Shown here: in pieces, positions 1 through 39,254 of the stretch
How positions within the stretch are numbered: the first letter of the stretch is position 1
How the letters are laid out: every line of letters begins with the position of its first letter
From: a virus
IMG/VR virus record: IMGVR_UViG_3300036851_000441
Coordinates: 1 to 39,254 of that record
DNA: 39,254 nucleotides
Direction: 5' to 3' (one strand)
Notes under the pieces: generated by a model
Told to the model about the DNA's origin: nothing
Seen by the model: only the letters and a program-made list of their open reading frames with translations
The model's database searches: none
Program-made: the position numbers and the translations under genes

Positions 1-48
1 GCGACGCGACGGGCACACGTAATAAAGCACCGGCACGGTTGCCGTCAT
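1..48 (-). CDS. M23 endolysin, N-terminal fragment (duplicate of the window end)
   Basis: These are the first 16 codons of the endolysin whose complete copy ends at 39175. The ATG lies at 46-48 with an AGGAGG Shine-Dalgarno just upstream at about 54-59. The fragment is cut only because the circular genome was opened here and is not a separate gene. On the circle it follows the CAP-domain gene after a 9-base gap. Confidence 0.9.
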   Translation of the reverse strand, partial: MTATVPVLYYVCPSRR

Positions 49-127
49 GGCTGCCTCCTAAGACGGAACAAGTCTGTAGCTGCACCCGACGCGCAACAGC
101 GGCGAGCACTTGGGCGCGGGCGAGGGA
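1..127. repeat. Terminal direct repeat, left copy
   Basis: These 127 bases are identical to the last 127 bases of the window. A gene (the M23 endolysin) and an operon run through the junction, so the repeat is best read as the overlap of a circular assembly rather than a biological terminal repeat. A length of exactly 127 equals a common largest assembler k-mer, which supports the artefact reading. The unique genome is then 39,127 bp. Confidence 0.93.
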
Positions 128-636
128 GCTTTCGCGTGCTGGTCATCGAAGAGCTCGGTGACGTAGGCGACCTCGTCGCGGATCACGACCGCCACCGCGA
201 ACCGGTACCAGCCGGGATCCAGAATGATCGAGCGATGGCTCGGGCTCGCCATGAAACTGGCGTGTAACTGCTCGGGCCATCGGGTCGCGCTCGTGCCGAT
301 CTGCCCGACGTTCTCCCCGATCGAGGATCCCGGTGGCCCGCTGTCGGCCAGGGCCTCGTCGCTGGAATGAAAGATCTTGCCGGCGTCCGCCATCGCGATG
401 GTGTGCGCCGTCGCTCGGTCGAACAAGTCCGCGGAAACGACGAGACGCCGCAAGCCGCGCTCACTACGTTCGCCGGCGATGAACCGCTCGAACGTCTGCG
501 CCGCCGCAACGTCAAGACGTGACCGGGAAGCGGCGATCGTGGATCCGCGGGGCTCGGGCGCCCTCGTTGTTGCAAGCGTCGCGGCAACGAGGGCCGCGAT
601 CGCAAAGCCGGTGACGACGCGGCGGCCAAGCTTCAT
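58..636 (-). CDS. CAP/SCP-domain secreted protein (YkwD/PR-1-like)
   Basis: 192 aa from an ATG that overlaps the previous stop as ATGA. Residues 8-23 form a hydrophobic N-terminal segment (signal peptide or anchor). The rest matches the CAP superfamily: H90 in an FHSS stretch, E108 in a GENVG box and H134 in SPSHRSIIL are the usual cavity His/Glu/His set. Two cysteines sit near the C-terminus. Bacterial CAP proteins are secreted or wall-associated, and their activity is poorly defined. Its place between the collagen-like protein and the endolysin suggests a role at the host envelope during lysis or particle release, which is inference. An upstream in-frame start at 663 would overlap the preceding gene by 31 bases and is less likely. 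Confidence 0.85.
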
Positions 637-1229
637 GGGCAAAATGGGTCGGGCAAGGTGCATGGCGTCGGGCTCGGCGATGGTGCCGGGGAGCCGGCCG
701 GCCCCGGTGGCCCGGTTGGCCCGGGTTCTCCTTGCGGGCCTTGCGGCCCGGTTGGCCCGGGTTCTCCTTGCGGGCCCGGTTGCCCGTCCCGACCGTCTCT
801 GCCGTCCCGACCTTTGGTGCCCGGCGACCCGGCGGGTCCTTGCGGCCCGGCGACGGTCAGATCGGCGCTGGTTGCAGCTTCGAGTTCCGTCAGGCGCTTG
901 AGCACTTGGGCCACGGCGTTCGGGTCCCCGATCACGGCGGCCAGCTGCCCGAACAGCACTTGCCGCTCGGACTCGAGCGCGGCGATACGAGCCAGCGCCT
1001 GCGTCTTCGCTTTGTTGGCTTTGACGAGCGCCGCTCGGTCCAGCACCACGAGAAATGCGAATAAAGCTGCCAGTACCGAGACCAGCGCGAGAGCGAGCGT
1101 TACCCGGCTGATTTGACGTTCGTGCGTCGCAAGATGAGCGATCGCCTCGACCTTTGACCCGACGTCAGGCTCGTCGAGCGCTTCCAGCGCGTCGACGTCG
1201 GGCCGCGCTCTTCGCCTTCTTTTGCGCAC
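633..1229 (-). CDS. Membrane-anchored collagen-like protein
   Basis: 198 aa, GTG start preceded by GGAGG. A basic N-terminus is followed by one transmembrane segment (about residues 43-63), a heptad-like coiled coil (about 66-120) and then eighteen uninterrupted Gly-X-Y triplets (residues 128-181), rich in GPQ, GEP, GRD and GPT. The tail is Pro/Ser-rich with two cysteines (residues 191 and 197). Gly-X-Y stretches in phages normally form trimeric collagen-like stalks in tail fibres, with a neighbouring coiled coil as trimerisation seed. The transmembrane segment is unusual for a virion fibre and could mean insertion in the host membrane or burial in the tail tip. It overlaps the preceding gene by 65 bases and the CAP gene by 4. 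A structural or accessory role is inferred from position. Confidence 0.8.
709..776 (-). repeat. Tandem direct repeat in the collagen-like gene
   Basis: A 32-base stretch (709-740) recurs exactly at 745-776, a 36-base period equal to four Gly-X-Y triplets. It encodes the [12 protein letters not shown] type triplets of the collagen stalk. Such repeats change copy number readily, so stalk length may vary between relatives. Confidence 0.85.
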
Positions 1230-1545
1230 TGAGAGCCTCCTTCGCGGTTTCCAGGAGATCCGCGACTATCTGCCCCCGCAGTCCTGCCACTTGTTCCTCG
1301 AGCGCTTTCACCTGCGTTTGCAGCGCGTCCACCTTGAGCTCCCACCGCGCTCGCTCCTCGAGCAGCGCCTCCTTTGCGACCGCGCGCGCGTCCAGCAACG
1401 TCTTGACTGTTTCCTGCGAGGCCTCAAGCGCCGAGCGGATCCCCTTGACGACGAAAATGCTGGCCGCGCCGGCGAGGGTGACTGCGACCGCAAAAATCGA
1501 CCCCACGACGGGGAGCGTGATGGGGAACGCACCTGTGGTCCTCAT
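1165..1545 (-). CDS. Small single-pass membrane protein with coiled coil (possible holin-like)
   Basis: 126 aa. The ATG at 1545 lies 10 bases after the tail-protein stop; a longer reading from 1689 would run through that gene and is rejected. Residues about 8-32 are a strong hydrophobic segment. Residues 36-105 are an Ala/Glu/Leu/Lys coiled coil, and the C-terminus is very basic (RRRR). One membrane span plus a long coiled coil and a basic tail is seen in some phage holins and in membrane-attached tail accessory proteins. It sits between the last tail gene and the collagen-like, CAP and endolysin genes, so a holin-like role is possible. The 83-aa protein at 38256 is the better holin candidate. 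Confidence 0.7.
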
Positions 1546-1555
1546 GGCTCGGGCC

Positions 1556-3610
1556 TCACGAAAACCGAATGAAATCCCAAAACGTCTCGACGCCGCCGCC
1601 GGCCGATTCCTCGTTGCATCCGAGCCCGACGTAACCGATCGTGAACGGCACGCCGTAGCCGACCTGGACAGGACGCCACGCCCACCCATCGGGTGACCAA
1701 TAACAATCGATCCCGTTTGCCGCGGCGTTCACGATGACCTTGAAATACAGGGGCGTCAGCGGTGCACGGATGTCGACATTGACGTCGTTATTCCACGTGG
1801 CGAAGTTCGTCCGGTACTCGCGATGGACTCGATAAGCGTCTACGTAGACGGCTCCGACACCGACCATTGCCGAGCCCGCGCCAACCGCTCCGTTCTGGAT
1901 CAGCAGGATCTCGCCACCGCGGTGATAGTTGCTGCGGTGCGTCGTGCCAGCCAGCTTCGCGACCACTGTGAACGGCGTCGCTGGGATCGCCTGGTACTTG
2001 CCGACGATCGTCGAACCGACGCCCGCCGCCTTGAGATAGGCGTGATCCTCGCGAGTCGTGTCGATGTCCCACGCTGTCGGCGCCGTTGGCGTGCTGGTCC
2101 ACACGACAGCGCTCGAGCCATCAAATTCGTCATCCTTTACGTGCGGTGCGACAGGCTTGACGTCGAACGATCCGGGTGGATAGCCGCTGCCCCCGGCGCC
2201 CGCGGCTTGGGCTCGAGGCGTCCAAAGCGACGACGCATCCTCGAACCCGAGAACGTCTTCGTCGACGACGCCGGACGTGTCGACATCCAGGAGATCGCTG
2301 AGCTCATCGAAGTGCGGCGACGTCGCCAGGTGCTGCGCGATCTTCGCGTCGATCGTAGAGACCGTCGTAGAGCTCACAGGATCGCTCGAGAGGTTCGCGG
2401 CGTCACCGCCGAGCGTTCCGTCGCCGATTCGCTTCAGCCAGCGCTGGAAGCGCTCCTCGAGCTCCTTAATGAGCGTGTTGAGCTCGGGGATGAAGATCGG
2501 GTTGCCGACCTCGTCTTCGGACACCGTGAGCGCGCGCACGCGGTACTTGGTGAGCGCCCCATCGGGGCCCGGCGAAAGCACATAGTCACCGAGATCGAAG
2601 TCGACGTAGGGCCGGTGCGCGTCGAAGTCGGAGATCGTGATCGCGATCGCGTCTTGCGGAAGCGCGTGCGAGCGAAACGTCGCGTCGGCCGTTCGAGTGA
2701 TCTGATCCAGATCCTGCGCGTTCGTCGCGGCCAGAAAGGCCTCGCGCCGGCTGTAGCGTCCGATGCTCGTCGCGTGGCTACGTTCCTGAAATCCGGTGGG
2801 TGCTTGGATCAACAGTGTGTTCTTGATGAGTCCTTCACTCTCGATCTCGAGACCCCGAATGTTTTTCGCGGGCTCGAGGATGACCGGCGCGATGTCGGCC
2901 GTCTGCAGCGTGCGATCGACTCCGAGTGTCTCGTAAATCTCCAGAGCGAAGACCGGTGACATTCGAACGTCGACTGCGAGCTCAGCCAGCTGTCGCGTGA
3001 GGGCGAGAAGATCACTGCCGACACCGTAGGCGTTGGAGATCGGGACCGAGAGCGGAACGCTGTTCGTGTCCGCGTCGTCGGTGAAGTCCGTCGTGACAGC
3101 CGGGAGAGCACCGCGCGCCTTCGCCTCGCCCACGAGCGTCCGCAAGATGAAGCCTGCGTGCTCGTCGGTGAAGGCGCGCTCCGTGCCCGCTCCGGTGACG
3201 CCGCCGGCCGGATAGATGAGCGCGTGCTCGAGAACGGAAAGGTTGCCGCGGCCTTCGACGTGCAGTAGGCGGCCGCCATCCTCGGCGTCGTTGACCTTCG
3301 TCGCCTTCTTACGTTCGATGACCCAGGTGAAGCGGTGCACGCCGTCGAGGTAGCAGCGGACGAGATTGCCGTAGTCCAGAAGTTCGGGATTGGCCACGAG
3401 CTTCGGGTCGAGCTCGGAGATGTCGAACGAGCCACTGCCGGTATCGCCAAGCGGCTCCTGCCACTGACGATTGCGAGCACGCGGCAGGATGTCGATCAGC
3501 GTCTCGGGGTTTTGACCATCGTGGATCCGCAGTTCGATCCCCGTGCGCGTAACAGGCTGCGAACTGAGAACGGTGAACTGGACCGCATTGGATGTGCGCA
3601 GCAGCACCAT
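1556..3610 (-). CDS. Minor tail protein, ReqiPepy6 gp37-like, with lectin-like C-terminus
   Basis: 684 aa. The N-terminal two-thirds resembles siphovirus gp37-like tail proteins, which form the baseplate hub: early beta-rich region with GNLVRCYLDG and FTWVIERK, then LHVEGRGNLSVLEH, SEDEVGNP and a helix ending LEERFQRW near residue 390. The last ~210 residues look like a concanavalin-A-like jelly roll (DEFDG start, beta-rich FTVVAKLAG, the aromatic run CYWSPDGWAW and an FIRFS end), as in DUF1349-type lectin/glucanase domains. A carbohydrate-binding tip on a tail hub suggests host-surface recognition. It lies downstream of the tape measure and distal-tail genes, the usual place for the host-interaction module. 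The receptor cannot be told from sequence. Confidence 0.8.
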   Translation of the reverse strand: MVLLRTSNAVQFTVLSSQPVTRTGIELRIHDGQNPETLIDILPRARNRQWQEPLGDTGSGSFDISELDPKLVANPELLDYGNLVRCYLDGVHRFTWVIERKKATKVNDAEDGGRLLHVEGRGNLSVLEHALIYPAGGVTGAGTERAFTDEHAGFILRTLVGEAKARGALPAVTTDFTDDADTNSVPLSVPISNAYGVGSDLLALTRQLAELAVDVRMSPVFALEIYETLGVDRTLQTADIAPVILEPAKNIRGLEIESEGLIKNTLLIQAPTGFQERSHATSIGRYSRREAFLAATNAQDLDQITRTADATFRSHALPQDAIAITISDFDAHRPYVDFDLGDYVLSPGPDGALTKYRVRALTVSEDEVGNPIFIPELNTLIKELEERFQRWLKRIGDGTLGGDAANLSSDPVSSTTVSTIDAKIAQHLATSPHFDELSDLLDVDTSGVVDEDVLGFEDASSLWTPRAQAAGAGGSGYPPGSFDVKPVAPHVKDDEFDGSSAVVWTSTPTAPTAWDIDTTREDHAYLKAAGVGSTIVGKYQAIPATPFTVVAKLAGTTHRSNYHRGGEILLIQNGAVGAGSAMVGVGAVYVDAYRVHREYRTNFATWNNDVNVDIRAPLTPLYFKVIVNAAANGIDCYWSPDGWAWRPVQVGYGVPFTIGYVGLGCNEESAGGGVETFWDFIRFS

Positions 3611-3612
3611 GA

Positions 3613-4140
3613 TTACGGTCCGTTCGTCGTGACCTTGACGACTCCACTTACGCCGCCGGCGGGCACCGTCCAGCGGATCTCTTGGTGCTCGGGCGTCGCC
3701 ACGTCATCGTCCGGGATGATCTGTCGATCGGGATCCGGATCGGGACGGCCGGCAAGCGCATCGACTCGGTGCCACTGCACGATCCCACCAGCGAGCGCGT
3801 TGAGAAGAATCTGGCCGGCGTACGTCGCCTGCGTCGCGCCGAAACCATGCCCGACGGCGCGTGATTCCCAACCCTCGCGACCGTAATTCGGCCGGAGGTA
3901 CCAGATGTGCGGCACGGGCGTGTTCGCTGAGACGTCGCCCCAGTAGCCGTACCCGTGCGCCTCACGCGCGTCGATCAGCGAGACGCCGACGTTCTCATAA
4001 ACGTAGCCGTACCCCTCGAGGCGATCACCCGATGCCGGACCGGCGCTCTCGTCGACGTACCCATAAGATTCGCGGGCATCGACGACAAGGACCCCGACGT
4101 TTTCGTCGACGTAGCCGTATGCCTCGCGTGCATCGGCCAT
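3613..4140 (-). CDS. Tail-region protein with four 18-residue repeats
   Basis: 175 aa. The ATG at 4140 overlaps the previous stop as TGATG. Residues 3-74 are four tandem 18-residue units, each with a DAREAYGYVDENVG-like core; tyrosines and the YGYV step are conserved and the fourth unit is degenerate. The remainder is Trp/Tyr-rich (HIWYLRPNYGREGWE) and ends in a beta-rich stretch. No known family is recognised. Its place between two tail proteins suggests a virion tail-tip or connector component. The Tyr-rich repeats may form a beta-solenoid or a fibre attachment. The longer reading from 4224 lies inside the neighbouring gene and is rejected. Confidence 0.75.
   Translation of the reverse strand: MADAREAYGYVDENVGVLVVDARESYGYVDESAGPASGDRLEGYGYVYENVGVSLIDAREAHGYGYWGDVSANTPVPHIWYLRPNYGREGWESRAVGHGFGATQATYAGQILLNALAGGIVQWHRVDALAGRPDPDPDRQIIPDDDVATPEHQEIRWTVPAGGVSGVVKVTTNGP
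3919..4134 (-). repeat. Four tandem 54-base repeats
   Basis: Four consecutive units with an exact 18-codon period encode DAREAYGYV, DARESYGYV, DRLEGYGYV and DAREAHGYG respectively. No indel breaks the period, so the repeat is constrained at protein level. Confidence 0.85.
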
Positions 4141-5096
4141 CACGTCCAGCTTCCGGCAGCGGCAACGATCAGAGCAGTCCACAGGCCGAACACCGCGTTC
4201 GCCGGCGTCGTGCGACGGACCCAAAGGTTCGCCGAAAGCGCACCGGGAGCGAGGTTGCCGATGTTGATGTTGGCAAAGAAATTCACGCCGTCGGTGGAGA
4301 ACAGATACTGACCCGGAACGCTCGGCGCGGTGTCGGTCAACGCCCCGATGCTGACGTTGACGTTGTTCGCCGTCAGCGCGGCCGCGGTGTTCTTCACGCG
4401 AAACTTGCGATCGGTGCTCGAGGACCGCGGCACATCGCCAAAGTCGAAGAACGCGCCGCCGGCTTCGAAGTCTCCGATCGGCTCCCCGAACGCGGCGCTG
4501 GAGGGGCGCCAGAGTTTGAGAAAGCTCGCTTGGCCGGCCGTGTAATTGCCGTAGACGTGAAGCGCTTTGAAGTTCAGCGGGTACGCACCGCCGGAAAACT
4601 CCCAGCGCAGCGCCTTGACGCCGGTAGCAGAGATGCTCTGGATGGCCGTGCGGTAGTTCGGTGACGTGACGCCGGACCGCGCCCAGTTGGCAATGATGGT
4701 GACCCAGGTTCCGTCGACGCCGTTGGTTGTGTCGGCCGATTTCTTCAAAGCGTCCAGGCTAAAGCCGTTATCGCCCGCCGCGAAATAGGCCGCGATGTCG
4801 CGCAGCTGCGGAAAGATCATGGCGAGCTTGCTGTTGGACGTCACGAACGCCGTGGCGTCACTCTCATCGTTCATGTTTGCTTTTTCGACGCCGGTCAGCT
4901 CCGTGATCACGCTGCCCGCGGTGATGTCGACGACGGCCGTTCCGTCACGGTGATACGCCATCCGGTGCTCGGGCACGTCGACGTAGTTACCGGCACCACC
5001 GGAGATTGCGAAGACCGACGAGCCGTCGGGAAAGACCCAACGATTGCCGACGAGGATCGGATCGGTGATCAAGCGAGGCGTCCAGAGCTCATGCAC
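4140..5096 (-). CDS. Tail protein carrying the scaffold-shared N-terminal motif
   Basis: 318 aa from a GTG at 5096; a GTG at 5120 would overlap the upstream gene by 32 bases. Residues 12-35 read DPILVG-NRWVF-PDGSS-VFAISGGA, matching 18 of 24 positions in the scaffold protein (17311-17382). The middle (about 80-205) resembles beta-rich host-binding or carbohydrate-module folds. The end has an FRVKNTAA...VSIGAL region that looks like an Ig-like or jelly-roll domain followed by a phrase (PGQYLFSTDGVNF) typical of tail proteins. It is probably a structural tail component. The repeated N-terminus may be a docking tag. No specific family is recognised. Confidence 0.75.
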   Translation of the reverse strand: MHELWTPRLITDPILVGNRWVFPDGSSVFAISGGAGNYVDVPEHRMAYHRDGTAVVDITAGSVITELTGVEKANMNDESDATAFVTSNSKLAMIFPQLRDIAAYFAAGDNGFSLDALKKSADTTNGVDGTWVTIIANWARSGVTSPNYRTAIQSISATGVKALRWEFSGGAYPLNFKALHVYGNYTAGQASFLKLWRPSSAAFGEPIGDFEAGGAFFDFGDVPRSSSTDRKFRVKNTAAALTANNVNVSIGALTDTAPSVPGQYLFSTDGVNFFANINIGNLAPGALSANLWVRRTTPANAVFGLWTALIVAAAGSWT

Positions 5097-5340
5097 GGCG
5101 GCCGCCTTTTCGTGAACCACGTTTCACGTTTCGTGGTTTGCGCTTCTGCTCGTCAACGCGCGCAGCCAGGTGCTCGTCCCACAGATCCTCGGGCCACCAG
5201 GTGCTCTCCTCGCGGTCCAAAAAGAAACGAGCCCCGTCTTCGGGGCACGTCCAATCGTTGGATTCGGCGACGTCGATACCTGGCGGCCAGCATTGGCCAG
5301 GCTCGTGCGTCGGATGCTCTGCCGCTTTCTTTTTGGCCAT
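5089..5340 (-). CDS. Small acidic/Trp-rich tail-region protein
   Basis: 83 aa starting ATG at 5340 (MAKKKAAEHP). It holds two cysteines in GQCWPPG and DWTCPEDGARFF, a run of tryptophans (STWWPEDLWDEHL), and a basic C-terminal tail (KRGSRKGGRR). It resembles small conserved proteins near siphophage tail genes, but no function is known. The 3' end overlaps the next gene by 8 bases. Cys and Trp patterning suggests a compact, perhaps metal-bound or disulphide-held fold. Coding is supported by position, spacing and the shape of the protein. Confidence 0.7.
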   Translation of the reverse strand: MAKKKAAEHPTHEPGQCWPPGIDVAESNDWTCPEDGARFFLDREESTWWPEDLWDEHLAARVDEQKRKPRNVKRGSRKGGRRA

Positions 5341-5348
5341 CGCGGACC

Positions 5349-6182
5349 TCACAGATACGGGGCGTAATGCGAAACGGTCGCTGAGACCGTGCCGCCGGTC
5401 GGAATGAAGCGGAGCGTGTTGTCGCCCGGCTCGAGCGGAAGCCATCGCTCGTGGCCGCCGTGATTGATGAGCCCGACGACCGATGCGCCGTCGCGCACGG
5501 CAGTCCATAGACCGGCGTCGATCACCGCGCCCGGCGCCGGCGCGCCGTTGAACTCCAGGAACGTGTCGCCGGTTGGATCCCACGTCCGGTTCTCGATGCG
5601 CAATGCGGTGCACGTTCCCGCGAGCTCGAGAAACACTTCGAATTGATCGGCCGTTCCGGGATGCTCGACGACGAGATCGGTCGCGGCTCCGGTCAGCGCG
5701 AGAACCGCTTCGGTGGCAACTTCATCGCGAAGTACTCCGCCGGGGATGACGACGTCGACCGTGCCTCGCGCGGAGCTCGGGCCGACCGGCGCCGGCGAGA
5801 ACGGTCCGAGCACTCGACCAGCGCCGGCCCGCACGGATCCATCCGGAAGATGGTGACGAAGCGTCCGCGTGCCGTTGCCCTTCTGCACGGGCTTCAGCAC
5901 TAAACGCTTCAAAAGATCCGTGTTGGCTTGAAAACCTGCACGCGCGTTGGCGTAACTCGCTCCGTCGGGATCCTCGCCGCCGTAGATGAAGATCGGCAGG
6001 ATCACGTGCTTCGTGCCGATGATGCGCCGGCGCGGTTGCATGCCTTCGTGATACGGCACGGCCTCGTCCTCGCCGCGATTCTCCGGCGTCTCGTACATCT
6101 GAGAGAGATCGGTGACCTCCCAGGCCGGCGTGGACAGCGGCGTTCCGTCGACCTCGAGATACTCCGACTGCGTGATGAGCAT
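5349..6182 (-). CDS. Distal tail protein-like (Dit/siphovirus tail component)
   Basis: 277 aa. The ATG at 6182 overlaps the tape-measure stop as TGATG; a TTG one codon earlier is less likely. The N-terminal half has the features of the Dit-like siphovirus tail component, with an early E-V-D-G-T-P-L step and a beta-rich KHVILPIFIYG followed by a helix (TDLLKRL). The C-terminal part (about 155-277) has a galectin or carbohydrate-module look: ALTGAATDLVVEH, FLEFNG and PGDNTLRF. Dit forms the ring linking the tail tube to the tip, and it is normally encoded just after the tape measure, as here. Confidence 0.8.
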   Translation of the reverse strand: MLITQSEYLEVDGTPLSTPAWEVTDLSQMYETPENRGEDEAVPYHEGMQPRRRIIGTKHVILPIFIYGGEDPDGASYANARAGFQANTDLLKRLVLKPVQKGNGTRTLRHHLPDGSVRAGAGRVLGPFSPAPVGPSSARGTVDVVIPGGVLRDEVATEAVLALTGAATDLVVEHPGTADQFEVFLELAGTCTALRIENRTWDPTGDTFLEFNGAPAPGAVIDAGLWTAVRDGASVVGLINHGGHERWLPLEPGDNTLRFIPTGGTVSATVSHYAPYL

Positions 6183-8092
6183 CAACGGTCCTTCATCAAG
6201 CGATTCCGGCGAAGCTCACGATGAATCGAGGCGCTCGCCGGCTCGGGAGCCGGGTTGTGCACGTCGATGTCGTAGACGTCGCCTCCGCGCGCGCCTGCAC
6301 CGGCAAGGGCGAGCACCGGTCCCCTGCGCGCTACGCGCGGCGTCAGATGCTCCAGGGAGGCCGTGCGCGCGAGCGCGGCAGTCCGGGAAGCCACCACCGG
6401 CAGCGAGCGCTCCACGCCGCTTGCAAACAGTGTCGCGAAACGCTGGCCCCATCCCTCGGGACCGCCGGCGAGCGAGAGCGGTCCAGCTTCCGCCGGCGAC
6501 GCCGTGCGCAGGTACCGCGCCGGGATGTTCGCCATGCCGTGCGCGGCCGCCTGGACGCGCGAGTAGCTGTTGTTGATTCCGGCGGCATATTGATTGCCGA
6601 CGGCCTTGCCCCAACCCATCGCCTTGTTGGACACGTCCTCGAGCGTCGCGAGCACGCCGTTCTTGAAGTTGGTGAACGCGCGATCGGCGCTGCGCAGCTT
6701 GCCGCCGATACCGGGGATCCATCCGAACGCGATCGCGGCCGCGTGCAGGATCCCGCCGGCGACCGAGAGCCAGATGTTCAGGATCAGGCGGAAGTAGCCG
6801 ACGATCACGCCGACGGCCGTGCCGATGATGCGCTGCAGAACGTGGAAGACGCCGCGCACGATGTCGCGGAACGTCTCGGACTTCTTCCACAGGACCACGA
6901 ACGCGACGCCGAGCGCGACGACCGCTCCGATGATGAGGAACACCGGATTCGCGCTGAGCGCGAAGAAGGCGAAGCGCACGAACAGGATCGCCTTTTGGAA
7001 GAACTGGAACAGCTGGATCGCCTTGCCGATGAGAATGAGCATCGGGCCGATCGCCGCGGCGAAGCCGATCACGACGAGAATGATGCGTTGTCCCACCGGT
7101 CCGATCTTTTGGAAGGCAGTAAACAGGCCGGAGAGAAAGCCGAGGAACTTCTGCGCGATCGGCAGCAGTTGCGTCCCGAGCGCGGCCGCGGTGTCCTTGA
7201 ATTGGGCCGCGACGATGCGCTGCTTGTTCGCCACCCCATCGCTCGTGCGCGCGAAGTCGCCTTGCGCGAGCTTCGTGTCTTTCATGATCAGCGAGTACGC
7301 GGCTTGGGCCTTCTGCGCCGCGGTGAGCTCGACCTTCTGGCCCTTGAGCGCTTTCTGAACCGCGCCGTTGGCGGCCGCCATCACGTTCTCGGCTTTGGCC
7401 GCCTCGAGCGAGTCCTTGCCGTGCTTCTTGACCGCGATCGCGTAATCCCGCGATGCCTCACTAGCCTTGATCTGCGTCGCGCGCAGCTTGACCATGTCGA
7501 CGTTGGATTTCGCGAGACCGAGCGACAGCGCCTCGGCTTCCAGGCGCGCCTGGTTGATGTTGACGCCGAACCGCCGGAGTGGCTCGGTCTCGCCCACCAA
7601 CCCGGAGCGCAGCGCGTCGAGTACTTCTTGTGGGTTCGCGTTGTTGAACGATGCGAGGTCGCCGGCCAGCCCCACGATCTTCGTGCTCATGTCCGCGGCC
7701 GGCTTCACCCCGATCTGCATCGCGCGGAACAAGTTGCCGAACGTGCCGGCTGCCTCGAGGGCCTCCTGACGACTGATGCCCATCGACGTCGCGGCCGTCT
7801 TGGACCAGTTCTGGATTACCGGCGCCGACTTGTCGAAGACGACGTTGACTTTCGAGATCGATTCGTTGAGGTCGCTGCCGGCGTTGAGAAAGACGGCGCC
7901 GAGCCCGATGAGCGGCGTCGTGACGGCGAGCGAGAATTTCTTGCCGACGCTGGTGAACTTTTTCGAGACCGCTTCGAGGTGCCGGCCGCTGACGCGCTCG
8001 GTCGCGCCTTTGACGGAGTCGCCGAGGTTTTTCTCGAAGCCTTCGAGGTTCGGTCGGACGTCGAAGAAGACAGTTCCGGCTTTGAGGGCCAT
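6182..8092 (-). CDS. Tape measure protein
   Basis: 636 aa, ATG preceded by AGGAG. The opening (FFDVRPNLEGFEKNLG) and the region SISKVNVVFDKSA...SMGISRQEAL...LAGDLASF match TP901-1-type phage tail tape measures. Residues about 335-420 hold several hydrophobic spans (IILVVIGFAAAIGPMLILIG, FLIIGAVVALGVAFVVLW), as usual for the central part that enters the membrane. The remainder is helical and Ala-rich. The family sets tail length and is injected with DNA. At 636 residues the alpha-helical rule of about 1.5 Å per residue gives a tail near 95 nm. It overlaps the frameshifted tail-chaperone reading on its 5' side. Confidence 0.95.
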   Translation of the reverse strand: MALKAGTVFFDVRPNLEGFEKNLGDSVKGATERVSGRHLEAVSKKFTSVGKKFSLAVTTPLIGLGAVFLNAGSDLNESISKVNVVFDKSAPVIQNWSKTAATSMGISRQEALEAAGTFGNLFRAMQIGVKPAADMSTKIVGLAGDLASFNNANPQEVLDALRSGLVGETEPLRRFGVNINQARLEAEALSLGLAKSNVDMVKLRATQIKASEASRDYAIAVKKHGKDSLEAAKAENVMAAANGAVQKALKGQKVELTAAQKAQAAYSLIMKDTKLAQGDFARTSDGVANKQRIVAAQFKDTAAALGTQLLPIAQKFLGFLSGLFTAFQKIGPVGQRIILVVIGFAAAIGPMLILIGKAIQLFQFFQKAILFVRFAFFALSANPVFLIIGAVVALGVAFVVLWKKSETFRDIVRGVFHVLQRIIGTAVGVIVGYFRLILNIWLSVAGGILHAAAIAFGWIPGIGGKLRSADRAFTNFKNGVLATLEDVSNKAMGWGKAVGNQYAAGINNSYSRVQAAAHGMANIPARYLRTASPAEAGPLSLAGGPEGWGQRFATLFASGVERSLPVVASRTAALARTASLEHLTPRVARRGPVLALAGAGARGGDVYDIDVHNPAPEPASASIHRELRRNRLMKDR

Positions 8093-8523
8093 GGCTTCTC
8101 CTTGGGCACGTAAAAGACATTGGGGCCCTTGCCGAAAAACCGGACGAGATCTTCCTTGCTCGACATCGCCGGCTCTGATTCCGCCGGAATCTCTTCACCG
8201 GGCCGGGGGATGTGGTAGGGCTCCCAGACCGGCGGCGAGTCCTCGCCTGCGTTGGCCATGTAGAACAGCCGGTTCGAGAAATCGAGAACCTCGACCAGCT
8301 GCGCGAGGAGCTCTTCGACCGGTCCCCATTCGGCGAGTTCCGGTTGGGTCTCCGCAACGAACGCCGACTGGCGCGGCAGCCGCTCGATTAAGGCTCGGAG
8401 TCGGCGGGGCGGCTCGGGTTCTTCGCCCCAGAGCGCTTGCCGGAGGTCGAGCCAGTAGAACCGTTGGAAGTCCGCCTCGAGCGCCTCGAAGTGTTCGGCG
8501 ATGGATTGCTCGAGGCCGAGGGT
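7816..8523 (-). CDS. Tail assembly chaperone, -1 frameshift extension (GT-like)
   Basis: This open frame has no strong start of its own upstream of 8259, but it is entered by a -1 slip at 8523-8529. The fused product would be about 339 aa. The first part is clearly coding (SIAEHFEALEADFQRFYWL, LVEVLDFSNRLFYMANAGE). The expected end would be near the tape-measure start at 8092, as in most siphophages. Instead no stop occurs until 7816, so the last ~90 codons (very Ser/Arg-rich) overlap the tape-measure gene in another frame. This is unusual: the tail may be real, or a stop may be lost to a sequence error. Confidence 0.7.
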   Translation of the reverse strand, partial: TLGLEQSIAEHFEALEADFQRFYWLDLRQALWGEEPEPPRRLRALIERLPRQSAFVAETQPELAEWGPVEELLAQLVEVLDFSNRLFYMANAGEDSPPVWEPYHIPRPGEEIPAESEPAMSSKEDLVRFFGKGPNVFYVPKEKPWPSKPELSSSTSDRTSKASRKTSATPSKARPSASAAGTSKRSRKSSPASARNSRSPSRRRSSGSAPSFSTPAATSTNRSRKSTSSSTSRRR

Positions 8524-8834
8524 TTCCCCAGGCTCAGCCCGTAAAGATCAGCGGCCGCATTGAGAAACTCGAGCATCTGATCGGTGTCGGTCAGATCGAA
8601 GAACTCATCGGCTTGGAAGTGCCTGATGGTGTCTTCGTCGTCGCCAACCCATTCGTCCCAGTCCAGCAACTTGCGCATCCCGGGCCCGACGCGTCCTTCG
8701 GTGAAGTCGACGACGAGGCGGCTCGGCGCCTTGGCCGGCAGCATCCACTTGCGACCGAGATACACGATGCACTTCGGCTCTGGTGCGACTTCGTCTTTCG
8801 CTGCACGTACGGCGTCGAGGTCGAAGACTTGCAA
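8388..8834 (-). CDS. Tail assembly chaperone, short form (G-like)
   Basis: 148 aa in frame 0. The start is a TTG at 8834, 10 bases after AGGGTG; no better in-frame start exists. The first ~105 residues are well formed, with KWMLPAKAPSRLVVDFTEG, LLDWDEWVGDD and FFDLTDTDQMLEFLNAA. After the slippery site the sequence becomes Ser/Arg/Pro-rich, typical of the untranslated alternative past a frameshift. The family binds the tape measure with the major tail protein during tail assembly and is absent from the virion. Position between the major tail protein and the tape measure is diagnostic. Confidence 0.82.
   Translation of the reverse strand: MQVFDLDAVRAAKDEVAPEPKCIVYLGRKWMLPAKAPSRLVVDFTEGRVGPGMRKLLDWDEWVGDDEDTIRHFQADEFFDLTDTDQMLEFLNAAADLYGLSLGKPSASSNPSPNTSRRSRRTSNGSTGSTSGKRSGAKNPSRPADSEP
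8523..8529 (-). other. Programmed -1 frameshift site GGGGAAA
   Basis: On the minus strand the heptamer reads G GGG AAA in the frame of the 148-aa chaperone (codons GGG, AAA). It is followed by CCC TCG. After a -1 slip the next frame continues coding for a full tail-chaperone extension, while frame 0 turns into low-complexity Ser/Arg/Pro. GGG re-pairs perfectly and AAA re-pairs as GAA at two of three positions. It sits at codons 103-104, as expected for the G/GT system. Confidence 0.7.
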
Positions 8835-8872
8835 CGTTATTCACCCTTTCGATTGGAACCGCAAAGACGGTT

Positions 8873-9436
8873 CTAGGCCGCTGGATCGAATGCGGGGTCG
8901 TCGGTGTAGAAGTACCACGTGTCGACGCCAGCGGAGCCGAGCGCGTCGAACGCGATCGGGAGCTCGGCGTTGGAGGTCGGCGCGAGCTTCGTCTCGACAC
9001 CTTCGGAGACCGTCCCGCGCGGGATGATCAACCGGTAGTGGTAAATGCCGTCGAGCCAGTCCAGCCCGGCCGCGCGCTCGTCGATGTACTCCGGTGCCGG
9101 CGGAACGTACTTGAACACGCCGGCCGCGGGCGACGTGATCGTGCCGCCACCGAATCCGAAGGTGATGGTGTCCTTGTTCCACTGACGCAAGTTGGTCGCG
9201 ATGCGAAATGCCTTGCCGGTCACGATGCGCCGGACGGCCTCCATCTGTTGCCAGACCGTGATCTCTTCCATGGTTCGTGAATCGCGAAGTGTCGCGCCGT
9301 CCTTCGTCGAGTAACCGAGGTCGATCCAGCCGGCGCCCCACGCCGACGTCGGATTGACCGGGGCGGCCGTTCCAACCGGGGCGACGACGAACTTGCCGTT
9401 CGCGCCGACGCGAACCTGTGTTGCGGTTTGAGTCAT
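8873..9436 (-). CDS. Major tail protein
   Basis: 187 aa, start ATG at 9436 after a strong GGAGGAG (an earlier start at 9472 has none). Beta-rich: VRVGANGKFVVAPVG, then GAGWIDLGYSTKDG, a long helix around MEEITVWQQMEAVRRIV, and LIIPRGTVSEGVETKL. The pattern of N-terminal 'G..G..V.APVGT..P.....GWIDLGY...DG' is typical of major tail tube proteins of siphophages. It precedes the chaperone and tape measure in transcription order. It should be among the most abundant virion proteins, consistent with its strong ribosome site. Confidence 0.88.
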   Translation of the reverse strand: MTQTATQVRVGANGKFVVAPVGTAAPVNPTSAWGAGWIDLGYSTKDGATLRDSRTMEEITVWQQMEAVRRIVTGKAFRIATNLRQWNKDTITFGFGGGTITSPAAGVFKYVPPAPEYIDERAAGLDWLDGIYHYRLIIPRGTVSEGVETKLAPTSNAELPIAFDALGSAGVDTWYFYTDDPAFDPAA

Positions 9437-9446
9437 CGCTCCTCCT

Positions 9447-9848
9447 TCAAGGCAGCGGACGCGCGACGACACCGACGCGCGAGATATACCTGGGCCGGTC
9501 CGTCGGTGGATCCGGCGCCCACTGCAAAACCGATTCGTCGGAAACGTCGGAGACGAACGCGTCCTGTCTCACGCCGACGAGATCGTGGATGACGCGCAGT
9601 GCCGTTGCGGCGACGTCGTACGCAGTCTTCTTGCGATCGGCCCACGACGTGATTTGCAACCGGTGCCGGTACAACCGGTCCTCAACGATCGCCTCGGCGT
9701 CGAGCTGAAACAATGTGATGAGCGGATACGTTGCGGGATTGGGCAGCGCGCGAAACACGCGTTCCTCGATCAAGACTTGCAAGTCCGCCGACGCAGCGAG
9801 GAACGCGATCGAGCGTGCTTCGATGTCGGGCTGGACCGGCGGATCCAC
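9447..9848 (-). CDS. Probable tail terminator (tail completion) protein
   Basis: 133 aa. The GTG at 9848 follows the previous stop by three bases; a longer reading from 10313 is in another gene's frame. The protein reads SIAFLAASADLQVLIEERVFRAL, then PLITLFQLDAEAIVED and LYRHRLQITSWAD with a helix (AYDVAATALRVIHDLV), the alpha/beta order of tail terminators of the DUF3168/gpU type. These cap the tail tube and bind the head. Its place right before the major tail gene agrees. Confidence 0.75.
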   Translation of the reverse strand: MDPPVQPDIEARSIAFLAASADLQVLIEERVFRALPNPATYPLITLFQLDAEAIVEDRLYRHRLQITSWADRKKTAYDVAATALRVIHDLVGVRQDAFVSDVSDESVLQWAPDPPTDRPRYISRVGVVARPLP

Positions 9849-9850
9849 CT

Positions 9851-10039
9851 TCAGGCCTTCTTCGTCGTCCGTGCTTGGGATTCGGGCGCACCGGCCGACT
9901 TTGCGTCGTTCTTGGTCGCGTACTGCGCGTAGCCGGCGCCGACGAGTCGCTGCGCCTCGTCCTTGTCGAGCTCCAGGCGGTCGCCCACGGTGTTTTCCTC
10001 CCAGGGATGCGACAGCACGATCGCGATCTTTTCGCTCAC
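9851..10039 (-). CDS. Small head-tail region protein
   Basis: 62 aa. GTG start coupled to the previous stop by a GTGA overlap, with GGAGGGG just upstream. The middle reads TVGDRLELDKDEAQRLVGAGYAQ, a pattern common to small proteins in head-tail modules that combine a short beta segment with a helix ending in GYA. The end is Lys-rich (ARTTKKA). A connector or accessory role is inferred from place only. Confidence 0.6.
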   Translation of the reverse strand: MSEKIAIVLSHPWEENTVGDRLELDKDEAQRLVGAGYAQYATKNDAKSAGAPESQARTTKKA

Positions 10040-10365
10040 TTGCCCCTCCTCTCCTCTCGCACTTCCAGCCCCGGAATTCCCGAGGGCGCCGTTCCCATGA
10101 ACGGGCGTGGTCCGTGCTGCGACGTCCCGTACTCCCAGAAATGCGAGATCCAGTCGTTCGAGTTGACGCGCGCGATTTGGCCGTCCTTGGTGAGCCCGTG
10201 CGTCGTGTCGATCGCGTCGGCGATGCGCTCGAAAGCCGCGCTCTCTTGCGCGCGACTCGCGATGATCTTGGCGACGCCCTCAGCGGCGATCCCCATCGAG
10301 GGAAGCGCCGCAAACTCGCGCGTGAAGTTCGGAGCGAACTCGATCTTGATCTCAGCCTTGGCCAT
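10036..10365 (-). CDS. HK97 gp10-like minor tail/connector protein
   Basis: 109 aa from an ATG overlapping the preceding stop as TGATG. The order helix, NDWISHFWEYGTSQHGPRPFM and a short beta end matches HK97-gp10-like proteins: the EYGT..HGPRPF phrase is the family signature. Members take part in joining head and tail. It lies with the other connector genes between capsid and tail tube. The long upstream extension to 10719 is Arg-rich and out of phase with the neighbours and is rejected. Confidence 0.8.
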   Translation of the reverse strand: MAKAEIKIEFAPNFTREFAALPSMGIAAEGVAKIIASRAQESAAFERIADAIDTTHGLTKDGQIARVNSNDWISHFWEYGTSQHGPRPFMGTAPSGIPGLEVREERRGK

Positions 10366-10706
10366 CACGCCTCGATTCGCCGGAGCCGGACTTCGATGTG
10401 ATGGATCTCGTCGGGTTCCTGCGGCCGGCGTGCGCGCAGTGGCTCGGCGATGATCTCGTACGTCTTGCCGTCGACCTCGATGCGGTCCGTCGCCTCCACG
10501 ACGGCGTCGCCGGGCAGAAACAACACGTCTTGGATCACTTCGGTTTGCCGGTCGCCCCGCAGCTCGGTCGCGGTCGTCTGCGTCAGCCATCCGTCGTACT
10601 GGCGCCGGCTCAAGGCGCTCTCGTCCGGCGTGTTGTACTCGTCGAGCTCGCCGAGCACCGGAGAGACGATGACGACGGGGATCTGCATCAAGTCTTCGAT
10701 CGCCAT
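10365..10706 (-). CDS. Probable head-tail adaptor/head closure protein
   Basis: 113 aa, ATG overlapping the previous stop (TGATG). Short beta-barrel pattern: IPVVIVSPVLGELDEYNTP, DGWLTQTTATELRG, DVLFLPGDAVVEATDRIEVDGKTYEI, ending in VRLRRIEA. The phrase 'L..GD.V...D.I.VDGKTYEI' is typical of SPP1 gp16-like head-closure proteins. Order next to the gp10-like gene supports this. Confidence 0.72.
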   Translation of the reverse strand: MAIEDLMQIPVVIVSPVLGELDEYNTPDESALSRRQYDGWLTQTTATELRGDRQTEVIQDVLFLPGDAVVEATDRIEVDGKTYEIIAEPLRARRPQEPDEIHHIEVRLRRIEA

Positions 10707-11044
10707 CAGGAAACGTCACTCAGGACCGCGATGACGTCGAAGCGGTCGTTGGGAACCGAGAGTGTCTTGCCGTCGTCGAACTGGATCTCCCACTCGGATT
10801 CGTACCAACCCGGGATGTCCGTGTCGCCGGCAGCCCAGTCGTACCGCACCATCCCGTCATTGCCGGGCGGATTGACGATCTGTGCCGCTGCGTCGACGCG
10901 GAGCGAGCCACCGAAGGCACGTCGCATCTTGAACCGCACGGTCAGTCCCTCGAGATCGATCGGGGCGCCGTTGTTGAGCAGCGTCGTCTGCAGCGCCGGT
11001 AACCGGTCGCCGCGTTTGATGAAGAAGTCGGGACGCAGGCTCAC
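10706..11044 (-). CDS. BppU N-terminal-like beta protein
   Basis: 112 aa from GTG at 11044, with GAGGAG 5 bases upstream; a start at 11101 would overlap the preceding gene by 47 bases. The run IKRGDRLPALQTTLLNNGAP, LEGLTVRFKMRRA, GMVRYDWAAGDTDIPGWYESEW and the Asp/Gly turns match the N-terminal module of baseplate upper proteins (BppU-like). Such modules attach fibres or repeats to virions. It directly follows the long repeat protein, and could anchor it. Confidence 0.68.
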   Translation of the reverse strand: MSLRPDFFIKRGDRLPALQTTLLNNGAPIDLEGLTVRFKMRRAFGGSLRVDAAAQIVNPPGNDGMVRYDWAAGDTDIPGWYESEWEIQFDDGKTLSVPNDRFDVIAVLSDVS

Positions 11045-11054
11045 GCGAGCTCCT

Positions 11055-12629
11055 CTACGAAAGCGGCGCCGGCGCCGCGGCAGATTGGCGCCGTCCGTCA
11101 TCGAGCACGACGTCGGACGTGCCGAAAGGTGGCAGCGCGGACGTGATGACGCGCGCGACCTCCGAATCGACGGTTCCGACGAGCAACGTGGTCGGCGGTT
11201 CGGGAACTTGTGGGACGATCGCTCGTGCCTGGTCGATCTCGAGGGCGATTCCCAAAACTCTCGCGATCGCGTGCAACCAGCCTGCCGCGGTATCGGACTC
11301 GATCGCGCCGGCGAGCTCTTGGCGCTTCGTCCAGGTGATCGGCGCCGAGATCTCGACCGACGTTGCCGTTCCGATCGGGATGTTCAAAGCGCCGGAGAAC
11401 GAGCCGGCCAAGTCGATCTCGACCGCGGCGGCCAACGACCGAGTCTTCGTCCATGCGAACGAGCCGGCGAGGTCGTTCTCGAGAGCAGCCTCGAGGGTGC
11501 GTCCCTTCGCGGAAATGATCGCGGCCGCGACGTCGGACTCGATCGCTTCGACGAGCGTGAAGGTCTTGTGGGCGCTCAGCTGCGGCGCGGCATCGAGCTC
11601 CGTTGCCGGCGCAACGACCAGTCGCTTCGAGGCTGAGACCGCGGGCGCCGTATCGAGCTCGCCGGCAACGCCGATCGGCCTCGCCGCGCCGATCGAGAAA
11701 GCGCCGGCGCTGTCGACTTCCGTAGGCAGTCCGAGCGTAGCGCTCCGAACGACGTCGACCGGTTCGGCGATATCGCTTTCTTCGCCACGGCCGATCGCGC
11801 GAGTCTTCGATGCGGAAATGCTCTGCGCGCTGTCGGATTCAACCGCCGCAGTAAGCGCCTTGCTCGTTGCATGCCCGATCGCGGTGGCGGTGTCGGACTC
11901 CACCGCTGCGGCAATCGCCTTAACGCGGCTGGCCGAGATCCCCAGAGCAGCATCGGATTCAACTGCGAGTGCGATGCTCCGGGCTTTCGCCCGGGCCAAC
12001 GCGGTCGCAGAGTCCGACTCAGCTGCGATCCCCAGGGACCGAGATTTTCGAGCGGCCGCTGCGAGAGCCGAATCCGTTTCCGGCCCTACGCCGATCGATT
12101 TGCTTTTTGTGCGTCCGGCGGCGCTGGCCGAATCCGTCTCGGCGCCGGTCGCCCAGCTCGGAGGCGTGTAGGTGACGGTGATCGACACGAAGTCGACCGA
12201 GCCCGTCAGAGCGTTTGTCGTGTTGCCCTTCGTGCAACGAACGCGCGCGACGACGCGACCCGCGGTCTTGAGATCTGCCAGGCTCGGAATCGTTCCGAAC
12301 AAGAACGTCGAGACCGCCTCGGCGATCGTCGTCTTCACGGTCTCGGCGCTGGAGTCCGCGACGTTGTTGTTGCGTCCCTGGATTCCCAGCGTCGCGCCGG
12401 TGACGGCCGCGTCCATCTTCCAATCGATGTTCAGCTGGACCGCGGTGATGACCGATCCCGGCGGAATGTTCAGCGCCGGAAAGCCGAAGTCGCCGTTGAC
12501 GGTCGCGTTCTTGCCGGGCACGGCCGTCGCGTAGACGCCGTTGGTAACGGTGCCGTACGCGTTCGCGGGGTTCGTCCAGCCCGTCGTAACGATCGTGTGC
12601 CGATCGGCTGCAACGGTGAGGCTAGCCAC
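11055..12629 (-). CDS. Repeat-rich structural protein (sixteen 20-residue units)
   Basis: 524 aa, GTG start with GGAGG upstream. Residues 1-161 are a beta-rich head (PPGSVITAVQLNIDWKMD, VDFVSITVTYTPP) reminiscent of carbohydrate-binding or jelly-roll modules. Residues 162-481 are exactly sixteen tandem 20-residue units around A-V-E-S-D-x-A...A-S-K-x-R-A-I-x-x-A; the acidic ExD step and small Ala/Gly residues recur. Residues 482-524 are a short ending. The period suggests a solenoid or fibre. Position among connector genes suggests a head fibre or decoration, but it could also be a tail fibre. No family is recognised. Confidence 0.75.
   Translation of the reverse strand: MASLTVAADRHTIVTTGWTNPANAYGTVTNGVYATAVPGKNATVNGDFGFPALNIPPGSVITAVQLNIDWKMDAAVTGATLGIQGRNNNVADSSAETVKTTIAEAVSTFLFGTIPSLADLKTAGRVVARVRCTKGNTTNALTGSVDFVSITVTYTPPSWATGAETDSASAAGRTKSKSIGVGPETDSALAAAARKSRSLGIAAESDSATALARAKARSIALAVESDAALGISASRVKAIAAAVESDTATAIGHATSKALTAAVESDSAQSISASKTRAIGRGEESDIAEPVDVVRSATLGLPTEVDSAGAFSIGAARPIGVAGELDTAPAVSASKRLVVAPATELDAAPQLSAHKTFTLVEAIESDVAAAIISAKGRTLEAALENDLAGSFAWTKTRSLAAAVEIDLAGSFSGALNIPIGTATSVEISAPITWTKRQELAGAIESDTAAGWLHAIARVLGIALEIDQARAIVPQVPEPPTTLLVGTVDSEVARVITSALPPFGTSDVVLDDGRRQSAAAPAPLS
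11187..12146 (-). repeat. Sixteen tandem 60-base repeats
   Basis: The 960 bases encode sixteen 20-codon units without a single length change. The DNA is diverged between units although the protein pattern (ExDxA with a later K/R and Ala) is kept. That points to old duplications under selection for an exact period, not to recent slippage. Confidence 0.85.
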
Positions 12630-12867
12630 GAAGGCCTCCGCGCGAGAACGAACGAATCAGGTCCAGCTCGCCGGCGTAGATCGGATTGCGGCCGATGCTG
12701 AACACGAAGCCGGGCAGGTGCAGGTCGACGTAGGGCCCGTACGGCTCCGCGTCGGAGCCGGTGCGCCGGCGAAGCTCGACGTGCACACCGACGCCGAGAC
12801 GGTCTCGTCCCCACTGCAGCGCCCACCAATGGCCCCAGGCCATTCCCCACCCGGGACCGCGAAGCAT
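12622..12867 (-). CDS. Small Trp/Arg-rich conserved phage protein
   Basis: 81 aa, ATG at 12867. WGMAWGHWWALQWGRDRLGVGVHVE is followed by YVDLHLPGFVFSIGRNP and IRSFSRGGLRG. The central VDLHLPGFVF-IG strand pattern and Trp-rich opening suggest a compact beta protein in the connector region. The coding overlap with the repeat protein is only 8 bases. No function is known. Confidence 0.65.
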   Translation of the reverse strand: MLRGPGWGMAWGHWWALQWGRDRLGVGVHVELRRRTGSDAEPYGPYVDLHLPGFVFSIGRNPIYAGELDLIRSFSRGGLRG

Positions 12868-12873
12868 GGGCTC

Positions 12874-13302
12874 TCAGGCCGCGCGATAGAAGACGTTCAC
12901 CAGCGCGGTGACGTCCGAGCCGTCGGTAGCTACGGCGAAGTCGTGACCGGTCAGCGGCACGCGCGTGCCGTCGGTTCCACCTTCGTCGTAGAACGTGATC
13001 GCTTTGACGAGGTTGTTGTTCACGCCGCCGCCGGCCGCGGTGTAGGTCTGATCGGGGATGTCCAGATCGACGCGGTCGTTCGTTTGGTCGACCGTCAGCG
13101 TCGCGGTGATCGCGGTCTTGCGCGCGTAGTTCGTGAAGTTGGCCTCGGTGTTGCCCACCAGCACGTCGGTGACCGTCGTCCGGTCGCGCAATGCTGCGTC
13201 GGATTCGGCGACCTTGAGAAGCAGCACGCCGATCTTCGTGGCGTCGTCGCGGACCTTCTCCGCGGCTGCGCCCTTCGCAATGTTGAAAACGATATCCGCC
13301 AC
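12874..13302 (-). CDS. Structural protein, conserved in phage connector regions
   Basis: 142 aa, GTG start after GGAGGG. Helical start (IAKGAAAEKVRDDATKIGVLLLKVAE), then a beta-rich part (LTVDQTNDRVDLDIPDQTYTAA and TGHDFAVATDGSDVTALV). The shape suits a head-decoration or tail-tube-associated protein. No motif for catalysis is seen. Function is inferred only from position between head and tail genes. Confidence 0.65.
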   Translation of the reverse strand: MADIVFNIAKGAAAEKVRDDATKIGVLLLKVAESDAALRDRTTVTDVLVGNTEANFTNYARKTAITATLTVDQTNDRVDLDIPDQTYTAAGGGVNNNLVKAITFYDEGGTDGTRVPLTGHDFAVATDGSDVTALVNVFYRAA

Positions 13303-13305
13303 GGC

Positions 13306-13719
13306 TCAGCCCTCCAGCGCGACGCGGTATTCGTGCGTGGAACGAAACCCGGTCGGCTCGTCGTCGTCTTCGATCCGGAAACCACGCGGGACAGGACCTT
13401 CGGTGATCCGGTAGACGACGTCGATCTCTTCGCCCTCGCGCACCAGGTGCAGCACGATCTGGTCGCCGGGAAGACTGAGCGTCTGCGGCGACGCGAACCG
13501 GAACTCGCCGCCGGGATCGGGATGAACCTTGTATTTCAGCGGCTTTCCGGTGAACTCCATCCAGCCCTCGGCGATGGCTTGGTGCACGTACTGATCTGAA
13601 AACACGTGTGTGGGCGGGAGCGCGGAGTGCAGCTCAACGTGGCGCAAAGGCCACGGTTCGCCTTCGGCCGGCGCCGTGCCGCTCTTGTCGGCGATCTTGT
13701 GCAACTCGAGTACGGGCAT
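13306..13719 (-). CDS. Connector-region protein of unknown function
   Basis: 137 aa from the ATG at 13719 (AAGGAG 9 bases before). It opens MPVLELHKIADKSGTAPAEG and has a helix LPPTHVFSDQYVHQAIAEGW followed by beta strands FRFASPQTLSLPGDQIVLHLVREG. No known family is recognised. It sits between a head-tail connector protein and structural genes; a virion role is inferred. An upstream reading from 13770 overlaps the preceding gene and lacks a ribosome site. Confidence 0.6.
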   Translation of the reverse strand: MPVLELHKIADKSGTAPAEGEPWPLRHVELHSALPPTHVFSDQYVHQAIAEGWMEFTGKPLKYKVHPDPGGEFRFASPQTLSLPGDQIVLHLVREGEEIDVVYRITEGPVPRGFRIEDDDEPTGFRSTHEYRVALEG

Positions 13720-13745
13720 CGATCGTTTCTCCTTGCTCGAGGCGA

Positions 13746-14582
13746 TCAGGAAGCCGTTCCCGATCCCCATCTCAAGAACGCGAGCTGATCTTTCTCGAAC
13801 GCGGTGAGCTCGTTGCCGCCGGCGCGGAACTGCGCGTTGTAGCCGGCGATCGTCTCACCAATGAGATTGGCCGGGTTGCGGTACATCCGTGCGGCGACCG
13901 TCAGCGTCGCACCGCGTACCGAATCCGGGATCTTGGCGAATCCGTGGCTGTAGGTGACGAGGACCTCAGTGCCGGGATAGGCGGAGAACGCTCCGAGGAG
14001 CTTGCCGCCCCGGTTCCACGCGTAGGCGTCCGTGTCGAGAACGATCTCATCGATCTCGACGGCCGAGACGTTGAAGACGGGTCGCTGCGGCAACCACAGC
14101 GGCTCACCCGGCGAGGCGACCAGCGTGACGGTGTCGTCGAGAACTTGCCGGATCGCTTGGCCCGACCAGCCGACGATCGCGCCGAAGGCGAGATCGATCA
14201 ACAGCTGCGCGTGCGGGTCGTCGTCGTTGATCCGCTTCTTGACGATGAGGCCGAGCTCGCTCGGGCGCGGATAGCCGGCGGATCCGAAGATGATCGAGCC
14301 CGCCGGCGTGACCTCGAAGAACGAATCCGCGGCGATCGGCGCGTCGTCGACCGTCGCCGTCCAGTGGTCCCGCCACACGCCGATCGGCGCCGCGGCGTCG
14401 ACGGCGTAATCGTAGTGATACAGGCCGAGGCCATCGCGAACGGGCGCCACCGGCGCCAGAACTTGGACTTGTTGCGGATCGAAAATCGCGATGAGTGGAT
14501 CGACCGGGTCGACCAGGGCCCCGGCACCATTGGTAAATGTCGCCGGGCGCGTGATGACGCCGCCGAGACCGACCCGGTCCAC
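13746..14582 (-). CDS. Head-tail connector protein
   Basis: 278 aa. The GTG has no Shine-Dalgarno of its own but lies five bases after the stop of a 35-aa gene, so translation by re-initiation is likely. N-terminal beta domain (GVITRPATFTNGAG, YHYDYAVDAAAP...HWTATV), then a C-terminal helical part with AFSAYPGTEVLVTYSHGFAKIPDSVRGA, VAARMYRNPANLIGETIAG and LTAFEKDQLAFLRW. The helical half is typical of gp6-like connector proteins that sit under the portal. Fusion of a beta domain with a connector domain is not unusual in this group. Confidence 0.75.
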   Translation of the reverse strand: MDRVGLGGVITRPATFTNGAGALVDPVDPLIAIFDPQQVQVLAPVAPVRDGLGLYHYDYAVDAAAPIGVWRDHWTATVDDAPIAADSFFEVTPAGSIIFGSAGYPRPSELGLIVKKRINDDDPHAQLLIDLAFGAIVGWSGQAIRQVLDDTVTLVASPGEPLWLPQRPVFNVSAVEIDEIVLDTDAYAWNRGGKLLGAFSAYPGTEVLVTYSHGFAKIPDSVRGATLTVAARMYRNPANLIGETIAGYNAQFRAGGNELTAFEKDQLAFLRWGSGTAS

Positions 14583-14587
14583 AGCGA

Positions 14588-14695
14588 TTATCTGCGCCGC
14601 GTTCCGGCGCGCCGGCGCGTGCTGCGTGAACGACGCTTCGTACTCGAGCGACGCTTCGACGCGACGAACCGGCCCTTCGAATTACGCTTGGCCAC
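14588..14695 (-). CDS. Very small basic protein (35 aa)
   Basis: The GTG at 14695 follows GGAAGGGAG by 5 bases, a strong site. The product MAKRNSKGRFVASKRRS... is about half Arg/Lys. It ends at a TAA five bases before the connector gene. MAKRNSKGRF-type starts recur in small phage head-region proteins. Such a protein may bind DNA or capsid, or simply be a leader for the next gene. The 70 bases upstream (14696-14764) contain an AT-rich patch with a hairpin (GGACGCC/GGCGTCC) and no gene. Confidence 0.62.
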   Translation of the reverse strand: MAKRNSKGRFVASKRRSSTKRRSRSTRRRAGTRRR

Positions 14696-14764
14696 GCTGC
14701 TCCCTTCCGGACGCCTGCGATGGCGTCCTCCTGAATTATTTAATTGCTCGATATTCCGCAGGAA

Positions 14765-15178
14765 TCAGCGGCGCTTGCGGCGTCCGGTCGCTTCGCGCGT
14801 CTGGACTCCGCCTTTGAGGCCTTCGGCGTCGCCGATGTCTTCGGCCCGCGGCCGCTGCTTCACGGCCTTAGCCGTCGCGCCGCCGGTCTCTTCCGGATCC
14901 GCCGGAACGACCTCGTGCGGCTCGTAGCCCTTGGGCCCGATCCGGTCGCGGTAGTCGCCCCGCTTGGGACCTTCGCCGAGCGCGTCCTCGGGACCGACCG
15001 GCTCGTCCGGAGATCCCGGCTGCATCGGCACGCCCAGATCGGTCGCATCGTCTCGCGTGGTCACACCGCCTTCGGTGTGCTCGCCGGCGAACGAGTGCTT
15101 CTCGTGTGATGCGCCGACGCCTTCGCCCGACAGCTCATCGGGCTCGGCGGCCGCGGCGTCAGTCTTCTTCTTCGCCAT
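14765..15178 (-). CDS. Disordered head-region protein
   Basis: 137 aa, ATG with AGGAGG 9 bases upstream. It is almost all Gly/Glu/Asp/Pro/Lys with few hydrophobics: a Lys-rich start, EGVGASHEKHSFAGEH, many acidic turns and a basic ATGRRKRR end. It is likely unfolded alone. Position directly after the capsid cluster suggests a capsid accessory or internal protein. No function can be assigned. Confidence 0.55.
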   Translation of the reverse strand: MAKKKTDAAAAEPDELSGEGVGASHEKHSFAGEHTEGGVTTRDDATDLGVPMQPGSPDEPVGPEDALGEGPKRGDYRDRIGPKGYEPHEVVPADPEETGGATAKAVKQRPRAEDIGDAEGLKGGVQTREATGRRKRR

Positions 15179-15440
15179 CTAAGAGGACCTCCTCTTTCGG
15201 GATCTTGTCGCCCTCCCACAAACGCCCGAGCCGAGCCGTCTGCTCGCCGCACTCGATGCAGCGAGTGATCGTGATCGGTTGCTCGGCAAGGCCTCGCGCC
15301 GGCCGAGGGGGCTGAATTGCATGGAAGGATTCGACGCGTGACTTCGGACAGCCGGTGAGATGCCTGACCGGCAGCACGAGCGCCGATGGTTTGGAGTCGC
15401 GTTTGACCTCGCGTCGCGCGACTTTCTGGCCGCTTGCCAT
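15159..15440 (-). CDS. Small zinc-knuckle protein next to the capsid gene
   Basis: 93 aa, ATG after AGAAGGGAG. Basic N-terminus (KVARREVKRDSK), a first cysteine at LTGCPKSR, then CIECGEQ, which form a plausible C...CxxC zinc site, and an acidic end. Small zinc proteins between capsid and connector genes occur in several siphophages with unknown function. Its 3' end overlaps the next gene by 20 bases. Confidence 0.58.
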   Translation of the reverse strand: MASGQKVARREVKRDSKPSALVLPVRHLTGCPKSRVESFHAIQPPRPARGLAEQPITITRCIECGEQTARLGRLWEGDKIPKEEVLLDGEEED

Positions 15441-15483
15441 CGTGTGCTCCCTTCTGGGGTCCGTCGCGGTCCCCGTTTGTTTC

Positions 15484-16557
15484 TTACGCGTTCAGCACGC
15501 CGCGCAGACGCGCCGCGCCCTTGCCGAAGACCGCCATGCCGATGTATGCCTCGATGCGGATCCGCGACGACGGCTTGGACTCGAGCTGGTCGAAGATGTC
15601 GACCGCGATCGGATCCCCGTCGTCCTTCGGCGAGTTGAACAACCCCATGACGCCGGGGATGTTCTCCGCGTCGGACCACTTCACCGCGTAGATCGACGAT
15701 GCGTTCGTCGCGGTGCCCTGAGTCTCGGTGAAGGGGATGATGTCGGTTCCGTCGCCCTTCTGGCCGATATCCAGCATTGGGATCCCGTTGTAGAACTCGA
15801 CCTTGCGGCCGAACTCGTCCCGCGTCGACTCGTAGTAGCCGAGCCGGCGCGCACTGGCGGCCATCTTCGTGCGAATGGCCTTGTTCATGTAGAGCGCATC
15901 GGGCGCTCCGTCGACGCGACCGAGCGCCTCGTCGAGGGCGTCCAGGAACGCGTGGCCGCCGGCGACGGGTCCGAGCCCGTTTGCCGCGGCGTCGACGACT
16001 TGGTTGCCCGTGAGACGCTTCTTGAGACCGTCGAAGCTGTTCGCATCCACGGCGACGTCGCCGTTGACGAACGTGTCCTGGTACTTGCGGACGGCCGCCT
16101 TGATCTTCAGACGCAGCTGCGTTTCGCGCTGGTCGTTCAGATTCGAACGGGTGCGCTGGATGAACCGGTCGACGTCGGCGTCCCCACCGAGGATCACCAA
16201 CGACTCCGTCTTCTGCGACACGACGCCCGTCGACTCGGCGAACGAAGAGTTGACGGCTCGGAACTCCACGCCCGGCAACGTCGTCTCTTCGTTGTACGCG
16301 AACGCGTTGCCTTCGATCTCCTCGAGCGGGACCTGATCCAGCACCGCCGACTCGAGGATGAACGTTTCGATGACGCCTTGCTGCAGATCGTCTTGCGACA
16401 ACACTGCCGCTTGCGCCAAGGTCACCGCGCCGAGCTGATCGGCGAGGATCCGGTTCCAAGCGCGGCTGAGGCGCGCCCGCATGCTGCGCTCACGCGCAAG
16501 CACACCGGGAAGCGTCACGATCCGCGGCTTGGGGGGAAGGAAAGCCTTAATTTCCAT
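15484..16557 (-). CDS. Major capsid protein (HK97 fold)
   Basis: 357 aa; ATG with GGAGGAG 4 bases upstream, fitting strong expression. N-terminal helix (RERSMRARLSRAWNRILADQ), then a beta/alpha body: VPLEEIEGNAFAYNEET, AVRKYQDTFVNGDVAV, a 'MNKAIRTKMAASAR' helix and a late strand IRIEAYIGMAVFGKGAARL, the usual signature of phage major capsid proteins (P domain with spine helix, then E-loop). It follows the scaffold gene. A protease gene is not seen in the cluster, so maturation may be protease-free or use a fold not recognised here. Confidence 0.9.
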   Translation of the reverse strand: MEIKAFLPPKPRIVTLPGVLARERSMRARLSRAWNRILADQLGAVTLAQAAVLSQDDLQQGVIETFILESAVLDQVPLEEIEGNAFAYNEETTLPGVEFRAVNSSFAESTGVVSQKTESLVILGGDADVDRFIQRTRSNLNDQRETQLRLKIKAAVRKYQDTFVNGDVAVDANSFDGLKKRLTGNQVVDAAANGLGPVAGGHAFLDALDEALGRVDGAPDALYMNKAIRTKMAASARRLGYYESTRDEFGRKVEFYNGIPMLDIGQKGDGTDIIPFTETQGTATNASSIYAVKWSDAENIPGVMGLFNSPKDDGDPIAVDIFDQLESKPSSRIRIEAYIGMAVFGKGAARLRGVLNA

Positions 16558-16596
16558 GTTCTCCTCCTCCGGCCTGACGCCATCAGCGCCGACCGC

Positions 16597-17406
16597 TTAT
16601 TTGTCTTTGAATGCGCGGTCGAGCGCGCGGCGCACGCGATCCGGACCGGGCTTGATCTCTTCGTTGTCCTTGCTTTTGCCACCTCGAGCGCCTTGATCGA
16701 CCTTGCCACGCGTCTTTTTCGTCGTGGACTTGCCGCCGTCGCCGTTGGTTTCGGCGGCCAGATAGGGCTTCTTCTCGAGGAGCTCCTCGATCGCTTCGTC
16801 CATCGCGGACAGCGTCGATTTCTTGAAGTCGCCGTCATCGTCGACCTCGAATTCGTCGAGATCGATCAAGCGAACGGCGTCTTCGGGATCGGCGAGCTTG
16901 GTCGCAGCGCGCGAACGCAGCTCTGCCTTCACCAGCCGGCTGTTTGCGCGGGCCAAGATCTCGTCGCGAGCTTTCTTCTCGGCCTCGGCGCGGATCTCCT
17001 CGACGTCGACCTCTGGTTCCTTGTCGTCGTCTTTGGGCGCCGGCTTCTTCTTTGCACGCTTCGCCTTGCGCTCGAGCTCGGCGACGCGTTCCTCGGCGGC
17101 TTTGCGTGCCCGTTCTGCAGCTCGTTCACGCTTTTCGGCTTCGCGCCGTGCCGTGCGCTCGGCGATCAGAGCTCTCTTGCCCTTGGCGCCGAGCTTGTCG
17201 TCGTCCTCGTCGGGCTTCTTCTTGTTCTTCTTCGAGCCCGCATCGTCGTCATCATCGTCGTCATCGTCATCATCGTCGTCGAGGTCGTCGTCATCATCGT
17301 CATCGGCGGGCGCGCCGCCGGAGACTGCAAAAAACGACGTGCCGTCGGCGAAGATCCAACGTGGTCCGACGAGAATCGGATCGTCGAGAACGAGATCGGT
17401 TCGCAT
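16597..17406 (-). CDS. Scaffold/capsid assembly protein with Asp tract
   Basis: 269 aa, ATG after AGGAG. Residues 9-32 carry the DPILVG...RW-F..DG-S-FA-SGGA motif shared with the tail protein at 4140. Residues 35-55 are almost all Asp (seven, one Leu, then thirteen), and a Lys-rich linker follows. Residues about 80-130 are a charged coiled coil (RTARREAEKRERAAERARKAAEERV). Then ILARANSRLVKAELRSRAATKL and a Lys/Arg C-terminus. Coiled-coil middle and basic C-terminal end before the capsid gene are typical of scaffolds. An N-terminal tag and polyAsp run are not. Confidence 0.8.
   Translation of the reverse strand: MRTDLVLDDPILVGPRWIFADGTSFFAVSGGAPADDDDDDDLDDDDDDDDDDDDDAGSKKNKKKPDEDDDKLGAKGKRALIAERTARREAEKRERAAERARKAAEERVAELERKAKRAKKKPAPKDDDKEPEVDVEEIRAEAEKKARDEILARANSRLVKAELRSRAATKLADPEDAVRLIDLDEFEVDDDGDFKKSTLSAMDEAIEELLEKKPYLAAETNGDGGKSTTKKTRGKVDQGARGGKSKDNEEIKPGPDRVRRALDRAFKDK
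17242..17304 (-). repeat. Poly-aspartate coding tract
   Basis: Twenty-one codons, all but one Asp, made of mixed GAT and GAC triplets (trinucleotide repeat, minus strand). Codon mixture keeps the frame stable. It lies inside the scaffold gene between the shared motif and the coiled coil. Confidence 0.85.
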
Positions 17407-17554
17407 CGCGCGAACTCCTTTCTTCCGGCGTCGCGCCGGCGTTGGTGAAACGTTGGTTTGTGGACGGAGCGCGACCGCGTCCGAACGTGCGGCCCGCCGC
17501 TGGGTCCGCGGTCACGCGCCCCGCGTCTTGCCCGCGGTGTTTAGCGACTGTGAG

Positions 17555-17577
17555 CTACTCGAACATTTTTCGAGTAG
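17555..17577. other. Inverted repeat between MuF and scaffold genes
   Basis: A perfect 9-base stem, ctactcgaa paired with ttcgagtag, and a 5-base loop. No T-tract follows on either strand, so it is not a standard terminator. It lies in the 181-base gap (17407-17587) that holds no gene. Such a hairpin could control relative expression of portal/MuF against scaffold/capsid by processing. Confidence 0.6.
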
Positions 17578-17587
17578 GAGAATTTTC

Positions 17588-18430
17588 CTAGCCGGAAATG
17601 ACGACGAGCTCGGCCAGCGGGCGCTCGGTTACGGTGCTCGGCCAGTCCGGATGGGATTCACGCTTCACCAGATCGGCGAGCTCGACGGCGCCTTGGCGGA
17701 TGAGGTCTGCCTTCGCCTCTCCGCCGGTGCCGACAAACAGCGCGTCCTGCTCGGCCTTGGAAAGCGCAGCGAACAGATCGCGACCTCGAGGCCGCTTCAC
17801 GCTGTCCGGTACGCCGGAGACGACCGGCTCGGCCGTGCACCGACAGCTCGCGTGGATCTCGAGCGCCTTGTTCGTCGCTCGCGTGCCGCCGGCGAGCGCG
17901 AGACACGCGCCGCACGGCTTGGAGTGCGTGACGCGCCGGTACGCCTTGATGCGATCGTCGCTTTGCATCGCATCGGCGAGCGCCATGCGGCCGGCGTCCA
18001 TCACTTCGGTGCGAGCAGTGCGGACCACGCGCGAGAGCCCGGAAGCGAGTGCCTGCTCGGGCGGCCGCCGCTGCACGATCGCGATCTTGATCGCGTACAG
18101 CGCCGGCGCGAGCACGGCGATCAGAGCCCGGCCGTCGCGCGTCTTGCCGGCATAGTTGTTGGGATCGATCCCGATTGGCGACTCGTCGCGGCGCAGCTCG
18201 CTCGAGATGAACGCTGCGAGATACAAATCGCTCAGCGTCACGGCTTGGCGCTGCGCGCCGGCGACCAGCGTCTGCGCCGGTTCGATAAAGCGCGCGAAGC
18301 TGCGATCGAGATCGGCGATGGTGACGTTCTGCCATCCGAGCACGAGCGCTCGTACGGCGCCGTCTCGCATCCCGATCAGGCGGGCGCGATAGGCGTCGGT
18401 GACGCGCAAGCTTTCGGCGCGCGCCGCCAT
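17588..18430 (-). CDS. MuF-like head morphogenesis protein
   Basis: 280 aa. The ATG at 18430 overlaps the portal stop as TGATG. N-terminal helical part with ITRG-like content (NVTIADLDRSFARFIEPAQ), then LSRVVRTARTEVMDAGRMALADA and the C-terminal cysteine motif: HSKPCGACLALAGG, followed by EIHASCRCTAEPV. CxxC plus H..CxC is the signature of Mu gpF-like minor head proteins. The protein sits inside the capsid at the portal and may be ejected with DNA. Order portal-MuF-scaffold-capsid is canonical. Confidence 0.85.
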   Translation of the reverse strand: MAARAESLRVTDAYRARLIGMRDGAVRALVLGWQNVTIADLDRSFARFIEPAQTLVAGAQRQAVTLSDLYLAAFISSELRRDESPIGIDPNNYAGKTRDGRALIAVLAPALYAIKIAIVQRRPPEQALASGLSRVVRTARTEVMDAGRMALADAMQSDDRIKAYRRVTHSKPCGACLALAGGTRATNKALEIHASCRCTAEPVVSGVPDSVKRPRGRDLFAALSKAEQDALFVGTGGEAKADLIRQGAVELADLVKRESHPDWPSTVTERPLAELVVISG

Positions 18431-19857
18431 CACTCGCCGCCGGCGCCGGCACCCACCGGCAAATCGGCGTTGAAGCTTTGCAGGCCGGCGACGAGCTGAT
18501 CGCCGAAGAGCGCTTGCGAGGCCTGCATCTGCTTGAAGCGTGCGATTTGTTGCGGCGTGTAGCCGGCGTCTTCCCAGAGCTGCTCGAGCGGCACGCCGAG
18601 CGCCTGGCGCTTGAGCACGGCGTCGATGTGCTCGCCCTCGGTCCGGCTTTCGGGATCGGCCCAGATCGTCTCCAGCGCGAAGGCATCTGCGCGCTTGTCA
18701 CCCATCGTCTTGAAGCCGAGCCGGATGATCTCTTCCCATCCTTCACCGAAGTAGCGGGCTTTGCGGCGCGTCTTCGCCACGAGGCCCGTCTCCGCGCTCT
18801 TGATCGACTCTCCCGAGGGAAACGATCCCTTGAGGTAGAAGTAGTGCGGCGGGGTTCGCGTTTGCGAGGCGATGTGTTGCACGAGCATCTCGATCGCGTA
18901 GACGTAGCGCTGCAGATCGGTGCCCTCGAACTCGCCGAACTTCGTGTTTTCGGAATCCGAATACCAAAAGCGGTCCATCGCCTGCTTGAACGAGCCCTCG
19001 ATCGGCTTTCCCGTCTCGGGATCCTTCGGAAGCTCGAGGCCGGTCGCCCAGCGCTGGCGAAACGCGGTGTATTCGCTCGCCACCATCATGTCGGCGACGA
19101 GCTTGTTGGTCGCGTCTTGCAACGGAACGACTTTGCGCAGCTCCGATTCGCCGGGCGCGAGCAGTCGCGGCCGGTTCGGGAGCGGAACGACCGGAACAAC
19201 GCCCAGCGGATTGGGCAACGGCCATTGTTCGTTCGCAATCTCGCGCTGAACCCACCGCGTCTCGGCGTTCGGCCGGCGCTTCGCCGAGCGCTCGAACTTG
19301 AAGATCTCCGTCGGCAAGTACAACGTCGCGAATTCGGTGCTGCCGTCGCTCCACCGCTTGAGCGCCGCGGCGCGAACGTGCCGGTTCTCCGCGGACTCTT
19401 CGACGATCATCTCGTTCGGATGCTCGATCGTGATCGTCGGCCAGCCCTTTTTCTGCTCGCCGAACCAGACGAGCCCGTAGCTCTGCTCGCCGATCAGCGC
19501 CTCGACGTGGCCCATCTGCGACTCGGCATCCAAACGATTGCGCTGCCACATCTCCCACGCATCGGCGTCGGCCTTCTGCGGATCCTCGTCGTTCGGATCA
19601 TCAGTCGGGATCCGGAAGCCCTCAACGTCCAGGCGCTCGTCGACGGCGTCGACCACCAGCTCGCACCAGTTGTCGGCGAACTCCTCGAACAGCGAGCCGA
19701 AGGCCTTGCGGAACTTCTCCGTCGCGAAGGCGAGACGGTGTTCACCGCGGTAGTACGCGTCGTATCTTTCGATGCGCCCGCGGCGCTCTTTGAGCTGAAC
19801 GTCCAGCCGCTCGACCCACCACTGCGGCGAGCCCGGCTCGAGTCGTTGACGCGGCAC
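18430..19857 (-). CDS. Portal protein (SPP1 gp6-like)
   Basis: 475 aa, GTG after GGGAGG. Characteristic segments: WWVERLDVQLKERRGRIERYDAYYRGEH, EFADNWCELVVDAVDERLDVEGFR, HVEALIGEQSYGLVWFG, then VVPVVPLPNRPRL, a helix with FRQRWATGLELP, and QTRTPPHYFYLKG plus GESIKSAETGLVAKTRRK. These match phage portal proteins of the SPP1-gp6 class. The protein forms the dodecameric ring through which DNA is packaged. It follows TerL and overlaps MuF. Confidence 0.95.
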   Translation of the reverse strand: MPRQRLEPGSPQWWVERLDVQLKERRGRIERYDAYYRGEHRLAFATEKFRKAFGSLFEEFADNWCELVVDAVDERLDVEGFRIPTDDPNDEDPQKADADAWEMWQRNRLDAESQMGHVEALIGEQSYGLVWFGEQKKGWPTITIEHPNEMIVEESAENRHVRAAALKRWSDGSTEFATLYLPTEIFKFERSAKRRPNAETRWVQREIANEQWPLPNPLGVVPVVPLPNRPRLLAPGESELRKVVPLQDATNKLVADMMVASEYTAFRQRWATGLELPKDPETGKPIEGSFKQAMDRFWYSDSENTKFGEFEGTDLQRYVYAIEMLVQHIASQTRTPPHYFYLKGSFPSGESIKSAETGLVAKTRRKARYFGEGWEEIIRLGFKTMGDKRADAFALETIWADPESRTEGEHIDAVLKRQALGVPLEQLWEDAGYTPQQIARFKQMQASQALFGDQLVAGLQSFNADLPVGAGAGGE

Positions 19858-19866
19858 GCAACCTCC

Positions 19867-21585
19867 CTATTCGCTGCCGAAAGTCCCGGTCCGCTTCTTC
19901 TGGCCGCGCATCCCGCGCTCGATCGCCATGATCTCGGCCACGATCCCGTCGATCCGCTTCGAGCTCTTGAGCCGGTCGGGTTTGACGGGACGGATGTTTC
20001 CGTTCGTGTCTTGGCGGACCTCGACGACGTCGGCCATCCAGCGCAGCACCGGGTTCTTTCCGTGCCGCAATCGCTTGCGCAGCAGCCGGCGTTCGAACTC
20101 TTTCGAAGGCGGAGACAAAGACGCGAAGCCCTGGCGGATCTCGACCATCTCGAGACCCTTCGCCTCGAGCTCCTGGGCGACCTGAAAGGCGTTCCACGGG
20201 TCGAATCCGATCGACCGGATCTTGAAGCGTTTGCGCAGACGCAAGATCTCGTCGCGGACAACGTCGTAATCGATCGCGTTGCCCTCGGTCGTCGCGATCC
20301 AGCCTTCGTCGACCCAGCGCCGGTACGGGACGTGCGTGTATTCCGTCAGGTGGTCGACGTTCTCCTCGGGCATCCAGAAGTACGACAGCACCCAATCGAT
20401 CGGCCCGAGCGCGTCCTGCTCGACGCCCGGGAAAACGAGCTCGAGCGCCGTGATGTCTTGCGTCGCCGAGAGGTCCAGGCCGCCGAAACAATCGCGGCCC
20501 TTGAGCCGCTCCTCGTCGATCGCCGCGTCGCCGTCGTCCCAAATCCCGATGTCGAACCAGCGTGCGGTCTGCTTGGTGCGAAGGTTCAGATGCAGACGCT
20601 TGAACGTGTTCTGGAACGCCGGCCGGACCTGCGCGCCTTCGGCTTGGGTGCGCAGGTACTCGCGCTTGACGGTGACGTCGATCCCGGGATTTGCCTTCTC
20701 CCAGGTCCGCTCGTCGGTCCAGTCGTCTTTCGGATCCGCCGCGTAGATGACGGCGTAAAAAGTCGGGTCTTTGTGATGCCCGCTCGCGATGAGCTCGGCG
20801 TACTCGCGCTTCTCCGCGTAGATCGAGAACTCGTCGCCGGCGTCGGCCGTCGTGATGAAGACGACGAGCGGCTGCTCGCGCGATCCGGTCGCGGTTTCGA
20901 GCACGTCGACGAGATCGCGCTTCTTGTGGGCGTGAACTTCGTCGATGATGACACCGTGCGCGTCGAGGCCGTGCTGGAACGGTGCGTCCGCGCTGAGCAC
21001 GCGGAAGATCGAGCCCGTCTTGGGATACCGCAGGAGGCTCTTCTGGACGTCGACGCGTTTACGGACCGCCGGCGAGAGCTGCACCATGTCGGCCGCCGGG
21101 CCGAAGACGACACGCGCTTGATCCTTCGTACCGGCTGCGGCGTAAACCTGCGCACCGGGCTCGCGATCGGCGCAGAGCAAGTAGAGCGCGATTCCGGCGG
21201 CAAGGGTGCTCTTGCCGTTCTTTCGCGGAATCTCGACCCACGCAGTGCGAACGATCCGGTTTCCGTTCGCGTCGCGCCATCCGAAGATCGGCGCGATGAC
21301 GTACCAGACTTGCCACTCGAGGAGCTGAAACGACTTCCCGCGCCAGCGCCGCCCGGTGACTTGGCGGAGCAATCCGAAGAAGTGAATGACGCGCTCGACC
21401 TCGGACCAGTCGAACCACGCACCCTCGACGTTTGTCGGCGCCGGCGTGACGAGATACGGCTTGGGTACGTGGGCCGGCGGCCGCGGCGGCATTGGCCCTT
21501 TGCGCCGGCGAGCTGCGTGCGGTTCGGCCTTCTTCTTCGGACGCGCCTTAGTCGAAGATGCTGGCGTCCGCGTCTGCTGCGTCAT
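19867..21585 (-). CDS. terL: Terminase large subunit
   Basis: 572 aa from an ATG at 21585 that overlaps the TerS gene by 38 bases; a longer reading from 21729 is Arg/Ser-rich and rejected. ATPase: Walker A PRKNGKST at 120-127, Walker B GVIIDE at 211-216, coupling motif TTADA near 245. Nuclease: D371 in GGLDLSATQDITA, D462 in FDPWNAFQ, D546 in KRIDGIVAEI. This is the packaging motor and headful/cos nuclease. It is at the start of the head genes. All catalytic residues appear intact. Confidence 0.95.
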   Translation of the reverse strand: MTQQTRTPASSTKARPKKKAEPHAARRRKGPMPPRPPAHVPKPYLVTPAPTNVEGAWFDWSEVERVIHFFGLLRQVTGRRWRGKSFQLLEWQVWYVIAPIFGWRDANGNRIVRTAWVEIPRKNGKSTLAAGIALYLLCADREPGAQVYAAAGTKDQARVVFGPAADMVQLSPAVRKRVDVQKSLLRYPKTGSIFRVLSADAPFQHGLDAHGVIIDEVHAHKKRDLVDVLETATGSREQPLVVFITTADAGDEFSIYAEKREYAELIASGHHKDPTFYAVIYAADPKDDWTDERTWEKANPGIDVTVKREYLRTQAEGAQVRPAFQNTFKRLHLNLRTKQTARWFDIGIWDDGDAAIDEERLKGRDCFGGLDLSATQDITALELVFPGVEQDALGPIDWVLSYFWMPEENVDHLTEYTHVPYRRWVDEGWIATTEGNAIDYDVVRDEILRLRKRFKIRSIGFDPWNAFQVAQELEAKGLEMVEIRQGFASLSPPSKEFERRLLRKRLRHGKNPVLRWMADVVEVRQDTNGNIRPVKPDRLKSSKRIDGIVAEIMAIERGMRGQKKRTGTFGSE

Positions 21586-22045
21586 CGCCGGGCGTGATCG
21601 GGATCGGCAAGCGGCCGCGGCTCGAGGGCCCGAGTCCGAGCTCGCTGAGGTAGAAGCGGAGCTGTTGCCGGTACTGGTTCGCCGGCGTGATCGCCGGGTT
21701 TCGAGCAAAGCCGCTCGGCGTCTCGACAAGCAGACCGCGCGTCGTGATCTCGCGCTCGCACTGTTCCAGCCGCGCCACGCACACGCAGTAGTCCGTCAGG
21801 ATCCGCACGTCGATCGGCGAGAGATACCCGAGGTTGTCAAGGATCGGGACGACGCGCTTCCACTCGCGCGCCGCGGCCTTGCGAAGTGGCTCGAGCGGCT
21901 TGCCGCGACCGAAGACGTCCGACCATGTCGGCTCGTTCGGCGCGCCGGACGGCGCCTGCGGCAGTTCCGGGATCGGGCGCTTGCCGGGGTTTCCCTCGAT
22001 GAGCTTGAGATGCGGCGGCTTGGGCTTACGGCCGCGTTTTGCCAC
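21548..22045 (-). CDS. terS: Terminase small subunit (P27 family)
   Basis: 165 aa, GTG start. The start MAKRGRKPKPPHLKLIEGNPGKRP is the P27-family signature (basic, Pro-rich, ending GNPGKR). The body carries LRKAAAREWKRVVPILDNLGYLSPIDVRILTDYCV and a long helix, then NPAITPANQYRQQLRFYLSELGLGP. It recognises the packaging start and regulates TerL. HNH and TerS are close, as in many HK97-like phages, where HNH assists the terminase. Confidence 0.92.
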   Translation of the reverse strand: MAKRGRKPKPPHLKLIEGNPGKRPIPELPQAPSGAPNEPTWSDVFGRGKPLEPLRKAAAREWKRVVPILDNLGYLSPIDVRILTDYCVCVARLEQCEREITTRGLLVETPSGFARNPAITPANQYRQQLRFYLSELGLGPSSRGRLPIPITPGDDAADADASIFD

Positions 22046-22125
22046 TGGGTCACCCGGCGCGGCGCGCCGTCGCGAATCGCTCGCGATCCTTCAGTGTCCC
22101 GAAAGGGGATCGCCCCCTTCGTGGT

Positions 22126-22287
22126 TTACAGCTTGGACACGATCTTCTCGAGCGCCATCCGGATCGCCCGGAACTCGGCGAGAAGATCGACCTTCAATTG
22201 GAGATCTGCGTACTGGCGCGCTTCGTCGTCGAAGAGCAGCTCGTCGCCGAGCTCATTGGCTGCTTGCATCCGGTCGACGAGAGCCAC
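22126..22287 (-). CDS. Small helical protein upstream of terS
   Basis: 53 aa. The GTG at 22287 has a near-perfect GGAGGAG 2-8 bases upstream, so the long N-terminal extension is rejected. The product is one amphipathic helix (ALVDRMQAANELGDELLFDDEARQYADLQ and VDLLAEFRAIRMALEKI), predicted coiled coil. It overlaps the previous gene by 35 bases. Unknown function; might assist terminase or HNH. Confidence 0.6.
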   Translation of the reverse strand: MALVDRMQAANELGDELLFDDEARQYADLQLKVDLLAEFRAIRMALEKIVSKL

Positions 22288-22510
22288 GCTCCTCCTCCCC
22301 GCTGCGTGACAACGGCCGGTGGACGCGGAAATCGGAGCGCCCGCAGTCGGAGCAGAATTCCAAGTCGACGAGCTGCGCCTGGCGGCCGACGTACAGGATC
22401 CCGGGAAAGCGCCCGACGCTCGGGAGCAGGCAGTGATCGCACCACACGCCGAACTCCTGCACGCCGAGATGCTCGAATCGGATCTCGAGAACGAGGTTGG
22501 AGGACGCCAC
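22253..22510 (-). CDS. Small zinc-ribbon protein
   Basis: 85 aa from GTG at 22510, AAGG 8 bases upstream (a TTG at 22546 is the alternative). Beta-rich start (NLVLEIRFEHLGVQEFG), then two CxxC pairs, WCDHC and FCSDCG about 40 residues apart, forming a zinc ribbon, and a highly charged C-terminus. It is likely a nucleic-acid-binding or structural zinc protein. Neighbours are terS and the HExxH protein. Confidence 0.65.
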   Translation of the reverse strand: MASSNLVLEIRFEHLGVQEFGVWCDHCLLPSVGRFPGILYVGRQAQLVDLEFCSDCGRSDFRVHRPLSRSGEEERGSRRPDASSQ

Positions 22511-22564
22511 GAGCAACCTTCCCTCAACAAATTCCGCCGGAATCAAGGGCCTTTTGCAAATTAG

Positions 22565-22584
22565 GCGATTTCGCGAATTTCGCG
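22565..22584. repeat. Two overlapping palindromes upstream of the terminase genes
   Basis: gcgatttcgc (22565-22574) and gcgaatttcgc (22573-22583) overlap in a short AT-rich patch of a non-coding stretch. Close to terS and 3' of the HExxH gene, they could be an operator or part of the packaging recognition site. No sequence identity to a known pac site is claimed. Confidence 0.45.
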
Positions 22585-22626
22585 GCCGCGTGCGGAAGCC
22601 TCCCCGGTGGTCCTAGAGCTCCCCGT

Positions 22627-23013
22627 TTACCATTGGTACCCCACCCCCATCGGGGGTAGGGCCGAACCCAGACCAAACAAAGCTCGCTCGAGGCGGACGA
22701 TGGCCTGCTCCCGCAATCCATCGTTGTCGCTTCCGTCGACGCAGTCCCAGGCGAACAGAACAATGTGCAGGAGCTCGTGCACCATGCTTTGTTCGACGGA
22801 AACTTGATCGACCCACGATGGGTCTCGATCGCTTGGTTCGACGATCGTGATCTTCGCGCTCAAACAAAGTGGGCCTAGTTCGACCTCGGAGGAGCGGCCA
22901 TGCTTCGAGGTCTCGTGGTACCGAATGTACCGGGCACTTATTTTCCACCCCCCCAGTCCGAGAATTTCTGACCACTTCTGGACCAGGGGTTCAAGTTCGG
23001 GGCGGTCCTCCAA
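22627..23013 (-). CDS. Putative HExxH zinc metalloprotease-like protein
   Basis: 128 aa, TTG start with AAGGAG upstream. MVHELLHIVLF holds the HExxH zinc-binding motif (H79, E80, H83), and E102 in REQAIVRLERAL is a good candidate third ligand, the order of small gluzincin/SprT-like minimal zincins. The start (LEPLVQKWSEILGLGGWKISARYI) is typical of the same group. Roles in other phages are unknown; cleavage of a structural or host protein is possible. It overlaps HNH by 23 bases and ends close to a short GC hairpin. A non-enzymatic use of the fold cannot be excluded. Confidence 0.72.
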   Translation of the reverse strand: MEDRPELEPLVQKWSEILGLGGWKISARYIRYHETSKHGRSSEVELGPLCLSAKITIVEPSDRDPSWVDQVSVEQSMVHELLHIVLFAWDCVDGSDNDGLREQAIVRLERALFGLGSALPPMGVGYQW

Positions 23014-23338
23014 AACCTTGCTCCTTCGCCGTCTTCATGCGGTGATGCGGACCGCACAATCCTTGAAGATTGGGCCGGGCGTGCGTTCCGCCGTGACGCA
23101 ACGGCACGATGTGGTCGACCTCGGTCGGTGCCTCGTAACAATCGACGACCGCGCAGAACGGCTGCTCGCGAAGGACACGTCGCCGGACGCTCGGCCAAAT
23201 CCCGCCGTAGCTCCGGTACGTCTGACGCTTCTTGTGCAATCGATCGGCGCGCCGGCGACACTCGTCGCAGCGTCCGCCTCCTTCGACGAGCTGCTCACAG
23301 CTGGGCGTGGTGCACTTGCGGCGGGGTCGGCGCGGCAT
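22991..23338 (-). CDS. HNH endonuclease
   Basis: 115 aa from ATG at 23338 after GGAGG. CTTPSCEQL and RCDECRRR give an N-terminal zinc knuckle. The HNH core is EVDHIVPLRHGG (D75, H76), N90 in HARPNLQGL and CGPHH with H98, H99. In HK97-like phages an HNH protein beside the terminase is needed for specific packaging cleavage (known for HK97 gp74 relatives); that role is likely here. It is the first gene after the likely late promoter. Confidence 0.9.
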   Translation of the reverse strand: MPRRPRRKCTTPSCEQLVEGGGRCDECRRRADRLHKKRQTYRSYGGIWPSVRRRVLREQPFCAVVDCYEAPTEVDHIVPLRHGGTHARPNLQGLCGPHHRMKTAKEQGFGGPPRT

Positions 23339-23355
23339 CGCGAATCGTCCTCCGA

Positions 23356-23392
23356 ACAAAACAAAAAGCTCCCCGAGCGACACGCCTGGGGA
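23356..23392 (-). terminator. Possible intrinsic terminator before the HNH gene
   Basis: On the minus strand a short G/C stem (TCCCC paired with GGGGA, one extra G-T pair, 11-base loop) is followed by GC and then TTTTTGTTTTG. It lies between the lipoprotein gene and HNH. It could end the early operon or, being directly after a possible promoter, attenuate the late operon unless antitermination acts. Confidence 0.5.
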
Positions 23393-23403
23393 ACTCTAGA
23401 TCC

Positions 23404-23432
23404 AAAATACGGGCGGTTGTTGCGTTTGTCCA
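23404..23432 (-). promoter_or_regulatory. Possible leftward late promoter
   Basis: On the minus strand TGGACA and TATTTT are separated by exactly 17 bases, in the only longer non-coding gap of this part (23393-23510). The expected start near 23397 precedes the HNH and terminase genes. It would be a sigma70-type promoter for the packaging, head, tail and lysis operon. The terminator-like hairpin directly after its start is odd. Confidence 0.45.
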
Positions 23433-23510
23433 GCACACACGGCATCGCGTCCAGCGTGACTATCGAGGCAGCTCTAACAAGCATCTAACTAGAGGCTCGA
23501 CCCGAGAAGA

Positions 23511-23888
23511 TCACCGAACGTCAACGTCCGGCACGATCGTCTCGGGCTTGAAGACGACCTTGTAGTGGTACTTCGACACGTTCTTGCCTTCGAGCTGCTC
23601 GGCGAAATAGGTCACGTTGTCACTCAATCCGAGGAAGTGTTTCTTGTACTCGTTCGGTCCCGTCTTGCACGTCACCGACAACTCGCGCACCGGATCGTGG
23701 TTGCCGAGCGAGCACAGTCCTTCCAGCGTCATGATGTAATCACCGGTGATGCCGTTGTAGAAGATGATTCGGCGCTGAACTTGAAACTGGTCTGCCGCCT
23801 TCGAGAGGTTGTGCGATACCACGTCAGCGTCACTCGTGCACGCCCCGAGAGCGAGAAGTAGCGTGACCACCATCAGAATCTTTTTCAT
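23511..23888 (-). CDS. Phage lipoprotein (beta-sandwich type)
   Basis: 125 aa, ATG after AAGGAGGAG. Signal peptide MKKILMVVTLLLALGAC with lipobox LGAC, acylated Cys17. The mature part starts TSDADVVSHNLSKAADQF and continues with RRIIFYNGITGDYIMTLEGLCS, SVTCKTGPNEYKKHFLGLS and HYKVVFKPETIVPDVDVR. I recall lipoproteins like this from many actinobacterial phages, annotated as beta-sandwich lipoproteins. A role in superinfection exclusion has been suggested for phage lipoproteins, but not shown for this one. It is the last gene of the early operon. Confidence 0.8.
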   Translation of the reverse strand: MKKILMVVTLLLALGACTSDADVVSHNLSKAADQFQVQRRIIFYNGITGDYIMTLEGLCSLGNHDPVRELSVTCKTGPNEYKKHFLGLSDNVTYFAEQLEGKNVSKYHYKVVFKPETIVPDVDVR

Positions 23889-24072
23889 TTGTCTCCTCCT
23901 TGACGAGAACCATGTTGCCCTCGGCTGCTTCAAGCACCTGACCCGTATCCCAACGCACAAACCAGTCGCCCCACGACGTGAAACAGCGACGCTCTATCGT
24001 CCCCTCGACGCCCTTCAAGTCGCTGTAGAGGTAGCGAACTCGGTCGCCTGGTTTGAACTCGAGGCTTGTCAC
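23830..24072 (-). CDS. KOW-like small protein
   Basis: 80 aa. GTG start overlapping the preceding stop as GTGA. LEFKPGDRVRYLYSDLKGVEGTIERR is a KOW/SH3-like barrel pattern, followed by WGDWFVRWDTGQVLEA. The last ~20 residues (EETNEKDSDGG...) overlap the lipoprotein start by 59 bases and look disordered. KOW-like domains bind RNA or protein, but the target is unknown. Confidence 0.65.
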   Translation of the reverse strand: MTSLEFKPGDRVRYLYSDLKGVEGTIERRCFTSWGDWFVRWDTGQVLEAAEGNMVLVKEETNEKDSDGGHATSRSRGVHE

Positions 24073-24473
24073 GACGCGGCCTCCAACGGCGAGCCGCACT
24101 GGTCGCAGTGACGCGCTTGGCGACGCTGGCCGGTGCCGCATGACGGACACCGAGGCCCGTATTCCGTCGGTTGATCGTTCACAACTTCCCACGCGTAATC
24201 GGCGACGCGGCGGATCCGGGAGAGGATGCGTTTGCGCGCCACGCGGTAGCGCCGGTTGCCGGCGTCCGGGGTGACCTGTGCGCTCCATTCGCTGAACGCG
24301 CCGATCGTTCCCGGGCTCGTCGTCGGCGCGGCGGCTTCCGCGCGAAATTGCAACCAGGCGAGCTGCTTCAACAAATCGAAGATCTCCGCGGGCATTCTCC
24401 GGAGATCGGCGAGCTCGATCAGGATGTCGTAGATCTCCCGGGGCAGATCTTCGGCGCGTGCGAGCCGCTTCAC
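24069..24473 (-). CDS. Zinc-ribbon helical protein
   Basis: 134 aa from a GTG that overlaps the stop of the small membrane gene as GTGA (GGAGG 11 bases upstream). Long helical part (EIYDILIELADLRRMPAEIFDLLKQLAWLQ, VARKRILSRIRRVADYAWEV) and a C-terminal ribbon CPSCG...HCDQCG. The helix-plus-ribbon form is shared by several early phage genes here. The longer reading from 24698 lies in the frame of two other genes and is rejected. Unknown function. Confidence 0.68.
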   Translation of the reverse strand: MKRLARAEDLPREIYDILIELADLRRMPAEIFDLLKQLAWLQFRAEAAAPTTSPGTIGAFSEWSAQVTPDAGNRRYRVARKRILSRIRRVADYAWEVVNDQPTEYGPRCPSCGTGQRRQARHCDQCGSPLEAAS

Positions 24474-24619
24474 GTGCGTCTTGACCTCCAGACGCGCCGG
24501 CGGCGCAACTTCGAAACGAGATCGACTACGAGGACCACGGCGGCGCCGATCAGCACGAAAGCGATGCCGCCAAGCATGAGCCCGGCGAGAGCTCTTTGGC
24601 TGACGACGCTTGCGATCAT
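24470..24619 (-). CDS. Small membrane protein (49 aa)
   Basis: ATG at 24619 overlaps the preceding stop as ATGA, and its own TGA overlaps the next GTG (GTGA). One hydrophobic segment (ALAGLMLGGIAFVLIGAAVVLVVDL) is followed by a basic tail (KLRRRRVWRSRRT), so the tail should face the cytoplasm. It may act in exclusion or envelope change early in infection. It is supported by exact overlaps on both sides rather than by similarity. Confidence 0.68.
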   Translation of the reverse strand: MIASVVSQRALAGLMLGGIAFVLIGAAVVLVVDLVSKLRRRRVWRSRRT

Positions 24620-24957
24620 CCGCGATCTCCGACACCGAGGGATCGCATCGCATCGGTGAGCTTCTTTTGTGTTTCGCGCTGGCCGGCCTCGGTATCAAGA
24701 TCCTCGCTGAGCGTGACGACGATGTCGGCGACTTTGCGCAGCCGCGCCGGGATCTTTCCGCCGGCCATCACCACGGCGATGATCGGCTTGTCGAGCATGA
24801 TCGCTAGTCCGAGCTCGACGGCGAACTTCACGTCGACATCGCCTTTTGGGACCAGGCTGATCACGAACGCCGAAGAGGCCATCTGCTGCAGCGTGTTCTT
24901 TCGGACGTCGTCGATGAAAGCGTCGTACTGTTCCTGCTCTTCGCGCGTGAGCCTCAC
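24616..24957 (-). CDS. TIR/nucleoside-transferase-like small protein
   Basis: 113 aa, overlapping both neighbours by 4 bases. After a charged helix it runs AFVISLVPKGDVDVKFAVELG-LAIMLDKPIIAVVMAGGKIP, then LRKVADIVV. A beta strand, then a helix with E48 in VELG and 'xIxLxKPIIxV' is typical of the TIR/nucleoside 2-deoxyribosyltransferase-like fold, where the Glu is catalytic. Only one half of the usual length is present. It may act on a nucleotide or NAD-like compound, or be a degraded or binding-only form. The assignment is tentative. Confidence 0.6.
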   Translation of the reverse strand: MRLTREEQEQYDAFIDDVRKNTLQQMASSAFVISLVPKGDVDVKFAVELGLAIMLDKPIIAVVMAGGKIPARLRKVADIVVTLSEDLDTEAGQRETQKKLTDAMRSLGVGDRG

Positions 24958-26324
24958 GATTCGTCCTCGCGGTCGTCGTGCAGAGCGTGGATCGCCTCAT
25001 CGTCGGTGCGCTTCTTGGCTGCGGCCTTCAGCTGCTTCGTCTCGAACGCCGTCGGTTCGTATCCCCGCGCCTTCAGCAGCGCAAAGTGCCGGGCGACGTC
25101 GGTGCCGGTCCACGATCGATACGCCGTGCGCAGATGCGACTCCGGTACTGCGAAGGCGGCCGCCACCACGGCCTCGAGGAACTGCGCCGGGCTCTTCGCC
25201 GCGTACGTGCGGACCCACTTCGGATAGTTGGGGTATTTCTCTTTGGTTTTGGCAGGGATCTCGAGCAGCTCACACGTCACGCGGGCGAGGTCGGTCGAGA
25301 GCTCCTCGAGCAGCGCCCATCCGGCGTGTTCGAGTGCGTCCTTCGTCGCGATCTTGCCCTGCAGGATCTGGCTCAGAACGGCTGATCGCGCGGCGCCGGC
25401 TTCTTTGCGCAGCTTTGCCTCCGCACGCTGCTTTGCGGCGTAAGAATCGCCCACGCGCGCCGGCGATGTCTTGGCCTTGAGCGTGCTCGCGCCGGCTTTC
25501 GTGTGGCGCGCTGGATCAGTGCAGACGTAGAAGACCTTGCCGGCGTCGAAATTCTTGCCGACCGTGGCTGCGTGACAGGGTTCCTTGGCGTGCTTGCGCA
25601 CGTCGAGGGCGAGATCGGCGGCGCCGTAACGTGCGGTGATCATCTTCATCTTCGACGTGGGATTCGTCGCCTTCTCCCACTTGACGACGGTGATGCCCTT
25701 CTCCTCAAGCTCGGCGCGCGCCTTCTCCGATTTCTGCTCCGCTTTGATGTCGTCGAGGCGACGGTTTACCTCGTAACCGATCTCACCGGCATCGAGATAC
25801 TTGTCGGCGAGGATCTCCTTGATCTGCGCCGGGTGCTCTTTGAGCTTGGTGAGGGCGAGCGCGTCGTCGATCGTGATTCGGCCGGAATCGAGGCTCGAGC
25901 GCGCCGCCGGCGGCAGATCCAGAAGCGCGAGCCGCTTTGAGATGTGCGACTGCGAACGGCCGACGCGCTCCGACAGCTGTCGCTGCGTCAGGCCGGCGTC
26001 GATCAATCGCTGATAGGCGCGTGCTTCTTCCTCCGCGCTGACGTCGGCGCGTTGCAAGTTTTCGATCAGCATCGCCTCGAGGCGCTCGCTTTCGCTGAAC
26101 TCGCGCACGACGACGGGAACGCTCTCGAGTCCAACCGCGATCGCGGCCGCCAGCCGGCGCGCACCGCAAACGACTTGGTAGCGTCCGTTCTCCGCCGTGG
26201 TCACGACGAGCGGCTCGAGAATCCCGAGCGAGGCGATCGAGGAGGCGAGCTCGGTGAGATCGCCGAGGTCGGTCCGGATGTTGTCCGGTGCCGGATCCAG
26301 CACGTTCAGGGGAAGATTGCTCAC
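24954..26324 (-). CDS. ParB/KorB-like DNA-binding protein
   Basis: 456 aa, GTG overlapping the previous stop as GTGA. ParB N-terminal domain: NIRTDLGDLTELASSIASLGILEPLVV, CGARRLAAAIA and ENLQRADVSAEEEA. HTH: GLTQRQLSERVGRSQSHISKRLALLDLP. The C-terminal half is long and Lys/Ala-rich with a Cys/His group (CHAATVGKNF...CTDPARH). In prophages ParB-like proteins may partition an extrachromosomal form, regulate transcription, or act as nucleases. No parA partner is seen here, so a regulator or CTP-dependent clamp role is as likely as partition. Confidence 0.82.
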   Translation of the reverse strand: MSNLPLNVLDPAPDNIRTDLGDLTELASSIASLGILEPLVVTTAENGRYQVVCGARRLAAAIAVGLESVPVVVREFSESERLEAMLIENLQRADVSAEEEARAYQRLIDAGLTQRQLSERVGRSQSHISKRLALLDLPPAARSSLDSGRITIDDALALTKLKEHPAQIKEILADKYLDAGEIGYEVNRRLDDIKAEQKSEKARAELEEKGITVVKWEKATNPTSKMKMITARYGAADLALDVRKHAKEPCHAATVGKNFDAGKVFYVCTDPARHTKAGASTLKAKTSPARVGDSYAAKQRAEAKLRKEAGAARSAVLSQILQGKIATKDALEHAGWALLEELSTDLARVTCELLEIPAKTKEKYPNYPKWVRTYAAKSPAQFLEAVVAAAFAVPESHLRTAYRSWTGTDVARHFALLKARGYEPTAFETKQLKAAAKKRTDDEAIHALHDDREDES

Positions 26325-27250
26325 CGGGCACCCCCATGCGTGCGCTTGTGTCCGCCGAGACCGCTCGCGTTCTGGAACGTCTTGCCGCACTTCTCGCAGA
26401 CGTGCTTGCCTTTCGCCGGCGTGGCCGCGGTGCGATTCATCGCTTTGCCGCTGAACGGCGAGACCGCGATCTTCTTGCGAGCTGCGCCCGGAATCACGTG
26501 TCCTTTCGGCTTGCCGTACGGCCAGCCAGCGCTGTCGTAGCAGTCGCGGTGAAAGCGCTGGATCTCGGACCACACGCCGTCGACGTACACGTTCGCGAGG
26601 ACGATCTGCGTTCCGTGCTGCAGATCCTTCCCACACGCCTCGCATTGCGCCGTCTGCTGATCGTTTCGCCGAAGGCTCGCGTACGACTGCCCCGCGGCCG
26701 GGATCTCGTCCTCCGCCGGTGGCTCGGCGACCGGCACGTCATCGATGCGCTCGATCGAGACGACGGTCGGGACAACCTCGAGCTCGTCTTCGATGATGAT
26801 CGCTCCGGCGACGTCGCGTCGCGCGGTGATCGCTTGGCGAATCTCCTGCGACGAAGCGTCCTCGGGCATGAGCACGCGCTGGCGGCGCTCGATGATCCAT
26901 CCCTTCATCCGGACGGGTTCTTGTGGCGGCTCTTCTTGCCCGTGAAGCAGCCTGCGCTCCTGATCGATCAAGGCCTCGCGCGTGACGTCCGGCTCCGGTC
27001 GACCGTCCTCTACGTCATCGCGCCACGCCGGGATCACCGTTTTGATCGGGCGGCGCTCTGCATCGTCCTGAGATTCTTGAGTTTCTTGAATTGCCGTTTC
27101 GGACATCGCGTCCTCCTTCTCGGTGCGCGCCGCGATCGCCGCGGCCACGCGTGCAGCAAGACTTTCTTGCGTCTCGTCGATGTCGATCTCGAGCCCGAGG
27201 GCCTGCGCCTCGTGCAGCAAACGAGCGTCGACCATGCCTGGCGCGCTCAC
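26321..27250 (-). CDS. Protein with C-terminal C2H2 zinc finger
   Basis: 309 aa from GTG at 27250 (GGAGGG 5 bases upstream; overlaps the previous stop as GTGA). A second start, ATG at 27106 with a very strong AAGGAGG, would give 261 aa. The middle (about 90-190) is acidic and Arg/Glu-rich; GQSYASLRRNDQQTAQCEACGKDL holds a first CxxC, and HRDCYDSAGW a later Cys/His. The C-terminus has C-x2-C-x12-H-x3-H with F and L in place (CEKCGKTFQNASGLGGHKRTH), a canonical C2H2 finger, rare in phages. It likely binds DNA. Two forms may be made. Confidence 0.72.
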   Translation of the reverse strand: MSAPGMVDARLLHEAQALGLEIDIDETQESLAARVAAAIAARTEKEDAMSETAIQETQESQDDAERRPIKTVIPAWRDDVEDGRPEPDVTREALIDQERRLLHGQEEPPQEPVRMKGWIIERRQRVLMPEDASSQEIRQAITARRDVAGAIIIEDELEVVPTVVSIERIDDVPVAEPPAEDEIPAAGQSYASLRRNDQQTAQCEACGKDLQHGTQIVLANVYVDGVWSEIQRFHRDCYDSAGWPYGKPKGHVIPGAARKKIAVSPFSGKAMNRTAATPAKGKHVCEKCGKTFQNASGLGGHKRTHGGAR

Positions 27251-27397
27251 ACCAGCCCTCCGAACCACAGGGTGCGACCTTCGTTTTCGTAGAACAGCAG
27301 CACCGCGGCCCGGTCGCCGAGCTCGATCCACGTCGCACTTCCGATTGATCGTGCACACTCTCCAAGCACGTCTAGAAGCCCCCCCCCCCCGCTTCAT
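27247..27397 (-). pseudogene. Small coupled gene broken by a 12-G tract
   Basis: An ATG at 27397 overlaps the VRR-NUC stop as ATGA. The reading runs through twelve Gs into a stop after a few codons. With one G fewer it would read a clean 49-aa protein (LLDVLGECARSIGSATW, ELGDRAAVLLFYENEGR, LWFGG) ending at 27247 in GTGA with the next gene. 151 bases (3n+1) and matching overlaps on both sides show that the intended frame needs 11 or 14 Gs. It is either a phase-variable gene in its off state or a homopolymer error. Confidence 0.62.
27379..27390. repeat. Homopolymer of 12 C (12 G on the coding strand)
   Basis: The longest homopolymer seen in the window. It lies at the start of a small coupled gene, so slippage would switch that gene on or off. 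Illumina and nanopore reads also misjudge such tracts. Confidence 0.9.
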
Positions 27398-27699
27398 TTC
27401 GCCGGTCCGCCGTTGCGGGACAGCATCTTTGAAATTCGCTCTGGCCAATCATCAGGTCGCCAGATGTAGGCCTCGACGCCGCACTGCTCGAGATCGTCGA
27501 GCCACGCGGATTGTTCGTCGCTCACCCGACCGCGATCGCTCTTGAGCTCGACGAACACCAAACGCGGCGGGCGCAGAAGAACGAGATCCGGAAATCCCGC
27601 GCTCGAGCGGCGACTGTCGAACGTGTGATAAATACGCCACCCGCCGAGGCGCGCGAGATCGCGGACGCACGCGTCGAGATCCTTCTCGGTGATGATCAC
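27394..27699 (-). CDS. VRR-NUC nuclease
   Basis: 101 aa. GTG overlapping the previous stop as GTGA. Core: RIYHTFDSRRSSAGFPDLVLLRPPRLVFVELKSDRGRVSDEQSAWLDDL, with G-F-P-D (D38) and E51-L-K53 as the PD-(D/E)xK catalytic set and Q63. VRR-NUC proteins act in replication or recombination, often resolving junctions (FAN1-like fold, stand-alone in phages). It is in the early operon with ParB and the DnaJ-knuckle protein. Confidence 0.88.
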   Translation of the reverse strand: MIITEKDLDACVRDLARLGGWRIYHTFDSRRSSAGFPDLVLLRPPRLVFVELKSDRGRVSDEQSAWLDDLEQCGVEAYIWRPDDWPERISKMLSRNGGPAK

Positions 27700-27908
27700 G
27701 GCGCCGCCTTTTGCCAGACGGTTCCGTGACCGTTGCACTGCCCGCACGTCGCCGGCGCCGGCGGCTTCTTCTCGAGCTCCGCGATCGTCTGCAGCTGCGC
27801 GCCGCGGCCGCGACAGACGAAGCAGCGGATCTGCACTAGATCGGCGAGGTCGGCGATCGAGAACACCTTGTGACCGTTCGTCGCGGCGATCTGCTGTTCT
27901 TGTTTCAT
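27696..27908 (-). CDS. DnaJ-type zinc-knuckle protein
   Basis: 70 aa, ATG with GGAG. Two CxxCxGxG-type motifs, CFVCRGRG and CGQCNGHG, are 30 residues apart, as in the cysteine-rich region of DnaJ, without J domain. It ends in TVWQKAAP. The protein may bind zinc and unfolded protein or nucleic acid. Its overlap with both neighbours is only 4 bases. Confidence 0.78.
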   Translation of the reverse strand: MKQEQQIAATNGHKVFSIADLADLVQIRCFVCRGRGAQLQTIAELEKKPPAPATCGQCNGHGTVWQKAAP

Positions 27909-28063
27909 CGCGCTTGCTCCAGCTTTCGGCGTGCGATCTCGAGACGGCGCTGCAACGCGAGCCAACGAGCGCGCGGGAGCTTGCGGCGATACCGGCTACG
28001 CGTCCGGCCGGCGACGCGCAAGTACTCGAGCTCGCGATGGGTGCGCAGCTGGTCGGGAGTCAT
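27905..28063 (-). CDS. Small basic protein (52 aa)
   Basis: Starts ATG at 28063 inside the stop of the ASCH gene (ATGA) and ends at a TGA inside the ATG of the DnaJ-knuckle gene. MTPDQLRTHRELEYLRVAG is followed by a run with 13 Arg. It looks like one or two helices that bind nucleic acid. Supported only by perfect overlap on both sides and the shape. Confidence 0.65.
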   Translation of the reverse strand: MTPDQLRTHRELEYLRVAGRTRSRYRRKLPRARWLALQRRLEIARRKLEQAR

Positions 28064-28584
28064 CGCGGATACTCCCAATCCCAGAGCATGAGCTTTCCCT
28101 TGGCGGGAACGTGTTCATAGAGCTCGACGGGATCGTCGAGCAGCCACGCAAATCGACCGGGCGTGAAGTTGCCGAAGGCGATTTCACGTTCGTCGAGCTC
28201 CCACGCACGACCGCCGTAGTCCCGTTCAGAGCACCAGCAATAGAGATCCTCACCGTTCTCGTATCCACCGATGCGGCGGAAGGCGCGTTCCTCACCCAAA
28301 TCGAGATCCAGATCGTCCGTCGGTACGCAGTCGACGAGCTGACAGGTGGCAATGACAACGCCGCGTGGTAACGCGTCGGGATCACGCGGAAGCGGAACGC
28401 GCCCGGCGAATGCAGTCTGAACGAGCTCCGTCCTCACGAACTCCCGATCGGATGCGTTCCACCCTGCCGCCGCGTGTATCGCAAGCAGTCCGCGGTAATT
28501 CGTCCGCCAGGAGCGCGTCTCGATTCGCTTCGCGCCGATCGCGACCAGCGTGGCCCATGGTTGGGTGAGCGTCAGCGCCTTCAC
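28060..28584 (-). CDS. ASCH-domain protein
   Basis: 174 aa, GTG overlapping the previous stop as GTGA. MKALTLTQPWATLVAIGAKRIETRSW is the ASCH signature (PUA-like barrel: LTLxQPW...KxxExRxW), followed by RGLLAIHAAAGW and the second half PRGVVIATCQLVDCVP and AWLLDDPVELYEHVPAKGKLMLWDW. ASCH proteins bind RNA or modified nucleosides; some act as RNases or hydrolases. In the early operon it may affect host RNA or a modified base. Confidence 0.88.
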   Translation of the reverse strand: MKALTLTQPWATLVAIGAKRIETRSWRTNYRGLLAIHAAAGWNASDREFVRTELVQTAFAGRVPLPRDPDALPRGVVIATCQLVDCVPTDDLDLDLGEERAFRRIGGYENGEDLYCWCSERDYGGRAWELDEREIAFGNFTPGRFAWLLDDPVELYEHVPAKGKLMLWDWEYPR

Positions 28585-28844
28585 GGCTTGCGCTCCTGCT
28601 CGTCGGTGCTTTCGAACACGAAGAGGAGCACCCAGTTGCCGTCATCCCAATTGCATTTGATCGAGCTGGCGATCAACACGCGCGTCTCGGAGATCTGCGC
28701 GACGATACCGGAGGCCGCCGCCAATGCAGCTGCGAGGCCGGCATTCGCATTCGTTTCGGTGTCGGGCATCGTCGCGGTTACTTCGACGCGACTGAGCACG
28801 TACGCAAACCGGTCTTCGTGACGGACGTCGACGCGGATGTTCAT
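28581..28844 (-). CDS. Early protein, unknown function
   Basis: 87 aa, ATG overlapping as ATGA. A beta strand run MNIRVDVRHEDRFAYVLSRVEVTATM, an Ala-rich helix (NANAGLAAALAAASGIVAQIS), then RVLIASSIKCNWDDGNWVLLFVFES. It looks like a small alpha/beta fold with no known family. Confidence 0.62.
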   Translation of the reverse strand: MNIRVDVRHEDRFAYVLSRVEVTATMPDTETNANAGLAAALAAASGIVAQISETRVLIASSIKCNWDDGNWVLLFVFESTDEQERKP

Positions 28845-29362
28845 TCGACGACCTCGCCTTCGACCGGTTCATCGTCGTGTTTCTTCGCTCGCTTGGGCTT
28901 CGGCAGCGCCGGCAGGAGTCGCGGCATCTTCCCGGTCTTGTACGCATCCTCGATCTGCGGAGTCGCCCAATCGCCGACCGTCGTGTTGTCCGGAAGCACG
29001 ATGTGCGCGAGGAACTCTTCTTCGAAAGATGTGATCCCGGACTCGACGGCCTCCAGCTTGGCCTGGATGACGAGCTTGAGTGCGCGCCAGCGTTGTCGAG
29101 TCTCGGCCTCCCACGCCTTGTACGCCTGATCGTCGGTGCGCGCCCACTTTCGCGACGGCGTCATCCGAAACTTCGGATCGTCTTTGTCCGGCATCGGCAG
29201 GCGGAAACGCACCATCTTCACGCCGAACCGAAAGCCGAGCACCGCAAACTCGCGGTCCCAGCCGTACATGAACGACTCGGCGCCGTAGCGCGTGAGGATC
29301 TTCTCGATCTCCGCGCGGCTGCGATCGGCGGGAACTTCGGTACCCTCGGCGTAGCGCGTCAC
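28841..29362 (-). CDS. Conserved early phage protein
   Basis: 173 aa. GTG overlapping as GTGA. EIEKILTRYGAESFMYGW then FAVLGFRFGVKMVRFRLPMPDKDDPKF, helix KAWEAETRQRWRALKLVIQAKLEAVESGI, FEEEFLAHIVLPDNTTVGDW and a Lys-rich end. The order strand-pair, long helix and the step FEEEFLAHIVLPDG is familiar from many high-GC phage genomes, with no known activity. Probably linked to replication. Confidence 0.7.
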   Translation of the reverse strand: MTRYAEGTEVPADRSRAEIEKILTRYGAESFMYGWDREFAVLGFRFGVKMVRFRLPMPDKDDPKFRMTPSRKWARTDDQAYKAWEAETRQRWRALKLVIQAKLEAVESGITSFEEEFLAHIVLPDNTTVGDWATPQIEDAYKTGKMPRLLPALPKPKRAKKHDDEPVEGEVVE

Positions 29363-29673
29363 GCGTCCGACCTCGATTCCTGGAATTCCTGGATTTCACC
29401 CGTCGAGCCCGTGATGGTGACCTCGTGTGTGAACACATCGTCGCCGGGCGGTTCGGCGACTTCGGTCAACCACTCGCCCCGGCCGTCTTCGAGGTTGTCG
29501 GCCCATCCCTGCATGCGCGCTGCGAGTATCTCGTCGGGGTCCTCCCACGGCGCGATCGCGATCGTTACGCGGAGCGTTGGGTTCCAGGTGATCACGTGCG
29601 TGACCGGCGGCTCGTGGTCCTCAGGACCCCACCAGGCTTCGCGTTGCGCCTCGGAAACTTCGGTGCGCGTCAC
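29359..29673 (-). CDS. Early protein, unknown function
   Basis: 104 aa; GTG overlapping as GTGA. It has TWNPTLRVTIAIAPWEDPDEILAARMQGWADNLEDGRGEWL and a beta end TGSTGEIQEF. The acidic, Trp-rich composition has no recognisable family. Coding is supported by its tight overlaps. Confidence 0.6.
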   Translation of the reverse strand: MTRTEVSEAQREAWWGPEDHEPPVTHVITWNPTLRVTIAIAPWEDPDEILAARMQGWADNLEDGRGEWLTEVAEPPGDDVFTHEVTITGSTGEIQEFQESRSDA

Positions 29674-30152
29674 GCGATCCGCCTCCAGTCGACTTCGATG
29701 ACGCCGGCGGATAGCGGCGAAAGCCGGCGGAAGGCTGCGGGTGTCAGATCAAGGCATCTGCCGGGCCCGAACGGTCCGCGGTCGACAATGCGGACGTCGA
29801 CCGATCTCGAGTCGTGAGTGACGCGAACGATCGAGCCGAACGGGATCAGCACACCGGGCGCGATCGCGATGACCGACGCGGCCTCCAGCGCGCCGGGATT
29901 GAACGCACGTCCTGAGGCCGTCGTGCGCGGCTCATCGTAGTCGTACCACGTGGCCAAACAGGATCCGGAATACAAATTCTTGTATTTCTTGTGATTCTTG
30001 TGCGGGCGCGATCGCGATGTCGCCGGCGTTGGTCGCGGCGAGACCTTGGGATCATCGCTCGGCATGGCCGCGGGTTGGGTGAGCTCGCGTGGAGTCACCG
30101 TCGCTGGCGTGCAGCTCGCGAGCACGAGAGCGCCGACAATCGCAGTCCGCAT
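29670..30152 (-). CDS. RlpA-like double-psi beta-barrel lipoprotein
   Basis: 160 aa. ATG overlapping the preceding stop as TGATG; a longer reading from 30197 is rejected. Signal MRTAIVGALVLASC with Cys14 lipobox, then a Pro/Lys-rich spacer (residues 20-60), and a DPBB: SGSCLATWYDYDEPRTTASGRAFNP, LIPFGSIVRVTH, VDVRIVDRGPFGPGRCLDLT and LSPLSAGVIEVDW. D124 and D135 are in the positions used by RlpA lytic transglycosylases; the usual His of RlpA is not obvious. It may act on peptidoglycan, but it sits in the early operon, not the lysis cassette. Confidence 0.8.
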   Translation of the reverse strand: MRTAIVGALVLASCTPATVTPRELTQPAAMPSDDPKVSPRPTPATSRSRPHKNHKKYKNLYSGSCLATWYDYDEPRTTASGRAFNPGALEAASVIAIAPGVLIPFGSIVRVTHDSRSVDVRIVDRGPFGPGRCLDLTPAAFRRLSPLSAGVIEVDWRRIA

Positions 30153-30424
30153 CACGATGCGTCCTTTTGCTGATCGATGCGCCAAAAGCCGCCGCACACG
30201 CTGCAGACGACTTGGACTGGCTCGCCGGTCGCGCTCTTCGTGATCACATCAAAGCTGTGACCACGAAGGGCACAGGACATGTTCTTTTCGTAGGAGATGG
30301 TCCACACGGCGTCGCAGCCGCGGCAACGGACTTGCACGTCGTGGATGACACTGTCCTCGAACGCGCGGCCGAGCATCGGCGCGTCGAAGCTATGCCCAAC
30401 CGTTTCAAACGTGTCCAGGCTCAC
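30152..30424 (-). CDS. Double zinc-knuckle early protein
   Basis: 90 aa, GTG overlapping as GTGA. Two knuckles, VRCRGCDAVW and VVCSVCGGFW, about 40 residues apart flank a strand with MSCALRGH. Such pairs form a zinc ribbon for nucleic acid or protein binding. It couples to the RlpA-like gene by TGATG. Function unknown. Confidence 0.66.
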   Translation of the reverse strand: MSLDTFETVGHSFDAPMLGRAFEDSVIHDVQVRCRGCDAVWTISYEKNMSCALRGHSFDVITKSATGEPVQVVCSVCGGFWRIDQQKDAS

Positions 30425-30648
30425 GCGTTCTCCTTCGTCGCGACGAGCTCGTTAACGGCATTCGTCGCTTCAACGCATGCGGTGCTGTGTCGCTCGTACG
30501 CATCGCGGCCGCCGCTCGAGATCGCACGCCAGGCTTGCCACACACGATCGCGGAGCTTCTTCGGGACGAGCTTCCAGTGCCGGCGGCACATCAACAGCTC
30601 GGCGCCGACGTAGACGCGGCAGCCGTCGACTGGGCACCGATGACTCAC
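30421..30648 (-). CDS. Small Cys/His early protein
   Basis: 75 aa, GTG coupled by GTGA. CPVDGCRVYVGAELLMCRRHWKLVPKKLRDRVWQAW contains C, C, C, H in the order of a zinc knuckle (CxxxxC...CRRH), then a helix. The phrase 'MCRRHWKLVP..LRDRVW' is common in small phage early proteins of unknown role. C-terminal half is helical. Confidence 0.72.
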   Translation of the reverse strand: MSHRCPVDGCRVYVGAELLMCRRHWKLVPKKLRDRVWQAWRAISSGGRDAYERHSTACVEATNAVNELVATKENA

Positions 30649-30992
30649 TCGGCCACCCCGCCCGCTCGAACGATTCCGGCAGAATCGACGTCCTTCGCGA
30701 GCTTGATCAGCGACGGACGGCGTTTGCCGTCACCGAGGAAAGCCTTCTCGAGCTTGCGGAACTCCGCGAAGACCTTTTCGGTCGCCGCATCCATGGCTTT
30801 GCGGATGACGTCGTGATAGCCCTCGAGGCCCTTGCGGACCGCCTCGCCGATCTCGTCTTCGACCCGCCGCGGAATGCTCGCCAGAAGCTTTTCCGTTTCG
30901 CGACGTGCGCGCGTGAGATCCTTGAGAATCTCGTGCGCCTCGCGAGTCGCCTGGCGCAGCTCTTCGATTTCGCGGCGCTGGTTATCGTCCAC
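30645..30992 (-). CDS. Coiled-coil early protein
   Basis: 115 aa, GTG at 30992 overlapping the previous gene by 11 bases. Nearly all helical: RREIEELRQATREAHEILKDLTRARRETEKLLASIP, then DEIGEAVRKGLEGYHDVIRKAMDAATEK. The repeats of charged heptads suggest an oligomer. Function unknown. Confidence 0.65.
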   Translation of the reverse strand: MDDNQRREIEELRQATREAHEILKDLTRARRETEKLLASIPRRVEDEIGEAVRKGLEGYHDVIRKAMDAATEKVFAEFRKLEKAFLGDGKRRPSLIKLAKDVDSAGIVRAGGVAE

Positions 30993-31290
30993 GGCGAGGC
31001 CTCCGGTGCGTCGCGGCGAACGGACACGTGGCGAAGTGCGAACGGTGCACCGACGTCCCAGGACGCTCGGCGACGACGCGCACGCCGGCGCGGAAGACGG
31101 TCGCGCGCGGGATCTGCAAACCCGTCAGGTCGCGCTCGAGGAGAACGTTCGCCGTCTCGTCCGGCTCGGCGTCCAGCGGCATGCGCTTGCCGGCTTCGGT
31201 CCGGGCCCACACAATCAGGCCGTGACAGCTTCGGCACTCGACGACCGGCAACGCGAGTGCGCCGACGGTGCGCCGGACCACCCGGCTCAC
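30982..31290 (-). CDS. Small zinc-site early protein
   Basis: 102 aa from a GTG overlapping as GTGA; the longer reading from 31809 covers other genes and is rejected. CRSCHGLIVWARTEAGKRMPLDAEP is a CxxCH type ribbon, and HRSHFATCPFA adds H and C, so a zinc site of 2 Cys + His/Cys is likely. It starts VSRVVRRTVGALALPVVECRSC. Many phages code for such 'CHGLIVWARTEAGKxMPLD' proteins. Confidence 0.74.
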   Translation of the reverse strand: MSRVVRRTVGALALPVVECRSCHGLIVWARTEAGKRMPLDAEPDETANVLLERDLTGLQIPRATVFRAGVRVVAERPGTSVHRSHFATCPFAATHRRPRRGR

Positions 31291-31508
31291 AGGAGCGCCT
31301 CCTGCTGAGCGGTTCGCGTTTCGTCGCCGGCTTGCTCGATGTCGGCGCGGATCCGCCAGGCCGTGACGTCCAAGCCGAGTTTCGCGCATTCCGCGATGAC
31401 GTCCTCGGCCGGCTCGTGCAGCGGCAGACCCGGAAGAGCGCCGCGCTTGAGGCGCGCGCCTTGGAGCTGGATCCACCACGGCGCCGGGATACGCGAATGC
31501 GCGTTCAC
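31287..31508 (-). CDS. Small early protein
   Basis: 73 aa, GTG coupled by GTGA. PAPWWIQLQGARLKRGALPGLPLHEPAEDVIAECAKLGLDVTAWRIRADIEQ is followed by a polar end. Alpha/beta form with one Cys. No family recognised; supported by overlaps and codon regularity. Confidence 0.6.
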   Translation of the reverse strand: MNAHSRIPAPWWIQLQGARLKRGALPGLPLHEPAEDVIAECAKLGLDVTAWRIRADIEQAGDETRTAQQEALL

Positions 31509-32071
31509 GTTCCGGTCCCCTCGGTGAGCCGGTAGAACTCGAGCATCGCGGTGCGCGCGACGTCGGGCGGGTAGATCTGCTGGAGCTGCGAGTCCATGCC
31601 GGCCGGCGAGAACGACCGCGACGCAACCGAGGACCGAACGAGGGCGAGCGCATCCGAGAGCAACGCACGCGTCGCCGCGCCGTCCAGGCGCGCGCGTGCG
31701 TAAGGATCATCTTTAGGTTCTTTAAAAGGATTGGCGGACATCCTGTCCGGGTTGAGTGACGCATTTGTCCGCGTTGGAGGTCGATTTTGTCCGGGTTCAA
31801 CGAGGACAAGATGTCCGGGTTCGCGCAGCCGGTACGTGCTCGACTTTCGGCCGGGACTCCGCGTCGTTTCGATCTCGCCGGCGAGCTCGAGCTGGCGCAG
31901 CGCGCGACGGACTTGACGCACGCTCAGCCCACAATCGCCGGAGATCGTTTGCAGCGACGGCCAGGCGGCGCCGGACTTGTTCGCGCGGTTCGCGAGCGCG
32001 ATCAGCACGAGCTTTGTCGAGCCCTTCGTCGCCGAGGCCTCGAGCACGCCGCGCAAGATGGAGATCGCCAT
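31505..32071 (-). CDS. Winged-helix replication-type protein
   Basis: 188 aa. ATG overlapping the previous stop as TGATG. MAISILRGVLEASATKGSTKLVLIALANRANKSGAAWPSLQTISGDCGLSVRQVRRALRQLELAGEIETTRSPG is the 'HTH_36' helix-turn-helix at the N-terminus of many phage replication-initiation/organiser proteins. After a linker, the C-terminal part ends with a helix (VARTAMLEFYRLTEG). It is the best candidate origin-binding protein; the origin is often inside or next to this gene. No helicase or polymerase is seen, so host replication proteins would be recruited. Confidence 0.78.
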   Translation of the reverse strand: MAISILRGVLEASATKGSTKLVLIALANRANKSGAAWPSLQTISGDCGLSVRQVRRALRQLELAGEIETTRSPGRKSSTYRLREPGHLVLVEPGQNRPPTRTNASLNPDRMSANPFKEPKDDPYARARLDGAATRALLSDALALVRSSVASRSFSPAGMDSQLQQIYPPDVARTAMLEFYRLTEGTGT

Positions 32072-32280
32072 CAGCTGCGCGCCTCCTTGGGATCCCACGT
32101 GACCTCGCCGCGTGCTTCGTGCTCGTCTGCGTGGCGCAGACACCACTCGTAGGCGCGCTCTCGCAACAACGTGACGGGTCCGTGCACACCGCACGCCGAG
32201 CAAAAGCCGCGCAAACGCTGTCCGTTGCGCTGGATGCCGATCGTTTCGGATCCGGCGGCCGCCTGGACGAGCTCACCCAT
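32071..32280 (-). CDS. Small zinc-site early protein
   Basis: 69 aa from ATG at 32280 (AAGGAGG 9 bases upstream), overlapping the previous gene by 8 bases. MGELVQAAAGSETIGIQRNGQRL then GFCSACGVHGPVTLLRERAYEWCLRHADEHE: CxxC plus C-x2-H forms a zinc site. Function unknown. Confidence 0.72.
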   Translation of the reverse strand: MGELVQAAAGSETIGIQRNGQRLRGFCSACGVHGPVTLLRERAYEWCLRHADEHEARGEVTWDPKEARS

Positions 32281-32995
32281 TGACGGCCGCCTCCTTCGCT
32301 TTCTGCGCACGCTCGACGAGCTTCGTCTCGACCTCGCCGGCCTGCTCGCCGGTCAGCTCCTCGAGCGTCGAGACGCCGTACTTCGCGTAGATCTTGTCGA
32401 GCACGTCCCACTCCGGATCCGCCTCGACGAGCTTGCGGATCCGCGCGATCGCCTTGGGATGGGCCGGAACGCCGGCGGGTGTGGGTTTCGCCGGCGTTCC
32501 GGCGTGGGAGGTTGAAGCCGTCGCGCGGGGGACGCGCACAGACGGCTCCTTTGCGGCTGGCGTGCCGCAAAGCCATGCGTGAAATTGATCGGCGAGGGCC
32601 ATCAGTACGTCGGTCGGTCCCTGGTACGGACCAGGTGGATCCAACTGCAGAGCGTTGAACGCGTTGATCGCGGAGAAAAGTGCGGCTTGTTTGTCCGTCA
32701 GCATCGGGCCACGTGCTCCGCCGCCGCCCTTCTTCTTCTCGTAGATCCCGGGTATCTCGAAGATGATGGGATCCTTCTTCGGATCCGACGGCGGCGCGAC
32801 GATGTACTGGCGCTCGACGTCCTCGAGCTTCGCCTTCTCGAACGCGTCGACGAGCTTGGCGTCGAAGCACACGAACTTGCGCTTGCGATCGGCGCTGACG
32901 AAGTTCCAGCCCTGCGCCGGCGCTCCGTCGCGCTGGAAGTCGAAGACGGACGGCGCTTTGAGCGCGATCGTGATGGTCTCGCGAGTCGCGTTCAC
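32273..32995 (-). CDS. Early protein, possibly nucleic-acid-binding
   Basis: 240 aa; GTG coupled by GTGA with the previous gene. N-terminal beta-rich domain APSVFDFQRDGAPAQGWNFVSADRKRKFVCFDAKLVDAF, then PPSDPKKDPIIFEIP; a Lys/Gly and Pro/Ala linker (about 150-185); C-terminal helices (IARIRKLVEADPEW, YAKYGVSTLEELT). The first part looks like a beta-barrel and could bind single-stranded DNA, but no family motif is certain. The order in the early operon suggests replication or recombination. Confidence 0.65.
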   Translation of the reverse strand: MNATRETITIALKAPSVFDFQRDGAPAQGWNFVSADRKRKFVCFDAKLVDAFEKAKLEDVERQYIVAPPSDPKKDPIIFEIPGIYEKKKGGGGARGPMLTDKQAALFSAINAFNALQLDPPGPYQGPTDVLMALADQFHAWLCGTPAAKEPSVRVPRATASTSHAGTPAKPTPAGVPAHPKAIARIRKLVEADPEWDVLDKIYAKYGVSTLEELTGEQAGEVETKLVERAQKAKEAAVNG

Positions 32996-33246
32996 CGCGC
33001 CGCCTTTCGCGAGCGCAGCAATTCGGCGAGCGCGTCCGGATCACCGATCGGAAAGTCGGTGCACGGCCTGCGACACACGTGCATGCCGCCCCCGATCGAC
33101 AGCGCCTCGCCGCGGAGCACGTTGAAGACGCGACCGCAATTCGCGCATGCGATTCGGCCGGAATCATGCCGGCGCGCCGACGTCGTGCGGTGCCGGCGCT
33201 TCGTCGCGTGCGCGGCGAGCTCGCTGAGCGGCACGACGCGTCTCAC
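32992..33246 (-). CDS. Zinc-knuckle early protein
   Basis: 84 aa from GTG at 33246 (coupled by GTGA to the previous stop). RIACANCGRVFNVLRGEALSI then GGGMHVCRRPC gives CxxC...CxxxC; a zinc site is likely. The N-terminus is His/Arg-rich. The longer reading from 33591 runs through another gene. Function unknown. Confidence 0.68.
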   Translation of the reverse strand: MRRVVPLSELAAHATKRRHRTTSARRHDSGRIACANCGRVFNVLRGEALSIGGGMHVCRRPCTDFPIGDPDALAELLRSRKAAR

Positions 33247-33518
33247 GAGATCGCGCTTTCGATGACGCGGATTCCGCGAGGACTGACCGCGAGCGAGCCG
33301 TCGAGCTCGTGGCGTGTGTACAGATCCGCTTTGCGTTGCAGATCCGGGCCCCACACGCCCTCGATGATGTCTTGGGCCAGGCGCGCCGAGGCACCTTTCG
33401 CGCCGAGACCGTGGTAGCGGCCGCCGCAGATGCACGTGCACCGCGTCGACGTCGAGCGGTGACACGTTGCGTTGCACACGCGACGCGATCTCGATCGCGC
33501 CGACAGGATCGTCGCCAT
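33243..33518 (-). CDS. Early Cys-rich protein
   Basis: 91 aa, ATG at 33518. VCNATCHRS...CTCICGGRYHGLGAKG is a cluster of six Cys and two His, probably binding zinc. The second half RLAQDIIEGVWGPDLQRKADLYTRHELDGSLAV is alpha/beta. 'CxCGGRYHG' proteins recur in phages with unknown role. The Shine-Dalgarno GGAGG lies 13 bases upstream, a bit far. Confidence 0.66.
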   Translation of the reverse strand: MATILSARSRSRRVCNATCHRSTSTRCTCICGGRYHGLGAKGASARLAQDIIEGVWGPDLQRKADLYTRHELDGSLAVSPRGIRVIESAIS

Positions 33519-33544
33519 TGGTGAATCGACCTCCGGGCATAGGG

Positions 33545-33754
33545 CTACTGGGACGATTGGATCTGCTGATTGCCGAGCGCCTGTTCCTCAAGCCACTTCT
33601 CGAGAAGACGCACCGGCACGAACCGGCGCTCGCCGATGACGAGGGAGGGAATGACGCCGCTGTTGATGAGTGCGAACGCTCGGTTCTTTCCGATGCCGAG
33701 CGCGACGGCGACCTCTTCGGGACGCAGCGCGAGACGAGTCGGATCGGTTTTCAT
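33545..33754 (-). CDS. Excisionase-like HTH protein
   Basis: 69 aa, ATG overlapping as ATGA. LALRPEEVAVALGIGKNRAFALINSGVIPSLVIGERRFVPVRLLEKWLEEQ is the MerR-like/HTH_17 excisionase family pattern: helix, turn, 'IPS...G.RRFVP...LEKWL'. It may be the recombination directionality factor that helps the integrase excise, or a regulator. It comes second in the early operon. Confidence 0.82.
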   Translation of the reverse strand: MKTDPTRLALRPEEVAVALGIGKNRAFALINSGVIPSLVIGERRFVPVRLLEKWLEEQALGNQQIQSSQ

Positions 33755-33987
33755 ACGGCCGCTTTCTCGGGGACGTCGTCCTCGACGACCTCGGCGATGT
33801 CGGCGACCCGGCAGTCGAGCGCGCCGGCGATCTTTCCGATGACCGAGGGCCGGGTGACTTCGGCTCCCTGCTCGAGCCGGGAGACCGAGGAGGCGTGCAC
33901 GCCAGCGTGACGAGCGAGCTCCGCCTGGGTCCAGGCTCGTTCCAGACGCCTGCGCTTAAGCGCGCTGGGCAGTACGCGAAGTTGCAT
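33751..33987 (-). CDS. XRE-family regulator (Cro-like)
   Basis: 78 aa, first gene of the early operon. LKRRRLERAWTQAELARHAGVHASSVSRLEQGAEVTRPSVIGKIAGALDCRVADI is a complete HTH_XRE domain. Short size and place at the start of the leftward operon suit a Cro-like role, opposite the rightward HTH gene. Ribosome site AAAGGG...GAGGA directly before ATG. Confidence 0.86.
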   Translation of the reverse strand: MQLRVLPSALKRRRLERAWTQAELARHAGVHASSVSRLEQGAEVTRPSVIGKIAGALDCRVADIAEVVEDDVPEKAAV

Positions 33988-33996
33988 TCCTCGAAT

Positions 33997-34036
33997 CCCT
34001 TTGGTCCGTTTGGCCGAACGTCACTCGGCCTTTTGG
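33997..34036. promoter_or_regulatory. Candidate operator repeats
   Basis: Three related octamers CCCTTTGG (33997-34004), CCGTTTGG (34006-34013) and CCTTTTGG (34029-34036) and an inverted repeat ggccga/tcggcc (34012-34017, 34025-34030). They lie between the likely leftward promoter and the first early gene, where the two HTH proteins could bind. Confidence 0.5.
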
Positions 34037-34051
34037 CTGATTGCTGACGCA

Positions 34052-34080
34052 GTTGTAAACGATGCGGTTCGCCAGGGCAA
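34052..34080 (-). promoter_or_regulatory. Candidate leftward early promoter
   Basis: On the minus strand TTGCCC and TACAAC are 17 bases apart. Start near 34045 places the repeats above just downstream. Four of six bases match consensus in each box. Confidence 0.45.
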
Positions 34081-34162
34081 GAACGGGAAATTTCGTATCT
34101 AATCGGCCCGTTGATGTGGGAAAACCATGTCTCTTGCCGTTTCTTTAACTACTCTGTGCACT

Positions 34163-34190
34163 TTGTAAATGGTGAGAATGCCGAGACAAT
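34163..34190 (+). promoter_or_regulatory. Candidate rightward promoter for the divergent HTH gene
   Basis: TTGTAA and GACAAT are 16 bases apart, about 45 bases before the ATG at 34236. The match is only moderate. It would express the lysogeny gene in the opposite direction to the early operon. Confidence 0.35.
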
Positions 34191-34235
34191 AGGCATCCAA
34201 CGAGAGCAGTTAGACCGACGATTGAGGACGCAGGG

Positions 34236-34535
34236 ATGCCACGGGGAGAATCGGGCGGTCGCCGAGCACGGCCGACGGTCGTGAATTACGAGAAGCTTGG
34301 ACTCATCCTAGATTCGGCGCGGAAGTACGCGGGCCTGCGTCCAGACGAGCTCGCCGCGGAGCTCGACGCGCGCGGGATGGCGATCAGCACCGACATGATC
34401 TACGCCTGGCAATCCGCTCGCACCAAACCGCGCCTCGAGCACATCCTCGCCGTGCTCGCGATTTGCCGCCCACCCGGCGGCTTCGACTTTATTCGTGAGG
34501 CGGTCGACGAAATGACGTGGAAGGCCGTGCGGTGA
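34236..34535 (+). CDS. Divergent HTH protein, candidate immunity repressor
   Basis: 99 aa, one of only two rightward genes. VVNYEKLGLILDSARKYAGLRPDELAAELDARGMAISTDMIYAWQSARTKPRLEHILAVLAIC is a helix-turn-helix of the XRE type; start MPRGESGGRRARP is basic. It is transcribed away from the early operon across a 248-base control region (33988-34235), the classical place of a repressor. It lacks a typical C-terminal peptidase (LexA-like) domain, so it is not a self-cleaving CI type. Confidence 0.72.
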   Translation: MPRGESGGRRARPTVVNYEKLGLILDSARKYAGLRPDELAAELDARGMAISTDMIYAWQSARTKPRLEHILAVLAICRPPGGFDFIREAVDEMTWKAVR

Positions 34536-34713
34536 CGCCGTTTTGGCCCGATGTCCATGGACGCGGTGTCCAAACGCGTTGCAACACGCGCGGCAGCGCC
34601 CGGTGCACAGATACACGAAACTGATAGAGCGCTTCCGAGAATTCGTGAGTCGCGTGGGCGACCGACGTCGTCGGCATCCGGCAAACGACACACCACGCCG
34701 CGGGCGTGTTCAC
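34489..34713 (-). CDS. Possible small gene downstream of the integrase
   Basis: 74 aa; GTG overlapping the stop of the previous gene as GTGA. It has a Cys pair and two His (WCVVCRMPTTSVAHATHEF), then Arg/Ser-rich sequence. Its 3' end overlaps the convergent HTH gene by 47 bases. The coupling supports it and the poor ending argues against. Tentative. Confidence 0.3.
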   Translation of the reverse strand: MNTPAAWCVVCRMPTTSVAHATHEFSEALYQFRVSVHRALPRVLQRVWTPRPWTSGQNGVTARPSTSFRRPPHE

Positions 34714-34967
34714 AGTTCGGACTGGTTGGGCGGTCCTGCATTCGCGTTATCAAAAGCAGGGAGACTCTCGACGCGATGCTCTATCAGCCACCCGCGCTCG
34801 AGCGCCTCGAGCGGCGACGGGAGGATCTCGAGCGCTTCGACGTCGAAACCGCCGTCCGGGCGGCGTGAGAACTTGAGGTCGCGCGTCGCGCGCACGAGGC
34901 CACGAATTCCCGGCAACTCGAATGCCGGCGTGCCGGGCCCAACAAGAACTTCGTCGGCGGAGCTCAC
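34710..34967 (-). CDS. Small protein coupled to the integrase
   Basis: 85 aa; ATG overlaps the integrase stop as ATGA. MSSADEVLVGPGTPAFELPGIRGLVRATRDLKFSRRP, then ALEILPSPLEALERGWLIEHRVESLP. No known family is recognised. Coupling to the integrase suggests a role in integration or maintenance, or simply lysogenic co-expression. Confidence 0.55.
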   Translation of the reverse strand: MSSADEVLVGPGTPAFELPGIRGLVRATRDLKFSRRPDGGFDVEALEILPSPLEALERGWLIEHRVESLPAFDNANAGPPNQSEL

Positions 34968-36073
34968 GAGCTCTTCACCTTGCGCAGCGCTCCAATCCGA
35001 TCGGCGAGATCACGCTTGCGTTCATCGTAGAGCTTTGTGTACAGCCGGTCCGCCATGATCGTCGTCGTGTGGCCGAGGCGATCGGCGACGTCTTTGAGCG
35101 TACCGTCGGCCGCGATCACCAGCGACGCGCCGGTGTGGCGCATCTCGCGCGCCGTGAACTTGCCCTTCAACTTGAGCGTCTCGAGCGCGGGCGACCAAAC
35201 GCGGGTGTAGAAGTTGCCGTGTCCGACCGCGGTGCCGGCGCGCGAACGGAACAACAAACCATCGGTGATCCCCTTGCGCTCGCAGTGCACCGCCAGCTCG
35301 TCGATGACGAACGACGGATAGTCGACCCAGCGCTCACCCTTCGCACGTGTCTTGATGGTTTTGGTGATGCTCTGGCCGGCGACGTCGACGATGGCCGAGT
35401 CGATCTTCACGCGCCGGTGCAACCAGTCGATCTTCTCGAAGCGAACGGCGAAGGCCTCCGAGAGTCGCAGCCCGCCGTAGCAGGCGAGGTACACGAGCGC
35501 GCGCCAGTCGGGACCGACGGCGTCGGCGAGCTGGTCGATCTGGTCGGGCTGCAGCACGCGCGGCTCCGACCGTGACGGAAGCTCGCGGTGCTCGACGCGG
35601 TGCGCCTTGTTCTCCGCGATCAGCTCATCATCGACGGCGCGCTGCAGGAGCAGGTGGATCACCTTCAACGCTTCGTTCGCCTGATGCGGCGAAGCGATCC
35701 GGTCGCGGACTCGCTTGACGTCGCCGCGGGTGATCTTCGCGATAGGCTTCGACCCGAGCGGCTTGGCGATGTGGGTTCGCCAGACCGACTGCCATTTCTT
35801 GAGCGTCTTCTCACCTGGCCGCGGCTCTTCACCGCGCACCCGGCAGCGAGCGATGTTGTCCTCGACGTCGGCGACCCACGCGTCCCAAATGATGCGCAGC
35901 GTTTCCTTGCCGGCGTTCGGGTCGCGCCAGTTGCCGCGGCGCTTGTCGACCTCGACGTCTTGGGCGAAGGCCTTCGCGGCCTTCAGTGTGGGGAACGTTT
36001 CCGAGGAGCGATGCTTGCCGTCCGCGTAATAGCGGACTCTGTACCCGCGTCCGGCGGGCTCGATGCGAGCCAT
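34964..36073 (-). CDS. int: Tyrosine integrase
   Basis: 369 aa from the ATG at 36073, GGAGG 5-9 bases upstream; the start at 36187 would enter the att arm region. N-terminal AP2-like arm-binding part (GYRVRYYADGKHRSSETFPTLKAAKAFA), core-binding SAM-like domain (about 55-155) and catalytic domain (170-369): R203 in GGLRLSE, K in the 240-245 region, MRHTGAS with R312, H335 in LGHTTTIM and nucleophile Y345. The first His of the H-x-x-R box is replaced by R309. It should recombine at the tRNA-Gly attP just upstream. Confidence 0.95.
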   Translation of the reverse strand: MARIEPAGRGYRVRYYADGKHRSSETFPTLKAAKAFAQDVEVDKRRGNWRDPNAGKETLRIIWDAWVADVEDNIARCRVRGEEPRPGEKTLKKWQSVWRTHIAKPLGSKPIAKITRGDVKRVRDRIASPHQANEALKVIHLLLQRAVDDELIAENKAHRVEHRELPSRSEPRVLQPDQIDQLADAVGPDWRALVYLACYGGLRLSEAFAVRFEKIDWLHRRVKIDSAIVDVAGQSITKTIKTRAKGERWVDYPSFVIDELAVHCERKGITDGLLFRSRAGTAVGHGNFYTRVWSPALETLKLKGKFTAREMRHTGASLVIAADGTLKDVADRLGHTTTIMADRLYTKLYDERKRDLADRIGALRKVKSS

Positions 36074-36144
36074 GGTGACCTCCGATGAATCGACCGTGTG
36101 AGCACCACGAAACGTACAGGTCAGAGGGCTCCGCGTCCAGGATC

Positions 36145-36163
36145 CGTGACAAATCCGTGACAA
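36145..36163 (+). promoter_or_regulatory. attP left arm repeats
   Basis: Two CGTGACAA repeats, both extended to TCCGTGACAA, start at 36145 and 36156, 11 bases apart (one helix turn). They are candidate arm-type binding sites of the integrase. Same orientation as the right-arm set. Confidence 0.7.
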
Positions 36164-36190
36164 GAATTTGTCGGCGCGCGCCCGCAATGC

Positions 36191-36219
36191 GAAAGCCCAG
36201 GCCGTTGACCTGGGCTTTC
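36191..36219. terminator. Strong hairpin beside the att core
   Basis: gaaagcccagg pairs with cctgggctttc (11 bp, 7-base loop). In the orientation of the tRNA-like sequence it lies directly after the 3' end, so it may have been carried over as the terminator of the host tRNA gene. Only a short T run follows. Confidence 0.55.
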
Positions 36220-36222
36220 ATC

Positions 36223-36272
36223 TGAGCGGGCGACCGGATTCGAACCGGCGACCTGCACCTTGGCAAGGTAGC
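36223..36272 (-). other. attP core: 3' part of tRNA-Gly(GCC)
   Basis: On the minus strand the sequence holds the anticodon arm CTACCTTGCCAAGGTGC, the T-arm CCGGTTCGAATCCGG and an acceptor end CGCCCGCT. It is the 3' part of a tRNA-Gly with anticodon GCC. No 5' half is present (the upstream bases do not form a D-arm), so it is not a working tRNA. Such remnants keep the host tRNA intact after integration. Confidence 0.85.
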
Positions 36273-36376
36273 CAGAAGCTCCCGGAGCGCCCCTCGGGCT
36301 CCCTTTCACGCACGCAGATTACCAGGTCAGCGCCACAATTCCTCCCGGACGCTCCCGGAGCGTTTTTACGGGTCCC

Positions 36377-36405
36377 CGTGACAACTCGTGACAAACTCGT
36401 GACAA
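36377..36405 (+). promoter_or_regulatory. attP right arm repeats
   Basis: Three CGTGACAA repeats start at 36377, 36387 and 36398 (10 and 11 bases apart). With the left pair they flank the core at roughly 70 and 105 bases. Good candidate arm-type sites. Confidence 0.7.
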
Positions 36406-36437
36406 AAAAAGACCCGGAGCCACGAAGGCCCCGGGTC
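36404..36437 (-). terminator. Intrinsic terminator (leftward)
   Basis: On the minus strand GACCCGG..CCGGGTC forms a stem (7 bp plus 3 more after one mismatch, loop of 5), followed by seven T. It would stop leftward transcription that enters the att region. Confidence 0.7.
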
Positions 36438-36475
36438 CGCTCACATGGTTCAGCCCGGAGGTCAACCGGACTGCT

Positions 36476-36493
36476 GTGCATTTTAGTGCACAT
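36476..36493. promoter_or_regulatory. Inverted repeat upstream of the PH/SHOCT gene
   Basis: TGTGCA and TGCACA separated by 6 bases, 70 bases before the GTG at 36563. It is a candidate operator. No clear promoter could be placed in 36438-36562. Confidence 0.45.
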
Positions 36494-36562
36494 TCCCCTG
36501 GCGCCGTGCTTGCTCGGGACGTTAATTTCGGTTCGTTCACACGGGTTCGAAGGAGGTCGATC

Positions 36563-37063
36563 GTGGGTTTGAGCGAGAAGAAGCGCCAGCAGATTTTGGG
36601 GGACCTGGCCCCCGTCTTGGTGCCGGGCGAGAGCATCGAGGAAGCGACGACGGGCATGATCAAGGTCCGCCGGATGGGGACCAACACCGAACGCAACGGA
36701 ACGATCGCCGTCACCGATCGCCGACTCGTGCTCTTCACGAAGAAGGTCGGCGGCTACGACATGCAGGACTTCGCGTACGCGATGATCGCATCGGTCGATC
36801 ACAAGCGCGGAATGATGGGCGGCAACCTCACGATCAACGCCGCGGGCGACCAGACCCACGTGTCGATGGTTCCCAAGGATGACATCGAGACGATCGCGCA
36901 CGCGATTCGCGAGAAGGTCAACGCGTCGCGCTCGGGGCCGGCTGCGGTCGTCGCGCCGCTGGATCCCATGGACCAGCTCAAGAAGCTCGCCGAGCTGCGC
37001 GACGCCGGCGTCATCTCGTCGGACGAGTTCGACGCGAAGAAGAAGCAGCTGCTCGGCCTATGA
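36563..37063 (+). CDS. Bacterial PH-domain protein with SHOCT tail
   Basis: 166 aa, rightward, GTG at 36563 after AGGAGG (an earlier start at 36476 has none). MGLSEKKRQQILGDLAPVLVPGESIEEATTGMIKVRRMG, NGTIAVTDRRLVLFTKKVGGYDMQDFAYAMIASVDHKRGMMGGNLTINAAGD is a bacterial PH domain (bPH_2/YokE-like). The end, DQLKKLAELRDAGVISSDEFDAKKKQLLGL, is a SHOCT module. It is separated from phage operons by terminators and lies next to attP, so it is a moron likely expressed in the lysogen. Function in phages is unknown. Confidence 0.88.
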   Translation: MGLSEKKRQQILGDLAPVLVPGESIEEATTGMIKVRRMGTNTERNGTIAVTDRRLVLFTKKVGGYDMQDFAYAMIASVDHKRGMMGGNLTINAAGDQTHVSMVPKDDIETIAHAIREKVNASRSGPAAVVAPLDPMDQLKKLAELRDAGVISSDEFDAKKKQLLGL

Positions 37064-37093
37064 AAAAACGCCCCCGCCGAAAGGCGAGGGCGT
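37063..37093 (-). terminator. Terminator of the late operon (leftward)
   Basis: On the minus strand ACGCCC-CGCC pairs with GGCG-GGGCGT around a GAAA-type loop (10 bp, one mismatch) and six T follow. It lies 214 bases after the last late gene. The 213 bases in between (37094-37306) hold no recognisable gene. It also separates the convergent PH/SHOCT gene. Confidence 0.8.
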
Positions 37094-37306
37094 CACGGGC
37101 AGGAGGGTCACTCGTCTATCTTCCCTTAAGCGAGATAATCAACCCTCAACGAACGTCCGCGTCGCTGCGCCACGCATTGCATCGCGTGCACCGGTCCGCC
37201 GTTGTGTGGCCCAACTGAAACCGTCGCCAGCGATGCTTTCCACGCCGGCACGTGACGAGCGCAACGGCTTTGCGGGGAAGAAAACCGGCGAGTGAACGAA
37301 GCAGGC

Positions 37307-37582
37307 TCACGGCGCGCTGTTCCGTGCGCGGTCAGCCGGCTCGTAGGCCGCCGTGATATCGACCGGCGGCATCCCGCCGCCGTAAATGTGAAGCCAGAGC
37401 GTGCCGCCGTTCTCCAGGGTCGTGCGATCGGCCTCGTCGAGTTCCCACGGGATCATCAGCTTGTGCTCCTGCTGGAGGACGTCGATGTCGTCGCAGTCGT
37501 CCCAGCCCGGCGGGCACTTGAACGTTCGCAACCGGCCGTGGTGGAACTCGACGTCTTCCATCTGGATCTTGCGCGGCTTCAT
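37307..37582 (-). CDS. Last late gene, unknown function
   Basis: 91 aa from ATG at 37582 (overlap ATGA with the papain-like gene). MKPRKIQMEDVEFHHGRLRTFKCPPGWDDCDDIDVLQQEHKLMIPWELDEADRTTLENGGTLWLHIYGGGMPP. Small alpha/beta fold with several His/Trp/Cys. No family recognised. It is coupled to the peptidase gene and may be its partner. Confidence 0.62.
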   Translation of the reverse strand: MKPRKIQMEDVEFHHGRLRTFKCPPGWDDCDDIDVLQQEHKLMIPWELDEADRTTLENGGTLWLHIYGGGMPPVDITAAYEPADRARNSAP

Positions 37583-38259
37583 GCGGCCTCTTTCTTCAAG
37601 CGGATCAGCGGCAGCTCGGCGGCGCCGCACACTTCGCCGTCCTCAGCGATGAGTCGCTCGAGATCGTCGCGGCGAAGCCAGAACCGACCCGAGTGCCCCC
37701 ATTCGCGTCCCCAGCTGTTCTGACAGCGGAAGAGCTGCTCGTCGAGATGAAAGCCGTAGCAGAGGAATGCGTGGCCGCCCTCGACGTCTCCTTCGAGATG
37801 GGCGATTCCGCGGGAATCAGGTGCGTCCATCCCGGCGTACCAGTTGAGGCCGAGCACGACGGGACCACGTTCGATCAGGTAGGTCACGACGTCGCGCGTG
37901 TGAAAGCCCCACGCGTAGCCCTGAACCCTGCCGATGTTTTGCATCAGCATCGCGCCGGCGCGCACCGACGACCCTTGAATCTCCGGTTCGATGCCCGGAA
38001 ACTCGTCGAGCTCCTGGGCTTGCGCGTAGATCTGCAGCGCGTCGAGGGATTCGGTCGGTCGTTCGCGGATCGGCGAGGCCTCCAGCCACGCGCGCCAGGC
38101 GTGCCCGACGCAGCTCGACGTCTGGCCTTGATCGAGCACGCGGCCGGGCCGGTGCATGATCGACTGCTCCGGGACCGGCTTCACCATGGCTCCCATGGGA
38201 AAGCGCCGGTCGCGGTTATCGGGTGCGAGAAGCCGGCCGAGACCATGTTTGCGCGTCAT
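37579..38259 (-). CDS. Papain-like (C1) cysteine peptidase
   Basis: 226 aa, ATG overlapping as ATGA. VLDQGQTSSCVGHA puts Q44 and C50 six residues apart, as in the oxyanion Gln and catalytic Cys of papain; GGHAFLCYGF gives H163 and CQNSWGREWG gives N181. The complete Q-C-H-N set and C1 order are seen. No signal peptide is present. C1-type peptidases occur in a number of phage genomes, function unknown. Position after endolysin and holin suggests lysis or host-protein cleavage, or a virion enzyme. Confidence 0.88.
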   Translation of the reverse strand: MTRKHGLGRLLAPDNRDRRFPMGAMVKPVPEQSIMHRPGRVLDQGQTSSCVGHAWRAWLEASPIRERPTESLDALQIYAQAQELDEFPGIEPEIQGSSVRAGAMLMQNIGRVQGYAWGFHTRDVVTYLIERGPVVLGLNWYAGMDAPDSRGIAHLEGDVEGGHAFLCYGFHLDEQLFRCQNSWGREWGHSGRFWLRRDDLERLIAEDGEVCGAAELPLIRLKKEAA

Positions 38260-38507
38260 TGGTGACCTCCGTCTTGTGGATCGGTTGGAACCGGCATCTC
38301 TTTCGAGTTGAGGATGACGGTCGGCATCGGCTCCGTCGACGTCTTCGCGAGGATCCCGCCGACCGCGCCGATCGTCGTGCCGAGCGCACCGATCAGCGCC
38401 GTCGTTCTCGTCGCGTCGATGTTGGCGAACCCGAGCACGAAGATGAGCGCGATCGCGATGAAGATCAGGCCGCCGACCACCATGCGAATCGTGACTTTGT
38501 CGTTCAT
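38256..38507 (-). CDS. Probable holin (two membrane spans)
   Basis: 83 aa, ATG overlapping the endolysin stop as ATGA. Residues 8-29 (RMVVGGLIFIAIALIFVLGF) and 36-54 (TALIGALGTTIGAVGGILA) are two hydrophobic spans; N- and C-termini are polar, and the end is Pro/Asp-rich. The size, two spans and place right after the endolysin fit a class II-type holin. It could make the holes through which the endolysin reaches the wall. Confidence 0.78.
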   Translation of the reverse strand: MNDKVTIRMVVGGLIFIAIALIFVLGFANIDATRTTALIGALGTTIGAVGGILAKTSTEPMPTVILNSKEMPVPTDPQDGGHQ

Positions 38508-39175
38508 GCGGCCGCCCTCGCTTTGCGCCGAATGGTGCGCACGTTGTCGCGGTGCCACTTGTCGGCCTTGTCGAACCAGTCGTGGTTCTCCTCGAGCATG
38601 AGGTCGACGTCGTCTTTCGTCGGGCCCTCGGCGGCCTCGTGCAGCTCGAAGATCTCGCGCGTCGGAACGAGCGTCAGCTTTCGGATCTTGCGCTCGAGCT
38701 CGCGCGGTGCGCCGGCGCGCGGAACCGCGAGCAGCCGGCGACGTGCCGCCTCGAGCTGCGCGTACGGGTTGAGGATGTTGCGCCAGTCGTACCAGACCGG
38801 GTGCCATTCGTAGTGACAGTGACAGCCGGTGACCTGCCCCGTCGTGTCCATCTGCGCGATGCCCGAGGTCGCCGTGTGGTTGACGCCCGTCTTCACCGCG
38901 TAGCGAAGGTGCGCGAGGAAAGCGCCCGAGCCGCCCGAGCGCACGATCGAGATCTGATTGCCGTACGCGGAGCCGAAGTGCGGATTGCGCGTGATCCCGG
39001 CGACGGTGCCGGCGAGGAGGAGCCCGAGCGTCCCGCCGACATCGATGCCGCCGTGCTTGCCGCGCGCATATTTGCGCGTCGTTCCCGGGATGTAAATGCG
39101 GTTGAACGAGTCGACGATCGCGTATTTGCGACGCGACGGGCACACGTAATAAAGCACCGGCACGGTTGCCGTCAT
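38504..39175 (-). CDS. M23-family endolysin
   Basis: 223 aa, ATG after AGGAGG; in the circular genome this is right after the CAP gene. HGGID (H41, D45), H89 in FLAHLR and the HxH pair H119/H121 in GCHCHYEW form the full zinc-binding and catalytic set of M23 (lysostaphin/LytM) peptidases, which cut peptide cross-bridges of peptidoglycan. Residues about 150-223 are a charged helical part with no known wall-binding domain (GAPRELERKIRKLTL). No signal peptide is seen, so a holin is needed. The gene bridges the contig junction. Confidence 0.9.
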   Translation of the reverse strand: MTATVPVLYYVCPSRRKYAIVDSFNRIYIPGTTRKYARGKHGGIDVGGTLGLLLAGTVAGITRNPHFGSAYGNQISIVRSGGSGAFLAHLRYAVKTGVNHTATSGIAQMDTTGQVTGCHCHYEWHPVWYDWRNILNPYAQLEAARRRLLAVPRAGAPRELERKIRKLTLVPTREIFELHEAAEGPTKDDVDLMLEENHDWFDKADKWHRDNVRTIRRKARAAA

Positions 39176-39254
39176 GGCTGCCTCCTAAGACGGAACAAGT
39201 CTGTAGCTGCACCCGACGCGCAACAGCGGCGAGCACTTGGGCGCGGGCGAGGGA
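39128..39254. repeat. Terminal direct repeat, right copy
   Basis: Identical to bases 1-127 over the full 127 bases. It contains the endolysin start and the end of the CAP gene, so it is the circular overlap. Confidence 0.93.
39185..39254 (-). CDS. CAP-domain protein, C-terminal fragment (duplicate of the window start)
   Basis: The last 22 codons and the stop of the CAP gene, identical to 58-127. It is cut by the contig end, not a second gene. Confidence 0.9.
   Translation of the reverse strand, partial: PSPAPKCSPLLRVGCSYRLVPS

What the first reader, a model, noticed from the sequence alone, without database searches (positions are those of the whole stretch)
11187..12146. Sixteen 20-residue units with strict period
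A 320-residue array with no length change and a conserved ExDxA step is fused to a beta-rich head in the connector region. It is followed by a BppU-like module. The array may be a new type of head fibre or solenoid.
Basis: partly seen in the sequence, partly recalled or inferred. Interest (0 to 1): 0.65.

Follow-up and report, generated by a model that had tools for sequence, protein, structure and literature searches.

The report
Portable phage fibre-stalk repeat protein
A phage gene carries sixteen 20-amino-acid repeats that look like a stalk on the virus particle, and the same stalk, almost always with one conserved partner gene, turns up in hundreds of uncultured phages but in only a handful of cultured ones, with no described function found.

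Summary
The array is real, on the minus strand: gene 11055-12629, 524 aa, sixteen units of exactly 20 residues at 11193-12152; 15 of 16 carry ExDxA. Synonymous sites are near saturation, so the units are old and held by protein-level selection. It is not unique. The same repeat (consensus GQATETDTAQAITxxKxRAV) is in about 106 of the first 120 uncultured viral contig stretches scanned, with up to about 41 units, and matches PHROG 14065 (unknown function; Streptomyces phage Hiyaa gp13). New here: near-reciprocal linkage with the conserved neighbour 12874-13302 (PHROG 26662), 58/62 one way and 46/52 the other. N-terminal domains vary and are sometimes lectin-like; the fusion partners found, including a tail terminator, sit at the array's C-terminus; the gene often lies immediately before the head-tail adaptor gene; one virus has a second copy in a tail-region protein. 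Best explanation: a virion stalk anchored by its C-terminus at the neck or head, presenting a domain outward. AlphaFold2 predicts a regular two-strand-per-unit beta structure, but AF2 over-predicts solenoids on repeats and the conserved Glu/Asp columns are a warning. No structure or virion proteomics was found. New variant of a known kind.

The parts
11055..12629 (-). Array protein gene, 524 aa, GTG start
   Evidence: high coding score; PHROG 14065 E=3e-18; no Pfam family
12156..12629 (-). N-terminal domain, residues 1-158, probably a beta-sandwich (weak evidence)
   Evidence: 26% identity over 151 aa to the pre-array domain of L013, pairwise E=2e-5 in a one-sequence search; not modelled by AF2
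11193..12152 (-). Sixteen 20-residue units, 15 with ExDxA
   Evidence: AF2 pLDDT mostly 70-88 over residues 161-340 with 8-residue strands every 10 residues
11055..11192 (-). Short C-terminal segment (45 aa), possible virion-proximal end
   Evidence: Position; in relatives the same end carries fused virion domains
12874..13302 (-). Conserved partner gene (142 aa, PHROG 26662, unknown function)
   Evidence: PHROG E=9e-20; 35-52% identity to homologs from 11 other phage contigs; linkage 58/62 and 46/52
10706..11101 (-). BppU_N-like protein (131 aa), the gene after the array; start codon uncertain (overlaps the array gene by 47 nt as called)
   Evidence: Pfam PF10651 23.4 bits vs cutoff 23.1; homologs at +1 of 7 array genes
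13306..13770 (-). Upstream gene (154 aa), homologs upstream of other arrays
   Evidence: 14 homologs, 13 of them upstream of arrays at -3 to -11
13746..14582 (-). Head-tail adaptor (Ad1)
   Evidence: phrog_442 E=3e-24; homologs in 27 array loci, 19 of them within 1.5 kb downstream of the array
10365..10706 (-). Head closure protein Hc1
   Evidence: phrog_501 E=4e-13
15484..16557 (-). Major capsid protein, anchor used to find relatives
   Evidence: phrog_212 E=4e-80; 18 relatives

Best explanation
The gene encodes a virion stalk (fibre shaft). The ExDxA units form a regular beta-rich rod; the N-terminal domain is the outward, exchangeable binding or decorating end; the C-terminal end is virion-proximal, at the neck or head next to the head-tail adaptor. 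The conserved partner (12874-13302) is probably its adaptor or assembly factor, because the two are inherited together in phages whose capsid genes differ. Shown by sequence: the array, the family, the linkage, the variable N-terminal parts, the C-terminal fusions, the gene order. Predicted only: beta rod. Inferred: presence in virions, surface exposure, polarity, oligomeric state, ligand binding.
For: Gene order: +1 genes match head-tail adaptor families (phrog_442 in 11, phrog_40 in 10 of 77 scanned), and +2/+3 genes match Neck1 (phrog_5 in 9) and Hc1 (phrog_25 in 6); Hiyaa-type Ad1 lies immediately downstream in 12/12 loci and window-type in 15/27; the same order is annotated in the cultured Hiyaavirus phages, where two of the three records opened call the array gene a minor tail protein. 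Fusion: L138 array joined to a tail terminator/connector (phrog_2595 E=1e-26, PF12691 E=1e-11). In L013 a second array, preceded by a domain distantly like the window's, sits in a 903-aa protein behind the tape-measure-like gene. N-termini: Laminin_G_3 in four and CBM_4_9 in one of ten relatives scanned. Linkage to the partner: 58/62 array loci with at least 2.5 kb upstream, 46/52 partner-selected loci (32/38 after removing contigs already found by the array), against 1/18 MCP-selected loci, the one that has both. AF2: 8-residue strands every 10 residues.
Against: No virion proteomics or structure. The partner has no known fold or function. Gene position varies: in the window Ad1 lies upstream of the array, and in L013 one copy is in a tail-region protein. 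The window's N-terminal domain is not a recognised lectin. The MuF-like look of the L011 C-terminal domain was not confirmed. AF2 has a known beta-solenoid bias on repeats (PMC11795689).
Confidence: 0.62

Rival explanations
1. The array is mainly a flexible spacer or disordered linker; the beta rod is an AlphaFold2 artefact of repeats.
For: AF2 gives confident false beta-solenoids on repeats, including a 20-residue one with stacked Glu (PMC11795689); the units have few large hydrophobics and two nearly invariant acidic columns; no significant solved-structure match.
Against: Adjacent units in the window share only about 33% identity, and the paper suggests the bias may matter only for near-perfect repeats; hydrophobic residues hold at positions 12 and 20 across 1108 units; long in-phase runs (26 units in L024) suggest a length constraint.
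Confidence: 0.22
2. It is a tail-tip adhesin (receptor-binding fibre) whose gene happens to lie in the connector block.
For: The L013 second array lies behind the tape-measure-like gene; Pam4 has its partner homolog downstream of the tape measure and baseplate genes and a degenerate period-18 stretch nearby; two Hiyaavirus records call the gene 'minor tail protein'; lectin-like N-termini in relatives.
Against: The informative neighbours are mostly adaptor, closure and neck genes, not tail-tip genes; the clearest fusion is to a tail terminator at the neck end.
Confidence: 0.28
3. It is a non-virion protein (assembly chaperone, or a decoy released on lysis).
For: Co-inheritance with a small partner also fits chaperone pairs; no proteomics.
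Against: Fusions to a tail terminator and to a tail-region protein; position inside the structural gene block.
Confidence: 0.08

Closest known systems
PHROG 14065 / Streptomyces phage Hiyaa gp13 (annotated 'minor tail protein')
   Same: Same repeat family (window E=3e-18; Hiyaa 2e-254), same block between capsid and connector genes, same partner gene directly before it (gp12)
   Different: Hiyaa is 1110 aa, its units mostly lack ExDxA and are less regular (lag-20 autocorrelation about 0.2), its N-terminal part differs; the adaptor follows it, whereas in the window the adaptor precedes
Phage fibres in general (tail fibres; capsid or head fibres such as phi29 gp8.5; from memory)
   Same: Repetitive shaft with an exchangeable globular end, in the virion gene block
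   Different: Here the fusion partners found sit at the C-terminus of the array, which suggests reversed polarity relative to classical N-anchored tail fibres; repeat sequence matches no solved structure
Two-sided beta-solenoids and 20-residue beta-hairpin repeats such as choline-binding repeats (from memory)
   Same: 20-residue period, two strands per unit in the AF2 model
   Different: No Pfam match; few aromatic residues; best PDB fold match E=0.9
Other repeat proteins in the same slot of capsid relatives (L243, L256, L257)
   Same: Same genomic slot downstream of a homologous major capsid protein, repeats after or without a globular domain
   Different: Different repeat motifs (GTVTPVG-, GVGTLTAAG-, GSAIGVAAG-type), and no PHROG 26662 partner

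Membership tests
PHROG 14065 | Profile match | tested here: met
   E=3e-18, best stretch residues 283-471 against profile positions 665-851 of 1152
PHROG 14065 | Same N-terminal domain as Hiyaa gp13 | tested here: not met
   The best match covers only repeats, not the window head; same repeat family, full architecture not shared
ExDxA-array family (defined here) | At least 3 in-phase 20-residue units with ExDxA | tested here: met
   11 triple matches in the window; local three-unit HMM E=1.9e-82; shuffled ORFs give 0 hits
ExDxA-array family (defined here) | PHROG 26662 partner gene nearby | tested here: met
   12874-13302, local HMM E=5.5e-48, PHROG E=9e-20
BppU_N family (downstream gene) | PF10651 above gathering score | tested here: met
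   23.4 vs 23.1 bits, marginal; a separate gene
Head or capsid fibre | Located on the capsid of virions | not testable with these tools
   Needs virion imaging or proteomics; gene position only suggests it
Beta-solenoid | Supported solenoid coil | tested here: inconclusive
   AF2 regular strands, pLDDT mostly 70-88, but known AF2 bias and no significant PDB fold match
Lectin-like (LamG/CBM) head | Pfam match in the N-terminal domain | tested here: not met
   No Pfam match for the window protein; met in 5 of 10 relatives

The most novel reading that the evidence does not exclude
A portable two-gene virion module, PHROG 26662 adaptor plus a C-terminally anchored ExDxA beta-rod stalk with interchangeable outward domains, that phages with unrelated capsids mount at the neck or head and sometimes at the tail: a fibre class with reversed polarity and an undescribed shaft fold, common in uncultured phages and almost missing from cultured ones.
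Probability: 0.35. Interest if true: 0.68.

Novelty: new variant of a known kind. Interest (0 to 1): 0.5.

Why it matters
It would give a working hypothesis and a partner gene to a repeat family now filed as 'unknown function' in many viral contigs, name a module for display on phage necks or heads, and make it testable in cultured Streptomyces phages. It also points to a class of virion protein that culture collections barely sample (6 of 50,697 phage records carry the partner, against 344 contig stretches in one IMG/VR scan).

Tried and rejected
tblastn of the array protein, its head and a relative's array against cultured phages found nothing or only chance-level hits, probably through low-complexity masking; the linked gene found them instead. 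The search for related loci with the single protein failed; a degenerate 60-nt-period DNA pattern worked. In genome contigs that pattern is mostly chance or other repeats; about a dozen of the listed hits are real, and PHROG 14065 is rare in one bacterial phylum sample (3 of 297 genomes including the query's own). Chance periodicity rejected; recent DNA duplication rejected. The partner's sequence and fold searches gave nothing. A MuF minor-head identity for the L011/L076 C-terminal domain, suggested by a CxxC...CxC motif remembered from MuF proteins, was not confirmed. Two rows of my first partner alignment (L072, L172) were not homologs and were removed. Strain-level change of repeat number could not be shown: close pairs have equal lengths or are the same contig. 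Literature: no paper on this repeat found in the open library.

Full report
What is there. The window is a 39,254-bp uncultured virus record of a siphophage-like, probably temperate phage: terminase, portal, protease, scaffold, capsid, connector, major tail protein, tape measure and integrase genes are recognisable. The finding is the minus-strand gene 11055-12629 (524 aa). Residues 160-479 are sixteen units of exactly 20 residues; 15 carry ExDxA. The lag-20 signal is 0.331 against a shuffle maximum of 0.19, and the triple DNA pattern occurs 11 times against 0 expected. Units differ in DNA (third-position identity 0.37, expectation 0.32) while positions 1 and 2 are kept (0.46 and 0.51, expectations 0.33 and 0.29). 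So the repeat is old and maintained as protein.

The family. Over 1108 units the consensus is G-Q-A-T-E-T-D-T-A-Q-A-I-T-x-x-K-x-R-A-V (E, D and A are fixed by the selection). Most steps are 20 residues (648), fewer 21 (68), 22 (55) and 18 (29). Arrays span roughly 3 to 41 units, median 12, so sixteen is ordinary. The window protein matches PHROG 14065 best through its repeats; the best-known member is Hiyaa gp13. No Pfam family describes the repeat.

The partner gene. The gene 12874-13302 (PHROG 26662, unknown function) is 35-52% identical to homologs from 11 other contigs. Of 62 array-selected viral loci with at least 2.5 kb held upstream, 58 contain it. Selecting by the partner instead, 46 of 52 loci with at least 2.5 kb downstream contain an array, 43 of them downstream on the same strand. 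Fourteen of those contigs had also come in through the array (shared contig names, and L091/L309); without them it is 32 of 38. Among 18 loci selected by capsid homology, one has the partner and the same one has the array. A Fisher test of 46/52 against 1/18 gives p = 2e-10, though contigs are not fully independent and held lengths differ. Shuffled proteins give no array hits. In cultured phages the partner occurs in six records, five Streptomyces phage records and cyanophage Pam4. In the three Hiyaavirus records I opened it is followed at once by a large gene that in Hiyaa, Keanu and Galactica has a 20- or 40-residue periodicity; the local array HMM is significant for Hiyaa and Keanu only.

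Context and fusions. Scanned +1 genes match head-tail adaptor families phrog_442 (11) and phrog_40 (10) of 77; +2/+3 genes match Neck1 and head closure families. By local profiles, Hiyaa-type adaptors lie immediately downstream in 12 of 12 loci and window-type adaptors in 15 of 27, with 7 upstream as in the window. N-terminal parts vary: Laminin_G_3 in four and CBM_4_9 in one of ten scanned relatives, others unrecognised or almost absent. In a capsid relative (L242, 58% capsid identity) the corresponding place holds the array with an N-terminal sequence that looks unlike the window's (not formally compared) and fewer units. Others in that capsid family (L243, L256, L257) hold different repeat proteins there, so the slot itself seems to take exchangeable repeat proteins. 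Fusions are at the C-terminal side: L138 to a tail terminator/connector; L013 to a large unassigned domain in the tail region; L011/L076 to a domain that is a separate downstream gene in L061. This suggests that the C-terminus faces the virion and the N-terminal domain faces out. That polarity is inference.

Structure. AF2 with 45 aligned rows gives 8-residue strands separated by 2-residue turns from about residue 164 to 358, mean pLDDT per ten residues 75-88 from about 161 to 320 and lower after; the head and C-terminus are not modelled. There is no significant PDB fold match; weak matches are mostly beta-helices; the best viral matches are uncharacterised phage proteins, the best at E about 1e-3. 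AF2 produces confident but unrealistic beta-solenoids for repeats, including stacked Glu in a 20-residue repeat (PMC11795689), so the coil type is not settled. If strands were antiparallel with turns at positions 10-11 and 20-1, Glu5 would face Lys16 across strands, which would neutralise the acid column; in a parallel coil it would stack on itself. I could not inspect coordinates, so this is a hypothesis for test.

Mechanism. Most likely a stalk: C-terminal end on the virion near the neck or head, rod of ExDxA units, outward N-terminal domain that in some relatives is a sugar-binding fold; the partner as adaptor or assembly factor. Rivals: tail-tip adhesin, flexible spacer, non-virion protein. 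The location is the weakest step.

Novelty. The repeat is already in databases as unknown function; I found no description of it in the open literature searched (subscription papers are not covered). The linkage, the domain exchange and the C-terminal fusions are, as far as these searches go, new. I file it as a new variant of a known kind, phage fibre or stalk proteins, and not as a proven head fibre or solenoid.

Noticed in passing
window 16597-17406 (-) and 4140-5120 (-): The head scaffold protein and an unrelated 326-aa protein of the tail-gene end share a 32-residue N-terminal stretch (DPILVGxRWxFxDGxSxFAxSGG; 59% identity, pairwise E=1e-10). Possibly a common targeting or docking peptide.
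   Followed up: partly
window 633-1229 (-), repeat 699-786: Collagen-like Gly-X-Y run ([36 protein letters not shown]...) in a 198-aa reading frame that also has a hydrophobic, transmembrane-like stretch.
   Followed up: no
L243, L256, L257 downstream of the capsid gene: The same genomic slot in capsid relatives holds other repeat proteins (GTVTPVG-, GVGTLTAAG-, GSAIGVAAG-type), suggesting an exchangeable repeat-protein slot.
   Followed up: partly
L013 1-1008 and 8456-11167: One virus carries two array proteins, one ending at the head-tail adaptor gene and one in a 903-aa tail-region protein.
   Followed up: yes
L011 5264-6442 and L061 4419-5159: A C-terminal domain with a CxxC...CxC motif is fused to the array in L011/L076 and separate, immediately downstream, in L061; unidentified.
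   Followed up: partly
C-termini of array proteins, e.g. L036, L102, L028, L172, L023: Short C-terminal segments often show roughly ten-residue repeats of their own (AEQRLYLITAEQRAYLI...; GWSTGRVETGWSTGRLEV).
   Followed up: no
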